DNA of 64,000 nt. Origin: Natronorubrum sediminis (GTDB lineage: Archaea; Halobacteriota; Halobacteria; Halobacteriales; Natrialbaceae). This document shows, in pieces, positions 1-64,000 of the stretch; positions within the stretch are counted from its first letter, which is position 1; each line of letters begins with the position of its first letter. The notes below the pieces were generated by a model. That model was not told where the DNA came from. It did no database searches and worked only from the letters and a program-made list of their open reading frames with translations. The DNA lies in contig NZ_FNWL01000001.1 of NCBI RefSeq assembly GCF_900108095.1, positions 558,001 to 622,000 on the forward strand, in the 5' to 3' direction. Made by a program: the position numbers and the translations under genes.

Positions 1-1
1 G

Positions 2-766
2 CGCGGGACGATCACGACCGACGTGAACAACATCATCGAGGGCCAGACGCTGGGCACGGCCGACGAGCCGAATCCGCAGACGCTGATGGGTGATGGCCCC
101 GTCTACAACCTCGTGATCGACCACCCCGAGGCGACGATCCTCTGGGACACCGGCTCTCATCCCGAGGCGGATTCGGGCCACTGGCCCGACGACCTCTACG
201 CCGCGTTCGAACACACCGGGCTGCGTCCGCTCGAGGACGACCTCGCCGACGCCGGCTACACCATCTCAGATATCGACTGCGTAATCCAGACGCATCTCCA
301 CCTCGATCACGCCGGCGGCCTCCAGGTTTTCGCGGGCACTGAGACGCCAATCTACGTCCACAAACGGGAACTCGAGTTCGCCTACTACAGCGCAAAGACC
401 GACGAGGGCGACGACGCCTACATCGCCGGGGACTTCGATCACGACCTGAACTGGCGGATCGTTCACGACGACAGAGAACAACACTTCACGGATCTCGAGT
501 TCGTCCACCTCCCCGGCCACACGCCAGGGTTACTCGGCGTGAAACTCGAACTCGACGGCGTCGGAACGGTCGTTCTCGCCGGCGATCAGGCCTACACACG
601 CGCGAACTATCACGGCGAACTCCCGATGGGCGGCGCATTGCTCTGGAGCAAACGCCACTGGCTCGAGAGTCTCCGAACGGTCCAAGACCTCGAGCGTCGC
701 CACGACGCGACCGTTATCTGCGGACACGACGGCGACGATCTCGAGGTGTTGGCGGATCTACCGTAG
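2..766 (+). CDS. MBL-fold hydrolase, N-acyl homoserine lactonase-like (5' truncated by window edge)
   Basis: This is a zinc-dependent metallo-beta-lactamase-fold hydrolase of the lactonase-like group. Counting from the GTG at 23, the metal motif THLHLDH lies at residues 90-96. Later ligands appear as HLPGH, GDQAY and CGHDGDD. The frame stays open back to the first base of the window and the residues before the GTG look family-like, so the true start is probably upstream and the GTG is internal. The substrate cannot be read from sequence. Quorum quenching is a family-level possibility only, and many archaeal members are generic esterases or lactonases. It stands alone, followed by the thioesterase on the same strand. 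Confidence 0.8.
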   Translation, partial: RGTITTDVNNIIEGQTLGTADEPNPQTLMGDGPVYNLVIDHPEATILWDTGSHPEADSGHWPDDLYAAFEHTGLRPLEDDLADAGYTISDIDCVIQTHLHLDHAGGLQVFAGTETPIYVHKRELEFAYYSAKTDEGDDAYIAGDFDHDLNWRIVHDDREQHFTDLEFVHLPGHTPGLLGVKLELDGVGTVVLAGDQAYTRANYHGELPMGGALLWSKRHWLESLRTVQDLERRHDATVICGHDGDDLEVLADLP

Positions 767-849
767 TCACCGCAAGTCGGTGCACACCGGGACGAAAGCG
801 AGTTGCCGAGGTCGGTACGACTTTGCCGGTCGAACCAGCGGTAGTTGGT

Positions 850-1317
850 ATGGGTACGACTGACGATGCGGACGTAACCGCTGAACCCGACTTCCAGCCA
901 GTGTTCGAGAATCGCGTGCGATTCGCCGAAACCGACAAGCAGGGAATCGTCTTCTACGGCGAGTACTTCACCTTTCAGGACGAGACCGTCTCCGAGTTCT
1001 TCCGCCAGATCGAGTACAGCTACGAGCAGATGGAAGCCGACAACTGGCAGGTCCACGTCGTCAACACCGAACTGAACTACCGCGCCGCGGCCGAGTTCGG
1101 CGACCGACTCGTCAACGAAATCCGAATCGTCGAGATGGGAACCTCGAGTTTCACGTTCGACTACCGCGTGAAACGCCTCGAGGACGAGAAACTCCTCGCG
1201 GATGGCAGCGTCACGCAGGTCGCCGTCGACCTCGAGACCGAGCGCCCAATCACCGTTCCAGACGAGTTTCGCGAAGCGGTCGCCTCGTTTCAGGGCGGTC
1301 TCGGGGGCGACGCCTAA
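850..1317 (+). CDS. Acyl-CoA thioesterase, 4HBT/YbgC hotdog family
   Basis: A 155-residue single-hotdog protein. The segment RFAETDKQGIVFYGEYF matches the 4-hydroxybenzoyl-CoA thioesterase/YbgC active-site region, in which an Asp/Glu near the D-x-x-G-I-V-F/Y motif supports thioester hydrolysis. I chose the ATG at 850 rather than the in-frame TTG at 823, because the added nine residues do not resemble the family. It probably releases free acid from a short or aromatic acyl-CoA in the cytoplasm. Its 3' end is followed at once by a tandem 11-bp repeat. The specific substrate is unknown. Confidence 0.8.
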   Translation: MGTTDDADVTAEPDFQPVFENRVRFAETDKQGIVFYGEYFTFQDETVSEFFRQIEYSYEQMEADNWQVHVVNTELNYRAAAEFGDRLVNEIRIVEMGTSSFTFDYRVKRLEDEKLLADGSVTQVAVDLETERPITVPDEFREAVASFQGGLGGDA

Positions 1318-1345
1318 CTGAACTGGGCCAACACACTGTGGAGAC

Positions 1346-1400
1346 GATACGGAGCTGATACGGAGCTGATTCGGAGCTAATTCGAAGCTGATACGGAGCT
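1346..1400. repeat. Five tandem copies of an 11-bp repeat
   Basis: Unit GATACGGAGCT. Copies at 1346-1356, 1357-1367 and 1390-1400 are intact, or differ by nothing in the case of the first two. Copies at 1368-1378 and 1379-1389 carry one and three changes. The array lies 29 bp past the thioesterase stop and before the convergent livF stop. The 11-bp period is not a multiple of three, so it is unlikely to be coding. Confidence 0.9.
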
Positions 1401-1488
1401 GATGTGGACGAATTTCGCTCGAGGAGGGGTCCAGTTGGAGCCCTGGCAATTGTGCGGAAAAATAACTGTGGGAACCGACTGCGCCCCG

Positions 1489-2205
1489 TCAGTGAACGCC
1501 GACGTACGCTTCGCGGACGTACTCGTTGTCGTGGAACTCAGAGGCCGTTCCCTCGAGTTCGATTTCGCCGGTTTCGATCAACGAGAGCCGTTCGGCGTGG
1601 CGTAACGCGAACGTCGAGTTCTGTTCGGCCAGCAAGATGGTCAGCCCCTCGTCTAGCAGGCGCTCGATGGCCTCGCTGATGTCCTGAATGATCACCGGAG
1701 CGAGCCCGATCGTGGGCTCGTCGAGCATGAGCATCTCGGGGTCGCTCATCAGCGCGCGACCGATGGCGAGCATCTGTTGCTCGCCGCCACTCATCGTTTC
1801 GGCCTCCTGCTCGCGTCGCTCGTCTAAGCGCGGGAACAGGTCGTAGACCATCTCGAGGTCGGCTTCGACGGCCTCGCGATCGTCTCTGAACTGGGCACCC
1901 ATGAGCAGGTTTTCGTGGACCGAGAAGAACGGGAACAGGTCCCGGTCTTCGGTACAGTAGATCAGCCCGTCTTGGACGATATCTTGGGCTCGTTCGTCGG
2001 CGAGATCACTGCCGTCGTAGCGGATCGTCCCCTCGTAGTCGACGAAGCCGGCGACGGCGTTCAGCATGGTCGTCTTGCCGGCCCCGTTCGGGCCGATGAC
2101 GCCGTAGATCTCGCCGCGCTCGACGGATACCGAGACGCCCTTGAGCGCGTGTGCTTTGCCGTAGTAGACGTGTAGATCGTCGATCTCGAGTAGTGGGTCG
2201 CTCAT
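1489..2205 (-). CDS. livF: Branched-chain amino acid-type ABC transporter ATP-binding protein LivF
   Basis: A 238-residue ABC ATPase. It has Walker A GPNGAGKTT near residue 37, the ABC signature MSGGEQQ, and Walker B LMLDEPTIGLAP, which is the LivF-type sequence. With LivG it powers import by the LivH/LivM permeases in the membrane. It is the last gene of the minus-strand operon livJ-H-M-G-F, and its ATG overlaps the livG TGA (ATGA at 2202-2205), so the two are translationally coupled. Family transporters carry Leu/Ile/Val, but related Liv systems carry urea, amides or other acids, so the substrate is inferred. Confidence 0.93.
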   Translation of the reverse strand: MSDPLLEIDDLHVYYGKAHALKGVSVSVERGEIYGVIGPNGAGKTTMLNAVAGFVDYEGTIRYDGSDLADERAQDIVQDGLIYCTEDRDLFPFFSVHENLLMGAQFRDDREAVEADLEMVYDLFPRLDERREQEAETMSGGEQQMLAIGRALMSDPEMLMLDEPTIGLAPVIIQDISEAIERLLDEGLTILLAEQNSTFALRHAERLSLIETGEIELEGTASEFHDNEYVREAYVGVH

Positions 2206-2933
2206 TGTGTCACCTCGCCAGCGAGGTACGCTTCCTGGACGTCGTCGTCGCCGGCGATCTCCTCTGGGGTCCCCGCCGCGAGGAAGTCGCCGTTGTTGAT
2301 GACGACGATTCGGTCGACCAGTCCCATCAGGCCGCCCATGTTGTGGTCGACGACGACCTGCGTGATTCCTTCCTCGCGGAACTCCTCCATCTTCGCCGCG
2401 AGTTCGGTGATCTCCTGTTGGTTCATCCCCGCGAACGGTTCGTCGAGGAGCAACATCTCCGGCTCCGTCGCCAACGCTTTCGCGATTTCTAAGCGACGAA
2501 CGCCCGCGTGGGGCATCGATCCTGGGTGCTCCTCGAGTTGGTCTTCGATATCCACGCGCGCGGCGTACTCGGCGATCTCCTCGTCGCTCGCGCCGCCGGA
2601 GAACGCCAGAATGGAGTTCGGCAACGTGAACAGCTTGATGTTCTCACGAACGGTCATGTCATCGATCGGGTTCGACTCCTGGGAGACTCGAGAGAGCCCG
2701 CGGTTGACGATTTCGTGAGTCGAGTCGTTCGTGATCTCCTCGCCGTCGAAGTGGATCTGTCCGTCGGTGACGTTGTAGATCCCCATGAGGCAGTTGAAGA
2801 CGGTCGACTTGCCCGAGCCGTTCGGGCCGATCAAGCCGACGATCTCGCCGCGTTCGACGGTCATGTCGAAGTCGTCGACGGCGACGAGCCCACCGAATCG
2901 CTTGGTGAGTCCGTCGATCTCGAGGAGCGTCAT
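2202..2933 (-). CDS. livG: Branched-chain amino acid-type ABC transporter ATP-binding protein LivG
   Basis: A 243-residue ABC ATPase. Walker A is GPNGSGKST and Walker B is MLLLDEPFAGMN, the LivG-type form. The usual signature is altered: where LSGGQ-like sequence is expected there is PHAGVRRLEIAKAL. Many LivG proteins show a degenerate signature with LEIAR/K next to it, so this is not alarming. It pairs with LivF as a heterodimer on the LivHM permease. Its ATG overlaps the livM TGA by an ATGA. Confidence 0.92.
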   Translation of the reverse strand: MTLLEIDGLTKRFGGLVAVDDFDMTVERGEIVGLIGPNGSGKSTVFNCLMGIYNVTDGQIHFDGEEITNDSTHEIVNRGLSRVSQESNPIDDMTVRENIKLFTLPNSILAFSGGASDEEIAEYAARVDIEDQLEEHPGSMPHAGVRRLEIAKALATEPEMLLLDEPFAGMNQQEITELAAKMEEFREEGITQVVVDHNMGGLMGLVDRIVVINNGDFLAAGTPEEIAGDDDVQEAYLAGEVTQ

Positions 2934-3988
2934 CGGTCGTCACCTCCGAGGCGTCCGAGCCAGTTCCAGAGTTTCCGCCCGAGCCCGTCCCGTGCGAACA
3001 CGAGGACGAGTAAGACGAGCGTCCAGAGCACGGCGTATCTGGTCGTCGTCCCGAAATCGATTATCGGCAGGACGTTTCCGACCCCCGGGAGCACGTAATC
3101 GTTCGCGACGATGAAGAAGAACGCCCCAGCGACCGGCCCGAGAATCGAGCCGATTCCGCCGAGGACGGCCATCGCGATCATCTCGATGCTGTTGTCGACG
3201 ATGACGAACAGCTCCGGATTGACGGTCCCGAAACGGTGGACGAGTAAGACGCCACCAATCCCCATCGGCACCGAACTCACCGCGAACGACCAAATCTTGA
3301 ACTTCGTCGCGTCGAGTCCCGCCGCCTCGACGGCCGATTCGTTCTCGCGGATCGCCTTGAACACCATCCCGTTGTTCGACCGGGAGATGTAGAGCAATCC
3401 GAGCGCGACGAGGAGCATCGGCACGAGCGCGATGTAGTAGCGAACCTCGTAGTAGAACAGTTCGAACCCGAGGATGGTCGTGTCGCTACCGTACGTGTAG
3501 ATGTTCCTCGAGATGCCCGTCTCTCCGCCGGTATACTCGCTGAGTGGTCGGAGCATCCGGTAGAAGACGAGCACCGCGGCGAACGTAATCAACGAGAAGT
3601 ACGGGCCACGCAGCCGAAGCGACGGCAACGCGATGACAAGCCCGATGAGCACCGTCATGACGACCGACAGTGGAATCGTAATCCACAGGGACATGTTCGG
3701 GTCCACGTTGTAGATCAACATCGCGGTCGTGTATCCGGCGGCACCGGAGAGCACCGAGTGCCCGAAACTGATGTAGCCGGTGTAGCCGCTCTGGATGTCC
3801 CAGCCCATCGCGAAGATGGCCCAGATACACGCGAGCGTCAACGCCTGCATGAGCGCGAGGTGACTCGGCAACATCGCGCTCCAGAACGGTGCGGTGAGCA
3901 GTGCGAGTACGGAAACGGCGATGAACGCGAACTGCACCGTGTTCATCGATCCGAACGGCGTCGTGAATCGCGGTGTGCTATCAGTCAT
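2930..3988 (-). CDS. livM: Liv-type ABC transporter permease LivM
   Basis: A 352-residue polytopic membrane protein with roughly ten hydrophobic segments, matching the LivM permease family. The stretches SFGHSVLSGAAGYT and AVLGGIGSILGPVAGA are characteristic of BPD_transp_2 permeases. It forms the transmembrane channel with LivH. The stop of livH overlaps its start region by 8 bp. The N-terminus is soluble for about 20 residues before the first helix. Confidence 0.92.
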   Translation of the reverse strand: MTDSTPRFTTPFGSMNTVQFAFIAVSVLALLTAPFWSAMLPSHLALMQALTLACIWAIFAMGWDIQSGYTGYISFGHSVLSGAAGYTTAMLIYNVDPNMSLWITIPLSVVMTVLIGLVIALPSLRLRGPYFSLITFAAVLVFYRMLRPLSEYTGGETGISRNIYTYGSDTTILGFELFYYEVRYYIALVPMLLVALGLLYISRSNNGMVFKAIRENESAVEAAGLDATKFKIWSFAVSSVPMGIGGVLLVHRFGTVNPELFVIVDNSIEMIAMAVLGGIGSILGPVAGAFFFIVANDYVLPGVGNVLPIIDFGTTTRYAVLWTLVLLVLVFARDGLGRKLWNWLGRLGGDDR

Positions 3989-4862
3989 GGACGAACTCCC
4001 TCCCGTAGAGGCCTTCCGGCAAGACGATCAACACTGCCACGAGCACGATCAGCGCGAAGATGCCCTGATAACTCGCACCCAGTTGGGTGATCGCAATCGT
4101 CTCGAGGTAGCCGATCAGGTAGGCAGCGACGATCGAGCCCTTGATGCTCCCGATCCCGCCGATAACGACGATGATGAACGCCAGCGCGAGCGGGTTCAAC
4201 CACATCTCCGGGTTCGCGGGGTACGTTCGCGTGCCGAGGAAGACCCCCGCGAGGCCGGCGAGGCCGCCGGCGATCAGCCACGTTCGGGCCTTGACGGCGC
4301 GGAGGTCGACACCAGTCAACTGCGCTCCGCGTTCGCTCATCGAGGCCGCAAGAATCGACCGACCCTGGTCCGTTTTCGTCACGTAGTACCAGAGTAGTCC
4401 GATGGCGATCCACGAGGCGACGAACCCGAGGAGGTCGTTGTACCTGACGCGAACGCCGACCGACTCGAGGTGGAACGAGCCGCCCCAGACGGCGAGCGTG
4501 TAGGAGTTCGTCGTGAACTGCATCGTCGCGAGCTCCGTGAGGAGGAGCGCGACGACGACGGTCGCCAGGAACGTGATCACGATGTCGTCTTCGATGAACT
4601 GCACCAGTCCGACGTAGAGGACGTAGGACGCGATTGCGGCGATTGCAATCGCGACGATGAACCCGACAACAGGATGGAGTCCGACGAAACTGGCGTCGGT
4701 GACGACCAGGTACGTGTACGCACCGATCATGATCAACCCGCCGTGGGCGAGATTGAGCACGCCACCGACGCCGAATATCATCGTGAATCCGACGGCGATG
4801 AGCGCGTACACGGCGCTGAGCATCGCTCCGGTGACGAGTATCGAAATAATACTATCTAACAT
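3981..4862 (-). CDS. livH: Liv-type ABC transporter permease LivH
   Basis: A 293-residue integral membrane protein of about eight helices, of the LivH type. Recognisable pieces are FGVGGVLNLAHGGLIMIGAY near the N-terminus and VIGGIGSIKGSIVAAYLIG near the C-terminus. It partners LivM. The start lies 3 bp from the stop of the upstream substrate-binding protein gene, so it is cotranscribed with it. Confidence 0.92.
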   Translation of the reverse strand: MLDSIISILVTGAMLSAVYALIAVGFTMIFGVGGVLNLAHGGLIMIGAYTYLVVTDASFVGLHPVVGFIVAIAIAAIASYVLYVGLVQFIEDDIVITFLATVVVALLLTELATMQFTTNSYTLAVWGGSFHLESVGVRVRYNDLLGFVASWIAIGLLWYYVTKTDQGRSILAASMSERGAQLTGVDLRAVKARTWLIAGGLAGLAGVFLGTRTYPANPEMWLNPLALAFIIVVIGGIGSIKGSIVAAYLIGYLETIAITQLGASYQGIFALIVLVAVLIVLPEGLYGREFVHD

Positions 4863-4865
4863 GCC

Positions 4866-6134
4866 TCACATCCAGTCGGGAGCTTGGTGGTCTGCCGTCG
4901 CGTACGTCTCTGGGAAGACGCACTCGACTTCCCCGCCTTCTTGCCACTGCGTGATGGGGAAGTTGACGATTCGGTCGTCTTCGTCCCGGACTTCCTGGAC
5001 GTCGTGGGGGTACTCGTCGTCTTCGCCGTAGAGGCTGATCTCGCCCGCAGTCCCGTCGTAGGTGAGACTGAGCATGGCGTCGACGATGTCGTCGAGGTCG
5101 TCGTCGTAATCGGCAGTTCCGGCGTCCTCGACGGCTTCCTTGTAGAAGTTGATCGCGTCGTACGTGTTGAAGCCCATGTACATCGGCATGCTCGGCTCTT
5201 CGTCGCCGTACTCCTCCTGATAGGCCTCGACGAACGACATGGTTTCGTCGCCGTCGCTCATCTCGGTGACGCCGCCTGCGCCCGCCTGTCCCGTCGACTC
5301 GTAGAGGCACGCACCGTTGGTCTGATCCCAGAACTCGGGCGACATCGACGTAACGTGAATACCCTCCATCGCGAAATTGTACTCCCCTTGCCACGTGGAG
5401 ACCAGATTCGCCCCATTGGCGTGTGCAGCGATCCGAAGGACGACGTCGACTCCTTCGCTTTCGAAGGAATCGTAGTACGAGGTGAAGTCGTCCGTCTCGA
5501 TGTCGGCGGCTGTCTCGTAATCGAGCGAGAGGTCAGTTTCCTCGAACAGGCCGGGAATCTCGTCGCCGAAGGGCACTGTCCACGCAGCGTCGTCACGAAG
5601 CAATCCGAACGAGGTCCAGCCGTGTTCGTCGGCGAGGAACTCCGCGTACTCGACGACCGACTCCGCCTGGAGCGACGAGTTGATCGGTCCCGTTCTGAAG
5701 ATGTTCTTGTACGTCTCGTAGTCCTCGCCGTGGTAGTCGACGACAGTCTCCGTGTCGGCAGAACCCGTGATGATGAACGGCACGTCGCGTTCGGCGACGA
5801 AGTCCATGATCCCCTGCGTAACCTCGGTGACGAACGTTCCGACGAGGAGGTCGATGTTGTCCTCGACGATCATCGTCTCGATAACAGCCTCCGCATGGTC
5901 GACTTCCGCTTCCGTATCACCCGTCAAGAGTTCGACCTCCTGATCGAGAATTTCGTCGATTTGGTCGACTGCAATCTCCGCACTCTGTTCCGACCCAATC
6001 CCCATCGGCTGCGTCGTCGGGCCGATGTGGCCGATTCGAAAGACATCGTCGTCACCACCACGGCCAGCACACCCTGCAACTGTCGTCATCACGGCCCCCG
6101 CACCGGTTGCAGCCAAAAACCGTCGACGATTCAT
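4866..6134 (-). CDS. Liv-type substrate-binding lipoprotein (periplasmic-binding fold type I)
   Basis: This is the extracellular solute receptor of the Liv operon. From the ATG at 6134 the protein opens with NRRRFLAATG, a hydrophobic core and the lipobox AGC, so it is a Tat-exported lipoprotein, as is usual in haloarchaea. The body looks like a LivJ/Peripla_BP_6 receptor (for example RIGHIGPTTQPMG and LLTGDTEAEVDHA). In-frame ATGs at 6185 and 6203 would add 17-23 residues before the twin arginine and cannot be excluded. The ligand is not readable. Acidic composition is typical of a haloarchaeal secreted protein. Confidence 0.88.
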   Translation of the reverse strand: MNRRRFLAATGAGAVMTTVAGCAGRGGDDDVFRIGHIGPTTQPMGIGSEQSAEIAVDQIDEILDQEVELLTGDTEAEVDHAEAVIETMIVEDNIDLLVGTFVTEVTQGIMDFVAERDVPFIITGSADTETVVDYHGEDYETYKNIFRTGPINSSLQAESVVEYAEFLADEHGWTSFGLLRDDAAWTVPFGDEIPGLFEETDLSLDYETAADIETDDFTSYYDSFESEGVDVVLRIAAHANGANLVSTWQGEYNFAMEGIHVTSMSPEFWDQTNGACLYESTGQAGAGGVTEMSDGDETMSFVEAYQEEYGDEEPSMPMYMGFNTYDAINFYKEAVEDAGTADYDDDLDDIVDAMLSLTYDGTAGEISLYGEDDEYPHDVQEVRDEDDRIVNFPITQWQEGGEVECVFPETYATADHQAPDWM

Positions 6135-6235
6135 TCCTGTCGCACTTCGCTCCCGATCACCTACAGATTCAGTTATATTTGACATTGCTGAACACAGACA
6201 CACGTCGTGTCATCGCTGATTTTCCAGTGGCATCT

Positions 6236-6246
6236 ATTAAATGTAT
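6236..6246 (-). promoter_or_regulatory. Candidate TATA box of the liv operon
   Basis: Read on the minus strand, the AT-rich run CATTTAATAG lies around 6236-6246 in an otherwise GC-rich chromosome. A transcript starting about 26 nt downstream would begin near 6214, just ahead of the candidate start codons of the binding-protein gene. Position and composition are the only evidence. Confidence 0.4.
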
Positions 6247-6394
6247 GTATCCAATATTAGGCTCCTGAAATGAGCGATGTACACAGGTAACTATCCTACC
6301 GTTACCAGTTCACATTTGTAAGCGCAGCTGCCTGCCCGTATGGTGTATTTAGGTCAATAATTCGTTAAATCGTCGAACTCGATGCCCGATCGGA

Positions 6395-7375
6395 TTACGT
6401 CTCTCGAGAAAAGACCGACTCGAGGCCGTCCACTGACTCCGGCATTCGATAGACGCCCTGTTCTTTCTCGAGGACCCCTTCGTGCGTCAGGTGATCGAGG
6501 TGGGCGAACGCCTCACCCGGCCCGTGAACGATGTGGATCCCCTCGAGGTCGCCGAATAAGCGCTCGCTGACCGTCCACGCGTCCGCCGGCCCGTGTTCCT
6601 CGAGCACGCCGAGGATGTTCTCGCTTCGCTCGCGGTGGTGGTCGAGGATTTCGAGGGCTCGCTCGCGCGGGTTCTCGATCGGATCGCGGTGGCCGGGCCA
6701 GACTCGTTGGTACTCGTGGTCGGCGATTCGACGCAAAGACGCGAGATACTGCTCCAGTGGGCGCTCGACGCGAACGTCTGCCCCGCCAACGTTCGGCGTG
6801 TAGACCGGCAACAGTGCGTCCCCGACGAACGCCTCCGTTCCATCGGCCACGTCGAAACAACTGAGGCCGGCCGAGTGACCGGGTGCGTGTACCGTCTCGA
6901 GGGTGTCTCCCCCGACCTCGAGTCGATCCCCGTCTTCGACCGGCGTCACGGACGCGCCATCGCCTTCGATGCTGATCGCGTCCTCGAAAAACGCCAACAG
7001 TTCCGCTTGTTCGTCCTCGGGAACGCCCCACTCGTCTAAGTACGCCTGTCGCCGCCGTTCGACGGCGGCGATCGCCTCGGAATCGCGTTCGACCATCGGC
7101 GCGTCGGCCTCGTGGACGTACACCGTCGCGTCACTCTCCGCTTGTATCTCTCCGGCGAGTCCCGCGTGATCGACGTGAAAGTGCGTCAGGACGATGTCGT
7201 CGACGTCCGAAAACGCGTAGCCCCGTTTCTCGAGTCCGACACGCAACTGCTCACGAATATCCGGCGTCGCGATGCCGGTATCGACCAGCGCGAGTTCGTC
7301 CTGTTCGTCGTCTGCGAGCACGTACGCGTTGTTTCGGCCCTCGAACTCGTCGTTCCCCAGCGTAATCCGATCCAT
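6395..7375 (-). CDS. MBL-fold hydrolase with C-terminal winged-helix-like domain
   Basis: A 326-residue protein starting at the ATG MDRITLGNDEF. The N-terminal two thirds is a metallo-beta-lactamase domain with the metal motif THFHVDHAG, then APGHSAG and WPGHRDP. The last 80 residues (after PRERALEILDHH) resemble the winged-helix C-terminal domain found in LACTB2-like hydrolases. Such proteins hydrolyse thioesters or phosphoesters or act as nucleases, and the substrate here is unknown. It lies downstream of the Liv operon on the same strand but is separated from it by more than 2 kb of transcript start, so it is probably its own unit. Confidence 0.83.
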   Translation of the reverse strand: MDRITLGNDEFEGRNNAYVLADDEQDELALVDTGIATPDIREQLRVGLEKRGYAFSDVDDIVLTHFHVDHAGLAGEIQAESDATVYVHEADAPMVERDSEAIAAVERRRQAYLDEWGVPEDEQAELLAFFEDAISIEGDGASVTPVEDGDRLEVGGDTLETVHAPGHSAGLSCFDVADGTEAFVGDALLPVYTPNVGGADVRVERPLEQYLASLRRIADHEYQRVWPGHRDPIENPRERALEILDHHRERSENILGVLEEHGPADAWTVSERLFGDLEGIHIVHGPGEAFAHLDHLTHEGVLEKEQGVYRMPESVDGLESVFSRET

Positions 7376-7447
7376 GTCGACACAGAACACGTTCCTCGCT
7401 CTTAATTCACCTGATAGGATCGGGGTCGACCACGAACCCTCCGTCTC

Positions 7448-7508
7448 TCACTCGAGTTCGGCGCGCAACTGCTGATTCACGTCGCCTGGGTCCGCACTCC
7501 CTCCCGTC
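7448..7508 (-). repeat. Second copy of the 3'-terminal 61 bp of gatB
   Basis: Identical over 61 bp to 7638-7698, which encodes the last 19 residues of GatB and its TGA. The offset is exactly 190 bp in the same orientation. On the minus strand the copy is in frame with a GTG at 7604-7606, giving a 52-residue open frame (7448-7606) that ends in the GatB tail GDVNQQLRAELE. Whether that frame is translated is unknown. It may simply be a duplication scar. Confidence 0.9.
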
Positions 7509-7637
7509 AGTTTTGCCACCTTTTTCTCGTCGGGATGCTCGCGAGACTCGCACCCACTCCGAGAAAAATCTGGACCAAAAGCCGAACGCTCGTGACTTAC
7601 GGACACTGTCCGTTCGCCTCTTCGCGTTCGGTACCGT

Positions 7638-7698
7638 TCACTCGAGTTCGGCGCGCAACTGCTGATTCACGTCGCCTGGGTCCGCACTCCCTCCCGTC
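7638..7698 (-). repeat. 3' end of gatB, parent copy of the 61-bp direct repeat
   Basis: This is the coding copy of the direct repeat at 7448-7508. It includes the gatB stop codon and the codons for the terminal tail. Outside the 61 bp, the flanks differ apart from a short TTTTGC similarity. Confidence 0.9.
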
Positions 7699-9131
7699 TT
7701 TTGCATGACCTGTCCAACGAGGAAGTTGATCGCGCCGTCGTCGCCCGATTCGTAGTCCTCGACCGCCTCCGGATTCTCGTCGATGGCCTCAACAACGGCC
7801 GATTGGACCTCGTCGCCGCTCGTCTTGCCGAGTCCCGCTTCGTCGACGATTTCGTCGGGTGTGGCCCCCTCGTCGAGCATCGACCGAAGCACCGTCTCGT
7901 GGGCGTTCTTCGACGTGATCTCGTCCTCGGCGACGAGTTCCACGAGTCGCGTAACGTCCTCGAGTCGCCCCTCGAGATCGGTGATCTCCATATCGCGGTA
8001 GTTGAGTTCGCCGAGTAAGTTGTCCGCGACCCAGGTGGCTGCGAGGTCGGGGTCGAACTCGCTCGCGACGTCCTCGTAGAAGTCCGCGACCTGCTTGGTC
8101 GACGTGAGCTTCGAGGCGGCTTCCTCGTTCAGGTCGTACTCCGCCTGAAAGCGCTCGCGACGGGCCGTCGGAAGCTCCGGAATGTCGATCTCTTCTTTCC
8201 AGTGTGAAACCCGAAGCGGCGGCAGGTCGGCCTCCTCGAAGTAACGGTAGTCTTTCTCCTCTTCTTTCGAGCGCATCGAGACCGTGATACCGCGGGACTC
8301 GTCCCAGTGGCGCGTCTCCTGTTCGACCGCACGGCCGCGCTGGATCGCGTTCTTCTGGCGTGTCTCCTCGTAGGCCAGGGCCTTCTCGGCACCTTTGTGA
8401 CTCGAGATGTTCTTGACCTCGGTTCGGTTGGCCGACTCGAGGGCGTCCGTGCCGATCTCGCTCACGTCGTCGCTCTCGATGTCCTCCTCGGGGATGATCG
8501 AGAGGTTGGCGTCGATCCGCAGGCTGCCGTCTCGCTCGGCGTCGAAGACGCCCAGGTACTCGAGAACCTCCTCGAGTTCGGCGAGAAACGCTCGAACCTC
8601 GCCGGGGCTTCGGAAGTCGGGTGCCGTGACGATCTCCATGAGGGGCGTGCCCGCGCGGTTGTAGTTGACCAGCGTGTAGTCCGCGGAGTCGATTCCCCCA
8701 CCGCCGCCGACGTGCTGGAGGCTGCCCGGGTCTTCCTCGAGGTGTGCACGCTCGATGGTGACCGTGCGTCGGTCGCCCTCGACGGAGATCTCGAGGTCGC
8801 CGTCGGCACAGATCGGTTCGTCGTACTGGGTGATCTGGAAGTTCTTGGGCAGGTCGGGGTAGTAGTAGTTCTTCCGGTGAAAGCGAGTCTCCTCGGGGAT
8901 TTCGGCGTCGATCGCCTTGCCGATCTTGACCGCGGCTTCGACGGCGGCCTCGTTGAGCACGGGCAGGGCACCCGGCAGGCCGAGACAGACTGGACAGACG
9001 TTTTCGTTCGGCTCGTCCGTCTGTGCCGTCGAACAGCCACAGAAAATCTTCGTGTCGGTTTCCAACTGGACGTGAACCTCGAGGCCGATGACGGTGACGA
9101 GGTCGCCCTGCTGGACGGTCTGGGCAGTCAT
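7638..9131 (-). CDS. gatB: Asp-tRNA(Asn)/Glu-tRNA(Gln) amidotransferase subunit B
   Basis: A 497-residue GatB. The amidotransferase core starts with VIGLEVHVQL, has the zinc-site cysteines in CGCS and CPVCLGLPG, and carries the family stretches FHRKNYYYPDLPKNFQI and PLMEIVTAPD. The C-terminal helical and YqeY-like tail (from about residue 350) ends NFLVGQVMQKTGGSADP. It activates the misacylated tRNA carboxylate with ATP and transfers ammonia supplied by GatA, making Gln-tRNA or Asn-tRNA. gatA and gatC are not in the window. Its 3' end has been duplicated 190 bp downstream. Confidence 0.96.
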   Translation of the reverse strand: MTAQTVQQGDLVTVIGLEVHVQLETDTKIFCGCSTAQTDEPNENVCPVCLGLPGALPVLNEAAVEAAVKIGKAIDAEIPEETRFHRKNYYYPDLPKNFQITQYDEPICADGDLEISVEGDRRTVTIERAHLEEDPGSLQHVGGGGGIDSADYTLVNYNRAGTPLMEIVTAPDFRSPGEVRAFLAELEEVLEYLGVFDAERDGSLRIDANLSIIPEEDIESDDVSEIGTDALESANRTEVKNISSHKGAEKALAYEETRQKNAIQRGRAVEQETRHWDESRGITVSMRSKEEEKDYRYFEEADLPPLRVSHWKEEIDIPELPTARRERFQAEYDLNEEAASKLTSTKQVADFYEDVASEFDPDLAATWVADNLLGELNYRDMEITDLEGRLEDVTRLVELVAEDEITSKNAHETVLRSMLDEGATPDEIVDEAGLGKTSGDEVQSAVVEAIDENPEAVEDYESGDDGAINFLVGQVMQKTGGSADPGDVNQQLRAELE

Positions 9132-9180
9132 TGGTGGCGGTTCGGTCCGGGTGGGGTAAAACGTAACGGGATCGGGTGAC

Positions 9181-9678
9181 TTACGCTTCGTCGCCGTTTC
9201 CTCGGTCTTCCGGTGGCACGGGGCCGATAGCTAATTCCGCCGAACCGAACGGCTCGAGCGTCTCGTCGAACGTCGCGGTCAGTTCGGTGTTAGGGAAGAA
9301 TCCGATGACGTAGGCCGTCTCCTCGCCCGTATTGGAGATGGCGTGTGGCACCATCTCGGGGACGACCGCACACTGTCCGGCTCGCAGGTCGATCGTGTCG
9401 TCACCGACCGTCGCCTCGACGGCTCCTGCAGTCACGACGAGGAGTTCCTCGTTGCTGTCCTCGTGGGACGGCAGGTAATTTCCGGGCTCGATTTCGATAC
9501 AAACGATCATCGACTCCTCGGCACCGGCGTCGGTTCCGTTCGGCATTCCGGGTGTCAGCGGGAAGTACCCGCGGACTCGGGCGTGTTCGTCGCTCTCCTG
9601 ATACACGTCTGCTCCCTCGAACTGGTCGAGGTCGACGGCTCGAGGCGCTTCTGAGTGGTTCTTCGATGTTGTCGCCAT
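9181..9678 (-). CDS. Cupin-domain protein
   Basis: A 165-residue single cupin. Motif 1 appears as PSHEDSNEELLVVTAGAVE and motif 2 as PEMVPHAISNTGEE, with His and Glu residues in places that can bind a metal. About 45 residues precede the barrel and a short tail follows. It could be a small dioxygenase, isomerase or sensor; the sequence does not decide. Its ATG at 9678 is the only good start. The 49-bp gap to gatB places it just downstream of a gatB promoter, so it is a separate unit. Confidence 0.75.
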   Translation of the reverse strand: MATTSKNHSEAPRAVDLDQFEGADVYQESDEHARVRGYFPLTPGMPNGTDAGAEESMIVCIEIEPGNYLPSHEDSNEELLVVTAGAVEATVGDDTIDLRAGQCAVVPEMVPHAISNTGEETAYVIGFFPNTELTATFDETLEPFGSAELAIGPVPPEDRGNGDEA

Positions 9679-9870
9679 GGTAGTACTCCTCGTGTGATTA
9701 TGGGCCGTCTCACGACGGCACGTCTCGTGCCGACTCGCTGTAGGGCGACCTATATCACGTGAAGAAACGCGCCCGGAGAAGATAACGATTGTTCAGGTCA
9801 GTGAGAGACACCGCATAGACAACAGAACGGTGATTGCCTGCCCTCACAACGAGAGTCTCTCGAGTTGGTA

Positions 9871-11949
9871 CTACCGTGCGTCTTCGAGTTCCTCGAGTGC
9901 GTCCGGGTTCTCGATACTGCTCATGTCGCCGAGATCCTCGCCGGTGTAGGTCGCCTCGATGGCGCGACGAATGATCTTGCCTGACTGCGTTTTCGGGAAC
10001 TCGTCGACGAACAGTACCTCGCGGGGACGGAACGGTTTGCCTAACTCCTCGCCGACCTGTGCGCGCAGTTCCTCGCGTAACGCGTCCGACACCTGGTGGC
10101 CGTCGTCGAGGACGACGTAGGTGACGACCGCCGTTCCGGTCGTGTCGTCCGGCGCGCCGATGGCGGCGGCCTGGTTGACGGCCTCGTGGTCGATCAACGC
10201 ACCTTCCACTTCTGCAGGGCCGACCTTCCGGCCCGCAACGTTGAGCACGTCGTCCGCGCGGCCGTGGAGGAACCAGAAGCCGTCTTCGTCCTTCTGGGCC
10301 CAGTCGCCGTGATTCCACATGTCCTCGAACGTCGACCAGTACTCGTTGAGATACCGGTCGTCGCCCGACCACAGCGACTTGGTCATCGACGGACAGGAGT
10401 CTCGAGCCACGAGGTAGCCCCGTTCGTGGTCGTCTTCGACGGAGTCGCCCTGTCGGTCGACGATGTCGATGTCCATTCCGAGCCCCGGCCCGCCCAGCGT
10501 ACAGGGTTTGAGCGACTGATTCGGCAACGGCATCAGGAAACAGCCACAGATCTCCGTCCCGCCGGAGATGTTGATGATCGGGGCCTCGCCGTTGCCGACG
10601 TTCTCGTAGAACCACTGCCACGATTCAGGGTCCCAGGGCTCGCCGGTCGACCCGAGTAGCCGAAGCGAGGAGAGGTCGTGGCCCTCGAGCCAGTCGTCGT
10701 CTCCGGTTCCGCCGGAGCCGGATGGCTCGTCAGCCGTACTCTGCCGCTTGCCGTGTTTCCGGAGCGCGCGAATCGCGGTCGGCGAGATGCCAAACTGCGT
10801 GAGGCTGTGGCGGTCGATCATTTCCCAGAATCGGTCGGGTTCGGGGTGGTCGGGCGCGCCTTCGTACATGAAGACGGTGCCGCCGAAGGTGTGGGTGCCG
10901 ATGAGCGTCCACGGCCCCATCATCCAGCCGATGTCCGAGACCCAAAAGAGGCGATCCGCGGGTTTGAGATCCATCCCGAAGAAGACCTCCTTCGCACACT
11001 GCACCTGTACACCCGCGTGGGTGTGGACGATTCCCTTCGGTTTCCCCGTCGTCCCCGACGAGTAGAGGAGCATCGACTCCTGGCTTGAGTCGAGCGATTT
11101 CGTCTCGTACTCGTCGTCTCGCGTTTCGATCGCGTCGGCCCACCACGCGTCGCGGTCGTCGTTCCAGGGGACGGTGTGTTCTGAGGACTCGGTACTCGCG
11201 CCGAGTCGATCGAAGACGATCGTGTCCTCGACGTAACCAGCCTCTTCGATCGCCTCGTCTGCTGCGCTCTTGAGATAAACGGGATCGCCGCGGCGGTAGA
11301 AGCCGTCGCCCGTAAAGAGCACCGAACACTCGGAGTCCTCGATCCGAGTCGCCGTCGCGTCCACCCCGAAGCCCGAGAAGATCGGGACGGCGATCGCCCC
11401 TACCTTGAAACAACCGTAGAGAATCGAGGCGACTTCGGGGACCATCGGCATGTAGAGCCCCACCGTATCGCCCGTCTCGATACCGCGTTCCTCGAGCGCG
11501 TTCGCGACCTGACTCGACTGGCGCTCGAGTTCGTGGTACGTTACTTCACGCACCTCGCCGTCTTCGCCCTCCCAGATGGTCGCGACTTTGTTTCGTCGCT
11601 CCTCGTCGACAGCGGCGTGACGATCCGCGACGTTGTGAGCGATGTTGAGTTCCCCGCCGGGATACCAGTCGCTGAACTGTGGTCCCTCGCTATCGTCTCT
11701 GACGGCATCGTAGGGCTCGTAGAACTCGATATCGAGGTAGTCGACGAGTTCGTCCCAGAACCACTCGAGGCCCGATTCCTCGACACCGTCGATATCGGTC
11801 GTCGATCGCTCGATGAGTTCGTCAGTGTCGTCGATACCGTGCGTCTGCATGAAGTCGTGGACGTTCGTCGACTCGACGAACGACTGACTCGGTTCGTGAA
11901 CGACACGATCGACGTCCTCGAGACTGGAATTCGGTGTGTCCCCTGACAT
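9871..11949 (-). CDS. Acyl-CoA synthetase (AMP-forming), acetyl-CoA synthetase-like
   Basis: A 692-residue ANL-superfamily ligase that makes an acyl-adenylate and then the CoA thioester. The P-loop-like motif YSSGTTGKPKGIVHTHAG lies at about residues 296-313. The A5 motif is ISGGTEICG, the hinge is GRADDVLNVAGRKVGPAEVE, and the C-terminal catalytic Lys motif is KTQSGKIIRRAIE. The N-terminal FWDELVDYLDIEFYEPYD resembles the ACS-type cap. It starts 2 bp after the stop of the 3-hydroxybutyrate dehydrogenase-like gene, so the two form an operon. I infer acetoacetate or another short acid as substrate, but acetate or propionate is possible. Confidence 0.88.
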   Translation of the reverse strand: MSGDTPNSSLEDVDRVVHEPSQSFVESTNVHDFMQTHGIDDTDELIERSTTDIDGVEESGLEWFWDELVDYLDIEFYEPYDAVRDDSEGPQFSDWYPGGELNIAHNVADRHAAVDEERRNKVATIWEGEDGEVREVTYHELERQSSQVANALEERGIETGDTVGLYMPMVPEVASILYGCFKVGAIAVPIFSGFGVDATATRIEDSECSVLFTGDGFYRRGDPVYLKSAADEAIEEAGYVEDTIVFDRLGASTESSEHTVPWNDDRDAWWADAIETRDDEYETKSLDSSQESMLLYSSGTTGKPKGIVHTHAGVQVQCAKEVFFGMDLKPADRLFWVSDIGWMMGPWTLIGTHTFGGTVFMYEGAPDHPEPDRFWEMIDRHSLTQFGISPTAIRALRKHGKRQSTADEPSGSGGTGDDDWLEGHDLSSLRLLGSTGEPWDPESWQWFYENVGNGEAPIINISGGTEICGCFLMPLPNQSLKPCTLGGPGLGMDIDIVDRQGDSVEDDHERGYLVARDSCPSMTKSLWSGDDRYLNEYWSTFEDMWNHGDWAQKDEDGFWFLHGRADDVLNVAGRKVGPAEVEGALIDHEAVNQAAAIGAPDDTTGTAVVTYVVLDDGHQVSDALREELRAQVGEELGKPFRPREVLFVDEFPKTQSGKIIRRAIEATYTGEDLGDMSSIENPDALEELEDAR

Positions 11950-11951
11950 CG

Positions 11952-12809
11952 TTACTCGTAGGTTAGCGTCATGCCCCCATCAAACATGAGGTCTCCGCCG
12001 TTGAGATGTCGGCCAAGAGTAGAGAACCCGATCAGGTACAGGTTCGCGACGTCGATCGGTTCCATCATCTCCGTCACGCGAGATTGCCCAAGCATCACGT
12101 CTTCGATCACCTCCTCGACGGAGATTCCCCGTTGTTCGGCAGTATCCTCGAGTTGGGCCGTCACGAGCGGCGTCTTGACGTACGCCGTGCTGATCGAAAA
12201 CGCGCGAACGTCGCCTCCGCCTTCCGCGGCGATGGACTGTGTGAGGCCCCGAAGCCCGAATTTCGAGACGTTGTACCCGACCTTGTCGCTGGTAACGTAG
12301 TGGCCGTGAACCGAACTCATGTTGCCGACGCAACCTCGCCCGTCCGCACTCGCCCGAAAGTGAGGTAAACACAGCTTCGTGAGGTACAACGGCGCTCGAA
12401 GCATTATTCGGTGCATTTGATCGTAGGCCTCCATCGGAAACTCGTCGATCGGATCGATATGTTGAATCCCGGCGACGTTGGCGAGGTAGGAGAGTTCGCC
12501 CAACGCCGCGGCGTCGTCGACGATTCGCTCGAGGTCGTCGTCGACCGTTAAATCGCCGACGATCGAGTGGATATCGCCCTCGAGACCGAGTTCCTCGCCT
12601 CGTTCGATCGTTCCGGAGAGCCCGGACTCGTCGATATCCGTCGCGGCGACGGTGAGACCGTTTCCGGCGGCTGCGAGGGCCGTCGCGCGGCCGATTCCCG
12701 ACCCGGCCCCGGTGACGAGACAGACGTTTTTCCCGGTGAAGGAGTCGTCGTTGATCCTGTGGATGTCCGCTGCTGAGACTGTCGGTGGCGTAACCTCCTG
12801 CTGAGACAT
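11952..12809 (-). CDS. Short-chain dehydrogenase, probable D-3-hydroxybutyrate dehydrogenase
   Basis: A 285-residue classical SDR from the ATG MSQQEVTPP. It has the cofactor motif TGAGSGIG, the catalytic Ser in NMSSVHG and YNVSK. The C-terminal part YVKTPLV followed by RGISVEEVIEDVML closely follows the substrate-lid signature of bacterial 3-hydroxybutyrate dehydrogenases, the main reason for the call. It would oxidise 3-hydroxybutyrate to acetoacetate with NAD. First gene of a two-gene operon with the acyl-CoA synthetase, divergent from a Bat-type regulator. An upstream in-frame ATG at 12839 is less likely as the start. Confidence 0.82.
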   Translation of the reverse strand: MSQQEVTPPTVSAADIHRINDDSFTGKNVCLVTGAGSGIGRATALAAAGNGLTVAATDIDESGLSGTIERGEELGLEGDIHSIVGDLTVDDDLERIVDDAAALGELSYLANVAGIQHIDPIDEFPMEAYDQMHRIMLRAPLYLTKLCLPHFRASADGRGCVGNMSSVHGHYVTSDKVGYNVSKFGLRGLTQSIAAEGGGDVRAFSISTAYVKTPLVTAQLEDTAEQRGISVEEVIEDVMLGQSRVTEMMEPIDVANLYLIGFSTLGRHLNGGDLMFDGGMTLTYE

Positions 12810-12996
12810 ACTCGTACTCGATAGACGTACCTTCGGCACGCGCTAAAAGACAACTGTTAACATATCAACCCCTGCGCTAACGGGATTCAGGACACCGCTG
12901 AGACGCTCTCTCGGTAAACCACCAGCAAGTCGGTCACCATCGGATCACCCAAATTTCCACCGTGCAACCACCCATATACAAATAGTAATACCTTGT

Positions 12997-13009
12997 ATGG
13001 TATATATTA
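12997..13009 (+). promoter_or_regulatory. Candidate TATA region of the Bat-type regulator gene
   Basis: The AT-rich stretch TATGGTATATATT at 12995-13008 sits immediately before the ATG at 13017. It also contains a short inverted repeat, ATACC/GGTAT (12989-13004, 6-nt loop), which could be an operator. The TATA run is too near the ATG for a standard 26-nt spacing, so either an upstream TATA (CATATACAAATAG near 12972) is used or the start is further in. Uncertain. Confidence 0.3.
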
Positions 13010-13016
13010 GCCACAA

Positions 13017-13733
13017 ATGATCGACCTCGATATCGACATGCGCCAGTACGACTGTCCGTTCATCGATACGACTGACGACGTCGATATCGCGTTCTCGGCC
13101 GTGCAGTGGCAACTCGATACCGACGACGAATCGCTCGAGACGCGACTCATCGCGAAGGGAGGGTCCGTCGGAGCGCTCGACGCCGGCCTTCGTGAGCTGC
13201 GCGAGCACCCGAACATGACGGAGTGTTACATTCTCTCAAAACGCGACGCCGTCGCCCAAATCGGGACGACCATCGAGGAGACGAACGCGATGCGGACAAT
13301 CGACCGAAACGGCGGCTACATCACCGGGCCGTTCCAGATCGAGGACGGGCGAGAGCGCTGGCACGTTGGCTTCGACGACGATCAAGACGAGGACCACGCG
13401 CTCGCCGACCTCGAGCGTCACAACGAGTTCACCGTCGAGGACCGCGACCAGCTCGGCCCGACGGCGCTATTCGACTTGCTCGAGAACTCGGAAAGCGCGA
13501 TCGGGTTGCTCGAGGGCTGTCGATCGCTCACCGAAACCGAGCGCACGACCTTCGAAGCGGCCTGCAAAAACGGCTACTACGAGACGCCACGCGAGACGAC
13601 GCTCGAGGAATTGGCTGCACAGTTCGGCGTCTCGAAGACGGCCGTCTCGATGAACCTCCGACGCGGCGAGCGAAAAGTGCTAAAGGCGGCACTCTCAGCA
13701 CTCGAGAGTCTCGAGGACGCACAGACCTGCTGA
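13017..13733 (+). CDS. Bat-type (HTH_10) transcriptional regulator
   Basis: A 238-residue protein. About 160 residues of N-terminal sensor-like region (no clear PAS or GAF motif) are followed by the HTH_10 domain at the C-terminus, with TLEELAAQFGVSKTAVSMNLRRGERKVL as helix-turn-helix. This architecture is that of bacterio-opsin-activator-like regulators, a large haloarchaeal family. Divergent from the acyl-CoA synthetase and dehydrogenase operon (about 200 bp between starts), so it most likely controls it. The effector is unknown. Confidence 0.85.
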   Translation: MIDLDIDMRQYDCPFIDTTDDVDIAFSAVQWQLDTDDESLETRLIAKGGSVGALDAGLRELREHPNMTECYILSKRDAVAQIGTTIEETNAMRTIDRNGGYITGPFQIEDGRERWHVGFDDDQDEDHALADLERHNEFTVEDRDQLGPTALFDLLENSESAIGLLEGCRSLTETERTTFEAACKNGYYETPRETTLEELAAQFGVSKTAVSMNLRRGERKVLKAALSALESLEDAQTC

Positions 13734-13805
13734 GCAACCGATTGCTTCCGTCCGTCGATCAACGTCATCTCTCGATTCGACGGGAATTCGTACGTGACGC
13801 TCGCC

Positions 13806-14705
13806 TCAGGCCTCGAGGATCTCGTCTTCGTCGTCCTCGGGGACGAGCATCGAGCCGTCGAGCACCGTCACGCCGCGGCCACCGACGCGGACGGAATCGC
13901 CGACACGGACACGGGCCCGTCCCGGGCGGTCGACGTAGTGGCCCTGCTCGAGGCGGAGTTCCTCGGGAAAGTCATCGTCGAACGCGCCGAAGTGGTCGAG
14001 ATAGGCACCGACTGCGCCGCTTGCGGTCCCGGTGACCGGATCCTCTGGCACTCCCGCTCCGGGTGCGAACATCCTCCCGTGAAGCGTCGACTCGCGCTCG
14101 AGGGCGTCGAAGGTAAAGAGGTAGACGCCCGTCGCGTCGACGTCGTCGGTCAGTTTCTCGATCGCGTGCATATCTGGTTGCGCATTGCCGACGTCCGAGA
14201 GGTACGTGATCGGCGCGATCAAGAAGGACAGGCCGGTCGAGGAGACGGCGAGGGGAATGTCGTCGCTCGCCCCCTCGAGTGCGGCCTGATCCACTCCGAG
14301 CGCGTCGGCGACGCGGGCGTAGCCGACGTCCGCTTCCCGGACCTGCGGTGCGTCCTGCGTCATCCAGACCGTTCCGTCGTCGTCGACGTCGATCTCGAGG
14401 GTCCCGACGTTCGTCTCGAGCGTCGTCGTCCCGGACTCGAGGCCCTCGTCGCGAAGGTGTGCGAAGCTACCGATCGTCGCGTGTCCACAGAGGTCGACCT
14501 CCTGGGTCGGCGTAAAGTAACGAACGCGACGGTCTGCGCCGTCGCTCGAGCGAAGGAAGGCTGTCTCGCTGAGGGCCATCTCGGCGGCGATCGATTGCAT
14601 CTGGTGTTCGGAGAGGTCGTCCGCCTCGGGCACGACGCCGGCGGGGTTGCCGCCGAACGGTTCGTCTGTGAAGGCGTCGACTTGCAGGACCCGAATCGTA
14701 TCCAT
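13806..14705 (-). CDS. PhzF-family isomerase/epimerase
   Basis: A 299-residue PhzF-fold protein. From the ATG MDTIRVLQVDAFTDEPF, the characteristic GGNPAGVV follows, then the active-site-like SETAFL with the acid Glu, DLCGHATIGS and GTASGAVGAYL. These are the duplicated diaminopimelate-epimerase-fold half-domains. Family members isomerise small metabolites, but most have no known substrate. It stands alone and converges on the regulator gene. Start at 14705 chosen over 14759, whose extra 18 residues are not family-like. Confidence 0.87.
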   Translation of the reverse strand: MDTIRVLQVDAFTDEPFGGNPAGVVPEADDLSEHQMQSIAAEMALSETAFLRSSDGADRRVRYFTPTQEVDLCGHATIGSFAHLRDEGLESGTTTLETNVGTLEIDVDDDGTVWMTQDAPQVREADVGYARVADALGVDQAALEGASDDIPLAVSSTGLSFLIAPITYLSDVGNAQPDMHAIEKLTDDVDATGVYLFTFDALERESTLHGRMFAPGAGVPEDPVTGTASGAVGAYLDHFGAFDDDFPEELRLEQGHYVDRPGRARVRVGDSVRVGGRGVTVLDGSMLVPEDDEDEILEA

Positions 14706-14798
14706 ATCACGTTCGTGGACCGAACGGGGTATGAATCCTCTGCCCTCCACACGGACCACTGCTGTCGCTATCGGTGCTTGCCACTCCCAGTGACCCCG

Positions 14799-16142
14799 TC
14801 AGTATAGATCCTGAACCCACGTGGCGATATCGTCGACGACCCGTTCGTCGACGTTGTTCCGAAGATCGTACTCCATCGGCGTCGCTGGCCCTTCCCCAGG
14901 CATAAACGCGCGATTGAGATCCTCGTACACCGCCGTTTCTGACTCGGTATCCTCGAGTTCGCTCTCCCACCGCTCGAGGTCGTCCTCGACGGTCGCTCGC
15001 GTATCACGCTCACCCTGCAGGAAGTACGTTGGAAGTTCGAGCGACGCAGCGGTCTCGACGTGGTCGTAGTCCTCGAGGCTCTCCCAGAGCGAGCCGTAGT
15101 AGCCACAGACGGGCTCGTCCGCGTCGTAGTCGCCGTCTTCGATTCGCTCGACGTCTGCTTCCCACTCTTCGTACTGATCCATGCGGGCTTCCCACTCGTG
15201 ATCGCCCACGGTCGCCTGGTGTTCGATCTGCTCGAGGGTGACCTCGTAGAACGGTCGTGCCGGGGCAGCGAGGCCGACGATTCCGGCGAGGTCGCCGTCT
15301 TCGTCGGCGATCCGTGGTGCAGCGAGACCGCCGAATCCGTGACCGACGACGACGATTTCGTCCGAATCGACGCCGTCTGCATCCCGAAGTTCGTCGATCG
15401 CAGTCAGTGCGTCGTCGACCGCGACGGTATCGATTCCGTGGTCGTCGGGGTCGACGTCGCATTCGGCCAGTCGGCTGTCGTAACGAATCGTCGCGATACC
15501 CTGGCTGGCGAGGCCTTCAGCGAGGTCGCCGAACAGTTTCGTCGCGGTGGTATCGCTGTCCATCGACACCTGCCCAGCATCGTGAACCAACACGACGCCG
15601 GGAACGTCATCTCCATCTTCGGGCATCGTGACGAGCCCTGAGAGTTCACACTCGTCGTCGTCGGTCTCGAGCGTGACCTCCTCGTCCGTGATCGCAGCGG
15701 CATCGACGTACCCCGGGCGTTCGTACTCGTCTGCGGGCGCGTACTCGCCGTACTCGTACTCGTCGTTCATCGCGAACAACAGATCGTGTGACCCGTGTTC
15801 GAACGACATCGAAATGCGGACGTTGTAGACGCCGTCCTGTTTGTCAGCCGCCGTCGAGTCGACGCCTTCGAACTCGCCACCGATGGCCGTGTACCCCATC
15901 CAGGCTTGCTCGAGTTGTGCGAGCGTCGCGATATCGTCGCGCATTTCGGGGATGAACTCCTCGCGAGCGTCTTCGAACTCGCCGTCTGCCAGTGTTTCGA
16001 CGAACGTTGCTGCTGCGTCTTCAGCCGCGCTCGTGTCTCCGTCGTCACTATCGTCTGCGAGCAGGCCGCTACAGCCGGCGAGGGCCGAAACGGTTGCAGT
16101 CGAGACAGCCGTCAACACGGTACGCCGTTGGAAGGAAGCCAT
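14799..16142 (-). CDS. Tat lipoprotein, DUF3887-like plus alpha/beta-hydrolase fold, catalytic triad lost
   Basis: A 447-residue exported lipoprotein. The N-terminus has an RR motif (FQRRTVLTAV) and lipobox LAGC. Residues about 40-130 resemble DUF3887 (small NTF2-like accessory domain). Residues about 155-445 form an alpha/beta hydrolase. At the nucleophile elbow, where GHSxGG is expected, the sequence is GHGFGG (Gly near residue 269). The oxyanion loop reads VHDAG, and the usual His in the LNHxF region is Arg (DLNRAF, near 411). Asp in GERD remains. It is probably not a hydrolase but a binding protein. Neighbours give no clue. Confidence 0.8.
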   Translation of the reverse strand: MASFQRRTVLTAVSTATVSALAGCSGLLADDSDDGDTSAAEDAAATFVETLADGEFEDAREEFIPEMRDDIATLAQLEQAWMGYTAIGGEFEGVDSTAADKQDGVYNVRISMSFEHGSHDLLFAMNDEYEYGEYAPADEYERPGYVDAAAITDEEVTLETDDDECELSGLVTMPEDGDDVPGVVLVHDAGQVSMDSDTTATKLFGDLAEGLASQGIATIRYDSRLAECDVDPDDHGIDTVAVDDALTAIDELRDADGVDSDEIVVVGHGFGGLAAPRIADEDGDLAGIVGLAAPARPFYEVTLEQIEHQATVGDHEWEARMDQYEEWEADVERIEDGDYDADEPVCGYYGSLWESLEDYDHVETAASLELPTYFLQGERDTRATVEDDLERWESELEDTESETAVYEDLNRAFMPGEGPATPMEYDLRNNVDERVVDDIATWVQDLY

Positions 16143-16218
16143 CACTGGCGATAAATATCACGAGTTCGTATAATAAACCAACAATGGACTCTCACGGACT
16201 GATAGGAGAGCGTGGTAC

Positions 16219-17682
16219 TTAGTCGTCGCCAGTGGATTCGACCGAGGACGCATCACCGCCGTCGAGCGGTGAAAACCGTCCCAGTTCGTGTGCGCCGACC
16301 GGCGGTCGATTCACGTCGGCAGCGGCGGACTCCTCGAGATCGGTCGTCGACTCGAGACCCGACATCGTCCCGTCGTCTCGAGGCTGGTCAGCCGACGCTG
16401 GCGCTCGAGCGTCCTGGTCGATCCGCATCGAGCAGAACTCGACGCCGCACATCGAGCAAAAGCGAGCCTCCTTGTAGTTGTCCTCGGGCAGCGTCTGATC
16501 GTGGTATTCGCGGGCGCGCTCGGTGTCGAGGGCGAGGCGGAACTGCTCGCGCCAGTCGAAGGTGTAGCGGGCTTCCGAGAGGGCGTCGTCCCAGTCTCGA
16601 GCGCCCGGACGTTCGTTCGCCACGTCGCCGGCGTGGGCGGCGATTCGGTAGGCCGCGAGACCGTCGCGCACGTCTGCTTCCTCGGGCAATCCGAGGTGTT
16701 CTTTCGGGGTGACGTAACAGAGCATCGCCGCCCCCGCCTGTGCGGCCATCGCGGCACCGATGGAACTGGTGATGTGATCGTAGCCCGGCGCGATGTCGGT
16801 GACGAGCGGGCCGAGGACGTAAAACGGCGCGCCGTCACAGACCTCTTGCTGGCGTTCGACGTTTTCGGCGACTTTGTGCATGGGAACGTGTCCGGGCCCT
16901 TCGACCATCACCTGTACGTCGTGATCCCAGGCGCGACGGGTTAACTCACCGAGCGTATCGAGTTCGGCGTATTGGGCTTCGTCGCAGGCGTCGGCCAGAC
17001 ACCCCGGTCGGAGACTGTCTCCGAGGCTGAACGTCACGTCGTGTTCCACGAAAATCTCACAGATTTCGTCGTAGACCTGGAACAGTGGGTTCTGCTCGCC
17101 GTGGGCTTCCATCCACGCGGCCATGATCGACCCGCCTCGAGAGACGATGCCTGTCTTCCGGTCGTTGGTCAACGGCAAGTGCTTTGCCAGGATTCCCGCG
17201 TGGATCGTCATGTAGTCGACGCCCTGCTCGGCCTGCGCTTCGATCACCTCGAGCAACAGGTCCGTCGTGATGGCCTCCGGATCACCCGCCCGCTTGACGG
17301 CCTCGTACAGCGGCACTGTCCCGAGGGGGACGGGCGAGTGTTCGACGTGGACTCCACGGATCTCCTCGAGGTCGCTGCCGGTGCCGAGATCCATCACCGT
17401 ATCCGCGCCGTAGTGAACCGCCGTGTGGAGCTTCTCGAGTTCGGTCTCGAGGTCGCTCGTCGTGTCGCTGTTGCCGATGTTCGCATTGACTTTCGTCGCG
17501 AACTCGCGGCCGATGATCATCGGATCGAGCGCCTCGTGGTGTCGGTTCGCCGGGATCACTGCCTGCCCGCTTGCGACTTGCTCCCGGACGAACTCCGGAT
17601 CGCGGTTCTCGCGTTCGGCGATTCGGGTCATTGCGTCGGTCACGGTTCCGTCGCGGGCGGCCTCGAGTTGTGTTCGCGCCAT
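16219..17682 (-). CDS. thiC: Phosphomethylpyrimidine synthase ThiC
   Basis: A 487-residue radical-SAM-type ThiC, which rearranges AIR into the thiamine pyrimidine (HMP-P). It has the family stretches [34 protein letters not shown] and the C-terminal iron-sulfur motif CSMCGVEFC. After the cysteines, about 60 residues of acidic, low-complexity tail follow, which is unusual for the bacterial enzyme but common in haloarchaeal proteins. Transcribed alone on the minus strand. No TPP riboswitch motif is visible upstream, so control would be by a protein. Confidence 0.95.
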
Positions 17683-17703
17683 CGAAAACTAGGTTGTACT
17701 ACT

Positions 17704-17714
17704 CGATTATATTA
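17704..17714 (-). promoter_or_regulatory. Candidate TATA box of thiC
   Basis: On the minus strand the sequence TAATATAATCG lies about 26 nt before the thiC ATG at 17682. That spacing places the transcription start at or next to the ATG, so the mRNA is probably leaderless, as is common in haloarchaea. Confidence 0.5.
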
Positions 17715-17915
17715 CTTGTGCTGCTAACAGGATGTGTGAGGTGTACCGCTCCGTCTAATATTCCAGTAGCAATTGGAAACGCACCCTGTTCGGATAGAGG
17801 TGGATCGAGAAATCACGCGAGTAGATTTAGCGTGCGGTCACGGATAGTAATCCCAGGGCGGGTTTCAGCCCACTTATGAGCATTGCGCGTCTTTCCTTCG
17901 AGTAGGTGCACCCAG

Positions 17916-18614
17916 ATGTCCGAACTACCGGACGATTTCGACTGTACGATCACGACGTGGGACTACATCTACAGCCTCTGTCGCGACGTCAGCAACGACG
18001 TTCGTAACGACGAATTCGAGCCGGACGTCGTCGTCGCGCTCGCCCGCGGTGGGTGGTTCGCCGGTCGGTGTCTCTGTGATTTCCTCGGACTCGACGACCT
18101 GACGAGTTTGAAGATGGAACACTACGTCGGCACCGCCGAGAAACGCGACGAACCGTCCGTGCGCTATCCGATGCCAGAGGGGAGCGTCGAGGGCAAAGAC
18201 GTCCTCATCATCGACGATATCGCCGACACCGGCGGTTCTATCGAGCGTGCCGACGAGTACGTCACCGACCGCAACGCCGGCGACGTGCGAACTGCCACCC
18301 TCCAACTGCTCGGAACCAGCGAGTTCGAACCCGACTACGTCGGCGAGCACTTAGAGGAGTGGAGTTGGATCGTCTACCCCTGGAACTTCATCGAGGACAT
18401 GATCGATCTTATCACGAGCGTGATGGATCGGGCCGACCAGGAGTCGTTCACCCAGGAAGAGATCCGGCACTATCTCGCCGAATTCCACGGCGTCGATCGC
18501 ATCGGAATGGAAATCGCCCAGCCCGATCGGATTCGAGAGGTTCTCAACGAGATGGAGCGACGCGACATCCTCGAGTCGGCGGGTCCCGGTGAATGGACGC
18601 TCGGCGACGAGTAA
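17916..18614 (+). CDS. Phosphoribosyltransferase with C-terminal winged-helix-like region
   Basis: A 232-residue protein from the ATG MSELPDDF. The PRPP loop is VLIIDDIADTGGS (near residue 92), and the N-terminal VVVALARGGWFAGRCL is the type I PRTase hood region, close to archaeal COG2236 members that act on purine bases such as guanine or xanthine. After residue 155 about 75 more residues (ESFTQEEIRHYL, then IREVLNEMERRDIL) look like a small winged helix. Such an extension suggests nucleic-acid or regulatory contacts in addition to salvage. The alternative start at 17883 adds eleven residues and is less likely. Confidence 0.82.
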   Translation: MSELPDDFDCTITTWDYIYSLCRDVSNDVRNDEFEPDVVVALARGGWFAGRCLCDFLGLDDLTSLKMEHYVGTAEKRDEPSVRYPMPEGSVEGKDVLIIDDIADTGGSIERADEYVTDRNAGDVRTATLQLLGTSEFEPDYVGEHLEEWSWIVYPWNFIEDMIDLITSVMDRADQESFTQEEIRHYLAEFHGVDRIGMEIAQPDRIREVLNEMERRDILESAGPGEWTLGDE

Positions 18615-18634
18615 CGGATAACGAGTAACGGATA
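18607..18634. repeat. Two tandem copies of a 14-bp unit at the phosphoribosyltransferase 3' end
   Basis: ACGAGTAACGGATA occurs twice back to back. The first copy contains the last codons and TAA of the phosphoribosyltransferase gene. It looks like a small slippage duplication, and a further partial ACGAGTAAC recurs near 18650. Confidence 0.7.
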
Positions 18635-18659
18635 ACGGACGACGAGACGAACGAGTAAC

Positions 18660-20123
18660 TTACTCTGCGACCGATTCGGATTCGCTTTCCGCAGCCGATT
18701 CGCCACTCGAGTTCGTCTCAGCGCCCCCTCCCTCCTCGAGCAAGGACGCTTTCCACGTACCCCGGGAGAACCACGCGACGGCCGCGAGCGCGCCGACGAT
18801 GTCGCCGATGACGACGCCGAGCCAAATCCCCGTCGTCCCCCAGTCTGCGACGAAGATCAACACGTAGGTGACCGGAACGCGGACGATCCAGAGGCCGAGC
18901 ACCGAGAAGACGAGCGCCGTCTTCGTGTTGCCGGCACCTCGGAACGCCCCCAGAATCACCTGCATGACGCCCATGAAGACGAAACCGAACGCGGCGTAAC
19001 GCAGGTACGTCACACCGTACTCGAGCGTCTCGGCTCGTCCCGCTTCCTCCGCCGTCAGGAACACCGAGACGAACGGCTCCGGGAAGAGGAAGGCGATCGC
19101 GCCGGCGACGGCCATGATCCCGCCGATCACGCCCGCGCCGATCCACGTTGCCCGCTCTGCACGGTCACTCCTTCCTGCACCCAGGTTCTGGCCGACGATC
19201 GAGTCCGTCGCCTGCCCCATCCCGAGTGCTGGCAAGAACGCGAGCGAGATCAGTCGGTTGCCGAGTCCGTAGGCCGCGACGACTGCGGGTGGGAAGGTGA
19301 CGACGATCGCCGTCATCGCGACCAGCGCCATCGCCGTCATCGACTGCTCGATCGCCGTCGGGACGCCCAGCCGCGTGATTTCGGAGACGTACTCGAGACG
19401 CGGGCGAAGGTGCCCGAATTCGATATCTGGCCCAACGTCCGTGTAGTACAGCAAGTAGAATCCGATGAGAGTCGCGATCCCTCTCGAGACGACTGTCGCG
19501 ACGGCGGCTCCGGCGATCTCGAGGCGAGGCAGCGGACCGACACCGAAGATGAGCAGGGGGTCGATGACGAGGTTGATCACGACGCTGATGGCCATTACGC
19601 GCATCGGGGCGCGAGTGTTGCCGTACCCGCGCATGAGCGCCGCGAAGACGAAGAAGCCGAAGACGAAGGGCACGCCGAGGAAGAATATCTGGAGATACTC
19701 ACCAGCTAGCGGCAGGATGGCCGCTTCCGTGTCGCTATCGGCGGGAAGCACCTCGAGCATCGGCTCCGTCGCGACGTAGCCGATCGCGCCGAGGACGATC
19801 GCGACGAGCGAGATGAACGTAATCGTCTGTCCGGCGATCAGGCCTCCCTTTCCGCTCTCCGCGCCCGTGTGTTGAGCGATCAGGATCGCGCCAGCCGTGG
19901 TGAACCCGGCTCCGACCGCGATCACCAGAAAGAGCAGCGGAAAGGCGAGGCTCACCGCACCGACGGCGTCGGGCGAGAGCGCGCCGAGCCAGAAGGTGTC
20001 ACCGACGTTGTAGGCGACCTGGAGCAACTGAATCACGACGAGCGGCCACGCAAGTTTGAACATCGGCCCGACGAGCGATCCGTCCGTCAGGTCGTGTTCA
20101 CCCCCCGGATCGCCTGCAGACAT
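18660..20123 (-). CDS. MATE-family multidrug/cation exporter
   Basis: A 487-residue membrane protein with about 12 predicted helices in two related halves. The MATE family feature is visible in the N-terminal PMFKLAWPLVVIQLLQVAYNVGDTFWLG and in the second-half GQATDSIVGQNLGAGR stretch. It exports drugs or other organic cations in exchange for H+ or Na+. The C-terminal 25 residues are acidic and Ser-rich (low complexity). Single gene, converging on the phosphoribosyltransferase gene. Confidence 0.92.
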   Translation of the reverse strand: MSAGDPGGEHDLTDGSLVGPMFKLAWPLVVIQLLQVAYNVGDTFWLGALSPDAVGAVSLAFPLLFLVIAVGAGFTTAGAILIAQHTGAESGKGGLIAGQTITFISLVAIVLGAIGYVATEPMLEVLPADSDTEAAILPLAGEYLQIFFLGVPFVFGFFVFAALMRGYGNTRAPMRVMAISVVINLVIDPLLIFGVGPLPRLEIAGAAVATVVSRGIATLIGFYLLYYTDVGPDIEFGHLRPRLEYVSEITRLGVPTAIEQSMTAMALVAMTAIVVTFPPAVVAAYGLGNRLISLAFLPALGMGQATDSIVGQNLGAGRSDRAERATWIGAGVIGGIMAVAGAIAFLFPEPFVSVFLTAEEAGRAETLEYGVTYLRYAAFGFVFMGVMQVILGAFRGAGNTKTALVFSVLGLWIVRVPVTYVLIFVADWGTTGIWLGVVIGDIVGALAAVAWFSRGTWKASLLEEGGGAETNSSGESAAESESESVAE

Positions 20124-20275
20124 ATCCCAACAGTGACCCCCGATCCACTTGACACCTCGTGAGGTGTGATATCCGCACCCACTCTGTCAGTTGATCGAGC
20201 GCCTCGAGCACTGACGCTGACGGACGCTACTGTTGTACGTGGGCCGGTTCGTCTCCGTTCCGACGACGGCGAAAA

Positions 20276-21280
20276 TCAGTCTGCGACGGCTTCGCTCGGC
20301 TCCGCCTCGAGCGTCGCGTCCTGTACCCACAGGTCGCCGAACAGTTCGTCCTGCTCGAGGCGAACGCGCCCGCGGTGGGCCAGAAAGAGCAGCGCCAAAT
20401 AGGTCATGACGCGTGTGCCACCAATCTGTTCGATTTCGGCGTACAACACCTCTTCCCGACCCTGATCGTACTGTGACTCGAGTTCGGCTTCGACGTCGTC
20501 GATGACGGTCTCGATGTCCTCCTCGTGAGTCGTGTGCGTGACGTCGTCGCTCGTCGGTTCGTCGTCGACGCGAAAGTCGTCCCCGGAGTGATAGCTCAGT
20601 TCCTGGACGCCACGGTCGTAGCCACGCGGCGAGTCGCTCGTATCATACGTCCGCGATTCTTTCCACCACGAGCCGCGTTCGGCGCTGCGAAGCTCTCTGA
20701 CCAGTTCGTCGAGCGTTTCGGGTTTGCCTCGGACCTGCTTTCGCTCGAGGCGGCGCTCCATCTCCGCCTCGAGATTCTCGATAGGATCGAACCCCGGCGG
20801 ATGGTCGCTGCCCTCGTCTTCGCCCCCGGCCATCCCGCCGTCGTCTGCGAAGGGGGCTTCCCAGGGTGGGAGTTCCTCGTCGTCGGGTTCGTCGACGGCG
20901 AACAGTTCGTCGCTTTTCATCCGCAAGAGGACGCTCGCGTAGAACAGCGCCCGGCCGGAGGTCCGCAAGTCGACCTCGTCGATGGCCTCGAGAAACTTGT
21001 CCGTCACCGCGACGATATCGATGTCCCAGGGGTCGATCTCGCCGTCTTTGGCGAGTTGAACGAGCAGTTCGACCGGTTCGACGTCGTCCTCGCCCACACC
21101 CTCGCCCTCGCCGTCGTTGTCGGTAACGTCGCTGGCGTGGCCACCCTGATCTGACTCGAGGTCGGTAGCTGTCTCCTCCGAAAACTCGAAGACGGCCGTC
21201 TCGTCGCCGTCTGTCGATTCTGACGGACGCTCGCGGTCTTCATGGCCCGCGATGTTCAGCGGAATGTCGTCGTCAGTCAC
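20276..21280 (-). CDS. scpA: Segregation and condensation protein A
   Basis: A 334-residue kleisin. The ScpA core starts near residue 80 with VELLVQLAKDGEIDPWDIDIVAVTDKFLEAI, then RTSGRALFYASVLLRMKS, and ends with a winged-helix region (TRVMTYLALLFLAHRGRVRLEQDELFGDLWV). The first 75 residues are acidic linker. It bridges the heads of an SMC dimer. The GTG start overlaps the smc stop by 8 bp, so it is cotranscribed with smc. No scpB is seen in the window. Confidence 0.93.
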   Translation of the reverse strand: MTDDDIPLNIAGHEDRERPSESTDGDETAVFEFSEETATDLESDQGGHASDVTDNDGEGEGVGEDDVEPVELLVQLAKDGEIDPWDIDIVAVTDKFLEAIDEVDLRTSGRALFYASVLLRMKSDELFAVDEPDDEELPPWEAPFADDGGMAGGEDEGSDHPPGFDPIENLEAEMERRLERKQVRGKPETLDELVRELRSAERGSWWKESRTYDTSDSPRGYDRGVQELSYHSGDDFRVDDEPTSDDVTHTTHEEDIETVIDDVEAELESQYDQGREEVLYAEIEQIGGTRVMTYLALLFLAHRGRVRLEQDELFGDLWVQDATLEAEPSEAVAD

Positions 21281-24200
21281 TGGCAGGCACCTCCTCGCCC
21301 TCCGGCGAGCCCTCGCTCAGGTCGATGCCGGTCACGGCGCTGACGTTGTCCTGTTGCATCGTGACGCCGATGGCTCGCTCGGAGCGATCGAGCATGGCAC
21401 TTCGGTGAGAAACCACGACGAACTGGGCTTTATCGGAGAGTTCGTCCACCATCTGACCGATTCGTTCGGCGTTGACGGCGTCGAGGAAGGCGTCGACTTC
21501 GTCCAGCGCGTAGAACGGTGCCGGATTGTGTCGCTGGATGGCGAAGATGAACGCCAGCGCCGTGAGCGACTTTTCGCCGCCCGACATCGCGTCGAGACGC
21601 TGAATCGGTTTGTCCCCCGGTTGGGCCTTCATCGTCAATCCGCCTTCGAATGGGTCCTCCTCGTCCTCTAAGTGCAACTCGCCGGTCCCCTCCGAGAGCT
21701 TCTCGAAGATTTCAGTGAACTGTTCGGCGATCTCGTCGTAGGAGTCCATGAACGTCTGTTTCTTCTGGGTCTCGTACTGTTCGATCCGCTCACGGATCCC
21801 CTCGGCCTCCTCGACCAGCGTCGCCTTCGCGTCCTCGAGTTCCTCGAGGTCGCTCCGGACGTCGTCGTACTCGTCGATCGCGAGCATGTTCACCGGCTCC
21901 ATCGCTTCCATATCCGCCGTCAGATACTCGATCATCTCGAGGACGGTCTCGTGGTCTGGCACGTCCTCGGGGTCGTACTCGCCGACTTCGCCTTCGAGAC
22001 TCTCGATTTCCCACTCAAGGTCGCTCACCCGACCGCGCGTCTCCTCGAGTTTGCTCTCGACGGCGTTGACCCGATCTTGCTGTTGGTCGCGTTTCGTTCG
22101 GGCCTCCGAGAGCTCTTCTTTGAGGTCGCTTCGTACGTCTTTCAACTCGGTGAGTTCCTCCTCTAGGTCTTCGACGGCCTCGCGTTTTTCCTCGAGTTTG
22201 CCCTCGTTGTCCTCGATTTCGGCCTCGAGTTCCTCGATTCTGTCTTCGTGCTCTGCCGTTCGGTTCTGGGCCGTCTCGATGTCGTCGTGGAGGTCCTCGA
22301 TCGCGTCTTCGGCGTACTCCTTCTCGAGGCTCAATTCGTTGAGTTTGCTGTCGAGATCCGCGATTCGCTCCTCGCGCTCGTCGATCTCGTTCTCGAGTTC
22401 CTCGATCTGGGCCGTGAGTTCGGGGATCTTCGAGTCGGCGAGTTCGGTCTCGAGATCGTCGATATCAGCTTCGATGGACTCGACTGCCGCCGTCTTCGTC
22501 TCGATCTCGTCGGCGAGTTCGGTCATCCGATCGTCGACGGACTCACGTTCGGCCTCGAGTTCCTCGAGTTCGTCCTCGAGCGTCTCGATGTCGGCTTCGA
22601 TGGACTCGCGTTTGTCATCGAGCCCCTCGAGTTTGCTCTCGATCGAACGCACCTCGTCGCCCGCGTCGGTCTTCCGATCTCGAGCGTCGTCGAGTCGCTC
22701 CTCGACGTCTCGGAGGTCGCTTCGCAGCGATTCGCGTTCCTCCTGAAGCTCGGTGATCTGTTTTGCGACACGCTCGAGTTGGCCTTCGCCACCGCCGGTA
22801 AAGGAGTAGCGCGAGCCCTTGCCGGAGCCACCGGTCATCGCGCCGCTCTTCTCGACTAAGTCGCCGTCGAGGGTGACCATCCGATAGTCGCCCATGTAGG
22901 ATCGTGCGGTCTCGAGATCCTCGACGACGAGCGTGTCCCCGAGGACGTACGAGAAGACGTCCGCGAACTGGGTGTCGAAATCGACCAGATTGTACGCGAA
23001 GTCGACGACACCCGGATCGCTGGGGGCGTTCGGCAGCCGACGCTGGTTCATGTCCGTCATCGGGAGGAACGTCGCCCGCCCCGCGTTGCGCGATTTGAGG
23101 TGGTCGATACACTGCTGGCCGATGACGTCGTCGGAGACGACGACGTTCGCGAGTCGCCCGCCGGCCGCCGTCTCGCAGGCGACGGCGTACTCGCCGGCCA
23201 CGTTCCCCAGTTGGGCGACTGCGCCGTGGACACCGTCGATGCCCGCGTTGAGAATCGTCGTCACCGCGCGGCCGAACGAGGAGTCGCCGCTTTCTCCCGC
23301 GTTGGCCTCGAGTTCGGCGTACTCCTGTTGTTTCGACTGAATCGTATCGTCCACGTCGTCGACGTCCGACTGCAGACGGCGCTTCTCGTCTCTGAGGTCG
23401 TCGACGACGCCGGCGATGTTCTCGCGATTCTTCTCTGCCTTCTCGAGTTCCCGCTCGAGTTCGCTTCGTTTGCTCTCGATTTCTGGAAGCTCTTCGCGGT
23501 GGCGCTCGATCGTGTCTTCTTTCTCGCTGATCTCGTTCGAGCGTCGCCGGGCTTCGTCCAGCAAACGATCCTGCTCGCGCTGGAGGTCGTTTTTGGTCGT
23601 CTTGGCTTCCTCTAAGTCATCTTTGCGCTCGGCGAGGTCGGCTTTGAGTTCGTCGAACTCGGTGTCGACGGCGTCGATTTCGGCCACGAGTTCCTCGCGT
23701 TCGCTCTCGCGCTCTTGAATCTCGCTCTTGATCGAGGCCTTCTCGAGTTTGTAATCTCGCATCTCGGTGTCGAGATCCTCGATCTGTTCTTGCTTCCGAT
23801 CGATCTGGACGAACGCCTCGCGGCGATTCGCTTCGGCCTCCTCAATCTGGGCCTCGCTGGATTCGATCTTGTCCTCGAGACGCGAAATTTCGCCTTTGAT
23901 CTCCTCGATTTCGCTCTTGATTCGGAGCTGTTCGTCCTCGCCCTTGCGCTCGATTTCGGCGTTCAAATCCTCGAGATCTTCCTGTAAGCGAACGACCGTT
24001 CCCTGGCGCTCGTCGAGTTCTCGCTGTAACTCCTCGAGGTCGTCTTCGAGACCGGCGGCTCGATCCTCCGCGGTGGCCAGTTCCTCGCGTTTCTCCTCGA
24101 GTTCGCTGGCCTTCTTGTAGCCCTCGTACTCCTCTTTCTCGCGGCGGAGCCGACGGTAGCGGAGTGCACTCTGGCGTTCGTCCTCGAGTTGGCCGAGTCG

Positions 24201-24860
24201 GTCGCGTTTCTCTTCGATACGGAGTTCGGCTTCGTCGATTCGCTCTTCGACGACCTCGAGTTCCTCGAATGCGTCTTCTTTCTTCGCGTCGAACTCGGCG
24301 ACGCCGGCGATCTCGTCGATGATCTGCCGGCGCGCGTAGGGCGTCATGTTGATGATTTCGGTGACGTCGCCCTGCATGACGACGTTGTACCCCTCCGGAG
24401 TGACGCCGGCTTGAGCGAGGAGATCCTGAATGTCGGAGAGATTGACCGAGCGGTCGTTGAGGTAGTAATAGGAGTAGTAGTTGTCCTCGGTCTCTTTGAC
24501 TCGCCGTCGGATGCGGATTTCGTCGACCTCGCCGACGTCGTCACTGCCCGCGGCGTTGACGACCTGCGTGCGAGTGAGCGTCTCGTCTGAGTTGTCGAGG
24601 ATCACCTCGACGGTCGCTTCGCGCGGGCCGCTCGAGGAACTGCTGTCCTCGTGACCCGGGTTGTAGATGAGGTCGGTCAGTTTCTCCGCGCGGATCCCGC
24701 GCGTGCGGGCCAATCCGAGCGCGAAAAGTACGGCGTCGATGATGTTCGATTTCCCGGAGCCGTTGGGTCCCGTGACGACCGTAAAGTCCTCGTAGAATGG
24801 GATCTTCGTCTTCCGGCCGAAACTCTTGAAATTGTCCAGAACGAGTGCTTTGATGTACAT
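21273..24860 (-). CDS. smc: Chromosome segregation protein SMC
   Basis: A 1195-residue SMC from the ATG MYIKALVLDNFKSFG. Walker A GPNGSGKSN lies at residues 31-39. The long coiled coils run from about 170 to 490 and 690 to 1000, around a hinge (about 520-680, with GIDGVHGAVAQLGNV and CETAAGGRLANV). The C-terminal head has the signature MSGGEKSLTALAF and Walker B PFYALDEVDAFLD. It organises and compacts chromosomes with ScpA. A longer ATG-less frame to 24941 exists, but its first 27 residues are not SMC-like. Confidence 0.96.
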   Translation of the reverse strand: MYIKALVLDNFKSFGRKTKIPFYEDFTVVTGPNGSGKSNIIDAVLFALGLARTRGIRAEKLTDLIYNPGHEDSSSSSGPREATVEVILDNSDETLTRTQVVNAAGSDDVGEVDEIRIRRRVKETEDNYYSYYYLNDRSVNLSDIQDLLAQAGVTPEGYNVVMQGDVTEIINMTPYARRQIIDEIAGVAEFDAKKEDAFEELEVVEERIDEAELRIEEKRDRLGQLEDERQSALRYRRLRREKEEYEGYKKASELEEKREELATAEDRAAGLEDDLEELQRELDERQGTVVRLQEDLEDLNAEIERKGEDEQLRIKSEIEEIKGEISRLEDKIESSEAQIEEAEANRREAFVQIDRKQEQIEDLDTEMRDYKLEKASIKSEIQERESEREELVAEIDAVDTEFDELKADLAERKDDLEEAKTTKNDLQREQDRLLDEARRRSNEISEKEDTIERHREELPEIESKRSELERELEKAEKNRENIAGVVDDLRDEKRRLQSDVDDVDDTIQSKQQEYAELEANAGESGDSSFGRAVTTILNAGIDGVHGAVAQLGNVAGEYAVACETAAGGRLANVVVSDDVIGQQCIDHLKSRNAGRATFLPMTDMNQRRLPNAPSDPGVVDFAYNLVDFDTQFADVFSYVLGDTLVVEDLETARSYMGDYRMVTLDGDLVEKSGAMTGGSGKGSRYSFTGGGEGQLERVAKQITELQEERESLRSDLRDVEERLDDARDRKTDAGDEVRSIESKLEGLDDKRESIEADIETLEDELEELEAERESVDDRMTELADEIETKTAAVESIEADIDDLETELADSKIPELTAQIEELENEIDEREERIADLDSKLNELSLEKEYAEDAIEDLHDDIETAQNRTAEHEDRIEELEAEIEDNEGKLEEKREAVEDLEEELTELKDVRSDLKEELSEARTKRDQQQDRVNAVESKLEETRGRVSDLEWEIESLEGEVGEYDPEDVPDHETVLEMIEYLTADMEAMEPVNMLAIDEYDDVRSDLEELEDAKATLVEEAEGIRERIEQYETQKKQTFMDSYDEIAEQFTEIFEKLSEGTGELHLEDEEDPFEGGLTMKAQPGDKPIQRLDAMSGGEKSLTALAFIFAIQRHNPAPFYALDEVDAFLDAVNAERIGQMVDELSDKAQFVVVSHRSAMLDRSERAIGVTMQQDNVSAVTGIDLSEGSPEGEEVPASD

Positions 24861-24971
24861 TCTCTCCTCGAGTCCTCCGTCCGTATCGGGGAACGTTCCG
24901 GTCGGACTCGAGACGAGTGGGATCACTCCACGGGTCGTCACTCGACTCGAGATGCCGACGGTGTCGCGTAG

Positions 24972-25277
24972 TTATGCGACAATAATGTCGTCGCTACCTG
25001 AGTCTTCCGCTTCGTCGGGAGTCGCGTCCGCGTCATCGTCTGCGTCCGCAGTCGCTTGTTCGACCTCGTCAGGGGCTGCTTCCTGGGTCTCTTGCGCTTC
25101 CGCCGTCTCTTCACTGGCTCGACGATCCGGAACGCGGGTCGGCGTTTCGGTATCGAGTTCGGCCTCGAGCACGCGAATGCGCTCTTTGGCTTCGATAAGT
25201 TCGTCTGTCAGGCCATCGACGGTCGACTCGAGTTCTGCGACCGTAGATTCGAGTTTCTCGACGCGGTTTTTCGACAT
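24972..25277 (-). CDS. Small coiled-coil protein upstream of smc
   Basis: A 101-residue protein. Residues 1-45 form a leucine-rich coiled coil (VEKLESTVAELESTVDGL). The rest is acidic low complexity, and the C-terminus ends SDDIIVA. Its position upstream of smc and on the same strand (111 bp apart) suggests a structural or regulatory link. I recall small proteins of this kind beside smc in other haloarchaea (DUF7518-like), but cannot confirm it here. An upstream ATG at 25304 is less likely. Confidence 0.7.
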   Translation of the reverse strand: MSKNRVEKLESTVAELESTVDGLTDELIEAKERIRVLEAELDTETPTRVPDRRASEETAEAQETQEAAPDEVEQATADADDDADATPDEAEDSGSDDIIVA

Positions 25278-25405
25278 ACTGTCTAGGGATCCATCAGGAC
25301 ACATAAACGTACGTCAGACATGACTAACTGTTCTGGTAGCTTCGGAACGGAGACACACCGACCTGACCGAACTGGACACGCGTTCTCGAGACCGGGGGAG
25401 AGATT

Positions 25406-25714
25406 TCAGTTATCGTCTTCGCGCCACTTGTACTCACACTCGCTGCAGATGAAGAATCGGGTCTCGGATTCGTCTGCCGAGCGGATCTGTTGCATGTACC
25501 AGTACGCTCGGTCGTGGCCACACTCGGGACAGAGTGCGTCCGTTTCCGGAAGCGAGGTCTCCTCGGAGGATTCGATAATTTCACTCGCCTCCTGGCTGTC
25601 AGTGACGACGTATTCGTCCGCGTCGCCCTTGGGTTTCGAATAGCCACAACTGCCACACTCCCACACGCCATCGTCCGCTTTCATCATCGAACCGCATTCG
25701 TCGCAGAATTCCAT
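25406..25714 (-). CDS. tfs: Transcription factor S (TFS)
   Basis: A 102-residue archaeal TFS, similar to RPB9/TFIIS. Two zinc ribbons are clear: C4-C7-C20-C23 and C62-C65-C90-C93. The C-terminal ribbon has the TFIIS-type RSADESETRFF region, in which the Asp-Glu pair reaches the polymerase active site and stimulates transcript cleavage. It helps arrested RNA polymerase resume. A much longer open frame extends upstream through the glmM region on this strand, but only this part is family sequence. Divergent from glmM. Confidence 0.93.
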   Translation of the reverse strand: MEFCDECGSMMKADDGVWECGSCGYSKPKGDADEYVVTDSQEASEIIESSEETSLPETDALCPECGHDRAYWYMQQIRSADESETRFFICSECEYKWREDDN

Positions 25715-25869
25715 GGTATCCGGGCTACGGTTGCCGGGCGACTTAAACGACCCGTTTGCCGCCATCGAGGGCGTCCACGTCAATGCCCGATATCCACACG
25801 TGCTCGCTCGAGGAAACGGGATTCCGGGAGAGATGTCAATCGCTCTCAAAACGCCAGACACAAATCTGA

Positions 25870-25880
25870 TTTTTATATAC
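25870..25880 (+). promoter_or_regulatory. TATA box of glmM
   Basis: The run TTTTTATATAC lies 22-32 nt before the glmM ATG at 25902, in otherwise GC-rich sequence. This is the spacing expected when the transcript begins at or near the initiation codon, so the mRNA is probably leaderless. Confidence 0.65.
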
Positions 25881-25901
25881 CTACTCCTGCTACCATCGCG
25901 T

Positions 25902-27233
25902 ATGTTCGGAACGAGCGGTATTCGGGGGGCGGTCGGGGAGGACGTCACGGCTGACCTTGCGCTCGCTGTCGGCCGTGCACTCGCGTCTGAGGGGTACGAA
26001 CGCGTCGTCGTTGGACGGGATGTCCGCGAAAGCGGGTCGATGCTCGCCGACGCACTCACCGCCGGAATTCGCGAGTGTGGCGGCGACGTCCTCGAGATTG
26101 GCGTCGCCCCCACGCCGACCGTGGCCCGGGGCGTCGAGTGGCTCGACGCAGACGCTGGCGTCGTGATCACCGCCTCGCACAATCCCAAGACCGACAACGG
26201 CATCAAACTCTGGTCGCCGACGGGACAGGCATTCGACGCCGAGCGCCGCGAAGCGATCACGGCCCGCGTCGAGGCAGACGACTACGATCTCGAGGCCTGG
26301 GACGGTCTCGGCACTCGGCGACGCCGCGAGGGACTCCTCGAGCGCCACGTCGAGACGATTACGGAGACGATCACGAGCACCGGGGACGACGCACTCACGG
26401 ACCTCGAGGTCGTCGTCGACGTCGGAAACGGCGCGGGAAGCGTGGCTGCGGACGCGTTGATCGACCTCGGCTGTTCCGTCCGAACGCTCAACGCACAACC
26501 GGACGGGCGCTTTCCCGGGCGGCCGAGCGAACCGAACGAAGAAACGCTCGAAGACCTCCAGCAGCTGGTGGGCGCGACGGACGCCGCGATCGGTGTCGCC
26601 CTCGACGGCGACGGTGATCGACTGGTCGCCGTGGACGAGCGCGGGCGATTCGTCCCGAAAGACTTGCTTCTCGCCTTGTTCGCGCGCGAAGCCGCGGGGG
26701 AGGGCGAGCGGGTGGCCGCCCCCGTCGATACGAGCCTCGCTGTCGACGACGCGCTGGCGGCCGTCGGTGCATCGGTGACCCGAACGGCCGTCGGCGACGT
26801 GTACGTCGCAGAACGCGCGACCGAAGCCGACGTCACCTTCGGCGGCGAACCGAGTGGCGCGTGGATCTGGCCGGCGGAAACGCTCTGTCCGGACGGCCCC
26901 CTCGCGGCCTGCAAACTCGTCGCGATGGCCGCCAACAGTGGCTCGCTCGCAGAACTGGTCGACGACCTCGAGACGTACCCCATTCGACGCACCTCCATCG
27001 AACTCGAGGACAAGGCCGCCGCGATGGATCGCATCGAGGCCACGGTTCGCGACCGAGACGTCGAGGTTGATACCCTTGACGGCGTCCGCCTCGAGCACGA
27101 GGGCGGCTGGACCTTGATTCGGCCGAGTGGCACGGAATCGGTCGTGCGGATCACCGCCGAAGCGCGCGACCCGGAACGCGCGGACGAACTGTTCGCCGAG
27201 GCGCGAGAACTCGTGCTCGAGGCGGCCGAGTAA
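25902..27233 (+). CDS. glmM: Phosphoglucosamine mutase GlmM
   Basis: A 443-residue alpha-D-phosphohexomutase. The phosphoserine motif TASHNPKTDNG has its Ser at residue 92, the metal loop is DGDGDR at 235-240, and the C-terminal phosphate-binding RPSGTESVVRI is intact. It converts glucosamine-6-phosphate to glucosamine-1-phosphate for N-acetylglucosamine and glycan synthesis. Archaeal members of this branch may also act on glucose or mannose phosphates. I chose the ATG MFGTSGIRG, since the frame open upstream to 25713 is not conserved-looking and lies over the TFS start. Confidence 0.93.
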   Translation: MFGTSGIRGAVGEDVTADLALAVGRALASEGYERVVVGRDVRESGSMLADALTAGIRECGGDVLEIGVAPTPTVARGVEWLDADAGVVITASHNPKTDNGIKLWSPTGQAFDAERREAITARVEADDYDLEAWDGLGTRRRREGLLERHVETITETITSTGDDALTDLEVVVDVGNGAGSVAADALIDLGCSVRTLNAQPDGRFPGRPSEPNEETLEDLQQLVGATDAAIGVALDGDGDRLVAVDERGRFVPKDLLLALFAREAAGEGERVAAPVDTSLAVDDALAAVGASVTRTAVGDVYVAERATEADVTFGGEPSGAWIWPAETLCPDGPLAACKLVAMAANSGSLAELVDDLETYPIRRTSIELEDKAAAMDRIEATVRDRDVEVDTLDGVRLEHEGGWTLIRPSGTESVVRITAEARDPERADELFAEARELVLEAAE

Positions 27234-27298
27234 CGGTTCGAGAAACGGTTCGAGAACCGATTACTGATTGCGGATCGGCAGTCGGTTGACGCTGCTAC

Positions 27299-28486
27299 TT
27301 ACCGTTCGCCGGCCATCGCCGAGAACAGTCGCTGTTCGAACTCTTCGCTCCCGATTCCGTCCGAGGGACCGATTCCGTTCATGTGATCGAGCGACAGTTG
27401 GCCCCCGCCCATCCGGGCGTGCCCGCCGGCGTTTGCCATCGGAATGTCGCTGATCGCGTGGCGGAGCGTTTCACCCATGTGGACGCGGTCGTCTCGAGAG
27501 CGACCCGAGAGATGGATCGTCCCGTCGCTCTCGCCGTAGACGACGACGGCCGTGACGCCCTCTAGGTGCATGAGTTCGTCCGCTGCCTGTGGAATCGCGT
27601 CAGTGTTCGAGACCGAGCCGACATCACAGACGGCGAACGCCCCTTCGATTCGCTTCTCGGTGATCGCTCTCGCCTTGATCTGCAAGACGTCGTCGCTGAC
27701 CTGCGGATTCGCCACGCGGTCCAGCAGGTCCTCGTCGATACCCGAAAAGAGCGCGGCGCAGGCGTCGAACTCCGCTCCCGAACACCCTGTCGTCAACTGG
27801 TTCGTATCCGATTGAATGCCGTACAACAGTCCCGTCGCGAGTTCCGCTGAGACCTCGAATGCACCGTCTTCGTTGTCGCCAAAATCCGCGCCGATTTCGA
27901 GGAGATACTCGACGAGGATAGTCGAGGCCGCACCGTAGTCCGTCCGAACGTCCGTAAACTCCGTTCCCGCACCGTTTCCAGGGTGGTGATCGACGACTGC
28001 GACCGGCTCGACGGTCTGTGAGCCGGTGAATCCACGCGGCGTATTGTGGTCGACGAGTACGACCGCGTCGGCGGCGAGTTCAGAACTCGATTCGATCGAC
28101 TCGAGGTCGAGGTCCAGTACGGTTCGAAACGCCCGGTTTTCCTGGTGGCGAATCTCCCCGGCGTACTGCAACGTCGTCTCGGTTCCAACGGTGTCGGCGA
28201 TTCGGGCGACGCCCATCGCACAGGACATCGCGTCCGGATCCGGATTGGGATGCATCAACACCGCCACGTCGTCGTAGTTGCTGAGCAGTCGCTGGAGTCG
28301 AACGCCGGGAGGGCGCCGAAACCAGCGAACGAGCCACCATCCACCCAAAACGAGACCCACGAAAACGACGACGAGCAAGGACAAGACGAGTGGCTCGAGC
28401 GATGTGAGCCACTCTTCGGCCTGATCCGTGAGCAACGCACCCCCCTCGAAAAATGCGTTGCTGACCGATCCACTCCAATCGCTCAT
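27299..28486 (-). CDS. Membrane-anchored DHH-family phosphoesterase
   Basis: A 395-residue protein from the ATG MSDWSG. One transmembrane helix lies at about 33-54, followed by a DHH domain with HPNPDPDAMS (residues 79-88), VLVDHNT, and the DHH motif in VVDHHPG. The C-terminal DHHA1 motif is GGHARMGGGQ. RecJ, NrnA and GdpP-like enzymes use this fold to hydrolyse nucleotides, oligonucleotides or cyclic dinucleotides. The membrane tether suggests nucleotide turnover at the inner face. Which substrate is used cannot be told. Convergent with glmM. Confidence 0.88.
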   Translation of the reverse strand: MSDWSGSVSNAFFEGGALLTDQAEEWLTSLEPLVLSLLVVVFVGLVLGGWWLVRWFRRPPGVRLQRLLSNYDDVAVLMHPNPDPDAMSCAMGVARIADTVGTETTLQYAGEIRHQENRAFRTVLDLDLESIESSSELAADAVVLVDHNTPRGFTGSQTVEPVAVVDHHPGNGAGTEFTDVRTDYGAASTILVEYLLEIGADFGDNEDGAFEVSAELATGLLYGIQSDTNQLTTGCSGAEFDACAALFSGIDEDLLDRVANPQVSDDVLQIKARAITEKRIEGAFAVCDVGSVSNTDAIPQAADELMHLEGVTAVVVYGESDGTIHLSGRSRDDRVHMGETLRHAISDIPMANAGGHARMGGGQLSLDHMNGIGPSDGIGSEEFEQRLFSAMAGER

Positions 28487-28564
28487 TACCTCACTATCAA
28501 AACGCACCCCCAAGAAATTACCCCCCGATAATGAAAACTCGCTATCACTGACTATTTCGCTTCG

Positions 28565-29461
28565 TCAGTCCCTCTCCTCACGGTAGGTATCGATCGCATC
28601 ACAGTACCCCTCTCGGTACGTTGGGTACACGAACTCGTAACCCAACTCGCGTAATTTCTCGTTCGAACAGCGTTTGCTGGTCAGAATCCGACGCTCGCCA
28701 GCGGCCGAAATGTCCGACTCCTCGAGTCGCTCGGCTTTCGTCTGTTTTGGCGGGTGCTCGAGTCCGCAGCGCTCGGCCAGCCAATCTGCGAACTCCCACT
28801 TGTGGGCCGGTTCGTCGTCGACGACCTGGACGACCTCGCCTCGCGCACGGTCTTCCTCGAGCAGAAAGCGAACGGCTCCGGCCGCGTCGTCTCGGTGGAC
28901 CATGTTCAGATAGCCCTCGGTCACCGGCCCCTCCAGATATCGCTCGAGACGGTAGCGTTCGGGCCCGTAGAGGCCCGCAAATCGAGCGACGGTTCCCTCG
29001 AAGCCGTACTCGGGCGGATACTCGAGGGCGATTCGCTCGGCCGCCGCGAGCACCTCGGTCTTCTCGGTGGTCGGATCGATCGGCGTCTCCGAACCGACCC
29101 ACTCGCCGTCGTGATCGCCGTGTACGCCGGTCGAGGAGGTGTACACCAGTCGATCAGGCGAGTGGGTCCGATTGCCGAAGTGTTCGATCACCGTCTCGAG
29201 GCCGTTCACGTAGACGTCTCGCGCTGCCTCCGCGCCGCGCCCGCCACTGCTGGCGGCGAAGACGATGGCGTCGACGTCAGCCACGGCCTCGAGTTGTGCG
29301 GCGTCGGTCACGTCCGCCTGCACAGCCTCGAAGCCGGCATCGTCGATCAGGCTCACGCCTTCGTCGGATCGACGGACGCCGACGACGTCGTGTCCGCGTT
29401 CGGTGAGTTGCCGGCCGAGTTCGAGACCGACGTGGCCACAGCCGAGAATTGCAACGTCCAT
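28565..29461 (-). CDS. NAD-dependent epimerase/dehydratase-like (extended SDR) protein
   Basis: A 298-residue extended-SDR protein from the ATG MDVAILGCGHVG. The Rossmann motif is GCGHVGLELG, VFAASSGGRG replaces the usual VIHLA loop, and YTSSTGVHG is the Ser strand. The expected YxxxK is absent: the residues near that site read EVLAAAERIALEYPP. Proteins like this are often called NAD(P)H-binding or YeeZ-like. It could be a sugar-nucleotide enzyme, but the missing Tyr/Lys argues against classical catalysis. It is 78 bp from the DHH gene on the same strand. Confidence 0.75.
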   Translation of the reverse strand: MDVAILGCGHVGLELGRQLTERGHDVVGVRRSDEGVSLIDDAGFEAVQADVTDAAQLEAVADVDAIVFAASSGGRGAEAARDVYVNGLETVIEHFGNRTHSPDRLVYTSSTGVHGDHDGEWVGSETPIDPTTEKTEVLAAAERIALEYPPEYGFEGTVARFAGLYGPERYRLERYLEGPVTEGYLNMVHRDDAAGAVRFLLEEDRARGEVVQVVDDEPAHKWEFADWLAERCGLEHPPKQTKAERLEESDISAAGERRILTSKRCSNEKLRELGYEFVYPTYREGYCDAIDTYREERD

Positions 29462-29556
29462 GCGAAACCTCGTGACTACACGCACATAATTTCGCCGCTC
29501 GAGACAGGAATTTCCAAACGTGAGAGAAAATACGGCGATTCCGGACGTCTGTTCCG

Positions 29557-29982
29557 TTACGGTGCGCCGTCGACGATCACGTACTGGATGTGAACGAACT
29601 CCTCGAGCGTCATCGGCGAACGCTGCTCGAGTTTCTGCTGGATCTCCTTCGCGTCGAGTTCGAGTGCGAGTTCGCTCTCGATGGCGTCGACGTCGAGAAC
29701 GGCCGTCGACATTCCCAACAACAGGTGCTCGCACGCGATGGTCACGAGTTCGTCAGGGGCGGGTTCGTCCGGCTCGAGCGAGTGGATCTGGGCGACGTCC
29801 GAGAGGAGCAAGTCGGGGTCGTCGCCGTCATGAATGGCGTCGGCGGCGTTCTCGTCGACGTCGGTTGCTTCGACGACGGTCTCGACGCCGTGTTGGTTGA
29901 CGATCGATCGGAGGTCCTCGAGGTATTCCTCGCGGAGCCCGGCGGGCGACTCCGGGGCTTGCATCCGTTGCTCGTAGAACAT
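29557..29982 (-). CDS. Conserved haloarchaeal small protein (DUF5791-like)
   Basis: A 141-residue soluble, acidic protein from the ATG MFYEQRMQAPESPAG. It has repeated helical segments: LREEYLEDLRSIV, LLLSDVAQIHSLEPDEP, HLLLGMSTAVLDVDAIESEL and MTLEEFVHIQYVI. I think it belongs to a haloarchaeal family of unknown function (DUF5791), on memory of its pattern only. No catalytic motif is seen. Same strand as its downstream neighbour, 95 bp away. A start at 30096 is also open but adds an unlikely basic N-terminus. Confidence 0.6.
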   Translation of the reverse strand: MFYEQRMQAPESPAGLREEYLEDLRSIVNQHGVETVVEATDVDENAADAIHDGDDPDLLLSDVAQIHSLEPDEPAPDELVTIACEHLLLGMSTAVLDVDAIESELALELDAKEIQQKLEQRSPMTLEEFVHIQYVIVDGAP

Positions 29983-30234
29983 GGGCGACAAAACGGGGAT
30001 AGTGCTGAAAGGTATTGTTATTGGACGTGGCGCTCTTTCGACGAAACCCATCGTCGACGTGCTCGCCTCGCCTCTCCACCTCGAGTTCGACCTCACACCG
30101 TTCGAGGGACACTCTCCAACAGGTTAGAAGTGGATCATGTTCGACATTGCGCTATTCTCCGGAGTTGTTTTCAACCACGATACCGTCGATACGCGTCGGA
30201 ACAGCTTTTTCCCTCGCGTTCAGTGACGGGTTCA

Positions 30235-32175
30235 ATGGATGACAAGTGGACTGGTGGTTACCTCACAGATCAGGACGAGGGGCCACCGACGGTGCGAACG
30301 TGGCGGCCGATCTCGGAGGTCGGTGATCTCGAGCCCTCAACGGCTGACTCCGGCGCGCTCGCCTACCGAACGACCCTCGAGGACCTCCGTCGAACCGAAA
30401 CGGAGCGTGCATTGGCTACGCTCGAGGGCGACGCCCCTCGAATCGAACTCTGGCTCGGCGGGTCGAATCGCGGCGAGTACGAACCGTTCGCCGGACCGCT
30501 CTCCCTCGAGTTCGATCCGGAGACGGAGTCGGAACTGATCGTCGTCTGTGAGTCCGATGGGTCCACCCGTGATCCAGAGTCGACCGGGACGGAGGAGATC
30601 GGCGAGGCGAACACGTCCGTTCGCGCCCGACAACCGCCGGGGACCCAGTGGTCCGTCAACGTCGAGGCCCGGCCCCAGACCTTTTTGCGCCGACTCGAGG
30701 TACGCCCGCGATTGACTGACGACGGCGGCATCATCGACGTGGAACTCGAGATCGACGCCGGTCGGGCGATCGACGACGCGATCACGCTCTCGTTGCGCCC
30801 GGAGGGGTTTCGGGGGAGTGCGGCCATGCAACGGCTCGCAGTACAGGCGGACGCGGGCGAGCGAGTCGTCGTGCGCGATTCGCTCGAGGTGAGGGAGCCG
30901 TCGTTGTGGTGGCCACAGGGCTACGGCCCACAGCATCAGTATACGGTGCAAGCGAAACTCGGCGCTGATTCCGTGACCCAGACTGTCGGATTCTGCTCGG
31001 TCACGCGCGACGGCGAGGAGGTGCTGGTCAACGGCCGACCAGTTCGCCTTCGCGGATTTCGGTGGCACCCCAGTGGCGATCCAGTTGCGGACATCGAACG
31101 CGCTGTGGCCGCGAATGCGAATGTCGTTCGCGTGGGGGCGAACGCGCCACCGGAGGCGCTCTACGACGCGTGTGACGAAGCCGGGGTTCTCCTCTGGCAC
31201 GCGCTGTCGGCGGACGGATTTGCTGTGACGAACTCGGAGGGGGAACCGAACGCGAAAAGCGACGGGGCTGCAGACGGAACTGCTACGCTCCGCTCGTCGC
31301 TCGAGCGACGGGCGTCTCACCATCCGAGCGCCTCGTTGTACGGCGTCACAACAGAACGCAGCCAGCGATACGACGGGCCCTACGAGAGCGGCTTCCTCTC
31401 GAAGCTTCGCTTTCGCTTCCGTGCGTGGCGTGTGAGCCCAGCAGACGAGCGAGTCGACTCGGTCGCAGAGACGATTGCAACGGCACTTCCGGAGGAGTAT
31501 CCGGTCATCTCGCGTGCGGGCCCGCCCGGGACGGACCCCGACGCGACGCAGTTGGCACTCGGGTGGGAGTATCTCGCTGCCGAGGACATCGAGTGGCTCC
31601 TCGAGTCGAACCCGTCGCTGGGAGAGACGGTTGCCGGAATCGACGTGGGGACGCTCACTGACGAGGACGTGGACCCGGACACGGTATCGACGCTCGAGTC
31701 GGCCGTGCTCGACTGCCGATTCGGTGCAGACGACGGGGAGGGCACACTGGAGCGACAGCAGGCCCGAACGGTGAAGACAGTCGTGGAGGCGCTTCGCCGC
31801 CACGAATCGAAGACGCTGGTTGGCCCGCCGATTCGGGATCTCGGCTCCGGCGGTGGGCTCGGCGTCGTGCGCAACGACGGCGAGGAAAAGCCCGCCTATC
31901 GGGCACTGTCTCACTCGTTCGAACCCGTCCAGGCCGTCCTCGAGTCGCCTCCATCACCGGGGCCAGTCGGAATCGTGCTCTGTAACGACACGCACGCCGA
32001 GCGAGCGGTGACCGTTCGGTGGGCGGCGGGCGAAAACGAGGGAGAGACGACCGTCTCCGTCGGCCCACTCGAGACGGCATCCGCTGGAACGGCCGATGTG
32101 CCACGAAATGCCACAGAGGTGCAACTTACTCTACACGACGACGACCGATCGGTCTCGAACCGCTACCATTTATAA
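30235..32175 (+). CDS. Glycoside hydrolase family 2-like protein with altered active site
   Basis: A 646-residue protein with GH2-like layout: an N-terminal sugar-binding jelly-roll-like domain (about 1-150), an immunoglobulin-like domain, then a TIM barrel from about 260 (VLVNGRPVRLRGFRWHPSGD, VVRVGANAPPEALYDACDEAGVLLWH). The GNNE motif of GH2 acid/base is here GVTTE (Glu near residue 374). The nucleophile Glu (PIxxTEFG) is not found: the sequence reads PVISRAGPPG near 423-432. It may be a carbohydrate-binding pseudoenzyme or use another residue. No signal peptide is visible, so it is cytoplasmic. The ATG at 30235 follows a region not like the family. Confidence 0.6.
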   Translation: MDDKWTGGYLTDQDEGPPTVRTWRPISEVGDLEPSTADSGALAYRTTLEDLRRTETERALATLEGDAPRIELWLGGSNRGEYEPFAGPLSLEFDPETESELIVVCESDGSTRDPESTGTEEIGEANTSVRARQPPGTQWSVNVEARPQTFLRRLEVRPRLTDDGGIIDVELEIDAGRAIDDAITLSLRPEGFRGSAAMQRLAVQADAGERVVVRDSLEVREPSLWWPQGYGPQHQYTVQAKLGADSVTQTVGFCSVTRDGEEVLVNGRPVRLRGFRWHPSGDPVADIERAVAANANVVRVGANAPPEALYDACDEAGVLLWHALSADGFAVTNSEGEPNAKSDGAADGTATLRSSLERRASHHPSASLYGVTTERSQRYDGPYESGFLSKLRFRFRAWRVSPADERVDSVAETIATALPEEYPVISRAGPPGTDPDATQLALGWEYLAAEDIEWLLESNPSLGETVAGIDVGTLTDEDVDPDTVSTLESAVLDCRFGADDGEGTLERQQARTVKTVVEALRRHESKTLVGPPIRDLGSGGGLGVVRNDGEEKPAYRALSHSFEPVQAVLESPPSPGPVGIVLCNDTHAERAVTVRWAAGENEGETTVSVGPLETASAGTADVPRNATEVQLTLHDDDRSVSNRYHL

Positions 32176-32491
32176 GGCCTCGGTTGCCCATGACAACGTC
32201 CAACATAGCTCGAGGCGGCTCCTGCTCGCGGTTTTCCGGTCTTTGCCGACCGGTACATTTAAATTGGAAGCGACAGTACGTACAGTTACCAGAACGCCAC
32301 CGGGGCGCGTATCGCTCGACGATCGATGACAGGAAATCTTATTCACCGAGGTTTCGCAGATCCTGAGCGAACGCTAAACGGTCGCTCGTCTTATCCGACG
32401 ACACGCTACTCCGAGCGACGGGTACGGGTCACACTCGAGACAGTCGACCGCGTTTTCCGGTGCGGGTATGGCACAGAGGATTGAGTAACAC
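32176..32491. other. Intergenic region with a TATA-like box and a long putative leader
   Basis: Between the GH2-like gene and the coiled-coil gene. A strong TATA-like CATTTAAA is at 32256-32263, more than 225 nt before the next ATG, so the gene would have an unusually long 5' leader, or an RNA lies in between. I see no tRNA. A GATGA near 32324 and CTGA near 32363 hint weakly at a C/D-box RNA, but the C box is imperfect. Confidence 0.4.
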
Positions 32492-33373
32492 ATGGTAGAC
32501 GAATCGAAAAACATCGAACTGACAGAAGACGACCTCGAAAACAAATCGAAAGGACAGCTCATCAAAATGGCCGGCCAGCTCCGAGATCGACGAAACGATC
32601 TCAACCAGATGGCCTCCGAACGAGCGTCCAACCGAGACGACCTGAACGCCGAGACACGCGAAAAGGTCGACGAGGCCCAAGAACACCGCGAAAAACGCGA
32701 CGAGCTCAACGAGCAAGTCCAGGAGCACAAGGACAGCCGTAACGAGCTCAACGCCGAAGCCAACGAACTCTTCGACAAGGTCGAGGACCTCAAATCGGAC
32801 ATGGAACTCGACGAGGGCAAGGATTTAGAGGAGCTCAAAGAAGAGATCGAGCAACTCGAGTTCAAACAGCAGACGGAGGTCCTCTCGAGCGAAGAGGAGA
32901 AAGAACTCATCGAGAAGATCGAGGACAAGCGCGAGGAGTACGAAGAGCGCAAGGGAAAACTCGATCAGAACGAGGATCTCGAGGAGCTCGTCGAGGAGGC
33001 TGAAGAGGTCCGCTCGGAAGCGTCCCAACACCACCAGAAGGTGACGGAACTCGCGGACAAGGCCCAGGAACATCACAATCAGATGATCGAGGCCTACCGC
33101 GAAGCCGACGACATTCGTGACGAAGCAGACGATATGCACGAGTCCTTCGTCGAGGCCCAGGAGGCCGCCGACCAGCACCACGAGGACTTCGTCCGCGTCC
33201 AAAAGCGCCTGCGCGAACTGGACAAGGAAGAAGAGCAAGAGCGCAAGTCCGAGCGCGACAAGAAGAAAGAAGAGGCCAAGGAGGAAGCCGAGGAAATCTA
33301 CCAGAAGTTCAAGGAGGGCGAAACCCTCGACACCGAAGACCTGATGAAACTTCAGAAGACGGGGCTACTCTAA
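32492..33373 (+). CDS. Coiled-coil protein, COG1340-like
   Basis: A 293-residue protein that is almost entirely coiled coil from residue 12 to 280, very rich in Glu, Lys, Arg, Asp and Gln, with no transmembrane segment and no catalytic motif. Sections such as LNQMASERASNRDDLNAET, LEELKEEIEQLEFKQQTEVL and HHQKVTELADKAQEHHNQM are typical of the archaeal COG1340 group. It may be structural, or a partner of membrane or DNA-linked complexes. The ATG MVDESKN is the only plausible start. Confidence 0.8.
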   Translation: MVDESKNIELTEDDLENKSKGQLIKMAGQLRDRRNDLNQMASERASNRDDLNAETREKVDEAQEHREKRDELNEQVQEHKDSRNELNAEANELFDKVEDLKSDMELDEGKDLEELKEEIEQLEFKQQTEVLSSEEEKELIEKIEDKREEYEERKGKLDQNEDLEELVEEAEEVRSEASQHHQKVTELADKAQEHHNQMIEAYREADDIRDEADDMHESFVEAQEAADQHHEDFVRVQKRLRELDKEEEQERKSERDKKKEEAKEEAEEIYQKFKEGETLDTEDLMKLQKTGLL

Positions 33374-33529
33374 GTCAGGTTCGTCTACCGGTAGTGCTGG
33401 CGATATTGCCTATTTTCGGCGAGTTTTGATCTGCGACTGTTACTCGACACGACACGGTTTCACTTCGTCCACCCTCCACCGTTGAGTCGGACCGATGACT
33501 CCTGAACGACGGACCGGTTAACACGCAGT

Positions 33530-33551
33530 ATACTCGAACAATATCGAGTAT
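33530..33551. repeat. Inverted repeat ATACTCGA / TCGAGTAT upstream of the NTF2-like gene
   Basis: Perfect 8-bp arms at 33530-33537 and 33544-33551 with a 6-nt loop (ACAATA). Located about 100 bp upstream of the NTF2-like start. It could be an operator or part of a terminator for the coiled-coil gene. Confidence 0.65.
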
Positions 33552-33585
33552 CAGTTCTGTTCTACTGCCATTTGCGACTGTCTTT

Positions 33586-33607
33586 TCACTTCGTGTGAAC
33601 GAAGTGA
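33586..33607. repeat. Inverted repeat TCACTTCG / CGAAGTGA upstream of the NTF2-like gene
   Basis: Perfect 8-bp arms at 33586-33593 and 33600-33607 around TGTGAA. It lies 35 bp downstream of the previous inverted repeat and 38 bp before the ATG of the NTF2-like gene. Confidence 0.65.
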
Positions 33608-33644
33608 GCCGTTTTGTACGCACTCGTATTCTGTGTGATACATC

Positions 33645-34118
33645 ATGACGATGGGAGAGAACAGACCTGCATCGGCTGTGGAGGCGACAAATCAGGAAGT
33701 ACTCATCGAGTTCTACGGTGAATTCAACATCGCAGTTACGAGTCTCGATGAAGACGACGAGTTAGCTGAAACGCTCCACAGAGACATCAGCTGGGAGATA
33801 GTAACGACCGGTGACCGAACCGAGGCAACCTATAACGGGATCGACGCCGTGATCGAACGTATCGTGTCGTCAGCTCGCGAGACAACGGACCACCTCCAGG
33901 CGCTCCCAGAACGGGTCATCGACGCCGGTGAGACCGTGGTCGTCGAGGGTGCGTACGTCGGGACTATCGACGAAACGTCGTTCGACACGCCATTCGTCCA
34001 TATCTTCGAACTCGAGGAGGGGCTCATCCACCACTGTCGAGCGTACGCTGAATCGCCAATCGAACGGGCCCCACTCGATCACGCCGACGCGGTCGACCAG
34101 CGTCACCCCCGGAACTGA
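33645..34118 (+). CDS. NTF2-like (SnoaL-like) small protein
   Basis: A 157-residue protein. The start region MTMGENRPAS has a second ATG at 33651. The fold is suggested by VLIEFYGEFN, LHRDISWEIVTTGDRTEATYNGIDAVIERI, VVVEGAYVGT and a C-terminal FVHIFELEEGLIHHCRAYAESP. Family members bind or isomerise small molecules, or serve only as binding cups. No specific ligand can be named. Two inverted repeats precede it, and it sits 31 bp before the ATP-grasp gene, so the two may be cotranscribed. Confidence 0.7.
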   Translation: MTMGENRPASAVEATNQEVLIEFYGEFNIAVTSLDEDDELAETLHRDISWEIVTTGDRTEATYNGIDAVIERIVSSARETTDHLQALPERVIDAGETVVVEGAYVGTIDETSFDTPFVHIFELEEGLIHHCRAYAESPIERAPLDHADAVDQRHPRN

Positions 34119-34149
34119 CCGCCTGAACCAAAGTATCCACCGCATACCC

Positions 34150-35535
34150 ATGACAGTCGACACGAACTCACTAGACATGCACCGACACGAAACTGACGCA
34201 GGTGTCCTCGTTCCCGGCATCGGCGCCCCGAGTACCGTCGCCTGTTTACGATCGCTTCGCCCGCGAGGGATTCCGACAGTCGTCGCTTCGGAGACGGCGG
34301 AGACGCCAGCAGCGTCCTCGACGTACTGTGACGACTTCGTGCGCGTACCCGATCCGAGAGCGGACTTGCACGCCTACGGCGACGCACTGCTCGAGCTCGC
34401 GAACAGACCGGACGTTCGAACGATCATCCCGGTTCGCGAGGAGGACGTGTACGTCCTCGCGAACCGCAAGGACGCATTCGCCGAGGTCGTCGAGACGAAC
34501 TGGCCCGATTTCGAGACGCTCCGGCGAGTCCAGGACCGCGTCGAACTGTTCGCTGCGGCCGATGCGGCGGGCGTTGCAGTGCCCGAAACCGCGGTGTTCG
34601 ACCAGTGGGACGATTGGGAGCAAGAAACGATCGTCAAGCCGCGATATACGGTCGCCGCACCGGCGTACCTCGGTTCCAACACCGACGTCGAGTCGATCGG
34701 TTCCACGGAGTACCAGATACCGGGCGCACCGCCGGATCCACAGGCACTCGTCGAGGAACGCGGCCACATGCCACTCGTACAGGAACGAATCGACGACTCG
34801 CGGGAGTTTGCCTTCTTCGCACTCTACGACGAGGGCAAGCCGGTCGCGACGTTCCAGCACTGCCAACGTCGCGGGTGGAAGTACTGTGGCGGTCCGAGCG
34901 CCTACCGCGAAACTGTCTACGATCAAGACTTAGAGGACGCTGGTAGAGCCATCCTCGACGAACTCGAGTGGCACGGCCTCGCGATGGTCGAGTTCCTCCG
35001 CGATGAATCTGACGAGGAGTACAAGCTGATGGAGATCAATCCGCGCTTCTGGTCGTCGTTGCCGTTTTCAGTCCGTGCAGGTGCTGACTTTCCGTACTAC
35101 TACTGGCAGCAAGCACTCGGCGAACCGATCGAGGACGACGCGAGCTACGAGGTCGGGATTGGTGGGCACTTACTCCGCGGCGAACTCAGTCACGTCCACA
35201 GCGTGTTGACGGAGGAGTATCCGATGGTCGAACGGCCGTCGCTTCCGTCGACACTCGTCGACGTCGCCGCCTCGCTCGTCCGGGAGCCGAGATTCGATTA
35301 CGCCGTTGCCGACGACCCGGCTCCGTTCTTCCAGGACGGACTGAACTTGCTCCGCGCGTTCCGAGAGAGTCGATCAGACCCGGAACCGGTCGTCGAGGAC
35401 GAGAACGACCGTGAACGCTCACGGTCGAACGAACTCCCCCAAATAGAACCGCTCGTTCGAGACGACGACGAGGCGGAGCCGCCGTCCCCGACATCGCAGG
35501 GAATTACACAGGCATCTCACCAACTCGACGACTGA
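34150..35535 (+). CDS. ATP-grasp ligase-like protein
   Basis: A 461-residue protein from the ATG MTVDTNSLDMHRHETDAG. Its layout is a carboxylate-amine ligase (PylC/CarB-like): preATP-grasp region, VKPRYTVAAPAYLG, then the ATP-grasp core with LMEINPRFWSSLPFSV as metal-binding Glu-Asn motif near residue 295. The C-terminal 90 residues are acidic and disordered-looking. It would join a carboxylate to an amine or thiol using ATP. No named pathway is implied by neighbours. The long upstream frame covers the NTF2-like gene and is not family-like. Confidence 0.75.
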   Translation: MTVDTNSLDMHRHETDAGVLVPGIGAPSTVACLRSLRPRGIPTVVASETAETPAASSTYCDDFVRVPDPRADLHAYGDALLELANRPDVRTIIPVREEDVYVLANRKDAFAEVVETNWPDFETLRRVQDRVELFAAADAAGVAVPETAVFDQWDDWEQETIVKPRYTVAAPAYLGSNTDVESIGSTEYQIPGAPPDPQALVEERGHMPLVQERIDDSREFAFFALYDEGKPVATFQHCQRRGWKYCGGPSAYRETVYDQDLEDAGRAILDELEWHGLAMVEFLRDESDEEYKLMEINPRFWSSLPFSVRAGADFPYYYWQQALGEPIEDDASYEVGIGGHLLRGELSHVHSVLTEEYPMVERPSLPSTLVDVAASLVREPRFDYAVADDPAPFFQDGLNLLRAFRESRSDPEPVVEDENDRERSRSNELPQIEPLVRDDDEAEPPSPTSQGITQASHQLDD

Positions 35536-35773
35536 TACGGACTACCGGAGCTGTGTACCGGTGTGACTGCAGACGGGTCGCGGTTGCCCCGTCAACGACG
35601 GACAGCAAACGTATAACCAACTAACGCAGGGACACTGCGTCAGGAGACTCGAGGGTCGTCGGCCTCGAGTGTTGGCGGACGTTTTCGAGCCGACGGAAAA
35701 AGAGGTAATTCCGGAACCACCAGTGCTTAACGGGTGCCAGATGGACGATAATGTATGACTCGAGGTGTGCGAA

Positions 35774-36769
35774 ATGGTTAGTGCTGAAGGGCTTGGTCGA
35801 CTGGCAATCGTCGGAATCGGCGCAGCAGTGTTCGCTGCGGTTGGAATCGCGCTCTTCGTCGTCTATCCGGCGACACTTACGGAGCTCCTGGGCGTGCTCC
35901 TCGTGCTCGTCACCCTCGTCTTCGGGCTGCGAATTGCGAGTAACATCGCCCAAACGCTGTTTCCGGGGTACGACGTCGCCGAAGTCGCCGTCGACGGTCC
36001 GATTTCTCGAGACGGCGGGGGTGGACGCATGCCGACGGGCCCACAGTCGACGCCGGCGGACGATATCGTCGAGCAGATCGACCGTGCCGACGAGGACGGG
36101 AGCGTAGACGCGTTGCTCGTGAAGCTGAATACGCCCGGCGGCGAAGTCGTTCCGAGCGACGATATTCGACTCGCAGCCGAGCGATTCGACGGGCCGACTA
36201 TCGCCTACACGACCGACGTCTGTGCCAGTGGCGGCTACTGGATCGCGAGTGGCTGCGACGAACTCTGGGCGCGCGACGGCTCTATCGTCGGCTCGATCGG
36301 CGTCATCGGCTCTCGAGTCAACGCGAGCGACCTCGCCGAAAAGGTCGGTCTCTCCTACGAGCGATTCGCAGCCGGTGAGTACAAAGACGCCGGCACGCCG
36401 CTCAAAGAACTCGAGGAAGACGAACGCGAGTACCTCCAGACGCTGATCGACGACTACTACGAGACGTTCGTCGATCGAGTGAGCGACGGCCGCGACTTAG
36501 ACGAGGAGTTTGTCCGCGAGACGGAGGCTCGCATCTACCTCGGCGAGGAGGCCCACGAGATGGGGCTCGTCGATACGATCGGCACGCGTCGGGACCTCGA
36601 GGACGAACTGGCGGAGCGACTCGACAGACCCGAGGTTTCGATCGAAGAGTTCGAGCCCGAACGACCGTTGATGGCTCGTCTCGGCACCGGTGCACAGCAG
36701 GTAGCCTACGCCTTCGGAGCCGGTATTGCTGGCCTCACAGACGATCGAACGTTCCGACTCCGACTCTAA
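35774..36769 (+). CDS. sppA: Signal peptide peptidase SppA, S49 family
   Basis: A 331-residue membrane serine peptidase. Two hydrophobic N-terminal helices (about 10-30 and 35-53) are followed by the S49 domain. The nucleophile Ser is residue 152 in CASGGYWIAS, and the Lys of the Ser-Lys dyad is likely in the SYERFAAGEYKDAG stretch near 205. SppA cleaves leftover signal peptides in the membrane. The ATG at 35774 is preceded by GAGGTG at 35762-35767, and a GTG at 35765 could also start it. Confidence 0.92.
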   Translation: MVSAEGLGRLAIVGIGAAVFAAVGIALFVVYPATLTELLGVLLVLVTLVFGLRIASNIAQTLFPGYDVAEVAVDGPISRDGGGGRMPTGPQSTPADDIVEQIDRADEDGSVDALLVKLNTPGGEVVPSDDIRLAAERFDGPTIAYTTDVCASGGYWIASGCDELWARDGSIVGSIGVIGSRVNASDLAEKVGLSYERFAAGEYKDAGTPLKELEEDEREYLQTLIDDYYETFVDRVSDGRDLDEEFVRETEARIYLGEEAHEMGLVDTIGTRRDLEDELAERLDRPEVSIEEFEPERPLMARLGTGAQQVAYAFGAGIAGLTDDRTFRLRL

Positions 36770-36839
36770 CCGCCGTTTCGCCCGTTAGTCAACCGAACGA
36801 GTAAGTGGTTTTATCGTCGCACAGAATGCATCGACTACC

Positions 36840-38180
36840 GTGACTACGCTGGTCGTCTGTCTCGATCGAACCGACGACGTTGGCCGCAGGACCGGGCTGC
36901 GGTCGCCGATCGTCGGTTGGGAAGCGATCCGCGCGCTCGTAACCGACGTCGGACTCGCGGATCCGGAGGACTCCGGAGTCAACTCCTTGCTCGAGACGTT
37001 ACGCGTCGCCCAGAACTTACGCGACGAGAACGAGTCGGTCGTCGCCGCCGTCGTCTCGGGAGACCGGGAGTCGATGGTCTCTGCAGACCGATCCGTCGCC
37101 TCCCAGATCGACGAACTCGTCGCCACCCACGATCCCGACTCGGCCGTCGTCGTTATCGACAGTGCGGAGGACGAGCGATTGGTTCCGATCGTCGAGAGTC
37201 GCGTACAGGTCGACTCGGTCGACCGCGTCGTCGTTCGACAGGCTCGCGACATCGAATCGACGTACTACCTGCTCAAGCAGTTCCTCGCCGACGAGGAGCT
37301 TCGACAGACCGTGCTCGTCCCGATCGGGCTCACGTTGTTGGTGTTTCCGATACTCGCGACGGTATTCGGTCCGGCGGAGGGAGCAGCGGCCATCACGACC
37401 GTTATCGGCGTCTTTCTCCTGTACAAGGGATTCAACGTCGACGATCTGATCACGCGTGCAACCCATCAGGCTCGAGAGGCGCTGTACTCGGGACAGGTCT
37501 CGGTCGTCACCTACGTCGTCGCCGCCGGATTGACGCTCGTGGGGGTCTTCGCGGGGATGCTGGGAGTTTCGAACCTCGACGATCCAGCAGGTATTTTGAC
37601 GCCAACCGCCCAGTTCGCGTTCGACAGCGTCATGTGGCTGGCGATGGCCGCGCTGACGGCGAGCGTCGGTCGATTGCTCGACGAGGCCATCAGTGACGAA
37701 CCGATTCGCACGTCGTTTCTCAACTTACCGTTTATCGTCGTCTCCGTCGGACTCGTCATCCGCGGGTTTTCAGCGTACTTCCTCGAGCAACAGGGCGTCA
37801 TCGGTCCGCTCGAGGTGCCGGCGTACGAACTCGGCGCGGTCTCGAGTGAAAGTTTCGTCGTGACGGCCAGTGAACGGCTGGTGGTGTTCGTCGTCCTCGC
37901 CATCGTCGTCAGTCTCCTCGGGGCGAAAGCGGCTTCGTCAATCAGTACGACTCGAGACGAGAGCGAATCCGAACGGTCAGCAAGCACAAGATCGACAGCA
38001 CCGAACACTGAGGTGGCTGGGGACGCCGACGCACCCTCCGGACTCACCGACGGCGGCCCTTCGAGTAACCACGACTCACCCCGTGCGGAGAATTCGGACG
38101 ACACCGACGTCTCCCACCGCTACGGATCTGGACCGGACCAGCCTTCCGAGCCGGACGACGACACCGACAGATCTGAGTGA
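36840..38180 (+). CDS. DUF373 family membrane protein
   Basis: A 446-residue DUF373 protein. The N-terminal 150 residues (LVVCLDRTDDVG, VVAAVVSGDRES, IDELVATHDPDSAVVVIDSAEDE) form a Rossmann-like soluble part, followed by about five or six hydrophobic helices and then an acidic Ser-rich tail from about 380. The function is unknown across archaea. The GTG start lies 70 bp after the SppA stop, on the same strand. No catalytic motif can be assigned. Confidence 0.85.
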   Translation: MTTLVVCLDRTDDVGRRTGLRSPIVGWEAIRALVTDVGLADPEDSGVNSLLETLRVAQNLRDENESVVAAVVSGDRESMVSADRSVASQIDELVATHDPDSAVVVIDSAEDERLVPIVESRVQVDSVDRVVVRQARDIESTYYLLKQFLADEELRQTVLVPIGLTLLVFPILATVFGPAEGAAAITTVIGVFLLYKGFNVDDLITRATHQAREALYSGQVSVVTYVVAAGLTLVGVFAGMLGVSNLDDPAGILTPTAQFAFDSVMWLAMAALTASVGRLLDEAISDEPIRTSFLNLPFIVVSVGLVIRGFSAYFLEQQGVIGPLEVPAYELGAVSSESFVVTASERLVVFVVLAIVVSLLGAKAASSISTTRDESESERSASTRSTAPNTEVAGDADAPSGLTDGGPSSNHDSPRAENSDDTDVSHRYGSGPDQPSEPDDDTDRSE

Positions 38181-38231
38181 GAGGCAGGCCGACTCGTCAT
38201 CCCTTTACTCGTGTGTGCCCAGCGAGTGTAT

Positions 38232-38957
38232 ATGAGCGACGCAGACGGGACGTGGATCAGCCTCTTTTCCGGCGGAAAAGACTCCTCGTGGGCGCTCCAT
38301 CGGGCACTCGAGGAGGGACTCGACGTCTCACACCTGGTCACCGTTCACCCGTCGGGTGACTCCTACATGTATCACGTACCGGCCACGGATCTCGCCTCGT
38401 TGGCGGCTGACAGCACCGGAATTCCCCTGATCGATGTCGAACCTTCCGATTTCGAGGCCGAGGGGACGGTCGATTCGAGCGCGCAGGGTGATGCGGAACT
38501 CGAGCCACTTGAGGCCGCACTCGTCGACCTCGATCGGGAACTCGAGGGGGGGATCGCTGGGGTTACGGCCGGTGCCGTCGAGAGCGAGTACCAGACGAGC
38601 CGGATCGAAGCGATGTGTGACAGGCTCGGCTGCGAGCTGTTCGCTCCACTCTGGCAGGAAGATCCGCGCGACCTCGTCGACGCGATGCTCGAGGCTGGCT
38701 TCGAAATCGCGATCATCCAGGTCGCAGCCCACGGGCTCGACGAGTCGTGGCTCGGCAGAACGCTCGACCACGACGCGATCGAAGCACTCGAAGCCCTGAA
38801 CGAGGAGTACGGCGTCCATATTCTGGGTGAAGGGGGCGAATTCGAAACGCTGGTTCTGGATGGCCCGCACATGGCGCGTCGAATCGACCTCGAGTACGAG
38901 ACCGAGTGGGATGGAACGCGCGGACGGTTACAGATTACTGACGCGCGACTCGAGTGA
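38232..38957 (+). CDS. dph6: Diphthine--ammonia ligase (Dph6-type PP-loop ATPase)
   Basis: A 241-residue PP-loop protein from the ATG MSDADGTW. The PP-loop is LFSGGKDSS (about residues 9-17), and the family features GVTAGAVESEYQTSRIEAMCDRLG, LFAPLWQEDPRDLVDAML and EGGEFETLVLDGP are present. It activates the last amidation of the diphthamide on translation elongation factor 2. Start at 38232 chosen over 38211, whose extra seven residues are not conserved-looking. Followed by about 260 bp with no gene. Confidence 0.93.
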   Translation: MSDADGTWISLFSGGKDSSWALHRALEEGLDVSHLVTVHPSGDSYMYHVPATDLASLAADSTGIPLIDVEPSDFEAEGTVDSSAQGDAELEPLEAALVDLDRELEGGIAGVTAGAVESEYQTSRIEAMCDRLGCELFAPLWQEDPRDLVDAMLEAGFEIAIIQVAAHGLDESWLGRTLDHDAIEALEALNEEYGVHILGEGGEFETLVLDGPHMARRIDLEYETEWDGTRGRLQITDARLE

Positions 38958-39037
38958 GGACGACGGTGCTCGAGTGAGACCCACGCTGAACGTTATCGTC
39001 CGCGAGTGAGCGACGCGACCGAGCGGTTTTTTGGTCT

Positions 39038-39083
39038 CTTCGCAAACGGAGTGAGCGAAGGTCAGCGAGAGCGATGCTCTCGC
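39038..39083. repeat. Two small hairpins after dph6
   Basis: CTTCGC (39038-39043) and GCGAAG (39055-39060) form one weak stem. GCGAGAGC (39065-39072) and GCTCTCGC (39076-39083), loop GAT, form a perfect 8-bp stem. These lie 80-125 bp past the dph6 stop. They may be terminator elements or a remnant of a repeat family. Confidence 0.6.
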
Positions 39084-39222
39084 CAGACAGATTGTTGCGT
39101 GAGTGGTGGTGAACAGCGTGAACCACCCGAACGGGACACGGTGGGACGAACGCGTCGACCGCTTGGACGTTTCATGCGACGGCCGAATCGCTATGCCGTG
39201 TGGCGGTGAGGACACCGCCTGC

Positions 39223-39687
39223 ATGATCGAGTCAGAACGCGACCTCTTCGTTCACGAGTTGCGCGAACTGTATCACATCGAACGCGAACTCGAGGAGCTA
39301 CAGGCACAACTCGCCGAGTCAGCCACCGACGAGGACCTCGAGGAGTACTACGCTGCCCACAGCGAGACGACGACCGACCAGATCGCCAGACTCGAGCCGA
39401 TTTTCGAGGGGCTACAGGCGGAACCCGGCCCCGTCGAGAGTTCGTCGCTCGACGGCTTGCGAAGCGAACGCGAGGCGATCGTCGAGGACCTTATGGACCC
39501 CATTCTAGGCGATCTCACGGATGCGGAACTCGGACGGGCGATCGAACGCCTCGAGATCACGAAACTCGAGACGCTGTTGACGCTCGCGGATCGAATGGAT
39601 CTGCCCGGCGAGATCGTCGATCCGCTGGAACAGACGAAACGAGACGCAGAACAGGGTCTCGAGCAACTACAGCGGATGCCGATGTAA
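39223..39687 (+). CDS. DUF892/YciE-like ferritin-fold protein
   Basis: A 154-residue all-helical protein from the ATG MIESERDLFVHELRELYHIERELEELQAQL. That opening matches DUF892 (YciE) proteins, which have a ferritin-like four-helix fold. Later parts HSETTTDQIARLEPIFEGLQ and LEITKLETLLTLADRM fit the same fold. Few obvious iron ligands are kept, so metal binding is unclear. Alternative ATGs at 39103 and 39193 are open but not family-like. It probably has a stress role if DUF892. Confidence 0.7.
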   Translation: MIESERDLFVHELRELYHIERELEELQAQLAESATDEDLEEYYAAHSETTTDQIARLEPIFEGLQAEPGPVESSSLDGLRSEREAIVEDLMDPILGDLTDAELGRAIERLEITKLETLLTLADRMDLPGEIVDPLEQTKRDAEQGLEQLQRMPM

Positions 39688-39804
39688 TCGAAGACGAGCG
39701 CCAGTGTACCAACTCGGCAGTTGGTGTTTTTCGTGCGTTACCGATCTCCTTCAGACACATTCAATCAAAATGAATATATACGAATAGTAACTATTTTCGA
39801 GTGA

Positions 39805-40677
39805 ATGAACTCGAGACGCGACGTGTTGGGGATGGGAACGAGAGTAATTGGGAGTGCAACGATGGCGGCACTCGCGGGCTGTAGCGATCTCCCCGTCGTC
39901 GGCACCCACACCGACGAATCGCTCGATTACAGGGAGTGGACGTTCGATCCGGAAACGCTCGACGAACCGAACATAACGGTAACGGCGATCGACATCGAGA
40001 CGCTTCTAGCCGGGGACGACCCCTACGGCGAGGATGAACTTCGGGAGATACTCGAGGGAACGTTCCACGACGAACTCGACGCAGACGATGTCGAATCGTT
40101 CGTTTCCATCGCCCCTCTCGAGATTTTGGCCGGATCGTTCGATGCCGCTGATATCTTCGAGGCGCTGGATGCAACGTCTGAATCGGGCTACGAGGGGTTC
40201 GACGTCGCGTTCGACGAAGACCGCGAGACGATGTTCGCGTCCAACGGAACGTTCCTCGTTGCCATGCTGGGGGCCGCTTCGCCAGACGACGCGAGTCGCG
40301 AGGTACTCGAACTCGCGATCGATACGTACAACGGCGACGAAGCGCGCTTCGTCGACACGAGCGACGATTTCGCGCGGATAACCGACGAAATTGAGGCGGG
40401 GACGCACACGACGATAACCGGATACGCCGATTCGTCCCTCGAGGACGAACCCGACAGTTCCCCAGTCGCGGACGCCTCGGTCGCATCGGTCGACGGCGAG
40501 GAGGCGGACGTCGATCTCGCCGTCTTGTACGCAGACGAGGAGTACGCGGACAGCGAACGACTCGAATCCGAAATCCACGCAGAACAGAGCGGAGACGAAG
40601 TCGAAGTCGAAGACAGTGACGTGGATGGTCGACTCGTTAGACTCGAGTACGCGATGGCGGCCGAGGACTACCTCTGA
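39805..40677 (+). CDS. Tat-exported lipoprotein of unknown function
   Basis: A 290-residue secreted protein. The N-terminus MNSRRDVLGMGTRVIGSATMAALAGC has the RR and lipobox (cysteine near residue 26). The mature part is acidic and shows repeats of short beta-like strands without a motif that I recognise. The tail is acidic (HAEQSGDEVEVEDSDVDG). AT-rich sequence ATATATACGAATAGTAAC precedes its ATG. It may be a cell-surface protein in a monocistronic unit. Function unknown. Confidence 0.7.
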   Translation: MNSRRDVLGMGTRVIGSATMAALAGCSDLPVVGTHTDESLDYREWTFDPETLDEPNITVTAIDIETLLAGDDPYGEDELREILEGTFHDELDADDVESFVSIAPLEILAGSFDAADIFEALDATSESGYEGFDVAFDEDRETMFASNGTFLVAMLGAASPDDASREVLELAIDTYNGDEARFVDTSDDFARITDEIEAGTHTTITGYADSSLEDEPDSSPVADASVASVDGEEADVDLAVLYADEEYADSERLESEIHAEQSGDEVEVEDSDVDGRLVRLEYAMAAEDYL

Positions 40678-40725
40678 TCGACCGCTCTATCTCGACACGA
40701 GCGGACGACGCCACCGCAGCGCGAC

Positions 40726-41439
40726 TCACTCCGGTTTCTCTGTCGTTTCGTGGACGGCTGCGGTGGCTCGCTTCGTCTCCTCGTCGGTAAATGCACACCA
40801 CGCCAACCGGTCGATCTCGAGGGGCGAATACGACGAGACGAATGACAGCCACTCGCCCGAAGCGATCGTTCGGGCGGTCGTCGACGTATCGAGGGGTGCG
40901 GAGTCGAGTTCGGCAATCACCGATTCAATCAACGTGGTGACCGTCGATGTCGGCCTGATCGTCTCGACGCCGGCGAGTTGGCGGAGGTACTGAAAGCTCG
41001 AGGGGCCGACACCGGAAATCGAGCCGATCGGGTCCGAATCGTAGCGATAGTGATCCGCGGAACTGGCCCAGCCGACTAGCGATTCGAGGTCGCCCTCCTC
41101 GGGGCGTTCGGCGAGTACGCGTGCGGCCTCGAGCAACACGGTTCGATTTCGACGGACGGTGAACACCTCACGGAGGTCCTCGTCGTCGATTTCGAGTGCG
41201 GCGAGCGAATCGAACGAATCGACGCGATCGGTCTCGACGAACGTCGCTTGGAATCGTTCGACGGCAGGCTTGACACCGCTGATGAATTGTTGACCAGTCG
41301 TCGAGGCGGCGACCTCGGCTACCAGGAGTCGCGGTTCGTCGCCCGTCCACCGGCGGTACTCACGAAACTCTGTCGCGCGTTCCTCGCCCGAACTGGTAGT
41401 TGCGTACTGATCGAGGATATCCTGAACCGCCTCGCTCAT
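40726..41439 (-). CDS. HhH-containing hypothetical protein
   Basis: A 237-residue protein. A helix-hairpin-helix-like turn, ISGVGPSSFQYLRQLAGV, lies near residue 145, in an alpha-helical protein similar in feel to the EndoIII-type HhH fold. No catalytic Lys/Asp of a glycosylase can be assigned, so I do not call it a repair enzyme. The C-terminus is acidic and ends HETTEKPE. Transcribed alone on the minus strand. A DNA-related role is a weak inference. Confidence 0.6.
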   Translation of the reverse strand: MSEAVQDILDQYATTSSGEERATEFREYRRWTGDEPRLLVAEVAASTTGQQFISGVKPAVERFQATFVETDRVDSFDSLAALEIDDEDLREVFTVRRNRTVLLEAARVLAERPEEGDLESLVGWASSADHYRYDSDPIGSISGVGPSSFQYLRQLAGVETIRPTSTVTTLIESVIAELDSAPLDTSTTARTIASGEWLSFVSSYSPLEIDRLAWCAFTDEETKRATAAVHETTEKPE

Positions 41440-41578
41440 GCTCTCTTCCTAACACGTCACACGGGAGACGTATAGCTGTATCGCCACACTACGTCTCGTC
41501 ACCGCTCTCTGGCACGGATCCCGGTTCTTCAGCAAATCCGTAAAACGAGAGGTCAGCGAAATGTCTGCGTTCCGACTA

Positions 41579-42550
41579 CTACGGCGAGCCGTTCGTGATC
41601 GTCGTGTGGGCACCGATGAGTGCGCCTGCGAGGTCTAAATCCTCGAGGTGGGTTCCCTCGTCGATGATCGACCGGCGGATGTCACCGTTTTGGACCGTCG
41701 CCGACGGGAAAATTACGGCGTGCTCGAGCGTCGTGTTCTCGAGAGTAACGTCGGCCATCACGTGTACGTTGTCGCCGACCGAGACGTTCTCGAGAGAGGC
41801 CGAATCGGCGATCAGCGAGTCGCCGTCTAAGTGCCAGGCGACGGCGTCGAGGTAGCTTTCGGGAGTGCCGATGTCGAACCAGGCACCTTCGAACGTGTAG
41901 GCGTACGTCGGTTCGCGATTTTGCAGCCATTGAACGAACCAGCCGGGTTCGTCCGGATTGTTTCCCTCCTCGAGGTACGTCGACAGCAGCGAGAGCGAGT
42001 CGCGGGGAAACGCGTAGCAGGCGATCGAGACCAGCGTGCTCTTTGGCGTCTCGGGCTTTTCCTGAAAGTCCACGACGCGGTCGTCCTCGAGTTCGACGAG
42101 GCCGTAGGATTTCGCTTTTTCGCGCGAGCCGACGTCGTAGGCGGCCAGCGTCGGCGAGCCGACGCTCTCGAAGTAATCCAGAAAGTCGGAGACGTCGAAA
42201 CTGATCAGATTGTCGCCAGCGATGACGAGCAGGTCGTCGTCGACCTCCTCTCGCTCGATAAGCTGGGCGAGTGCACCGACGACGCCGAACTTGTCGTCTT
42301 CTTCGTCCGTCTGTTCGATCGAGAGCGTCGGTTTCTCGAATTCGCTCGAGGCCAGGTGTGCTTCGAAGTCGGCGGCGAAACGCTCGTTGGTGCTGACGTA
42401 CACTTCATCGATTCGCTCGTCCGCCTCGAGTTCGGCGAAGATACGGTCGATGACGGTCGATTCGCCGATGGGGAGGAACATCTTCGGCCGGTGTTTCGTA
42501 ATCGGCCACATCCGCGTTGCGTACCCGCCGGCGAGGACGACGGCTTTCAT
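41579..42550 (-). CDS. Sugar-phosphate nucleotidyltransferase with left-handed beta-helix
   Basis: A 323-residue NDP-sugar synthase from the ATG MKAVVLAGGYATRMWP. The signature GGYATRMWPITKHRPKMFLP is the nucleotidyltransferase loop and GDNLISFDVSDF is the metal site. From about residue 245 the hexapeptide-like repeats (DSLIADSASLENVSVGDNVHVMADVTLENTTLEHAVIF) form a left-handed beta-helix. It makes an NDP-sugar from a sugar-1-phosphate for glycan or polysaccharide synthesis. Whether it uses glucose, mannose or another sugar is not readable. An in-frame ATG at 42595 is less likely as start. Confidence 0.85.
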   Translation of the reverse strand: MKAVVLAGGYATRMWPITKHRPKMFLPIGESTVIDRIFAELEADERIDEVYVSTNERFAADFEAHLASSEFEKPTLSIEQTDEEDDKFGVVGALAQLIEREEVDDDLLVIAGDNLISFDVSDFLDYFESVGSPTLAAYDVGSREKAKSYGLVELEDDRVVDFQEKPETPKSTLVSIACYAFPRDSLSLLSTYLEEGNNPDEPGWFVQWLQNREPTYAYTFEGAWFDIGTPESYLDAVAWHLDGDSLIADSASLENVSVGDNVHVMADVTLENTTLEHAVIFPSATVQNGDIRRSIIDEGTHLEDLDLAGALIGAHTTITNGSP

Positions 42551-42662
42551 AGCCCGAGTATTCTGCTGGGTACGGTAAGTGGTTTGTCCTTTCAACGGTG
42601 AGTACGCCAGCGAGCCTTACAAAGCAAGAGACGTAAATGCCCGCCGGCCGTTTGCTCGTGGT

Positions 42663-42959
42663 ATGCGTGAGGCCGACGAAACGACGCGACAGCGATTGGC
42701 CGGTGCGCTGAGAGCGGAGCCCGCGACGCCGAGTGAACTGGCCGTGAAATTGGACTTGACACCCGAGTCGGTCCTCCGTCACGCCGAGCACGTCTCCCGT
42801 TCGATCGACGGCGACGAAACCGACGAACAATTCCTCGTCGCGCCGCCGACGTGTCGTGAGTGTGGGTTCGACTCGTTCGACGACCTGTTGAACGTTCCGT
42901 CGCGTTGCCCCAGTTGCAAGAGTGAGTCCATTTCCGAACCGGCGTTCACGATCGAGTAA
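42663..42959 (+). CDS. HTH plus zinc-ribbon transcriptional regulator, COG3357-like
   Basis: A 98-residue protein from the ATG MREADETTRQRL. An N-terminal winged helix (LAGALRAEPATPSELAVKLDLTPESVLRHAEHV) is joined to a C-terminal zinc ribbon with CRECG and CPSC. This architecture is typical of a small archaeal family of predicted transcription regulators. Target genes are unknown. Divergent from the nucleotidyltransferase gene, with starts 112 bp apart. Confidence 0.85.
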   Translation: MREADETTRQRLAGALRAEPATPSELAVKLDLTPESVLRHAEHVSRSIDGDETDEQFLVAPPTCRECGFDSFDDLLNVPSRCPSCKSESISEPAFTIE

Positions 42960-43159
42960 CACGTCACGGCGAAGAACAGATCAACGGCCGATGACAACCT
43001 GAAACGGATTCGGTACTAATATTTAGTGCGACGCCGAGAAATCGGTACGAACCCTCGACTGCAGAACGGGTGTGGATTCCCCTAACCGTCACGCTGACAC
43101 CCACTATCGACCCTTCATCGGGTATCCGCCTGCCTCGAGCGGTCCGACGGAGAACATGT

Positions 43160-43534
43160 ATGACTGCTACGTCCCATTCCGAGAGTGACTGTGTCGAGTT
43201 CGCGCTGACGATCCTCGACACCCTCGAGACATGCGAGACGACGGCGACGACTGTCGACGAGGTGTTTCGTCTCCTCGCTGAACAACGCCGACGGCTACTC
43301 GTCGACGTCATGCGGACGTTCGGTGAACCGATTACGCTACCGGACGCCGCCGAGGAGGTCGCCGTTCGTGAAACGGGCAAACCCGTCTCGAGCATTTCGG
43401 CCGAACGCGTCCACGAAGTCTACATCTCCCTGTATCATGATCACCTCCCGAGACTCGTCGATTCCGGCTTGCTCGAGTACGATCAGGAACGGGACATGGT
43501 CTTTCCCGCTGCGCTCCGGAATCTCACATTTTGA
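43160..43534 (+). CDS. DUF7344-like winged-helix protein
   Basis: A 124-residue protein from the ATG MTATSHSESDC. The core is a winged helix: VFRLLAEQRRRLLVDVMR, a middle helix, then VHEVYISLYHDHLPRLVDSGLLEYDQERDMVFPA, which is the same pattern as the two domains of the protein at 52264-53523. Haloarchaea carry many such small regulators (DUF7344). Its 3' end overlaps the convergent Rieske gene by 11 bp. Confidence 0.75.
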   Translation: MTATSHSESDCVEFALTILDTLETCETTATTVDEVFRLLAEQRRRLLVDVMRTFGEPITLPDAAEEVAVRETGKPVSSISAERVHEVYISLYHDHLPRLVDSGLLEYDQERDMVFPAALRNLTF

Positions 43535-44030
43535 CGTTCGACGTCGACGTGAGGTCGTCATCGTCGTCGATCGGCCCGTGGCCGACGAACTCGTACGCTC
43601 CATCGGAAAAATAAACCACACCGTCAGCGACCGTAACCTCGAGTTCGGTGAGGTACGCCCCCTCGCAGGGACCGTACGTACACTCACCGGAGTGACTATC
43701 GAAGTACGCGCCGTGGTTCGCACAAATCAACTCTCCGTCTCGTATCGGTGCACCCGATCCTTTGTCGATTTTGATGTGGGTCAGGTGTTGACAGTAGTTT
43801 AGCCAGCAGGTGACATGTGGTTCTGCTCGACTATCGTCTGCGCTGTTCCCGTCGTTCTCGCCGCCCCTGCCGTCCTCGCTGTGTCCGTCGGTTTCGCCGT
43901 CTCCGTCGCCGTCGCCCGCATCACCGTTCGTCACAAGGATCGCTTCTCGTTCGTCCTCGCCGTCCGTCACGCGAAAGAGAACCGTCGAATCCGCTGGAAT
44001 GTCCTCGAGTGCGACGATTGCGCCGTCCAT
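43524..44030 (-). CDS. Rieske-type 2Fe-2S protein
   Basis: A 168-residue protein from the ATG MDGAIVALED. The Rieske ligands are C-x-H in CQHLTH and C-x-x-H in CANHGAYF, followed by GECTYGPCEGAYL. Between the second and third strands there is an acidic, Gly-rich low-complexity loop of about 35 residues. It resembles the small subunit of nitrite reductase or other ferredoxin-like Rieske proteins, so it probably passes electrons to a partner. Divergent from the saccharopine dehydrogenase-like gene. A GTG at 44051 is an alternative start. Confidence 0.8.
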   Translation of the reverse strand: MDGAIVALEDIPADSTVLFRVTDGEDEREAILVTNGDAGDGDGDGETDGHSEDGRGGENDGNSADDSRAEPHVTCWLNYCQHLTHIKIDKGSGAPIRDGELICANHGAYFDSHSGECTYGPCEGAYLTELEVTVADGVVYFSDGAYEFVGHGPIDDDDDLTSTSNVKM

Positions 44031-44171
44031 TGGCGCGTCGTTTTGGGTCACCGCCCCTGAACGTTGCGATGTCCGTCGTCGCGTGGCGCGTCGACGCGTG
44101 GACGTTCTCCTCACGCTCACCCGTCGAGTGTCTGACGCAATTTTAACACCTCGAGTCACCAATCATCGTCT

Positions 44172-45290
44172 ATGAACTCCCTCCTCGTCTACGGCTCGTA
44201 CGGCTATACCGGCCGACTAATCGCGCGTGAAGCCGTCTCTCGAGGAGGGACGCCGGTTCTCGCCGGGCGCGACGACCGCAAACTGACTCGACAGGCGACC
44301 GACCTCGGCGTCGAGAAACGCGTCTTCGACCTCGACGGTGACGTCGCCTCCAACATCGAAGCGTTCGACGCCGTGTTGAACTGTGCAGGCCCGTTCGTGA
44401 AAACGGCCGAACCGCTCGTCGACGCCTGTCTCGAGACGGGAACCGACTATCTCGACATCACGGGCGAGTTTCAGGTCTTCGAACGACTGCGCCATCGGGA
44501 CGAGGCGGCCAAAGATGCGGGCGTCACGTTGCTCCCCGGCGTCGGCTTCGAGGTCGTGCCCTCGGACTGTCTGGCGGCGTTCCTCCACGAACAGGTGCCC
44601 TCGGCGAGCACCCTCACACTCGGCGTGAAGGGGAACGGGCCGCTCTCTCGCGGAACGGCCCGGACGTTCGTCGACCAACTCGGCACGAGCGGCGTCGTCC
44701 GTCGAAACGACCGGCTACTCGAGGTGCCACTCGCGTTCGACACGCGCGAGATCGATTTCGGTGACGGGCCGGAACATACCGTAACGGTTCCCTGGCCAGA
44801 CGTCGTCACCGCGGCACACACCACGGGAATTCCCTCGATCGAAGTGTACGCGTCCGTGCCCAGTGTTGCTCCCCACGGAATGGCGGCCGTCGATTCGCTG
44901 GGGTGGCTCCTCGAGCGACGACCGGTCAAGGACGCGCTCGAGCAACTGGTCGATGCCACCGTTGACGGACCGAGTCAACGCGAACTCGCGACTGACACGG
45001 CGACCGTCTGGGGAGAGGCGGTCGACGAGGCCACGGGCGAGCGAGCGAGTGCGCGAGTTCGGACGCCGAATCCCTACGCGCTCACGACGACGGCGGCCGT
45101 CAGCGCTGCCACGCGGTTGCTCGAGGGAGCTGGTGAGACCCGAGACCGCGTTCCGAGGGGCTTTCAGACGCCGGCGTCGGCATTCGGCTCCGAATTCCTT
45201 CTCGAGCTCCCGGGCACCGAGCGCGAACTCCTCACCGCCCCGAATACGTCGAACGAACCGGAGGCGACTGCACTCGAGTCCGACGACTGA
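44172..45290 (+). CDS. Saccharopine dehydrogenase-like oxidoreductase
   Basis: A 372-residue protein starting MNSLLVYGSYGYTGRLIA. It has the NAD(P)-binding motif YGSYGYTG, then VLNCAGPFVKTAEPLVDACLETGTDYLDITGE, which matches the trans-acting enoyl reductase/saccharopine dehydrogenase-like family. Its catalytic chemistry in archaea is unknown; relatives reduce enoyl thioesters or lipids. Divergent from the Rieske gene with 141 bp between starts, so the Rieske protein may be its redox partner (inference). Confidence 0.82.
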   Translation: MNSLLVYGSYGYTGRLIAREAVSRGGTPVLAGRDDRKLTRQATDLGVEKRVFDLDGDVASNIEAFDAVLNCAGPFVKTAEPLVDACLETGTDYLDITGEFQVFERLRHRDEAAKDAGVTLLPGVGFEVVPSDCLAAFLHEQVPSASTLTLGVKGNGPLSRGTARTFVDQLGTSGVVRRNDRLLEVPLAFDTREIDFGDGPEHTVTVPWPDVVTAAHTTGIPSIEVYASVPSVAPHGMAAVDSLGWLLERRPVKDALEQLVDATVDGPSQRELATDTATVWGEAVDEATGERASARVRTPNPYALTTTAAVSAATRLLEGAGETRDRVPRGFQTPASAFGSEFLLELPGTERELLTAPNTSNEPEATALESDD

Positions 45291-45327
45291 GTAACACTCG
45301 AGTTCACCAACGGGAACTGTCCGCCGC

Positions 45328-46329
45328 TCACTTCTCGGCCGAATCGCCATAACACACCCGCTCGACGCGCTCGTCGTATCGCCTCGAGAGCAGGTCCGTG
45401 ATCGGCCCACTGCCGATATCGTGTCCGTCGAGCGTCGCGATCGGTCTGAGTTCCCACGTTCGATTCGTCAAAAACGCTTCGTCGGCGTCGCGGACAGTGT
45501 CGACTTCGTAGGCCCCTTCTCGAACCGCAAGTCCCTCCTCGGTCGCTAACTCGAGGACGATACGTCGAGTGATGCCGGGCAGGACGTCTCGCTCCGTACT
45601 CGGCGTGTGGAGGACGCCGTCGCGGACGAAAAAGAGGGTACTCGTCGTCCCTTCCGTGACGTACCCCTCGAGATCGCGGACGAGCGCTTCGTCGGCGACG
45701 TCGGTTTCGCCGTCACGGTCGGACCGGAGCTCCACTCGAGCGAGGATGCCGGTGAGGTAGTTGTGCGTCTTCGCCGCGGCCGGAATCGACGCGTCAGGTA
45801 CGGCTCGCGTTTCGACCGTCTGCACCGTCGCTGGCCCGTCCCAGACCGACGTGCTCTCGAGTCCGCCCCGCGGAAGCGGACTGGCGTAGACGACGACCGT
45901 CGGGTCGACTTCGGGGGCGGGGGTGAGTTTTCCCGGTTGGACGCCGCGAGTGATCGACAGCCGAACGGAGGCGTCTGCGAGTCCGTTCGCCTCGAGCGTC
46001 TCGTCGATTCTGCTCCGGAGGTCGGTCCCCGTGAGCCCGTGATCGAGTGCCAGCGCGTCGCAGGTCCGCTCGAGGCGCGCGAGGTGTGCGTCCCACTCGA
46101 AAATCGTACCGCCGTAGGCTCGCATGGTCTCGAACGCGCCGTCGCCGTAGCGAAAGCCGCGGTCGTCGACGCTGACCGTGGCCTCGTCTGCCGGGACGAG
46201 GTCGCCGTCGACGTGGTAGACGCGCTCTCGTTCTCGCTCTTGCTCTTGTTCGTGCCCTCGCTCGTGTTCGTGCCCTCGCTCGTGTTCGTGCACTCCCTCA
46301 CTGCCCGCCTCGTCGTCTCGATCAGCCAT
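45328..46329 (-). CDS. pabC: Aminotransferase class IV, probable 4-amino-4-deoxychorismate lyase PabC
   Basis: A 333-residue class IV PLP enzyme. The core has DRGFRYGDGAFETMRAYGG, the PLP Lys in KTHNYL (near residue 196) and EGTTSTLFFVRDG. In the pabB-pabA-pabC order the best call is 4-amino-4-deoxychorismate lyase, making p-aminobenzoate for folate-type cofactors; branched-chain aminotransferase is the alternative. The first 36 residues are a low-complexity His/Glu/Arg stretch from an 18-bp repeat. Start overlaps the pabA stop by 8 bp. Confidence 0.84.
   Translation of the reverse strand: MADRDDEAGSEGVHEHERGHEHERGHEQEQERERERVYHVDGDLVPADEATVSVDDRGFRYGDGAFETMRAYGGTIFEWDAHLARLERTCDALALDHGLTGTDLRSRIDETLEANGLADASVRLSITRGVQPGKLTPAPEVDPTVVVYASPLPRGGLESTSVWDGPATVQTVETRAVPDASIPAAAKTHNYLTGILARVELRSDRDGETDVADEALVRDLEGYVTEGTTSTLFFVRDGVLHTPSTERDVLPGITRRIVLELATEEGLAVREGAYEVDTVRDADEAFLTNRTWELRPIATLDGHDIGSGPITDLLSRRYDERVERVCYGDSAEK
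46248..46290. repeat. 18-bp tandem repeat coding for the PabC N-terminus
   Basis: GTTCGTGCCCTCGCTCGT occurs at 46248-46265 and 46266-46283, then a 7-bp partial copy up to 46290. Read on the coding (minus) strand it gives a six-residue HEHERG-type unit. The length is a multiple of three, so copy-number change keeps the frame. Confidence 0.85.
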
Positions 46330-46960
46330 GTCGTTCCTCCGTCGCGAGTCGGCAGAAGTTCTCGATCATTCGCTTGCCGACCTCGAGTGAGATATCGTCG
46401 TCACCCTCGTCTCGACGGCGCGTGAGGATGCTCTCGGGATGGAACTGAACGCCGACGTGTGGTTTCTCGCGGTGGCGAACCGCCATCACGACGCCGCGCT
46501 CGTCCGCCGTTCGCGCCGTTTCGACGAGTTCGTCCGGAAGTTCGTCGCGTTCGACCGCCAGCGAGTGATAGCGACCGACCTGGACGTCGGCGGGCAGTCC
46601 CTGGAAAATTCCTTCGCCGTCGTGGTTGATCGTGGATGGTTTGCCGTGAACGACTCGGTCGGCGTGGCCGACGGTCGATCCAGCGGCTGCACACAGCGCC
46701 TGGTGACCCAGACAGACGCCGAGGATGGGATACTCGGTTTCGCCGAACAAGGGAATCGAAATCCCCGCGTCCTGTGGCGTCCCAGGTCCCGGTGAGACGA
46801 CGATGCCGGTCGGATCGATCGACTCCACGTCGGTTAGCGTGAGTTCGTCGTTCCGGTGGACTACGATCTCGTCGGCGACGGCACCGACGTACTGGACGAG
46901 ATTGTAGACGAACGAGTCGTAGTTGTCGATCACGAGCAACCGGGTGCTGTGGTCACTCAC
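46322..46960 (-). CDS. pabA: Aminodeoxychorismate/anthranilate synthase glutamine amidotransferase PabA
   Basis: A 212-residue class I glutamine amidotransferase with start GTG at 46960. The nucleophile Cys is residue 83 in GVCLGHQAL, and the His-Glu pair is H174 and E176 in FHPES. The N-terminal [17 protein letters not shown] is the family hallmark. It supplies ammonia to PabB to form aminodeoxychorismate. Its start overlaps the pabB stop by 8 bp, so the two are translationally coupled. TrpG is a possible alternative name, but the partners fit PabA better. Confidence 0.9.
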
Positions 46961-48602
46961 GCGACTCACCACCGTCTGACTCGAGGGCCATCGCGGCTCG
47001 GTCGCCGAGTGCGTCGTCGACGGCCGAGAGCAGCGCGCGAGCCTTGGCGAGCGTCTCGTCGTACTCGAGTGAGGGATCCGAGTCGTGAACGATTCCGGCC
47101 CCCACGCGCAGGTGGTACTCCTCGCCGTGACGAACCAGCGTCCGGATAACGATGTTGAGCGTCGCTCGGCCGTCGAAGCCGAAGATACCGATACTCCCCG
47201 TGTATGGGCCTCGTTGGGTCGCCTCGAGTTCGTCGATAATCTCCATCGTGCGTGGCTTCGGCGCGCCGGTGATGGTCCCGCCGGGGAACACCGCGGCGAC
47301 GGCGTCGGCCAGCGTTTCGTCGTCGCGCAACTCGCCGGTGACGTCCGAGACGAGGTGCATGACTGCCGAGTAGCGATCGATCCGGCGGTACTCCTCGACG
47401 TCGACGGAGCCGTACGCACAGACTTTTCCGAGGTCGTTTCGCTCGAGGTCGACCAACATCGCGTGCTCGGCGCGTTCTTTCTCGTCGCTGCGGAGTTCAG
47501 CCTCGAGTTCGGCGTCTTCCTCGGGGGTCTCCCCGCGTGCTCGCGTCCCCGCAATCGGCTCCGTTCTGACGAACGACCCATCGCGCTCGAGGAGCAACTC
47601 CGGGCTGGCACTCACCAGGTCGGTCGAGCGAAGCTCGAGCAATCCGGAGTATGGTGCCGGGTTCACCGCTCTGAGGGCGTCGTAGGCCGCGACGGGGTGG
47701 ACGGCCGCGGGGGCGACCAGTCGCTGAGAGATGTTCGCCTGAAACGTGTCGCCGTCGCGGATGGACGATTTGACCTGCCGGACGCGTTCGGCGAACGCCT
47801 CGCGACCGCACTCGCTCTCGAAGGTCGCCGTCGGCGTGCTCGCAGGGGGCTCACCGACCGACGGTTCGCCCTCGAGTATTCGTTTCGCGAACGCGAGTGC
47901 CCGCGTTCGCCCTCGATCGTAGAGTTCCTCGAGTGTCGCCGTCGAGACCGGTTCGCTGGCTTCCCCGTGGACGGCCAACTCGTCAATTTCGAGTCGGGGA
48001 CAGGCCGTAACACGGAGCGCCGTCTCCGACCCGTCCGACCCGTAGCCGTCTCGGTCCGGCGTGGCCTCCCACGATGCGAGACAGTCGTAGACGCCGACCT
48101 CAAGTCTGGGCAATCCTCGATCGTCGATCGCGGATTCGGGAAGCGACTCGAGTTCCCGGACGATGTCGTAGGAGAGCCACCCGATCGCTCCGCAGGGGTA
48201 GGGCACGCTACATTCGCCACGGACGAGCGTGTCGGGCTCGAGGAGTCCCTCGAGCGCGGCGAGCGTGGCCGACTCGTCCTGATGTGGCTCGCTCGAGTCG
48301 CCCTCAGTCGGCTGCGTCACCGTCTGTGCGTCGGGATGGACCGTGAGTCGATCGACCGGATCGACGCCGAAGTATCCCCAGCCGGGTTGTCCGCCGGTCG
48401 TCTCGAGAAACACCCCGTCGCGAGTTTCGTCACGTGCTCGACGGTAAGCGAGAAACGGATCGTCGACGGTCAGGCTGACCTCGATCGGGACTCGAATGTG
48501 CGTCGGGACGTTCGTCGCCGCGGTCGGCGCGTCTCGCTCGAGCCACTCGCTGAGGGCCGCTCGCACCGACTCGATGGACGTTTCGACGCGCGGCTCGCGC
48601 AT
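46953..48602 (-). CDS. pabB: Aminodeoxychorismate synthase component I PabB
   Basis: A 549-residue chorismate-binding enzyme from the [12 protein letters not shown]. The N-terminal half is the anthranilate-synthase-I-like cap ([21 protein letters not shown]). The C-terminal half has [40 protein letters not shown] and the active-site [17 protein letters not shown]. It aminates chorismate. I favour PabB over TrpE because of the neighbouring class IV aminotransferase. A start at 48656 adds 18 residues and is unlikely. Confidence 0.88.
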
Positions 48603-48757
48603 GTCACTCGAGAGGGAGTGTACGCCTAATCGTTTTGCGGTTCGAGTGAGCGACACTCGTCGCGGACGTCAATGTTCGACAGAGACACTCGAATCGCGAG
48701 AAAATCCGAATCGCGGTAACGGTTCGGAGAGAGGTGGGTCAACAGCCGTCGACGGTA

Positions 48758-49549
48758 CTATCTGACTTCTGCGCGGTCAATCCAGCCCTGAATTCGGGTT
48801 TCGGAGATGTCGGTGTCTTCCGAGAGGGCGGCTGGGTCAGCATCGGCGAGTTCGCCGACGGTTTCGACGCCGGCAGCGGTGAGCCTGTCGGCGTAGGCAG
48901 GGCCGATTCCCTTGATCGTATCGACCGGCTCCTGAGTGCCCGAATCGCCCTCGGATTCGGCCGACTCGTCCTCGCCAGCCGTCGATTCTGTCTCCGCCGA
49001 CTCGTCGACCTCGGCAGCGTTCGGTTCTGCATCCTCGACGAGTTCCGTGGGGTCAGTTTCGTCCGCGTCGTCCGTCCCAGGGTCTGCGTCGGCTTCGACG
49101 TCATCGTCGGTTTGGTCGTCAACGTCGTGGAGACCATCATCGTCGGCCTCGTCAGCACCGTCAGCCTCGTCGCCGTCTTCGACCTCCGTTTCGCTTTCGA
49201 CTGACTCGAGGACGTCTTCGTCGGTCGATTCTTCGATTTCCCCCTCCGGCGTCTCGTCTGCGGTAGACCCGTCCGGCGTCTTCTCGGCTTCGGGAACCGC
49301 GTCTTCCGAGACGGGGCCAGCGGCCTCAGCAGGCTCGGCTGCACCGTCGGCCTCCCTCGTGGGGTCGGTCATCGAATCGGTCGATGCCGCTGCGGTCGAC
49401 TCCGCTGCGGCCGATTCGTCGACGCTATCCGTGGTGTGTTCGTCCGACCGTTCCCGTTCGACTGTGACGCCTACCTCTCGAGAATGCCCTCGCTCGGGGT
49501 CCGAGTCACCGAATCCCAGCAGCGATTTGAGCTTCTGCAGGATTGCCAT
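48758..49549 (-). CDS. Acidic helix-hairpin-helix protein
   Basis: A 263-residue protein. The N-terminus MAILQKLKSLLGFG is amphipathic. A very acidic, Ala/Asp/Glu/Thr-rich disordered linker of about 180 residues follows. The last 60 residues hold an HhH domain (IKGIGPAYADRLTAAGVETVGELADAD) like DUF4332/HhH_5. It may be a DNA- or protein-binding tether, perhaps at the membrane through its amphipathic end (inference). No enzyme motif. Transcribed alone between pabB and aroE. Confidence 0.75.
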   Translation of the reverse strand: MAILQKLKSLLGFGDSDPERGHSREVGVTVERERSDEHTTDSVDESAAAESTAAASTDSMTDPTREADGAAEPAEAAGPVSEDAVPEAEKTPDGSTADETPEGEIEESTDEDVLESVESETEVEDGDEADGADEADDDGLHDVDDQTDDDVEADADPGTDDADETDPTELVEDAEPNAAEVDESAETESTAGEDESAESEGDSGTQEPVDTIKGIGPAYADRLTAAGVETVGELADADPAALSEDTDISETRIQGWIDRAEVR

Positions 49550-49694
49550 TATCCGGATATAGTGGGTCCATCACTTAAATTCGTCTGATACGATCGTCGT
49601 GTCGCACGTCTTGTGGCGGTTCTCGGTGCCTAAACGGGACCGTCTTATCGAAATCGGGCGGAACGATAGCTGACTTACAAGAACGGTCGCTCCC

Positions 49695-50498
49695 TTACAA
49701 TTGTGAGCGAAGCGCCTCGTTCATCGCGTCGACCGGCGCATCTCGCCCCGTCCACAACTCGAGGGCTTCGACGCCCTGGTAGAGTAACATCCACGCACCG
49801 TCGACCGTCGTCGCCCCGGCCTCGCGAGCGTCCTGAAGCAGTTGCGTTTCGAGTGGCTGGTAGACCGCGTCGAGGACGGCCAGATCACCGTGGAGGTGGG
49901 CTGGCGGAACCGGCGTCGCATCTTCTTTCATGCCGACGCTGGTTGCGTTGACCAGCACGTCGGCGTCTGCGACGATGCGCTCGAGCGAGTCGAGGCCGTA
50001 CCCCGTCGCGTTCGGGACCTCGTCCGCGAGGTCGTGTGCCGTCGATTCGGTTCGGTTCGCGACGTCGACCGTCGCGCCTGCGTCTGCGAGTCCGAACGCG
50101 ATCGCTCGACCGGCACCGCCTGCGCCGACGACGACGGCACGAGCGTCCGCGAGCGTCACGTCGTGATCTCGAAGCGCGCGCAAAGCGCCCGCCGCATCGG
50201 TGTTGTGTCCCGTCGGCGGCCCGGAGCCGGTGAAATCAATGGTGTTGACCGCGCCGATTCGGGTAGCCAACTCGTCCGCTTCGACGCACTCGAGGACGTC
50301 CTGTTTGAACGGAATCGTGACGTTCAGGCCCGCAATTCCGAGCGCCTTAGCTCCCTCGATCGCCGCACCGATCGCTTCCGGTTTGGGTTCGAACGTCACG
50401 TAGCGCGCCTCGAGCCCAAGTTCGTCGTAAGCAGCCTCGTGAAGCGGTGGCGACAACGAGTGGCCGACCGGGTTCCCGAGTAATCCGAATACGTCCAT
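49695..50498 (-). CDS. aroE: Shikimate dehydrogenase AroE
   Basis: A 267-residue AroE from the [20 protein letters not shown]. The shikimate-binding [15 protein letters not shown], the catalytic-Lys motif NVTIPFKQ, and the NADP motif GAGGAGRA are intact. It reduces 3-dehydroshikimate to shikimate on the path to chorismate. The chorismate-using pab operon lies about 1.2 kb away on the same strand. A longer frame to 50645 is open but the added part is not family-like. Confidence 0.94.
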
Positions 50499-50652
50499 AG
50501 CTATGGAGATGCTCGGGTGTGAGGGCTCATAATCGATGTGACTTCTATCCGGATCTGCCGACACGTTCGTACGTGTACGGGCCGGGTGGCGTACACTCTC
50601 GAGCGCGTCGCCCGCGAACGAGACGCTCCGAAGGTATGGGAACATCCCGCAC

Positions 50653-50660
50653 GCTTATAC
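50653..50660 (+). promoter_or_regulatory. Candidate TATA box of the uspA gene
   Basis: GCTTATAC is centred about 27 nt before the ATG at 50684. The GGGAGG just before the ATG is too close to serve as a Shine-Dalgarno site. A leaderless transcript is therefore more likely. Confidence 0.45.
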
Positions 50661-50683
50661 ACCAACGCACCGTATCGGGAGGT

Positions 50684-51100
50684 ATGCACATCCTCGTTCC
50701 ACTCGATAACTCCGAGCCGGCACAGGAGGCACTCGAGCACGCCGTCAGCGAGTATTCGGATGCGGAGATTACGGTGTTGCACGTGATCAATCCCAACGTA
50801 TCCATGTACGGCGAGGGCGGCGTCTACGCGTACGATTCGGTGATCGACTCCCGCAGGAAAGCCATCCAAAGCCAGTTTGACAAGGCACGAGAGGCGGCCG
50901 CAGCACACGACGTGTCGATTTCGACCGAGACGGTCGTCGGCAATCCGTCTCGAGAAATCGTCGCCTACGCGGACGAACACGACATCGACCACATCGTCAT
51001 CGGCAGCCAGGGCCGCGACGGTGCGAGACGCGTGTTACTCGGAAGCGTCGCCGAACGCGTCGTTCGTCGCGCCCCGGTTCCGGTCACGATCGTCCGATAG
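50684..51100 (+). CDS. Universal stress protein UspA-like
   Basis: A 138-residue single Usp domain. The nucleotide-binding motif GSQGRDGARRVLLGSVAE fits the G-x2-G-x9-G(S/T) pattern, so it probably binds ATP. The N-terminus MHILVPLDNSEPAQEALEHAV is standard. Usp proteins respond to stress, but their targets are not readable. About 140 bp separate it from the antiporter gene, which lies on the same strand. Confidence 0.92.
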   Translation: MHILVPLDNSEPAQEALEHAVSEYSDAEITVLHVINPNVSMYGEGGVYAYDSVIDSRRKAIQSQFDKAREAAAAHDVSISTETVVGNPSREIVAYADEHDIDHIVIGSQGRDGARRVLLGSVAERVVRRAPVPVTIVR

Positions 51101-51237
51101 ACGCCGAACGATCGCTCACATCACGCAGTGTCAGGGACTGGGACGGACAGACGACGCGACGATCTCGAGGAGTCGAGTACGGTTCCGACAGCACGTTTCC
51201 GGGCTGTTTTTAGGCTACTTGCGTCTACGTAGGGACG

Positions 51238-52182
51238 ATGCTCACCGGCACCCCGCTGGATATCGCCCTCCTCCTTGCCGGCGTCGTCGCGTTGTACGTC
51301 GGTGCCGAATTACTCGTCGCCGGTGCGGGCCGACTGGCGATGGGGATCGGTCTTCGCGCGGCGACCGTCGGCGTGACCGTCATCGCGTTCGCGACGACCG
51401 CCCCGGAACTGTTCGTCGCGACCATCGGTGCACTCGACGTCTCGAGCGATATCGGTCTCGGCGCGATCATCGGCTCGAACATCGCGAACATCGGGTTAGT
51501 TCTCGGCGTCGCCGCCCTCATCACGCCGTTGCAGATCGGTTCAGTCGTCATGCGCCGCCACGTTCCGTTTATGGTATTTGCAGCCGTGTTGGTCGTCGTT
51601 CTCGGCGTCGACGGGACCCTCAATCGCCTCGATGGGGTGATTTTACTTCTCGCTCTCGCCTGCTTCACTGGCTATCTTCTCTCGAGTACCGGGTCCGACA
51701 CCCCGCCGATCACGGACGACCCTGCGGCTGGTTCGGGTGCCTCGGCATGGGACGTGGCGCTCGTCGTCGGCGGCTTGCTCGCGCTCGTCATCGGCTCGCG
51801 GTGGCTCATCTCGGGTGGAATCGGCTTACTCTCGGCGTTTGGCGTCTCCGAGTTCGTCATCGGGCTCACGGTTTTGGCCTTCGGGACCTCGTTACCCGAA
51901 CTGGCCGCCTCAGTCGTCGGAGCCGTCCGCAACGAAACCGGCTTCGTCATCGGCAACATCGTCGGCTCGAACATCTACAACATTCTCGCCGTTCTCGGCA
52001 TCGTCGCGCTCATCACGCCGATCGAGGTCGCCGCGAGCACGCTCAGATTCGAACTTCCCGTCTTGCTGGTCTTTACCCTCGGCGTCGTCGCGATGATGGG
52101 CAACGGCCGCGAACTGACGAGGCTCGACGGAATCGCACTCGTGATTGGGTACGTCGTCTTTCTCACGTTGCTCGCACTCTGA
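51238..52182 (+). CDS. Calcium/sodium antiporter, CaCA family (YrbG-like)
   Basis: A 314-residue membrane protein with ten or eleven predicted helices. Two inverted half repeats carry the alpha motifs: TTAPELFVATIGALD followed by GSNIANIG, and GTSLPELAASVVGAV followed by GSNIYNIL. These bind cations in CaCA antiporters, so it probably exchanges Ca2+ or similar for Na+ or H+. The start is ATG at 51238. UspA precedes it. Confidence 0.93.
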   Translation: MLTGTPLDIALLLAGVVALYVGAELLVAGAGRLAMGIGLRAATVGVTVIAFATTAPELFVATIGALDVSSDIGLGAIIGSNIANIGLVLGVAALITPLQIGSVVMRRHVPFMVFAAVLVVVLGVDGTLNRLDGVILLLALACFTGYLLSSTGSDTPPITDDPAAGSGASAWDVALVVGGLLALVIGSRWLISGGIGLLSAFGVSEFVIGLTVLAFGTSLPELAASVVGAVRNETGFVIGNIVGSNIYNILAVLGIVALITPIEVAASTLRFELPVLLVFTLGVVAMMGNGRELTRLDGIALVIGYVVFLTLLAL

Positions 52183-52263
52183 GGAAGCGTGTTCACCGGA
52201 CGGAAGCGGTTGGCCGAGAAAAACAGTGTCGAGCTCCTGGTGTGATCTTTGCGACGCGGACGG

Positions 52264-53523
52264 CTACATCGGGAACGGCGTCGTCTGTCCCTCCCAGTCC
52301 TCGACGCTGCGTGACTCGAGTCTATCGAGGCGAGGACCGACGTGGTTACGGACGAGTCGTCCGAGCGCGTTGTCCGGCCCCTCGCCAGTGACTGCGCTCA
52401 TAGTCGCGGTTCGGTCGGCTTCGTCGTCGACCGTGATGAGCATCACCTGTTCTCTGTCGGCGAGTACGACACAGCCGTGGTGAATACCGTCGACGGGGAA
52501 GTTGAGCCAGTCGAATTGGGGCTCACAGACCGTCGCTTGGGGGATGACCGAGCGAACGATGTCGCGAACGTCCCGTGAGCGCGAGCCGACGTAAATCTCG
52601 ACGCCGCGCTCGGCAGCGTCCTGCCAGTGGTCGAGACACTGCTGTTGAAGCATCGAGGGGTCCGGAATCGAGACGAACAGTTCGTCGTCTGCACTGTCGG
52701 CGAGTTCGTCGCTTCGCTCGAGGACCGGTTCGCGCCCGTCGATCGTCCAGCAATTCGCCGTCGCGGAGGCACTCGCGCCGGGCTGGGTCGCCTCGCTCGC
52801 GTCGTCGGCAAACGGTTTCCGAGTCGGCTCGAGCGTCTCGGTGACCGTGCCGAGTGGACTCGTTGCGAGCCACTCCGAACGCCACTGCGGTGCATCGCTC
52901 GCGAGCGCGACGGTCTCGCTCGAGCGATCGAAATTCACGAGGCCGACGTCTGCGAGCGCGGGCAGGTGGTTGTGGACGAGCGCCGTTTCCATCGGCTGCC
53001 AGTCGTCTCGCTCGACGTCGACGAGTCTGGTCTCCTGTGTGCGCGCGACGAGCGTCACGGCCAGATCGGCCACAGGCACTCGCTGGTCCTGTTTTGCGAG
53101 GAACTGACAGACGCGACGACGCTGTTCGGACTGGACGGCGTCGAGGGTCCGATCGACCAGTTCTTCGTCGGCGGTCGACCCACCAGTGGGTTTCTCGAGC
53201 AGCCGAGTCACCCACTCGAGATCGAGAATTGGGTGGTCGGCGAGCGTGATTTGTTCGGTTTCCTCGGAGGTCTGCTTACGCACGAGTCCTGCTTCCACGA
53301 GTCGTGGAACGTGACAGTGAACGAGTTCGATGTGGGCCGTCCGAGCCTGCTCGTCGGTTACGACCGGCGAGTCGTGTTTCAGAACGGCGACTTCGGTTGC
53401 GGCTGTCTCTAGTGGGAGTGACTCAGCTCGTTTGTACAATGTCGAAAGCAAATATCGACGATTCGCGTCCGCGAGAATATCGAACGCGGTGGTCGTCCAG
53501 GGTGTCGATTGACAGGAGCTCAT
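52264..53523 (-). CDS. Two-winged-helix regulator with C-terminal sensor-like domain
   Basis: A 419-residue protein. Two DUF7344-like winged helices are visible: residues about 15-90 (ILADANRRYLLSTLYKRAESL, HIELVHCHVPRLVEAGLV) and 130-220 (AVQSEQRRRVCQFLAKQDQRVPVADLAVTL, ALVHNHLPALADVGLV). The C-terminal 140 residues (LFVSIPDPSML, GVEIYVGSRSRDVRDIV, DGIHHGCVVLADREQVMLITV) resemble the effector-side domains of archaeal TrmB-like regulators. Probably a transcription factor. The same strand holds the PAS regulator gene 88 bp upstream of it. Confidence 0.8.
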   Translation of the reverse strand: MSSCQSTPWTTTAFDILADANRRYLLSTLYKRAESLPLETAATEVAVLKHDSPVVTDEQARTAHIELVHCHVPRLVEAGLVRKQTSEETEQITLADHPILDLEWVTRLLEKPTGGSTADEELVDRTLDAVQSEQRRRVCQFLAKQDQRVPVADLAVTLVARTQETRLVDVERDDWQPMETALVHNHLPALADVGLVNFDRSSETVALASDAPQWRSEWLATSPLGTVTETLEPTRKPFADDASEATQPGASASATANCWTIDGREPVLERSDELADSADDELFVSIPDPSMLQQQCLDHWQDAAERGVEIYVGSRSRDVRDIVRSVIPQATVCEPQFDWLNFPVDGIHHGCVVLADREQVMLITVDDEADRTATMSAVTGEGPDNALGRLVRNHVGPRLDRLESRSVEDWEGQTTPFPM

Positions 53524-53610
53524 TATCGAATACAAACGATGAGCGTGGGAAAGAACTGTACCAGCGTGCTCTGGTATGACCTGGATATATGACGGTGGAA
53601 TTGCGCGCAG

Positions 53611-56100
53611 TCATGCGAATTGCTCGTCTTCGGCGGCGGTGTTCGGATCGAAATACGCGCTGAGCAATTTCTCCTGTGCCACGCGTAGGTGCTGATGGAA
53701 CGTTTGCCGGGCGATTCCGAGCTTTTCCGCGATTTCGCTCGCGTCGCTGTGGCGGGTCGGCCACTCGAAGTAGCCGCCATAGTACGCCGCCTCGAGCGCC
53801 GCTTGCTGTTTCGTCGTCAGTTCGCGCTCGACGTGGTTTCGGAAGTCACCGTGAGTCTCGACGGGCCGTTCGGCGGTCCGCTTCGAGACCAGTTGGGTGT
53901 CGGGGTACTTTGTCGTAATCGTGTCGACGAGTTCGCGAATGTTCACGTCTCGGCTGACCTGGACGACCGAACTCGAGTTGCCTTCGTCGACGACCTTCGA
54001 GCGCATTCGTGCGCCGTAGTCGGCGAGCAAGCCGGTGATCGTCGGCCCGCGAACGACGAGTTCCCAGTGGCTGTTACCGTCGGCAGTGTCGACGAGTCGG
54101 AACTCGGAAACCGAGTCGTGTTCATCGGCGATCGATTTCATCTCGTCGGGTTCGACGTCGCTGATCGTGACGTAATAGACGAACATGCGATCGGTTAACG
54201 GCAGCACGTGCTCTAAGGAGAGGTGGCAGTTCGCCCGCGCAGAAAGGTCGATACAGATGTCCTGTCTGTCGGTGGATTCGAACTCGAGTTCGACGACGGT
54301 ATCCAGGTAGAGCAGCCGACGGATCGTCATCGCGTTGATCGCGTGACCAATCGTTCCGCCAAACTCCTGTAAGACCTCTCGTTCACGCTCGGAAAACGCC
54401 TCGGACTCGGCTGCAGCGACGACGAGTAAGCCGTACGACCGTCCGCTCGCGATAATCGGGACGACCGCGAGCGACCCGTAATCGTGCGTTCGGGCTGGTT
54501 CTCGCCACTCCTCGACGTCGTTCTCACGAAGGTGTTGGTAACACGAGACCGTTCCCGTTTCGAACGGTGTTTCATCATCGTCCCCGACGAGTGGGTCGAC
54601 GAACGGCGAGAGAACGTCGTCGATCGAGTCCTCGGTGAGCCCCGCCCACGTCTGTGGCGTCCAGGAATGGTGGTCCGCGGGCCCGGTCGTATCGACCCGG
54701 CAGATGGCCGCGAATCGATAGGCGTCGGTCGCTTCGAACGCCTCGACGATCGCCGTCTCGATCTCGTCGCGCGTCTCTGCGGAGACCATCGTCTCGTCGA
54801 CTGCACGGATCGTCGCGTTGAGGCGCTCGAGTCGCTCGAGTTCTCGTTCTCTGGCCTTTCGGTCGCTGATGTTCCGACCGATGCCCGTAAATCCGAGAAC
54901 CGTCCCCCTATCGTCGGTGATTCGAGCGCTGTTGAACTCGTATGGGATGTACTCGCCCTGTTTCGTCATTACCCGACCCTCGGCGCTCACCCGTTCCCCG
55001 GCTTCCATGATCCGATCGATCGCGTCGCCAATATGCTCTCGATCGGGCGGTGCGATGAACTGAAGCGGGTGCATGCCCTCGAGTTCGTCGCCCTCGTACC
55101 CGGTGAGTTCCTCGTAGCGCTCGTTCCACTGAATGAGATTCCCGGCGACGTCGTAGGCGTACAACAGGTCCGGTTGGGCTTCGAAGATGCTCTCGGTCAA
55201 CGCTTTCTCCTGTCTGAGCTCTCGCTCTCGAAACTTTCGGTCGCTAACATCTCGGCCGACACCGGTAAATCCGAGAATGTTACCGTCGGCGTCGCTGATC
55301 TGTGCGTTGTTGAACTCGTAGGGAATGCGCTCTCCGTCTTTCGTTCGAAGATCCGCCTCGATCGTGACCGCTTCAGTCTCCTCGAGAATACGGGAGATCG
55401 CGTCCGCGATTCGCTCCTGGTGCTCCGGCGCGATGAACTCGAGTGGGCCCATGTGTTCGAGTTCCTCGGTCGAGTATCTCGTGACCTCGGGAACGCGGTC
55501 GTTCCAGTCCACCAAGTTCCGGCGGGCGTCGAACGCGTAGATGATGTCCGGTTGCGCCTCGAAGACGCTCTTCATGAACGCGCGCTCTTCGGTTCGTTCT
55601 CGCTCGCGTTCGTGGAGTTGGGTCCGCTCGTTGACGAACACGACGTACCCCGAGAGTGTCGATTGCTCATCGCCCGCCGTTCCCGTCGAATCCGGCTGCT
55701 CGGCCACGCCCACGTCCCCGTTTCGAACGGTCGCGAGGACTTCGTGTACCCAGCGTCGATTTCCTTCTCCAGTGAGTCGCCAGCCGTCATCGACGGCTTT
55801 TCCGTCCGTTCTGGCTCGCTCGAGAAGCTGTGCTGGCTTGCCGCGCTTTCGAGCGTCAGCCGGGAAGAACGACTGATACGCCGTGCCGAGTGCAGTTTCC
55901 TCGTCGTACTCCATGAGTCTCGCTGCGGCGTCGTTCCAGCTGACGACGCGGCGTTCCGTATCGAGTAGCCAGACGGCGTGGTCGCTGATGAGACTGGTCA
56001 GTTGCCCCCCGTCGAGAGTGAACTCGGCAGGGAACTGATCGCTCGCTGTGGGTGCTGATTCGGCCGGATTGCTGTTTTGGTTAGACGGTGAGTCTGTCAT
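53611..56100 (-). CDS. PAS-PAS-PAS-GAF-Bat HTH_10 sensor regulator
   Basis: An 829-residue sensor. Three PAS domains (about 30-150, 185-300 and 310-425, the last two nearly duplicates: SVFEAQPDIIYAFDARRNL and SIFEAQPDLLYAYDVAGNL) are followed by a GAF-like domain (about 435-590), a Bat linker, and a C-terminal HTH_10 (SEIAEKLGIARQTFHQHLRVAQEKLL). This is the bacterio-opsin-activator type, sensing light, redox or oxygen through an unidentified ligand. The two repeated PAS domains probably arose by internal duplication. It is divergent from dtdA. Confidence 0.9.
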   Translation of the reverse strand: MTDSPSNQNSNPAESAPTASDQFPAEFTLDGGQLTSLISDHAVWLLDTERRVVSWNDAAARLMEYDEETALGTAYQSFFPADARKRGKPAQLLERARTDGKAVDDGWRLTGEGNRRWVHEVLATVRNGDVGVAEQPDSTGTAGDEQSTLSGYVVFVNERTQLHERERERTEERAFMKSVFEAQPDIIYAFDARRNLVDWNDRVPEVTRYSTEELEHMGPLEFIAPEHQERIADAISRILEETEAVTIEADLRTKDGERIPYEFNNAQISDADGNILGFTGVGRDVSDRKFRERELRQEKALTESIFEAQPDLLYAYDVAGNLIQWNERYEELTGYEGDELEGMHPLQFIAPPDREHIGDAIDRIMEAGERVSAEGRVMTKQGEYIPYEFNSARITDDRGTVLGFTGIGRNISDRKARERELERLERLNATIRAVDETMVSAETRDEIETAIVEAFEATDAYRFAAICRVDTTGPADHHSWTPQTWAGLTEDSIDDVLSPFVDPLVGDDDETPFETGTVSCYQHLRENDVEEWREPARTHDYGSLAVVPIIASGRSYGLLVVAAAESEAFSEREREVLQEFGGTIGHAINAMTIRRLLYLDTVVELEFESTDRQDICIDLSARANCHLSLEHVLPLTDRMFVYYVTISDVEPDEMKSIADEHDSVSEFRLVDTADGNSHWELVVRGPTITGLLADYGARMRSKVVDEGNSSSVVQVSRDVNIRELVDTITTKYPDTQLVSKRTAERPVETHGDFRNHVERELTTKQQAALEAAYYGGYFEWPTRHSDASEIAEKLGIARQTFHQHLRVAQEKLLSAYFDPNTAAEDEQFA

Positions 56101-56368
56101 AGGGAGTCAGCGGAGATCGAGTGATCGACAGTGCGTATCGTCAATCGGCACTGCGTCTACCAATGATACTTACGGCTAGTTCTAACGGCTGGGATAACAG
56201 AAAACCCTGTGGTAGCTGTTGCCAAGGGTTTATTACGGTATCTGGGGTGACCCGCGTTCGTCGCCCCCCTCACACTCCACGTGGCGTCAACACTCACCCA
56301 CGCACCCGACAGTCGGCCAGCCACTCGAAACCGACGACGTTACCGGGACTCAGGCCAGCCACTCGAGT

Positions 56369-57811
56369 ATGACCGACCTCGCTATCGTCGAGAGCCGGGC
56401 CGATCGCGCCTCGGTCCACATCTGCGAGCACCTGCGCGACCACCTCGAGTGGGACGCCCACGAAGACGACACACGGCCACCCGAAGCCGGCGGGGGCACC
56501 TACTACCGACTCGACGGTGTCGAACTCCGTTCGTTCGAGGAGTTACACCTCGACCTCGAGCGTCCCGCCGACGCGTTCGAGTGCGATCCCGACCTCCTCG
56601 TCTTCGCCTCCCGTCACTCCGGCGAGACGGGGGCGCTTTTGACTGGACACTTTACCGGAAACTTCGGGCCGGCGGAGTTCGGCGGCGAGCCAGACACCCT
56701 CGCCGCGGCCTGCCCAAACGCCCTCGCACACTTTCTGGACGCACTCGAGGCGTACGCCCCTGAGGGCTACGACGTCGGCATGGAGTGTACCCACCACGGA
56801 CCGACCGACGTCGGCTGTCCCTCGCTGTTCGCGGAACTGGGCAGCGGCGACGAGCAGTGGGACGACCCCGACGCAGCAGCGGCGGTTGCCCGAGCCATTG
56901 CCGACCTTCGAGACAGTCAGCCCCACAATCCGCCCCGACTGGATGACGACGAGGAAGCGAGGGTCGATCACGGACACGTCGAGGAGAATCCGGACGCGAG
57001 CCACACTCACCCCGCGAAACGCCAGTTCGTCGGCTTCGGCGGCAACCACTACGCGCCACGGTTCGGCCGTATCGTCCGCGAGACGCCCTGGGCTGTCGGG
57101 CACATCGCCGCCGACTGGGCGCTCGAGGCGATGGACCATCCGAGCGCCCACGAGGACGTCCTCGAGGCGGCGTTCGAGACCAGCCGCGCGGACATCGCCG
57201 TTCTCGACGGCGAGTGGCCCGTCCTCGAGTCGACGCTCGAGGACCTCGGCTACCGAATCGTCAGCGAAACGTGGATCCGGTCTGTCAGAGATCGCTCGCT
57301 CGAGGTCGTCGACGCCGTCGAATCCGAACTCGGTGCCATCGACGAGGGCGTTCGCTTTGGCGACCATCGAACGCCGTCGTTCACTATCGCCGACTTGCCA
57401 GCGGACCTCGTCGATACCGCCGAGGGGATCGACGCCGAGCGCGTCCGGACGGTCGTCGAATCGCGAACCGTCGCGTTCGAAACCGACAACGGCGGCAGCC
57501 GAATCGGCTCGCGGATAGCCCTCCCTGTCGAGTCGGACAGCCACGACGAGGAGTCGAGTGGCCCTCCTCGCGTCTCGCTCGTCGAGGAACTCGCAGCCGT
57601 TCTCGAGGAGAAGTACGACAGCGTCACGCTCGAGGACGAGGGGGTCGTGGCCGAGCGAACGACGTTCGATCCCGAATTAGCCCACACACTCGGGATTCCC
57701 GAGGGGCCGAAGTTTGGCGCGCTGGCAGACGGCGAATCGATTACCGTCAACGGCGAGTCGATCGATCCCGAAACGGTACACTCACGCCAAATCGAACGAT
57801 TCCCGTTGTAA
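56369..57811 (+). CDS. dtdA: D-aminoacyl-tRNA deacylase DtdA
   Basis: A 480-residue archaeal DtdA (GEK1-type). The N-terminal VESRADRASVHICEHLRDHL, LLVFASRHSGETGALLTGHFTGNFG, MECTHHGPTDVG and FVGFGGNHYAPRFGRIVRE are characteristic. It removes D-amino acids misloaded on tRNA, using metal-binding His/Glu residues. The C-terminal 150 residues are haloarchaeal additions. Start ATG at 56369; a frame open to 56219 is not conserved-like. It stands alone, divergent from the Bat-type regulator. Confidence 0.93.
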   Translation: MTDLAIVESRADRASVHICEHLRDHLEWDAHEDDTRPPEAGGGTYYRLDGVELRSFEELHLDLERPADAFECDPDLLVFASRHSGETGALLTGHFTGNFGPAEFGGEPDTLAAACPNALAHFLDALEAYAPEGYDVGMECTHHGPTDVGCPSLFAELGSGDEQWDDPDAAAAVARAIADLRDSQPHNPPRLDDDEEARVDHGHVEENPDASHTHPAKRQFVGFGGNHYAPRFGRIVRETPWAVGHIAADWALEAMDHPSAHEDVLEAAFETSRADIAVLDGEWPVLESTLEDLGYRIVSETWIRSVRDRSLEVVDAVESELGAIDEGVRFGDHRTPSFTIADLPADLVDTAEGIDAERVRTVVESRTVAFETDNGGSRIGSRIALPVESDSHDEESSGPPRVSLVEELAAVLEEKYDSVTLEDEGVVAERTTFDPELAHTLGIPEGPKFGALADGESITVNGESIDPETVHSRQIERFPL

Positions 57812-57897
57812 CCCACCGTATCCCGCGAGTAAGCCACGACTATCGGACCCGGCGTGGCGTTCACCGTCGACGTGTTCACAGACGGTAATCTCACGAT

Positions 57898-57956
57898 ACC
57901 TGTCAGACAGGTGTCTGACTAGTAGGGGAAAGGTAATTATGCTCCATCTACTAGTC
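57898..57956 (+). promoter_or_regulatory. ftsZ1 promoter with nested palindromes
   Basis: ACCTGTC-A-GACAGGT (57898-57912) is a perfect odd palindrome. An overlapping CAGACA-GG-TGTCTG runs to 57917. GACTAGTAG (57917-57925) and CTACTAGTC (57948-57956) are 9-bp inverted arms that bracket an AT-rich AGGTAATTAT (57931-57940), the only TATA-like sequence. The ATG is at 57967. The rare CTAG core occurs in both arms. This layout looks like a bound regulator site around the TATA box. Confidence 0.75.
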
Positions 57957-57966
57957 TGGGCCAAGA

Positions 57967-59133
57967 ATGGACTCCATCATCGACGAAGCTATCGACGAGG
58001 CCGAAAATGGGGAGCAAAACACCGCTCCCGACGACGCGTCTCCGCAGGATGGACACACCCAGGGAGACGGGGACGCGAACAAGACCGGGACGATGACCGA
58101 CGACGAACTCGAGGACGTTCTCCAGGACCTCCAGACCGACATCACCGTCGTCGGCTGTGGCGGTGCCGGCGGGAACACCGTCAACCGAATGCACGAAGAG
58201 GGCATCCACGGCGCGAAACTCGTCGCCGCGAACACCGACGTTCAACACCTCGTCGAAATCGAAGCCGACACGAAGATTCTGATGGGCCAACAAAAGACCA
58301 GCGGCCGCGGCGCTGGCTCGCTCCCACAGGTCGGCGAGGAAGCCGCACTCGAGAGCCAACAGGACATCTACGATTCGATCGACGGCTCCGATATGGTCTT
58401 CGTCACGGCGGGGCTGGGTGGCGGAACCGGAACTGGTTCGGCCCCCGTCGTCGCCAAAGCCGCTCGTGAAGCCGGCGCGCTGACGATTTCGATCGTCACC
58501 ACGCCCTTTACTGCCGAAGGTGAGGTCCGCCGAACTAACGCCGAAGCCGGCCTCGAGCGCCTGCGTGACGTGTCGGACACCGTCATCGTCGTCCCGAACG
58601 ACCGCCTGCTCGACTCCGTCGGCAAACTGCCAGTCCGTCAGGCGTTCAAAGTGAGCGACGAAGTGCTGATGCGCTCCGTGAAGGGAATCACCGAACTCAT
58701 CACGAAACCAGGCCTCGTCAACCTCGACTTCGCCGACGTTCGCACCGTCATGGAACGCGGTGGCGTCGCGATGATCGGTCTCGGGGAGTCCGACTCCGAA
58801 GCGAAAGCCGAAGACTCGGTCAAGACCGCGCTCCGGTCGCCGCTGCTCGACGTCGACATCTCCGGGGCGAGTTCCGCACTCGTCAACGTCACCGGTGGCA
58901 ACGACATGGCAATCGAGGAAGCCGAAGGCGTCGTCGAAGAGATTTACGACCGGATCGACCCCGACGCCCGTATCATCTGGGGAACCTCGATCGACGAGCA
59001 ACTCGAGGGCAGCATGCGGACGATGATCGTCGTCACCGGCGTCGAGTCGCCACAGATCTACGGTAAGCCCGACGGCGAGGCCGTCCAGCCCGAAGCGCCC
59101 GCACAGGGCGAAGACATCGACTTCGTCGACTGA
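57967..59133 (+). CDS. ftsZ1: Cell division protein FtsZ1
   Basis: A 388-residue tubulin-like GTPase. The nucleotide loop GCGGAGGN (about 63-70), the tubulin signature [10 protein letters not shown] (about 151-160) and the T7-loop region NLDFADV are intact. The N-terminal 40 acidic residues, followed by [21 protein letters not shown], and the C-terminal DIDFVD fit FtsZ1 of haloarchaea rather than FtsZ2. It forms the mid-cell ring in division. The palindromic promoter just upstream suggests tight control. Confidence 0.96.
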
Positions 59134-59304
59134 TTCGAAGGCGACTCGAGACCGATCGAGGGAAATCCAGCAAGCCCAGCAAACACGGGAGGAGTCCACG
59201 GTTCACCACTCGGTTCTCGTTTTCAACGACGTATTCACCACAAACCAAGCAGCGACGCAGTCACCACAGACGCAGTTATCAGCCTGGAGCACCAATGAGA
59301 GCCT

Positions 59305-59589
59305 ATGCCAGAAGAAGTACTCTTCGAATCCGAGAGTCGCCAGCGTCGAGAAGATATCGCGTCGTATCTCCGAACGGTCGCCGACTCACTCGAGAACGGC
59401 GACGAACTCACGCTCAGTGCGGGCGATCAGTCCGTGACGATGGACCCACCAGCTCAGCCGACGTTCGAAGTCAAAGCCGAGCGGGAAGGTCCTACCGACG
59501 GCCCCGGCGAACTCAGTATCGAGTTCGAACTCGAGTGGGACGAGAACGGAAACGGTGACGGCGGTGACGGCGAGTTGACGATCGAGTAA
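59305..59589 (+). CDS. amphi-Trp domain-containing protein
   Basis: A 94-residue small protein. MPEEVLFESESRQRREDIASYLRTVADSLENGDELTL fits the amphi-Trp family and the C-terminus IEFELEWDENGN has the conserved Trp region. Its function is not known. It stands 170 bp after ftsZ1 on the same strand; a shared promoter is not evident. An acidic Gly/Asp-rich tail follows the domain. Confidence 0.83.
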   Translation: MPEEVLFESESRQRREDIASYLRTVADSLENGDELTLSAGDQSVTMDPPAQPTFEVKAEREGPTDGPGELSIEFELEWDENGNGDGGDGELTIE

Positions 59590-59955
59590 CGGAACCGGTC
59601 GACTTCTCGTCGAGAGGAACAACTGAAACAAGTTACACGCTGACCGTTGATGTAGGCGATTAGATGTGCACTGACTTGCAGTGGCTACGGTAGCAGTAGT
59701 CGGCCAATACGGTTTTGTTATCCAAATTTGAGTGTGAAATCCACGTTCAGTATAGGTCGAGTAGGTAACGGCGCAGCAATCGATTCATCCGATAGCTGTC
59801 AAGAGATGCTTGCTGAATATAGAGGGTGAGTGGAGCAATACGCCTTTGGTTAGTTCGATCTATCTCCACAGCAGCTTCCGATCAATAGGCCTATGAACTG
59901 AAACCAATCACAACAGTTCGTTACTCTTTTTCGCCTTCTTGATAGTACCGTCAGC
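59590..59955. other. Gene-free AT-richer intergenic region with one repeat motif copy
   Basis: 366 bp with no credible gene. It is richer in A and T than the neighbours, with many stop codons in all frames. One copy of a degenerate motif (TGCTGAATATAGAGGG) lies at 59811-59826. No tRNA is seen. Confidence 0.7.
59811..59826 (+). repeat. Degenerate motif copy A (TGCTGAATAnAGAGGG-like)
   Basis: TGCTGAATATAGAGGG. Other copies: minus strand 60611-60624, plus strand 60664-60679, minus strand 61278-61293. These four copies lie within 1.5 kb, in both orientations. Possibly solo ends of a lost insertion sequence. Confidence 0.55.
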
Positions 59956-60483
59956 TTATTCAACCCGGATCTCCCCCCGCATTGTGTCTGGGTGTTGCCG
60001 ACAGACGTATTCGACTATTTCATCAGTCGCTTCGAATTCGAAGGTATCGTCCTCATTAGGGTCGTCGGTGACTTCGGTCTCATGCTCGTCGACGACTTCG
60101 TCATCCTCGTCGACGAGTTCGAGATTATGGGACGCATCATCGCCCTGTTCCCATCCTATCTCGTATTCTTCACCCTCTTCGAGGACGAGCGTGGGGTTCT
60201 CTTCTCCCTCTATTTCCTCAGGCTCCACGCCTATCCAACCAGCTGTCTCCCCTTCAAACATGATCGTGGTATCGGGTTCGATTTCGAATTCATCATCGGT
60301 GTCGGTATCGTCGCCCCGGTCGTGGTGGTCGTCTTCGTCATGATGATCATCGTGACGATCGTCATCGTGGTGATCGTCACCGGTAGCGGGTGCAATCATA
60401 CCGAGTACACCCACTGTGACTGCGCTGGCTTTCACTACTGTTCGACGTGAGAGGCCGTCATCTATGGAGGTTCTATCAGTCAT
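59956..60483 (-). CDS. Plastocyanin-like cupredoxin (Tat-exported) with His/Asp-rich linker
   Basis: A 175-residue blue copper-like protein. The Tat signal (GLSRRTVVKASAVTVGVLG) is followed by an odd stretch of His and Asp (residues about 37-60), then a cupredoxin with ligands H119 (ASHNLEL), C161 (YVCRQHP), H164 and M168 (TMRG). It would carry electrons outside the cell membrane. No lipobox Cys is seen after the signal, so it may be anchored differently or be soluble. The His/Asp run might bind metal. Start ATG at 60483. Confidence 0.85.
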   Translation of the reverse strand: MTDRTSIDDGLSRRTVVKASAVTVGVLGMIAPATGDDHHDDDRHDDHHDEDDHHDRGDDTDTDDEFEIEPDTTIMFEGETAGWIGVEPEEIEGEENPTLVLEEGEEYEIGWEQGDDASHNLELVDEDDEVVDEHETEVTDDPNEDDTFEFEATDEIVEYVCRQHPDTMRGEIRVE

Positions 60484-60610
60484 TGTCTTTCTTCCGTTCA
60501 CTGCTGAGTTCTCAGCCGGGCAAATGCACGTCAACATACTACATATACTTCGTCTGTTCTGCCCGATTACATTCCATATTAAGTATGCGTCAATCTATGC
60601 TGCATTTGCG

Positions 60611-60624
60611 CCCTCTATTCAGCA
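60611..60624 (-). repeat. Degenerate motif copy B
   Basis: Minus-strand TGCTGAATAGAGGG, with two bases fewer than copy A. It lies in the gap between the cupredoxin gene and the EamA gene. Confidence 0.5.
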
Positions 60625-60663
60625 AACTTCGTCCAAACTCCCGAATCGCTGTCAATAGAGGCC

Positions 60664-60679
60664 TGCTGCATACAGAGCG
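60664..60679 (+). repeat. Degenerate motif copy C
   Basis: TGCTGCATACAGAGCG, related to copies A, B and D. It lies 40 bp from copy B, in inverted orientation to it. Confidence 0.45.
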
Positions 60680-60761
60680 TGTCTGCAGTGTAGCGGGGTC
60701 TGTTCTTCAGCAACGACGATATGAACCAGTTATTAGTCTGATAGGAGGGTGAGCGGCTCGT

Positions 60762-61187
60762 TTATTGAGCTACGAGGACGACACCGACGCCCGCGAGCAG
60801 GAGCCCTGCGACTCTCGTTGTGGTGATTTCGTCTCCGAGCACAGCCATCCCAATGAACGCTGCGACGACAAAATACATGGCACCGAGAGTCGAGACGACC
60901 GTCGTTGAGCCACGTGAGAGGCCGATGTACATCGAGACGAAGCCAATTCCGGCGAACATTCCAGCTATGCCAGCAAGCGCCCCACCTCGTGGCGTGATGG
61001 CCAGTGAGGAACCTGACACGAAAACGTAGCCAACTGCAAGGATGGCTGCGACGAGATACGATATCGCGGCAGCCGTCGTCGGGTCGATGGATTCTGACGC
61101 AGCGTTCCCCACGACGATCCAGATCCCCCACGAGACCATCGTCAGTAACCCGAATGCTACAGCCGCATTTAGCTCTGGGACTTCCAT
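60762..61187 (-). CDS. Half-size EamA-like (drug/metabolite transporter) membrane protein
   Basis: A 141-residue, five-helix membrane protein matching one EamA half: AISYLVAAILAVGYVFVSG, MYIGLSRGSTTVVSTLGAMYFVVAAFIGMAVLGDEIT, AGLLLAGVGVVLVAQ. Full DMT transporters have ten helices, so this acts as a homodimer or with another small protein, as small DMT subunits do. Substrate unknown. It lies in the repeat-bearing island at 59.6-61.5 kb. Confidence 0.85.
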   Translation of the reverse strand: MEVPELNAAVAFGLLTMVSWGIWIVVGNAASESIDPTTAAAISYLVAAILAVGYVFVSGSSLAITPRGGALAGIAGMFAGIGFVSMYIGLSRGSTTVVSTLGAMYFVVAAFIGMAVLGDEITTTRVAGLLLAGVGVVLVAQ

Positions 61188-61516
61188 CGGTTGTCGCTTC
61201 GTCCCTGTGTCGGTAAAAGACGCTGCTTGTAGCTATTCAGATCTAGGTAGAGGAACCAACTGCTAGTGACCGATTTGCCCTGTGTATTCAGCACGACCCC
61301 CTTAACACACCTAGATCCTGATAGAAAGGGTGCGTTAGGTTTCCAGATATAATTACTGAATCGCCCGATTCGGTTTCGAGTGTCTCTCTAAATAAAGAAA
61401 TGGTGCCACCAGACTACTGATAGTCTTCGAGTCAGCGTACCGCCAGCTGTGTCGAACAAAGAGGGAATCCGCCTGCCGGGACACGATAGAGACGACGAGA
61501 TCTACTTGTCACTGCA
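61188..61516. other. Gene-free region between the EamA-like and ferredoxin genes
   Basis: 329 bp without a convincing gene. It holds motif copy D (minus strand) and AT-rich stretches around 61345 (AGATATAATTACTG) and 61391 (CTAAATAAAGAAATG). No stable hairpin or tRNA can be supported. Confidence 0.65.
61278..61293 (-). repeat. Degenerate motif copy D
   Basis: Minus-strand TGCTGAATACACAGGG, related to copies A to C. It lies close to the 5' side of the EamA-like gene. Confidence 0.5.
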
Positions 61517-61852
61517 TCAGTCGTCCGCGACGGCAGCGCCGTCGTTCCCCTCGCTCTCGAGGTCTCCTTCGATGCTCGGCGGGTACACTCCGCGCTCGAG
61601 TTTGAGATCCGACTGTGGCCGGGCCATACAGGTGAGCGCGTAGTTCTCGGCTTCCGCCTCGGTAAAGCCGCGCGCGGCAGGTTGGACGACCTCGCCCTCG
61701 AGGATCTCTGCCGAACACGCCAGACACATGCCGACGCGACAGGAGAACTCCTGTGCGATACCCTCCTCGAGACAGCGACTAAGGATCGTCTCCGTGTCCG
61801 AACAGGTGATTGTCTCACCCGTTCCGACGAATTCGATCGTGTACTCCGTCAT
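61517..61852 (-). CDS. Plant-type 2Fe-2S ferredoxin
   Basis: A 111-residue ferredoxin from the ATG MTEYTIEFVG. The four cluster ligands are Cys38, Cys43, Cys46 and Cys75 (CRVGMCLAC and LTCMARP). The acidic C-terminal tail (IEGDLESEGNDG) is typical of haloarchaea. It transfers electrons to an oxidoreductase. It is not the larger haloarchaeal ferredoxin with an N-terminal insertion. Divergent from the geranylgeranyl reductase gene; its possible role there is inferred. Confidence 0.9.
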   Translation of the reverse strand: MTEYTIEFVGTGETITCSDTETILSRCLEEGIAQEFSCRVGMCLACSAEILEGEVVQPAARGFTEAEAENYALTCMARPQSDLKLERGVYPPSIEGDLESEGNDGAAVADD

Positions 61853-62064
61853 ACACGCTGGTAGGAACGACCGCACTAAAACTCTTTATTCCCCGATTCG
61901 TCCACCTCGGGACAACGAGACTCCCTCGAGAGAACCTATCCCGTGACTTTTGACTCTCGAGCGGGCGGCCCTCTCCGTTACTGGCACTGAAACCCGGAAT
62001 CTCTCTCCTGCGAATCCGACACGTGACATAAAACGTTTTCTTCCCGTGGTGTGGAAACGGTAGT

Positions 62065-63471
62065 ATGAGTACTCAGGAGCGCTCGGCAAGCGCCGCTACG
62101 TCCCATTCCCACGCACCGGACGTGGTCGTCGTCGGTGCCGGGACTGCCGGATGTTACGCCGCAGCGACCGTCGCACGTGAGGGCTACGACGTCGTCGTTC
62201 TCGAGCGCAAAACCGAGGAAGAGGCAGGTCACATCGCCTGTGGCGACGCACTGAAAGGGGCGGACGAGTTTCCCGATTCGATTCCGAAATCGAAACTCGA
62301 GCCGGCGTTCACCAACACGGGCGTCGACCACGGTCGCTTCGAGATTCCACAAGAAGACACCGTCCTCGAGATTCCAATCCCTGGCGAGTTGGCCGTCATC
62401 GACCGCTGGGAGTACGGCCGCCGCATCATCGAGGGGGCCGCAGACGCCGGCGTCGACTTCCACTACGATACCGTCGTCCAGAACGTAACCCAGGCCGACG
62501 ACGGGCGCGTAACGGGAGTCGAAGCGATCCGAACGGGTGAGCCACTCACCTACGACGCAGAGGTCGTCATCGACGCCGCGGGATCGCTGTCCGTCCTCCA
62601 GGACACCGTCGACTTCTCGACGTCCACGTTCGATACGAACGTCAACTACTCGCACTTCTGTTCGGCCTACCGGGAGGTCGTCCACGTGAAAGAACCGGTC
62701 GAGTGGGACGACGCACTGGTCTTCAAGCCGACCGACCGCGCCGCGGGCTACCTCTGGTACTTCCCGCGCACGGAGACCGAGATCAACGCCGGTCTCGGCT
62801 TCCAGATGACCGAAGAGCCGATGAAACTCGTCGAGGACCTCAAACACGACCTCGAGAACCGCGCGGAGTTCGAGGGCGCGACGGTCGACGACAAACTCGG
62901 CGCTGCCCTCCCGACCCGTCGGCCCTACGACTCGGCCGTCCACCCCGGCTACATGGCCGTCGGCGACGCTGCCGGACACGTCAACCCCACCACCGGCGGC
63001 GGCATCGCCGGGGCCGCCTACGCTGGCACGTACGCCGCCGAACGAGCCATCGAAGGCCTCGAGACGGGCGATGTCAGCGAGGAGACCTTCTGGGAGTACA
63101 ACGAACTCGTCATGGACCACTTCGGCGCGCGCTACGCCGCCCTCGACGTCTACAACATCCTCGCGACGGCCATCGATGTCGACGACCTCATGGGCTTACT
63201 CGCCGCCATGCCCGGCGACAAACTCGCCGAGGCACTCTACTCGGGAAGTACGAACATCAGCACGAAGCTCAAACTCGAGTCCCTGATCAAGAGCCGCGGC
63301 CACTGGGGCACCATCTGGAACCTCTACCAGACCAAACGCTGTGCCGACGACCTGCTGGCACACTACGAGAACTACCCGACCAGCCCCGAGGGGCTCGCGG
63401 GCTGGCAGGAGCGTCGCGACGAACTCATGGAAGCGGTCTACGAGGCGACCGGGGCGGAGCCGAAGTACTAA
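62065..63471 (+). CDS. Geranylgeranyl reductase family FAD protein
   Basis: A 468-residue flavoprotein. The FAD motif VVVVGAGTAGCYAA is at about 20-33, and the second FAD site GYMAVGDAAGHVNPTTGGGIAGA is near 293-315. These are characteristic of geranylgeranyl/digeranylgeranylglycerophospholipid reductases that saturate archaeal lipid chains. Chain specificity cannot be told. Divergent from the 2Fe-2S ferredoxin gene, with starts about 210 bp apart, so it may take electrons from it. The C-terminal third (SGSTNISTKLKLESLIKSRGHWG) is family-like. Confidence 0.88.
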   Translation: MSTQERSASAATSHSHAPDVVVVGAGTAGCYAAATVAREGYDVVVLERKTEEEAGHIACGDALKGADEFPDSIPKSKLEPAFTNTGVDHGRFEIPQEDTVLEIPIPGELAVIDRWEYGRRIIEGAADAGVDFHYDTVVQNVTQADDGRVTGVEAIRTGEPLTYDAEVVIDAAGSLSVLQDTVDFSTSTFDTNVNYSHFCSAYREVVHVKEPVEWDDALVFKPTDRAAGYLWYFPRTETEINAGLGFQMTEEPMKLVEDLKHDLENRAEFEGATVDDKLGAALPTRRPYDSAVHPGYMAVGDAAGHVNPTTGGGIAGAAYAGTYAAERAIEGLETGDVSEETFWEYNELVMDHFGARYAALDVYNILATAIDVDDLMGLLAAMPGDKLAEALYSGSTNISTKLKLESLIKSRGHWGTIWNLYQTKRCADDLLAHYENYPTSPEGLAGWQERRDELMEAVYEATGAEPKY

Positions 63472-63474
63472 CAC

Positions 63475-63548
63475 CGAAATTTTACTCTGCGATCTGTTGC
63501 GAGCGAGACGATTTCGTCTCGCTCGCAACGTCTCTCGGTAAAATTTCG
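63475..63548. repeat. Composite inverted repeat (11-bp outer, 16-bp inner arms)
   Basis: Outer arms CGAAATTTTAC (63475-63485) and GTAAAATTTCG (63538-63548). Inner arms GTTGCGAGCGAGACGA (63496-63511) and TCGTCTCGCTCGCAAC (63514-63529), with only TT between them. The first outer arm starts 4 bp past the reductase stop. The inner stem is exceptionally stable and the outer arm ends in T-rich or A-rich runs. It may be a bidirectional terminator or a dispersed palindromic element. Confidence 0.9.
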
Positions 63549-63605
63549 ATAAAAAGCACTCCTCCATCCCCTCCACTCGGCTCGCGGCTTCACCGCTCGC
63601 TTCTT

Positions 63606-63624
63606 CGCGGCGCGACGCGCCGCG
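63606..63624. repeat. Inverted repeat CGCGGCGCG / CGCGCCGCG
   Basis: Perfect 9-bp arms around one A. A further strong hairpin 57 bp past the composite repeat. Confidence 0.75.
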
Positions 63625-63794
63625 TTCTCGTTCCGGGTCAGTCGTCGGCCCGCTCGCTCACACTTCGGTTCGCTCGCGGTCGTTTTCGGGTGACGGCCTG
63701 CCCTCCCCCGGGTCGCGCGACTCTCGCGGTGCTCGAGGCGCGCTCCCGGCCACTGGTACCTGTCTCGAGCAATCTGTTACTCGTCTGAATAACT

Positions 63795-64000
63795 CTATGA
63801 CTGGGCAGAGCCAGTCTCCGACTCGGCTGAGTAAGCGCGGAGTCGTTCGATCCGCTCGTCGGTCGGCGGGTGGGTTCCGAACAGTCGTCGGTCGACGAAC
63901 CGATAGACCCGATCGAAGAAGCGGCGTTCTTCCCACGGCGAGGGGACGATAGAGAACGCAGCCGCGGTACGGTGGTTTCTGAGGTCGGCCACGGGTCGCC
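63795..64000 (-). CDS. htpX: HtpX-like M48 zinc protease, C-terminal end only (cut by window edge)
   Basis: The last 68 or so codons of a protein running off the window. The segment DRRLFGTHPPTDERIERLR matches the C-terminus of HtpX-type M48 metalloproteases. The GTG at 63992 is internal: the frame continues to 64000. The catalytic HExxH would be outside the window, so this is a family call by the tail motif. Membrane quality control is the likely role. Confidence 0.75.
   Translation of the reverse strand, partial: RPVADLRNHRTAAAFSIVPSPWEERRFFDRVYRFVDRRLFGTHPPTDERIERLRAYSAESETGSAQS

Follow-up and report, generated by a model that had tools for sequence, protein, structure and literature searches.

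A proposed hairpin cassette with a substitute gene end behind gatB of Natronorubrum sediminis and other core genes of Halobacteria

A hairpin cassette that appears to set a substitute gene end ahead of the gene's own end recurs in many salt-loving archaea. We describe it here at gatB of Natronorubrum sediminis, in a window of 64,000 nucleotides (G000:C1:558001-622000) of the 3.78 Mb genome G000, where the last 61 nucleotides of the gene occur on both sides of a conserved hairpin, H. The same architecture accompanies H at many core genes, relatives have empty alleles that lack the unit, and the downstream tails are mosaic. We conclude that gatB probably carries a horizontally acquired gene-end cassette, one that would spread by homologous recombination through its two tail copies.

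Results

Anatomy of the gatB locus

The two copies of the tail form a 61-nt direct repeat of 100% identity (7448-7508 and 7638-7698) with starts 190 nt apart, and the chance of a perfect repeat of this length in 64 kb is negligible (about 1e-27 by simple arithmetic). A preliminary description of this DNA had reported the repeat, and both its positions and its assignment to the tail of minus-strand gatB are borne out. Read in the gatB sense, the upstream copy (7638-7698) is the present end of the gene and 7448-7508 is the downstream copy, the order being tail 1, TGA, hairpin A with its T-run, H, a 7-nt linker and tail 2; the repeat homology extends as far as the end of H, which lies between the copies, two points not in the preliminary description. 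The features are as follows.

7638-9131, minus strand: gatB (Asp/Glu-tRNA amidotransferase subunit B), host of the cassette; open reading frame with PF02934 and PF02637
7509-7698, minus strand: inserted 190-bp unit (tail copy 1, stop, hairpin A, H and linker), from the repeat geometry and its absence from empty alleles; its limits can slide within the repeat
7638-7698, minus strand: tail copy 1, the present gatB 3' end, which by sequence comparison came with the unit or has been converted since
7582-7631, minus strand: hairpin A, a GC hairpin (CCGAACGC...GCGTTCGG) followed by a T-run, from the sequence
7516-7581, minus strand: conserved hairpin H (GGTCCAGATTTTT...AAAAAGGTGG), which has tandem G.A mismatches and scores 54.6 bits (E = 2e-11) with covariance model R1
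7509-7515, minus strand: linker CAAAACT, the gene's CAAAA plus a 2-nt insertion; common to gatB of Natrinema hispanicum (L162)
7448-7508, minus strand: tail copy 2, the displaced and most likely original gatB 3' end, from the repeat, the flank match and the mosaic comparison
7391-7447, minus strand: original gatB 3' flank, reaching to the next gene and resembling the flank found at the empty allele L272
6395-7390, minus strand: next gene, an open reading frame

Hairpin A and its T-run are terminator-like and may serve gatB as a terminator; a hairpin resembling A is also present in gatB cassettes of other genera when A is compared with A. The linker after H often consists of three nucleotides of gene sequence plus one or two extra nucleotides, strictly so at nine of 28 junctions, where 1.06 would be expected and at most four were seen in 500 shuffles.

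The sister species G003 has the same repeat arrangement with two diverged tails, and misassembly, which the preliminary description had advised checking, is therefore not the cause; seven further genomes that carry the gatB unit likewise rule it out. A separate second GatB tail (E ≤ 0.001) is found in G000 and G003 only, among ten genomes of the genus.

Empty alleles and the probable original gene end

A search for the second tail in relatives, also proposed earlier, finds it at nine of the 52 gatB 3' ends compared (from 52 genomes), with scores of 64-126 as against at most 26 for the other 43. The nine genomes (G000, G003, G265, G269, G286, G289, G290, G295 and G299) spread over four genera (g1, g2, g9 and g18), and their cassettes have similar scars beside H (xAAAACTGAC-like) and mostly a common hairpin A. 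Between close relatives the distribution is patchy: gatB is filled in G295 and empty in G292, and the reverse holds for ileS. Two gatB copies each are present in G002 (L007, L014) and in G286, although these may be mixed assemblies (contamination 13% and 6%).

In relatives without the unit, gatB continues directly into the flank that is found here after the downstream copy. Compared with the empty allele of G004 (L272), from the same genus, the flank of the downstream copy in the window scores 119 and that of the upstream copy 22. The flank of the downstream tail matches an empty gatB allele in ten of 11 filled loci (eight of the nine genomes, G290 failing), whereas the flank of the upstream tail does so in two of 11, both against L335, which itself has a remnant of hairpin A. 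The clearest filled and empty pairs are L330/L331 for gatB and L351/L352 for ileS. The downstream copy at 7448-7508 is thus most likely the original, displaced 3' end of gatB, as judged from these flank matches, and not the new duplicate that the preliminary description took it for. Because the two tails of the window are identical, which of them is foreign is not readable there. The corresponding test at ileS does not discriminate, since 14 of 19 loci match with either flank and some of the 'empty' ileS loci keep hairpin remnants, and this counts against the cassette reading.

A conserved hairpin linked to duplicated gene tails

H is a real structure whose stem covaries. In an alignment of 25 sequences 95.6% of cells pair (79.0% when shuffled), 84 cells are changed on both sides (31.0 shuffled, sd 4.4, and no more than 19 in slid alignments), and covariation scores 0.407 as against 0.113 after shuffling. 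Nine pairs are changed on both sides, not above the shuffles (8.5), and 11 of the 21 pairs never vary, eight of these being fixed by the search pattern itself. The tandem G.A mismatches are invariant in the alignment, whose rows had been chosen for GAG. By eye, the three closing pairs change together between subfamilies (CCA/TGG, GGA/TCC, GTA/TAC and CGA/TCG), with two copies that misfit. Searches of Rfam 15 with eight loci, the window copy L001 included, gave no match at E up to 1.

The strict H pattern matches in 62 of the 243 genomes of the order and 31 of its 77 genera, and the reversed control pattern has none among the matches listed. At least 120 H stretches lie in named genomes; among 80 matches listed, 77 carry haloarchaeal or order-level names and three are bacterial. 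Exact or near-exact cores of H are few in G000, and at three other H sites of this genome (L032, L033, L037) the 3' end of the upstream gene is also copied beyond the hairpin. The repeat is thus not a peculiarity of gatB and belongs to a hairpin-linked family of such tail duplications. When the flanks of 125 H copies from 113 loci were compared, 58 exceeded the 99th percentile of 1234 mismatched-locus controls.

We kept 197 of 213 H elements for counts that need full flanks, dropping those without 330/200 nt of flank or with N; L153, L182 and L225 (bacterial) and L247 and L251 (no hairpin look) were excluded from the flank and tail analyses. A same-strand open frame ends within 250 nt upstream of 180 of the 197 copies, with a median distance of 61 nt between H and the stop. 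A repeat starts no more than 12 nt from the foot of H in 114 of the 197 (named loci added), and in 99 of these 114 its left copy spans or nearly reaches the stop codon of the upstream frame. H does not need a tail repeat, since the other 83 strict copies have none recognised under the 12-nt cut. Seen from the genes, the tail recurs on the far side of H at 110 of the 176 open-frame ends that have a strict H in the next 300 nt, compared with ten of 1318 ends without a strict H nearby. A diverged H is present in seven of these ten rows (five places: L181, L005, L037, L229 and L210); the remaining rows, L195, L206 and L154, are without one.

Because the pattern search imposes the ends of H, we searched as well with R1, a covariance model made from 25 gapless copies. 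It finds at least 17 copies in G000 and at least 20 in G003, these being lower bounds from the 150 candidates scored per genome. Eleven of the 17 in G000 are flanked by a copy of their own gene's tail (one weakly, score 38); the others are the second hairpin in an array and five copies that lack a tail repeat, three of the five representing a visibly different repeat family. Among 11 further copies in G003, four have the repeat, one has it weakly (score 30) and six have none.

A bidirectional terminator favoured between convergent genes was considered and is not supported: the next gene is convergent at ten of 25 gene ends with H and at 358 of 653 without. A cruder count of 156 of 197 is inflated, because opposite-strand open frames abound in GC-rich DNA.

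Host genes

H usually lies just behind a core gene, such as those for GatB, IleS, PurH, PheT and SufS. Automatic clustering of the tails gave 33 clusters with 43 distinct junction points, although the frame of a few tails may be misassigned. Of 19 distinct host proteins put through family searches, 18 could be named, and L064 gave no family. One set comprises IleS, Dph6, ornithine carbamoyltransferase, a malic-enzyme/phosphotransacetylase-like protein, PurH, an EtfA-like protein, the DNA polymerase II large subunit, acetyl-CoA acyltransferase and SufS, several of these matches being partial and under the curated cut-off. The other set comprises PheT, a dihydroxy-acid dehydratase-type protein, a metallo-beta-lactamase fold, a histidine-biosynthesis barrel, an amidase, a class-I glutamine amidotransferase, an ArgZ-like protein, a short-chain dehydrogenase and GatB. 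One gene often has the identical junction in different genera.

At the end of ileS in G003 (L148/L300) the gene-proximal tail contains an early TGA, so that the protein ends four residues before the end typical of the genus, and two hairpin units follow this TGA.

Coding history of the tails

Differences between tail 1 and tail 2 at 111 loci fall at codon positions 1, 2 and 3 in 45, 31 and 187 cases, and the changed codons comprise 179 synonymous and 62 other, although same-gene loci of related species are not independent observations and continuing exchange between the copies can add to the pattern. With differences mostly synonymous and at position 3, both copies have a coding history. The homology most often ends at the stop codon (34 of the 111 loci in that bin).

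This pattern could also be read as a sign that the downstream copy is functional, yielding a short peptide or, with H, a regulatory RNA. The copies do remain alike over long periods, with most of their differences at synonymous sites, and the 52-residue frame described earlier (7448-7606, minus strand, with a GTG start) is present and open in the window. We nonetheless regard function of the copy as very improbable. The GTG at 7604-7606 is GCG in G003, the open frame passes through a hairpin of freely varying length between copies, the frame of the tail relative to the end of H differs between families, and the downstream tail lacks a proper stop in several gatB cassettes (L329, L338, L343); exchange with gene ends explains both the synonymous divergence and the mosaicism. 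With no GTG start in G003 and no constant frame across the hairpin, the suggested peptide that would compete with GatB through a shared tail is not supported.

Mosaic downstream tails

The downstream copies of the nine gatB cassettes tend to resemble the cassette in the part near H and the native allele toward the stop. Where tail 1 and a native allele differ, the downstream tail agrees with tail 1 at 18 sites and with the native sequence at four in the 5' half, and with tail 1 at 12 and the native sequence at 26 in the 3' half; the sites are not independent, so that Fisher's p = 0.0004 is indicative only, and in this tally G290 is excluded and G000, with its identical copies, adds only to the tail-1 class. 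GAGTTG or GAGTTA occurs within the last four codons of tail 1 in four of the nine cassettes and in none of the 44 natives listed of 45, and the native consensus GCCGAACTCGAG ends five of nine downstream tails as against two of nine upstream tails.

A mosaic of this kind would be expected after a right-hand crossover within the downstream tail. The identity of the two window copies calls for later conversion, and gene conversion between them, which had been raised at the outset, is likely: the copies differ in G003, where the downstream one is mosaic, and are identical in the window.

Proposed origin and spread of the cassette

These observations suggest that a unit of tail, stop, hairpin A with T-run, H and linker was placed between the body of gatB and its native tail. 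The gene would now end with the unit's tail and terminator-like hairpins, leaving the original tail and flank as a fossil downstream. Spread between species could occur by ordinary homologous recombination, with one crossover within the body of the gene and another within the downstream tail; both homology arms are then coding sequence of the same gene, and none is needed in poorly conserved intergenic DNA. The tail copies may subsequently exchange sequence, which would have made them identical in G000. Against this, the crossovers are deduced from short tails, within-genome conversion could also yield the mosaics, and neither a transfer event nor an enzyme has been observed.

Alternatively, the fragile foot of the hairpin could have led slippage or repair to copy tail, A and H locally in tandem, with the second A-H then decaying and its tail remaining. 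There are exact arrays with periods of about 94-220 nt (L080, L083, L097, L119, L131, L349), some of which, such as L080 and L349, have a second A-H behind the second tail, and GGTG, the end of H, lies just upstream of the gene junction in 17 of 101 cases compared with 4.0 expected and none of 200 controls, in a count whose gene families are not independent. Most gatB cassettes, however, have the flank of the empty allele after the downstream tail and not a decayed A-H, the differences between copies are mostly synonymous, unlike the decay of an unused copy, and at ileS of G003 the A and H of the first unit differ from those of the second. We therefore think it unlikely that tandem duplication accounts for the pattern as a whole, although the arrays (e.g. 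L080, L131, L349) indicate that plain tandem duplication happens as well. It may also have founded the acquired cassette: since the arrays and the excess of GGTG upstream of junctions point there, our guess is that the cassette was founded by tandem duplication, or by one-sided repair, with the break or stall at the foot of H.

More tentatively, H and its host tails may constitute a hitherto undescribed kind of non-autonomous mobile cassette. It would travel between species with the coding end of a core gene on either side, swap the 3' end of that gene at each move and stack in arrays, with H perhaps promoting the process. It could do so through breakage, stalled synthesis or the binding of recombination proteins at its foot.

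Comparison with known elements

The conserved, structured hairpin in many genomes, the insertion-like empty alleles and the homology that reaches the foot of H would be compatible with H being a transposable element of MITE, REP or IS605 type whose insertion at gene ends produces a target duplication that is long and variable. This is improbable in view of a repeat length that varies widely and tracks the host gene, and of the same gene often having the same junction across genera. The Y1 transposase (PF01797) that marks IS200/IS605 elements or PATEs had no matches in G000, in a search whose control matched in five of 14 genomes, and H had no matches among the viral contigs of IMG/VR. The MITE mark of terminal inverted repeats with a fixed-length target duplication is also absent, H having a 3-bp closing stem and flanking repeats of varying length, and a 190-bp unit is too small for the integrase of an integrase-borne element.

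REP and REPIN sequences are like H in being small extragenic palindromes near gene ends with conserved terminal bases. REPs, which are marked by a terminal tetranucleotide and by association with a RAYT, are not known to duplicate host gene ends, and the terminal bases of H differ from the REP signature. In addition, H has about 1 to 20 model matches (lower bounds) per genome in the genus.

Haloquadratum prophages are reported in PMC3119063 to integrate at tRNA 3' ends with tRNA repeats of 22 and 43 nt. As described there, such elements are like the cassette in having the working gene end upstream and a partial copy of the end beyond the insert; the cassette differs in its lack of an integrase, its 190 bp, its use of many protein-coding genes each with its own repeat, and a common hairpin instead of a common attachment site. 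The MITEs, PATEs and SMRs of haloarchaea covered in the same paper are short, non-coding, palindromic and transposase-free, as are the cassette hairpins. SMRs in particular are given there as elements of about 80-110 bp with terminal inverted repeats and no target duplication, which target other mobile elements and whose mobilisation is called enigmatic, whereas the flanking repeat of the cassette is the host gene's own coding end.

The cassette resembles a terminator in its sequence, with a T-run and hairpin just past the stop codon. Haloarchaeal terminators are described in PMC7237163 as having T-runs and hairpins soon after the stop, in a position like the cassette's, with a T stretch and a conserved TC at intergenic sites; the passages on them do not present them as a conserved family tied to duplicated gene tails. 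A literature search, largely outside subscription papers, found no description of an H element. An RNA-guided scaffold with its guide, a retroelement-like template and variable repeat, an archaeal intron and an attC-like site were set aside, anatomy alone suggesting them and no test supporting them. The cassette is like integration at gene 3' ends, small haloarchaeal repeats and terminators, yet as a family it lacks the marks tested for each, having no integrase, no Y1 transposase in G000, no fixed target duplication and no Rfam match.

If the cassette reading is true, a small cassette has exchanged the 3' ends and downstream hairpins of dozens of core genes in Halobacteria, needing no coding capacity of its own and using only the sequence of the host gene as its address label. 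It would leave an easily spotted footprint of between-species recombination inside essential genes, and would provide both a structured element without known function and a testable route for exchanging gene ends and 3' UTRs. It would also be a warning that, of two copies of a gene tail, the one behind the gene can be the older.

Variants and related sequences

In L347 (gatB of G299), at about 800 nt past the stop, the cassette is broken up within H by some 700 bp of unrelated, AT-richer DNA, so that the second tail is 874 nt downstream. Four copies (L329, L343, L351 and L366) have an extra stem-loop within H, after GGTC and before AGATTTTT, that is similar in gatB and ileS cassettes. A separate family (TTTTTGGCATGAACGGGTTTTC...), represented by L402, L405 and L406 in G000 and L414 and L415 in G003, matches the H model; its copies are nearly identical over some 90 nt of left flank and lack any repeat of a host-gene tail. 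Within the window, positions 39088-39143 on the plus strand score weakly against the H model (18.6 bits, E = 0.022); the T- and A-runs there are degraded, and the site is possibly a decayed H.

Follow-up and report, generated by a model that had tools for sequence, protein, structure and literature searches.

The locus and its product

The window, the whole stretch of 64,000 nucleotides from Natronorubrum sediminis analysed here, carries on its minus strand an open reading frame running from 16142 to 14799, which encodes 447 amino acids followed by a stop codon. The gene, its neighbours and the features of its product are the following:

14799..16142, minus strand: whole gene, Tat-exported lipoprotein with a DUF3887 domain and an alpha/beta-hydrolase domain (EstD-like), 447 aa
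16071..16142, minus strand: twin-arginine signal peptide and lipobox, residues 1-24 (from sequence)
15756..16013, minus strand: DUF3887 domain, residues 44-129 (Pfam PF13026, E 4.3e-9)
14802..15689, minus strand: alpha/beta-hydrolase domain, residues about 152-447 (Pfam, AlphaFold2 model, PDB matches)
15579..15581, minus strand: Asp188 (VHDAG, residues 186-190), in place of the oxyanion-loop Gly of VHGSG
15336..15338, minus strand: Gly269 (GHGFGG, residues 267-272; codon GGA), in place of the nucleophile Ser
15003..15005, minus strand: Asp380 (GERDT, residues 377-381), acid of the former triad, retained
14910..14912, minus strand: Arg411 (LNRAF, residues 409-413; codon CGC), in place of the catalytic His
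16219..17682, minus strand: thiC, upstream neighbour in a conserved slot (Pfam PF01964, synteny)
13806..14759, minus strand: PhzF-like gene, downstream neighbour in the conserved slot (Pfam PF02567, synteny)

The N-terminus of the lipoprotein, MASFQRRTVLTAVSTATVSALAGC, contains twin arginines at positions 6 and 7 and the lipobox LAGC with Cys24; Arg6, Arg7 and Cys24 are unchanged across 18 relatives. Given the Tat signal and the lipobox, the protein is presumably lipid-anchored at the cell surface. Both Pfam matches, DUF3887 and Abhydrolase_6 (residues 183-393, E 3.1e-7), exceed their curated cut-offs.

Active-site residues and predicted structure

An earlier, sequence-only reading of this DNA had pointed to three departures from an alpha/beta-hydrolase active site, namely a nucleophile elbow GHGFGG, an Arg in NRAF at the usual His position and an oxyanion loop VHDAG. 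All three are borne out: Gly269 stands where Ser is expected, Arg411 occupies the His position and Asp188 replaces the oxyanion Gly. The loss of the triad is nevertheless partial, since Ser and His are gone while its third member, Asp380, is retained and is invariant in both the Gly-type and the Ser-type rows of the alignment.

The structure prediction that this reading had called for gives a confident AlphaFold2 model (mean pLDDT 92.4, pTM 0.89), in which the hydrolase fold is predicted to be intact. Its secondary-structure elements match closely those of the model of a Ser-bearing orthologue from Natrinema gari (pLDDT 91.5). Among PDB matches, the hydrolase domain is nearest in fold to PET46, feruloyl esterases and a thermophilic lipase, the best match having a VIA-align Z of 27.0 and an rmsd of 2.9 over 249 residues. 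A side feature of the domain is the pair Cys165 and Cys228, found in 31/31 Gly forms and 21/31 Ser forms, which is likely to be a disulfide in the exported lipoprotein.

Distribution of the Gly and Ser forms

Orthologues were sampled by whole-genome searches of the genus, the family and the order, together with a scan of named genomes. At E <= 1e-30 the lipoprotein family occurs in 53 of 125 genomes of the taxonomic family of the window species and in 111 of 392 genomes of the order. In the alignment, Gly occupies the nucleophile position in 31 distinct orthologues from four Natrialbaceae genera, distributed as follows:

Window species, its 92%-identical sister and Natronorubrum bangense (65% identical): 3 Gly rows
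Natrinema: 24 Gly rows
Natronococcus: 3 Gly rows
One further genus (G070): 1 Gly row

The oxyanion loop changes together with the nucleophile. It reads HD in 30 of the 31 Gly rows and HG in each of the 31 Ser rows of the tree; the exception is the Gly row of Natrinema zhouii (L099), with VHG and not VHD. From outside the family, 43 more relatives were read from DNA (47 rows, four of which repeat known ones), and all 43 have Ser. In Natronococcus and G070 the His beside the nucleophile is lost too (GLGxGG).

The other two triad positions behave differently. Asp380 is present in 31/31 Gly rows and His411 in 29/31, Arg411 being confined to the window species and its 92%-identical sister; every other row aligned at this position has His. 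The codon change is CAC or CAT to CGC. Natronorubrum bangense has GHG, yet its His is present; as it and all other Gly rows retain His, the His-to-Arg replacement is the last step. The protein of the sister, a different species, has the same residues at the active-site positions. Of the two features that were to be looked for in orthologues, the Gly of GHG is common to 31 of them, and the Arg of NRA is found in the window protein and its sister only. The refutation envisaged at the outset, orthologues with Ser and His and merely recent substitutions here, fails because Ser is replaced by Gly in 31 orthologues of four genera. Judged from these alignments, the loss of Ser is old and fixed, and that of His is recent and common to two species.

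The number of origins of the Gly form was approached with trees built with the motif columns left out. The best trees require two to three nucleophile changes, because Natrinema gari, with Ser and HG, groups with Natronorubrum (support 97/91 in one tree and 87/86 in another) and Natronococcus branches separately. A single Gly clade nevertheless survives AU tests (p 0.129 and p 0.055), so that the number of origins lies between one and three. The association of HD with Gly accordingly comprises few independent events (two to three pairs), too few for a sign test to reach 0.05.

Gene slot and gene absence

In Natrialbaceae the gene order phosphoribosyltransferase, thiC, lipoprotein, phzF is kept for Ser and Gly forms alike, and Gly forms adjoin thiC and/or phzF wherever the flanks were inspected. 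This common slot indicates orthology, not paralogy, between the two forms. Since, in addition, the window's genome contains no second full-length match to the lipoprotein, confusion with a paralogue, an active copy being encoded elsewhere, is ruled out. A search of Rfam gave no match to a riboswitch near thiC.

Of ten Natronorubrum species, seven (L216-L219 and L221-L223) cleanly lack the gene, and in these thiC directly adjoins phzF across an intergenic space of about 30-150 bp. Sampled Natronorubrum have either the Gly form or no gene, and the Ser form occurs in none of them. In one Natrinema genome (G118, L063:4773-6114) the orthologue is split across two reading frames and is apparently broken. 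Together, the seven absences and the broken copy indicate that the gene is dispensable.

Natrinema gari (L095/L076) is the sole sampled Natrinema with the Ser/HG form. Its gene, which occupies the same slot but is separated from thiC by about 2.5 kb of additional DNA, represents either a transfer or a retained ancestral allele.

Selection and remodelling

Purifying selection is visible in Nei-Gojobori estimates of dN/dS. The window protein compared with its sister gives 0.11 overall and 0.09 in the hydrolase domain, other Gly pairs 0.19-0.42 and Ser pairs 0.24-0.35. These comparable ranges indicate that Gly forms are about as constrained as Ser forms. The earlier statement that the gene is intact and not a decayed pseudogene is upheld for the window, where an open frame, Tat signal, lipobox and DUF3887 domain coincide with purifying selection.

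At about 67 positions conserved elsewhere, Gly forms of Natronorubrum and Natronococcus show 7-10 deviations versus 1-5 in the nearest Ser forms, those of the window protein including K223S, V383A and H411R; the Natrinema Gly forms checked show 0-3 deviations at 50 conserved positions. Taken with the dN/dS values, this pattern indicates that the old site is being remodelled in some lineages and the protein as a whole retained.

Comparison with known systems

The best named family for the window protein is that of EstD from Thermotoga maritima (bacterial lipolytic family X, NCBIfam NF041096). The NF041096 profile matches residues 39-445, N-terminal domain included (E 7.8e-68), and also matches 18/18 aligned relatives. 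With 229 bits against an equivalog cut-off of 600, the window protein is a full-length relative of EstD and not an equivalog. Characterised EstD has the elbow GHSLG, and the serine reagent PMSF abolishes 96% of its activity (PMC6622161). Ser, HG and His of EstD correspond to GHG, HD and Arg in the window protein; thus both the serine of GxSxG and the catalytic His are missing and Asp380 is present. The closest folds in the PDB, feruloyl esterases and PET46 (7WWH, 7Z2U, 8B4U; Z 25-27, rmsd about 3 Å over about 250 residues), are active serine hydrolases that lack DUF3887 and are 14-23% identical to the window protein.

Among known pseudoenzymes of the hydrolase fold, animal proteins such as NDRG and the neuroligins are the best described (PMC7022630). 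NDRG proteins (Pfam Ndr; NDRG2, 2XMS; NDRG3, 6L4H) share the alpha/beta-hydrolase fold with the window protein, and where it reads VHDAG and GHGFGG, the solved chains of NDRG2 and NDRG3 have YHDVG/YHDIG and GVGAGA. NDRG3 has been described as non-enzymatic, none of its triad residues being left (PMC7022630). NDRG proteins are eukaryotic and have neither DUF3887 nor a bacterial-type lipid anchor. Sequence homology between the two was not detected: hhalign gives a probability of 0.2%, and 18 members have no Ndr match in Pfam at E 0.1. Membership of the NDRG family is therefore rejected, and the likeness of the elbows rests on motif and place in the fold. The occurrence of the same two substitutions in this distant non-enzymatic branch is a lead to, not proof of, a mechanical link between them.

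A probable conserved pseudoenzyme and rival readings

With a probability of about 0.66, the locus encodes a conserved pseudoenzyme, that is, a surface lipoprotein whose ancestor was an EstD-type esterase and which has lost serine-hydrolase chemistry and reuses the pocket for binding. The features expected of an alpha/beta-hydrolase pseudoenzyme are found here, namely a fold predicted to be intact and a loss of the nucleophile conserved in 31 orthologues. As read from the active-site residues, serine-hydrolase activity has very probably been lost; granted that loss, a role in binding is the probable outcome. The earlier reading, which proposed a surface binding protein or other chemistry, is supported to this extent.

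The path read from the sequences is as follows. In one ancestor of these Natrialbaceae, or in two to three parallel lineages, the nucleophile Ser became Gly together with the change of the oxyanion Gly to Asp. This first stage retained the acid and His; His gave way to Arg later, before the window species and its sister diverged, with frame, export signal and gene slot maintained by purifying selection. Asp188 may occupy the volume once taken up by the side chain of Ser and form a pair with residue 411 (His, or Arg in the window species), turning the former active-site pocket into a putative non-covalent binding site. The surface protein would then bind or sense a ligand of ester-like or polar nature, or else a partner protein, without cleaving it.

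The persistence of His411 and Asp380 in Gly relatives leaves room for residual chemistry, as an inert fold would not need them. The Gly clade might still consist of enzymes with non-serine chemistry, in which Asp188, His411 and Asp380 form a general acid-base site for reactions such as water activation, elimination or isomerisation. The appearance of Asp188 with the loss of Ser in 30/31 rows, the invariance of Asp380, the retention of His411 in 29/31 and the many residues conserved within the Gly clade all speak for such a site. However, the window protein and its sister lack His, Arg being the sole partner left, the Natrinema zhouii row has Gly without the Asp, and within the Gly clade the hydrolase domain has gained no new invariant Ser or Thr, nor any Cys beyond the old pair. 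On balance, an acid-base enzyme is improbable.

Less probable again is an inactivated gene that is heading for loss and is retained by chance. The seven Natronorubrum genomes in which thiC and phzF are adjacent, the frame-broken Natrinema copy and the raised deviation counts of Natronorubrum and Natronococcus Gly forms are what such decay would leave. Against it, frames are open in four genera, dN/dS values of 0.11-0.42 are not above those of Ser forms, the checked Natrinema Gly forms hardly deviate, and export signal and lipobox are intact. Finally, sequencing error or drift in a single strain, in favour of which nothing was found, is rejected because the 92%-identical protein comes from an independent genome and the Ser-to-Gly change recurs in 31 distinct sequences.

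Significance

It is tempting to propose, as a speculation with the odds against it, that the pair of changes (oxyanion Gly to Asp, nucleophile Ser to Gly) is a repeatable route from alpha/beta-hydrolase to binding protein, with Asp taking the vacated site. Haloarchaeal surface lipoproteins would have followed this route two to three times, and the NDRG proteins of eukaryotes would have followed it independently of them. A limited literature search found no published description of this Gly-form clade. Close relatives display a graded loss in one gene slot, from Ser/HG through Gly/HD with His and Gly/HD with Arg to absence of the gene. The clade could serve to examine what takes the place of catalysis and whether the two substitutions are a general switch. 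The names ‘esterase’ or ‘hydrolase’, given by family match, are probably functionally wrong for about 30 haloarchaeal species.

One observation concerns Natronorubrum bangense, in which the lipoprotein and its neighbours, from a MATE gene to acetyl-CoA synthetase, are found both on the chromosome (L093) and on plasmid unnamed1 (L094). The two copies have the same positions and identities, and the lipoprotein itself is identical in both; either a large segment has been duplicated between chromosome and plasmid, or the assembly is at fault here (contamination value 13%).
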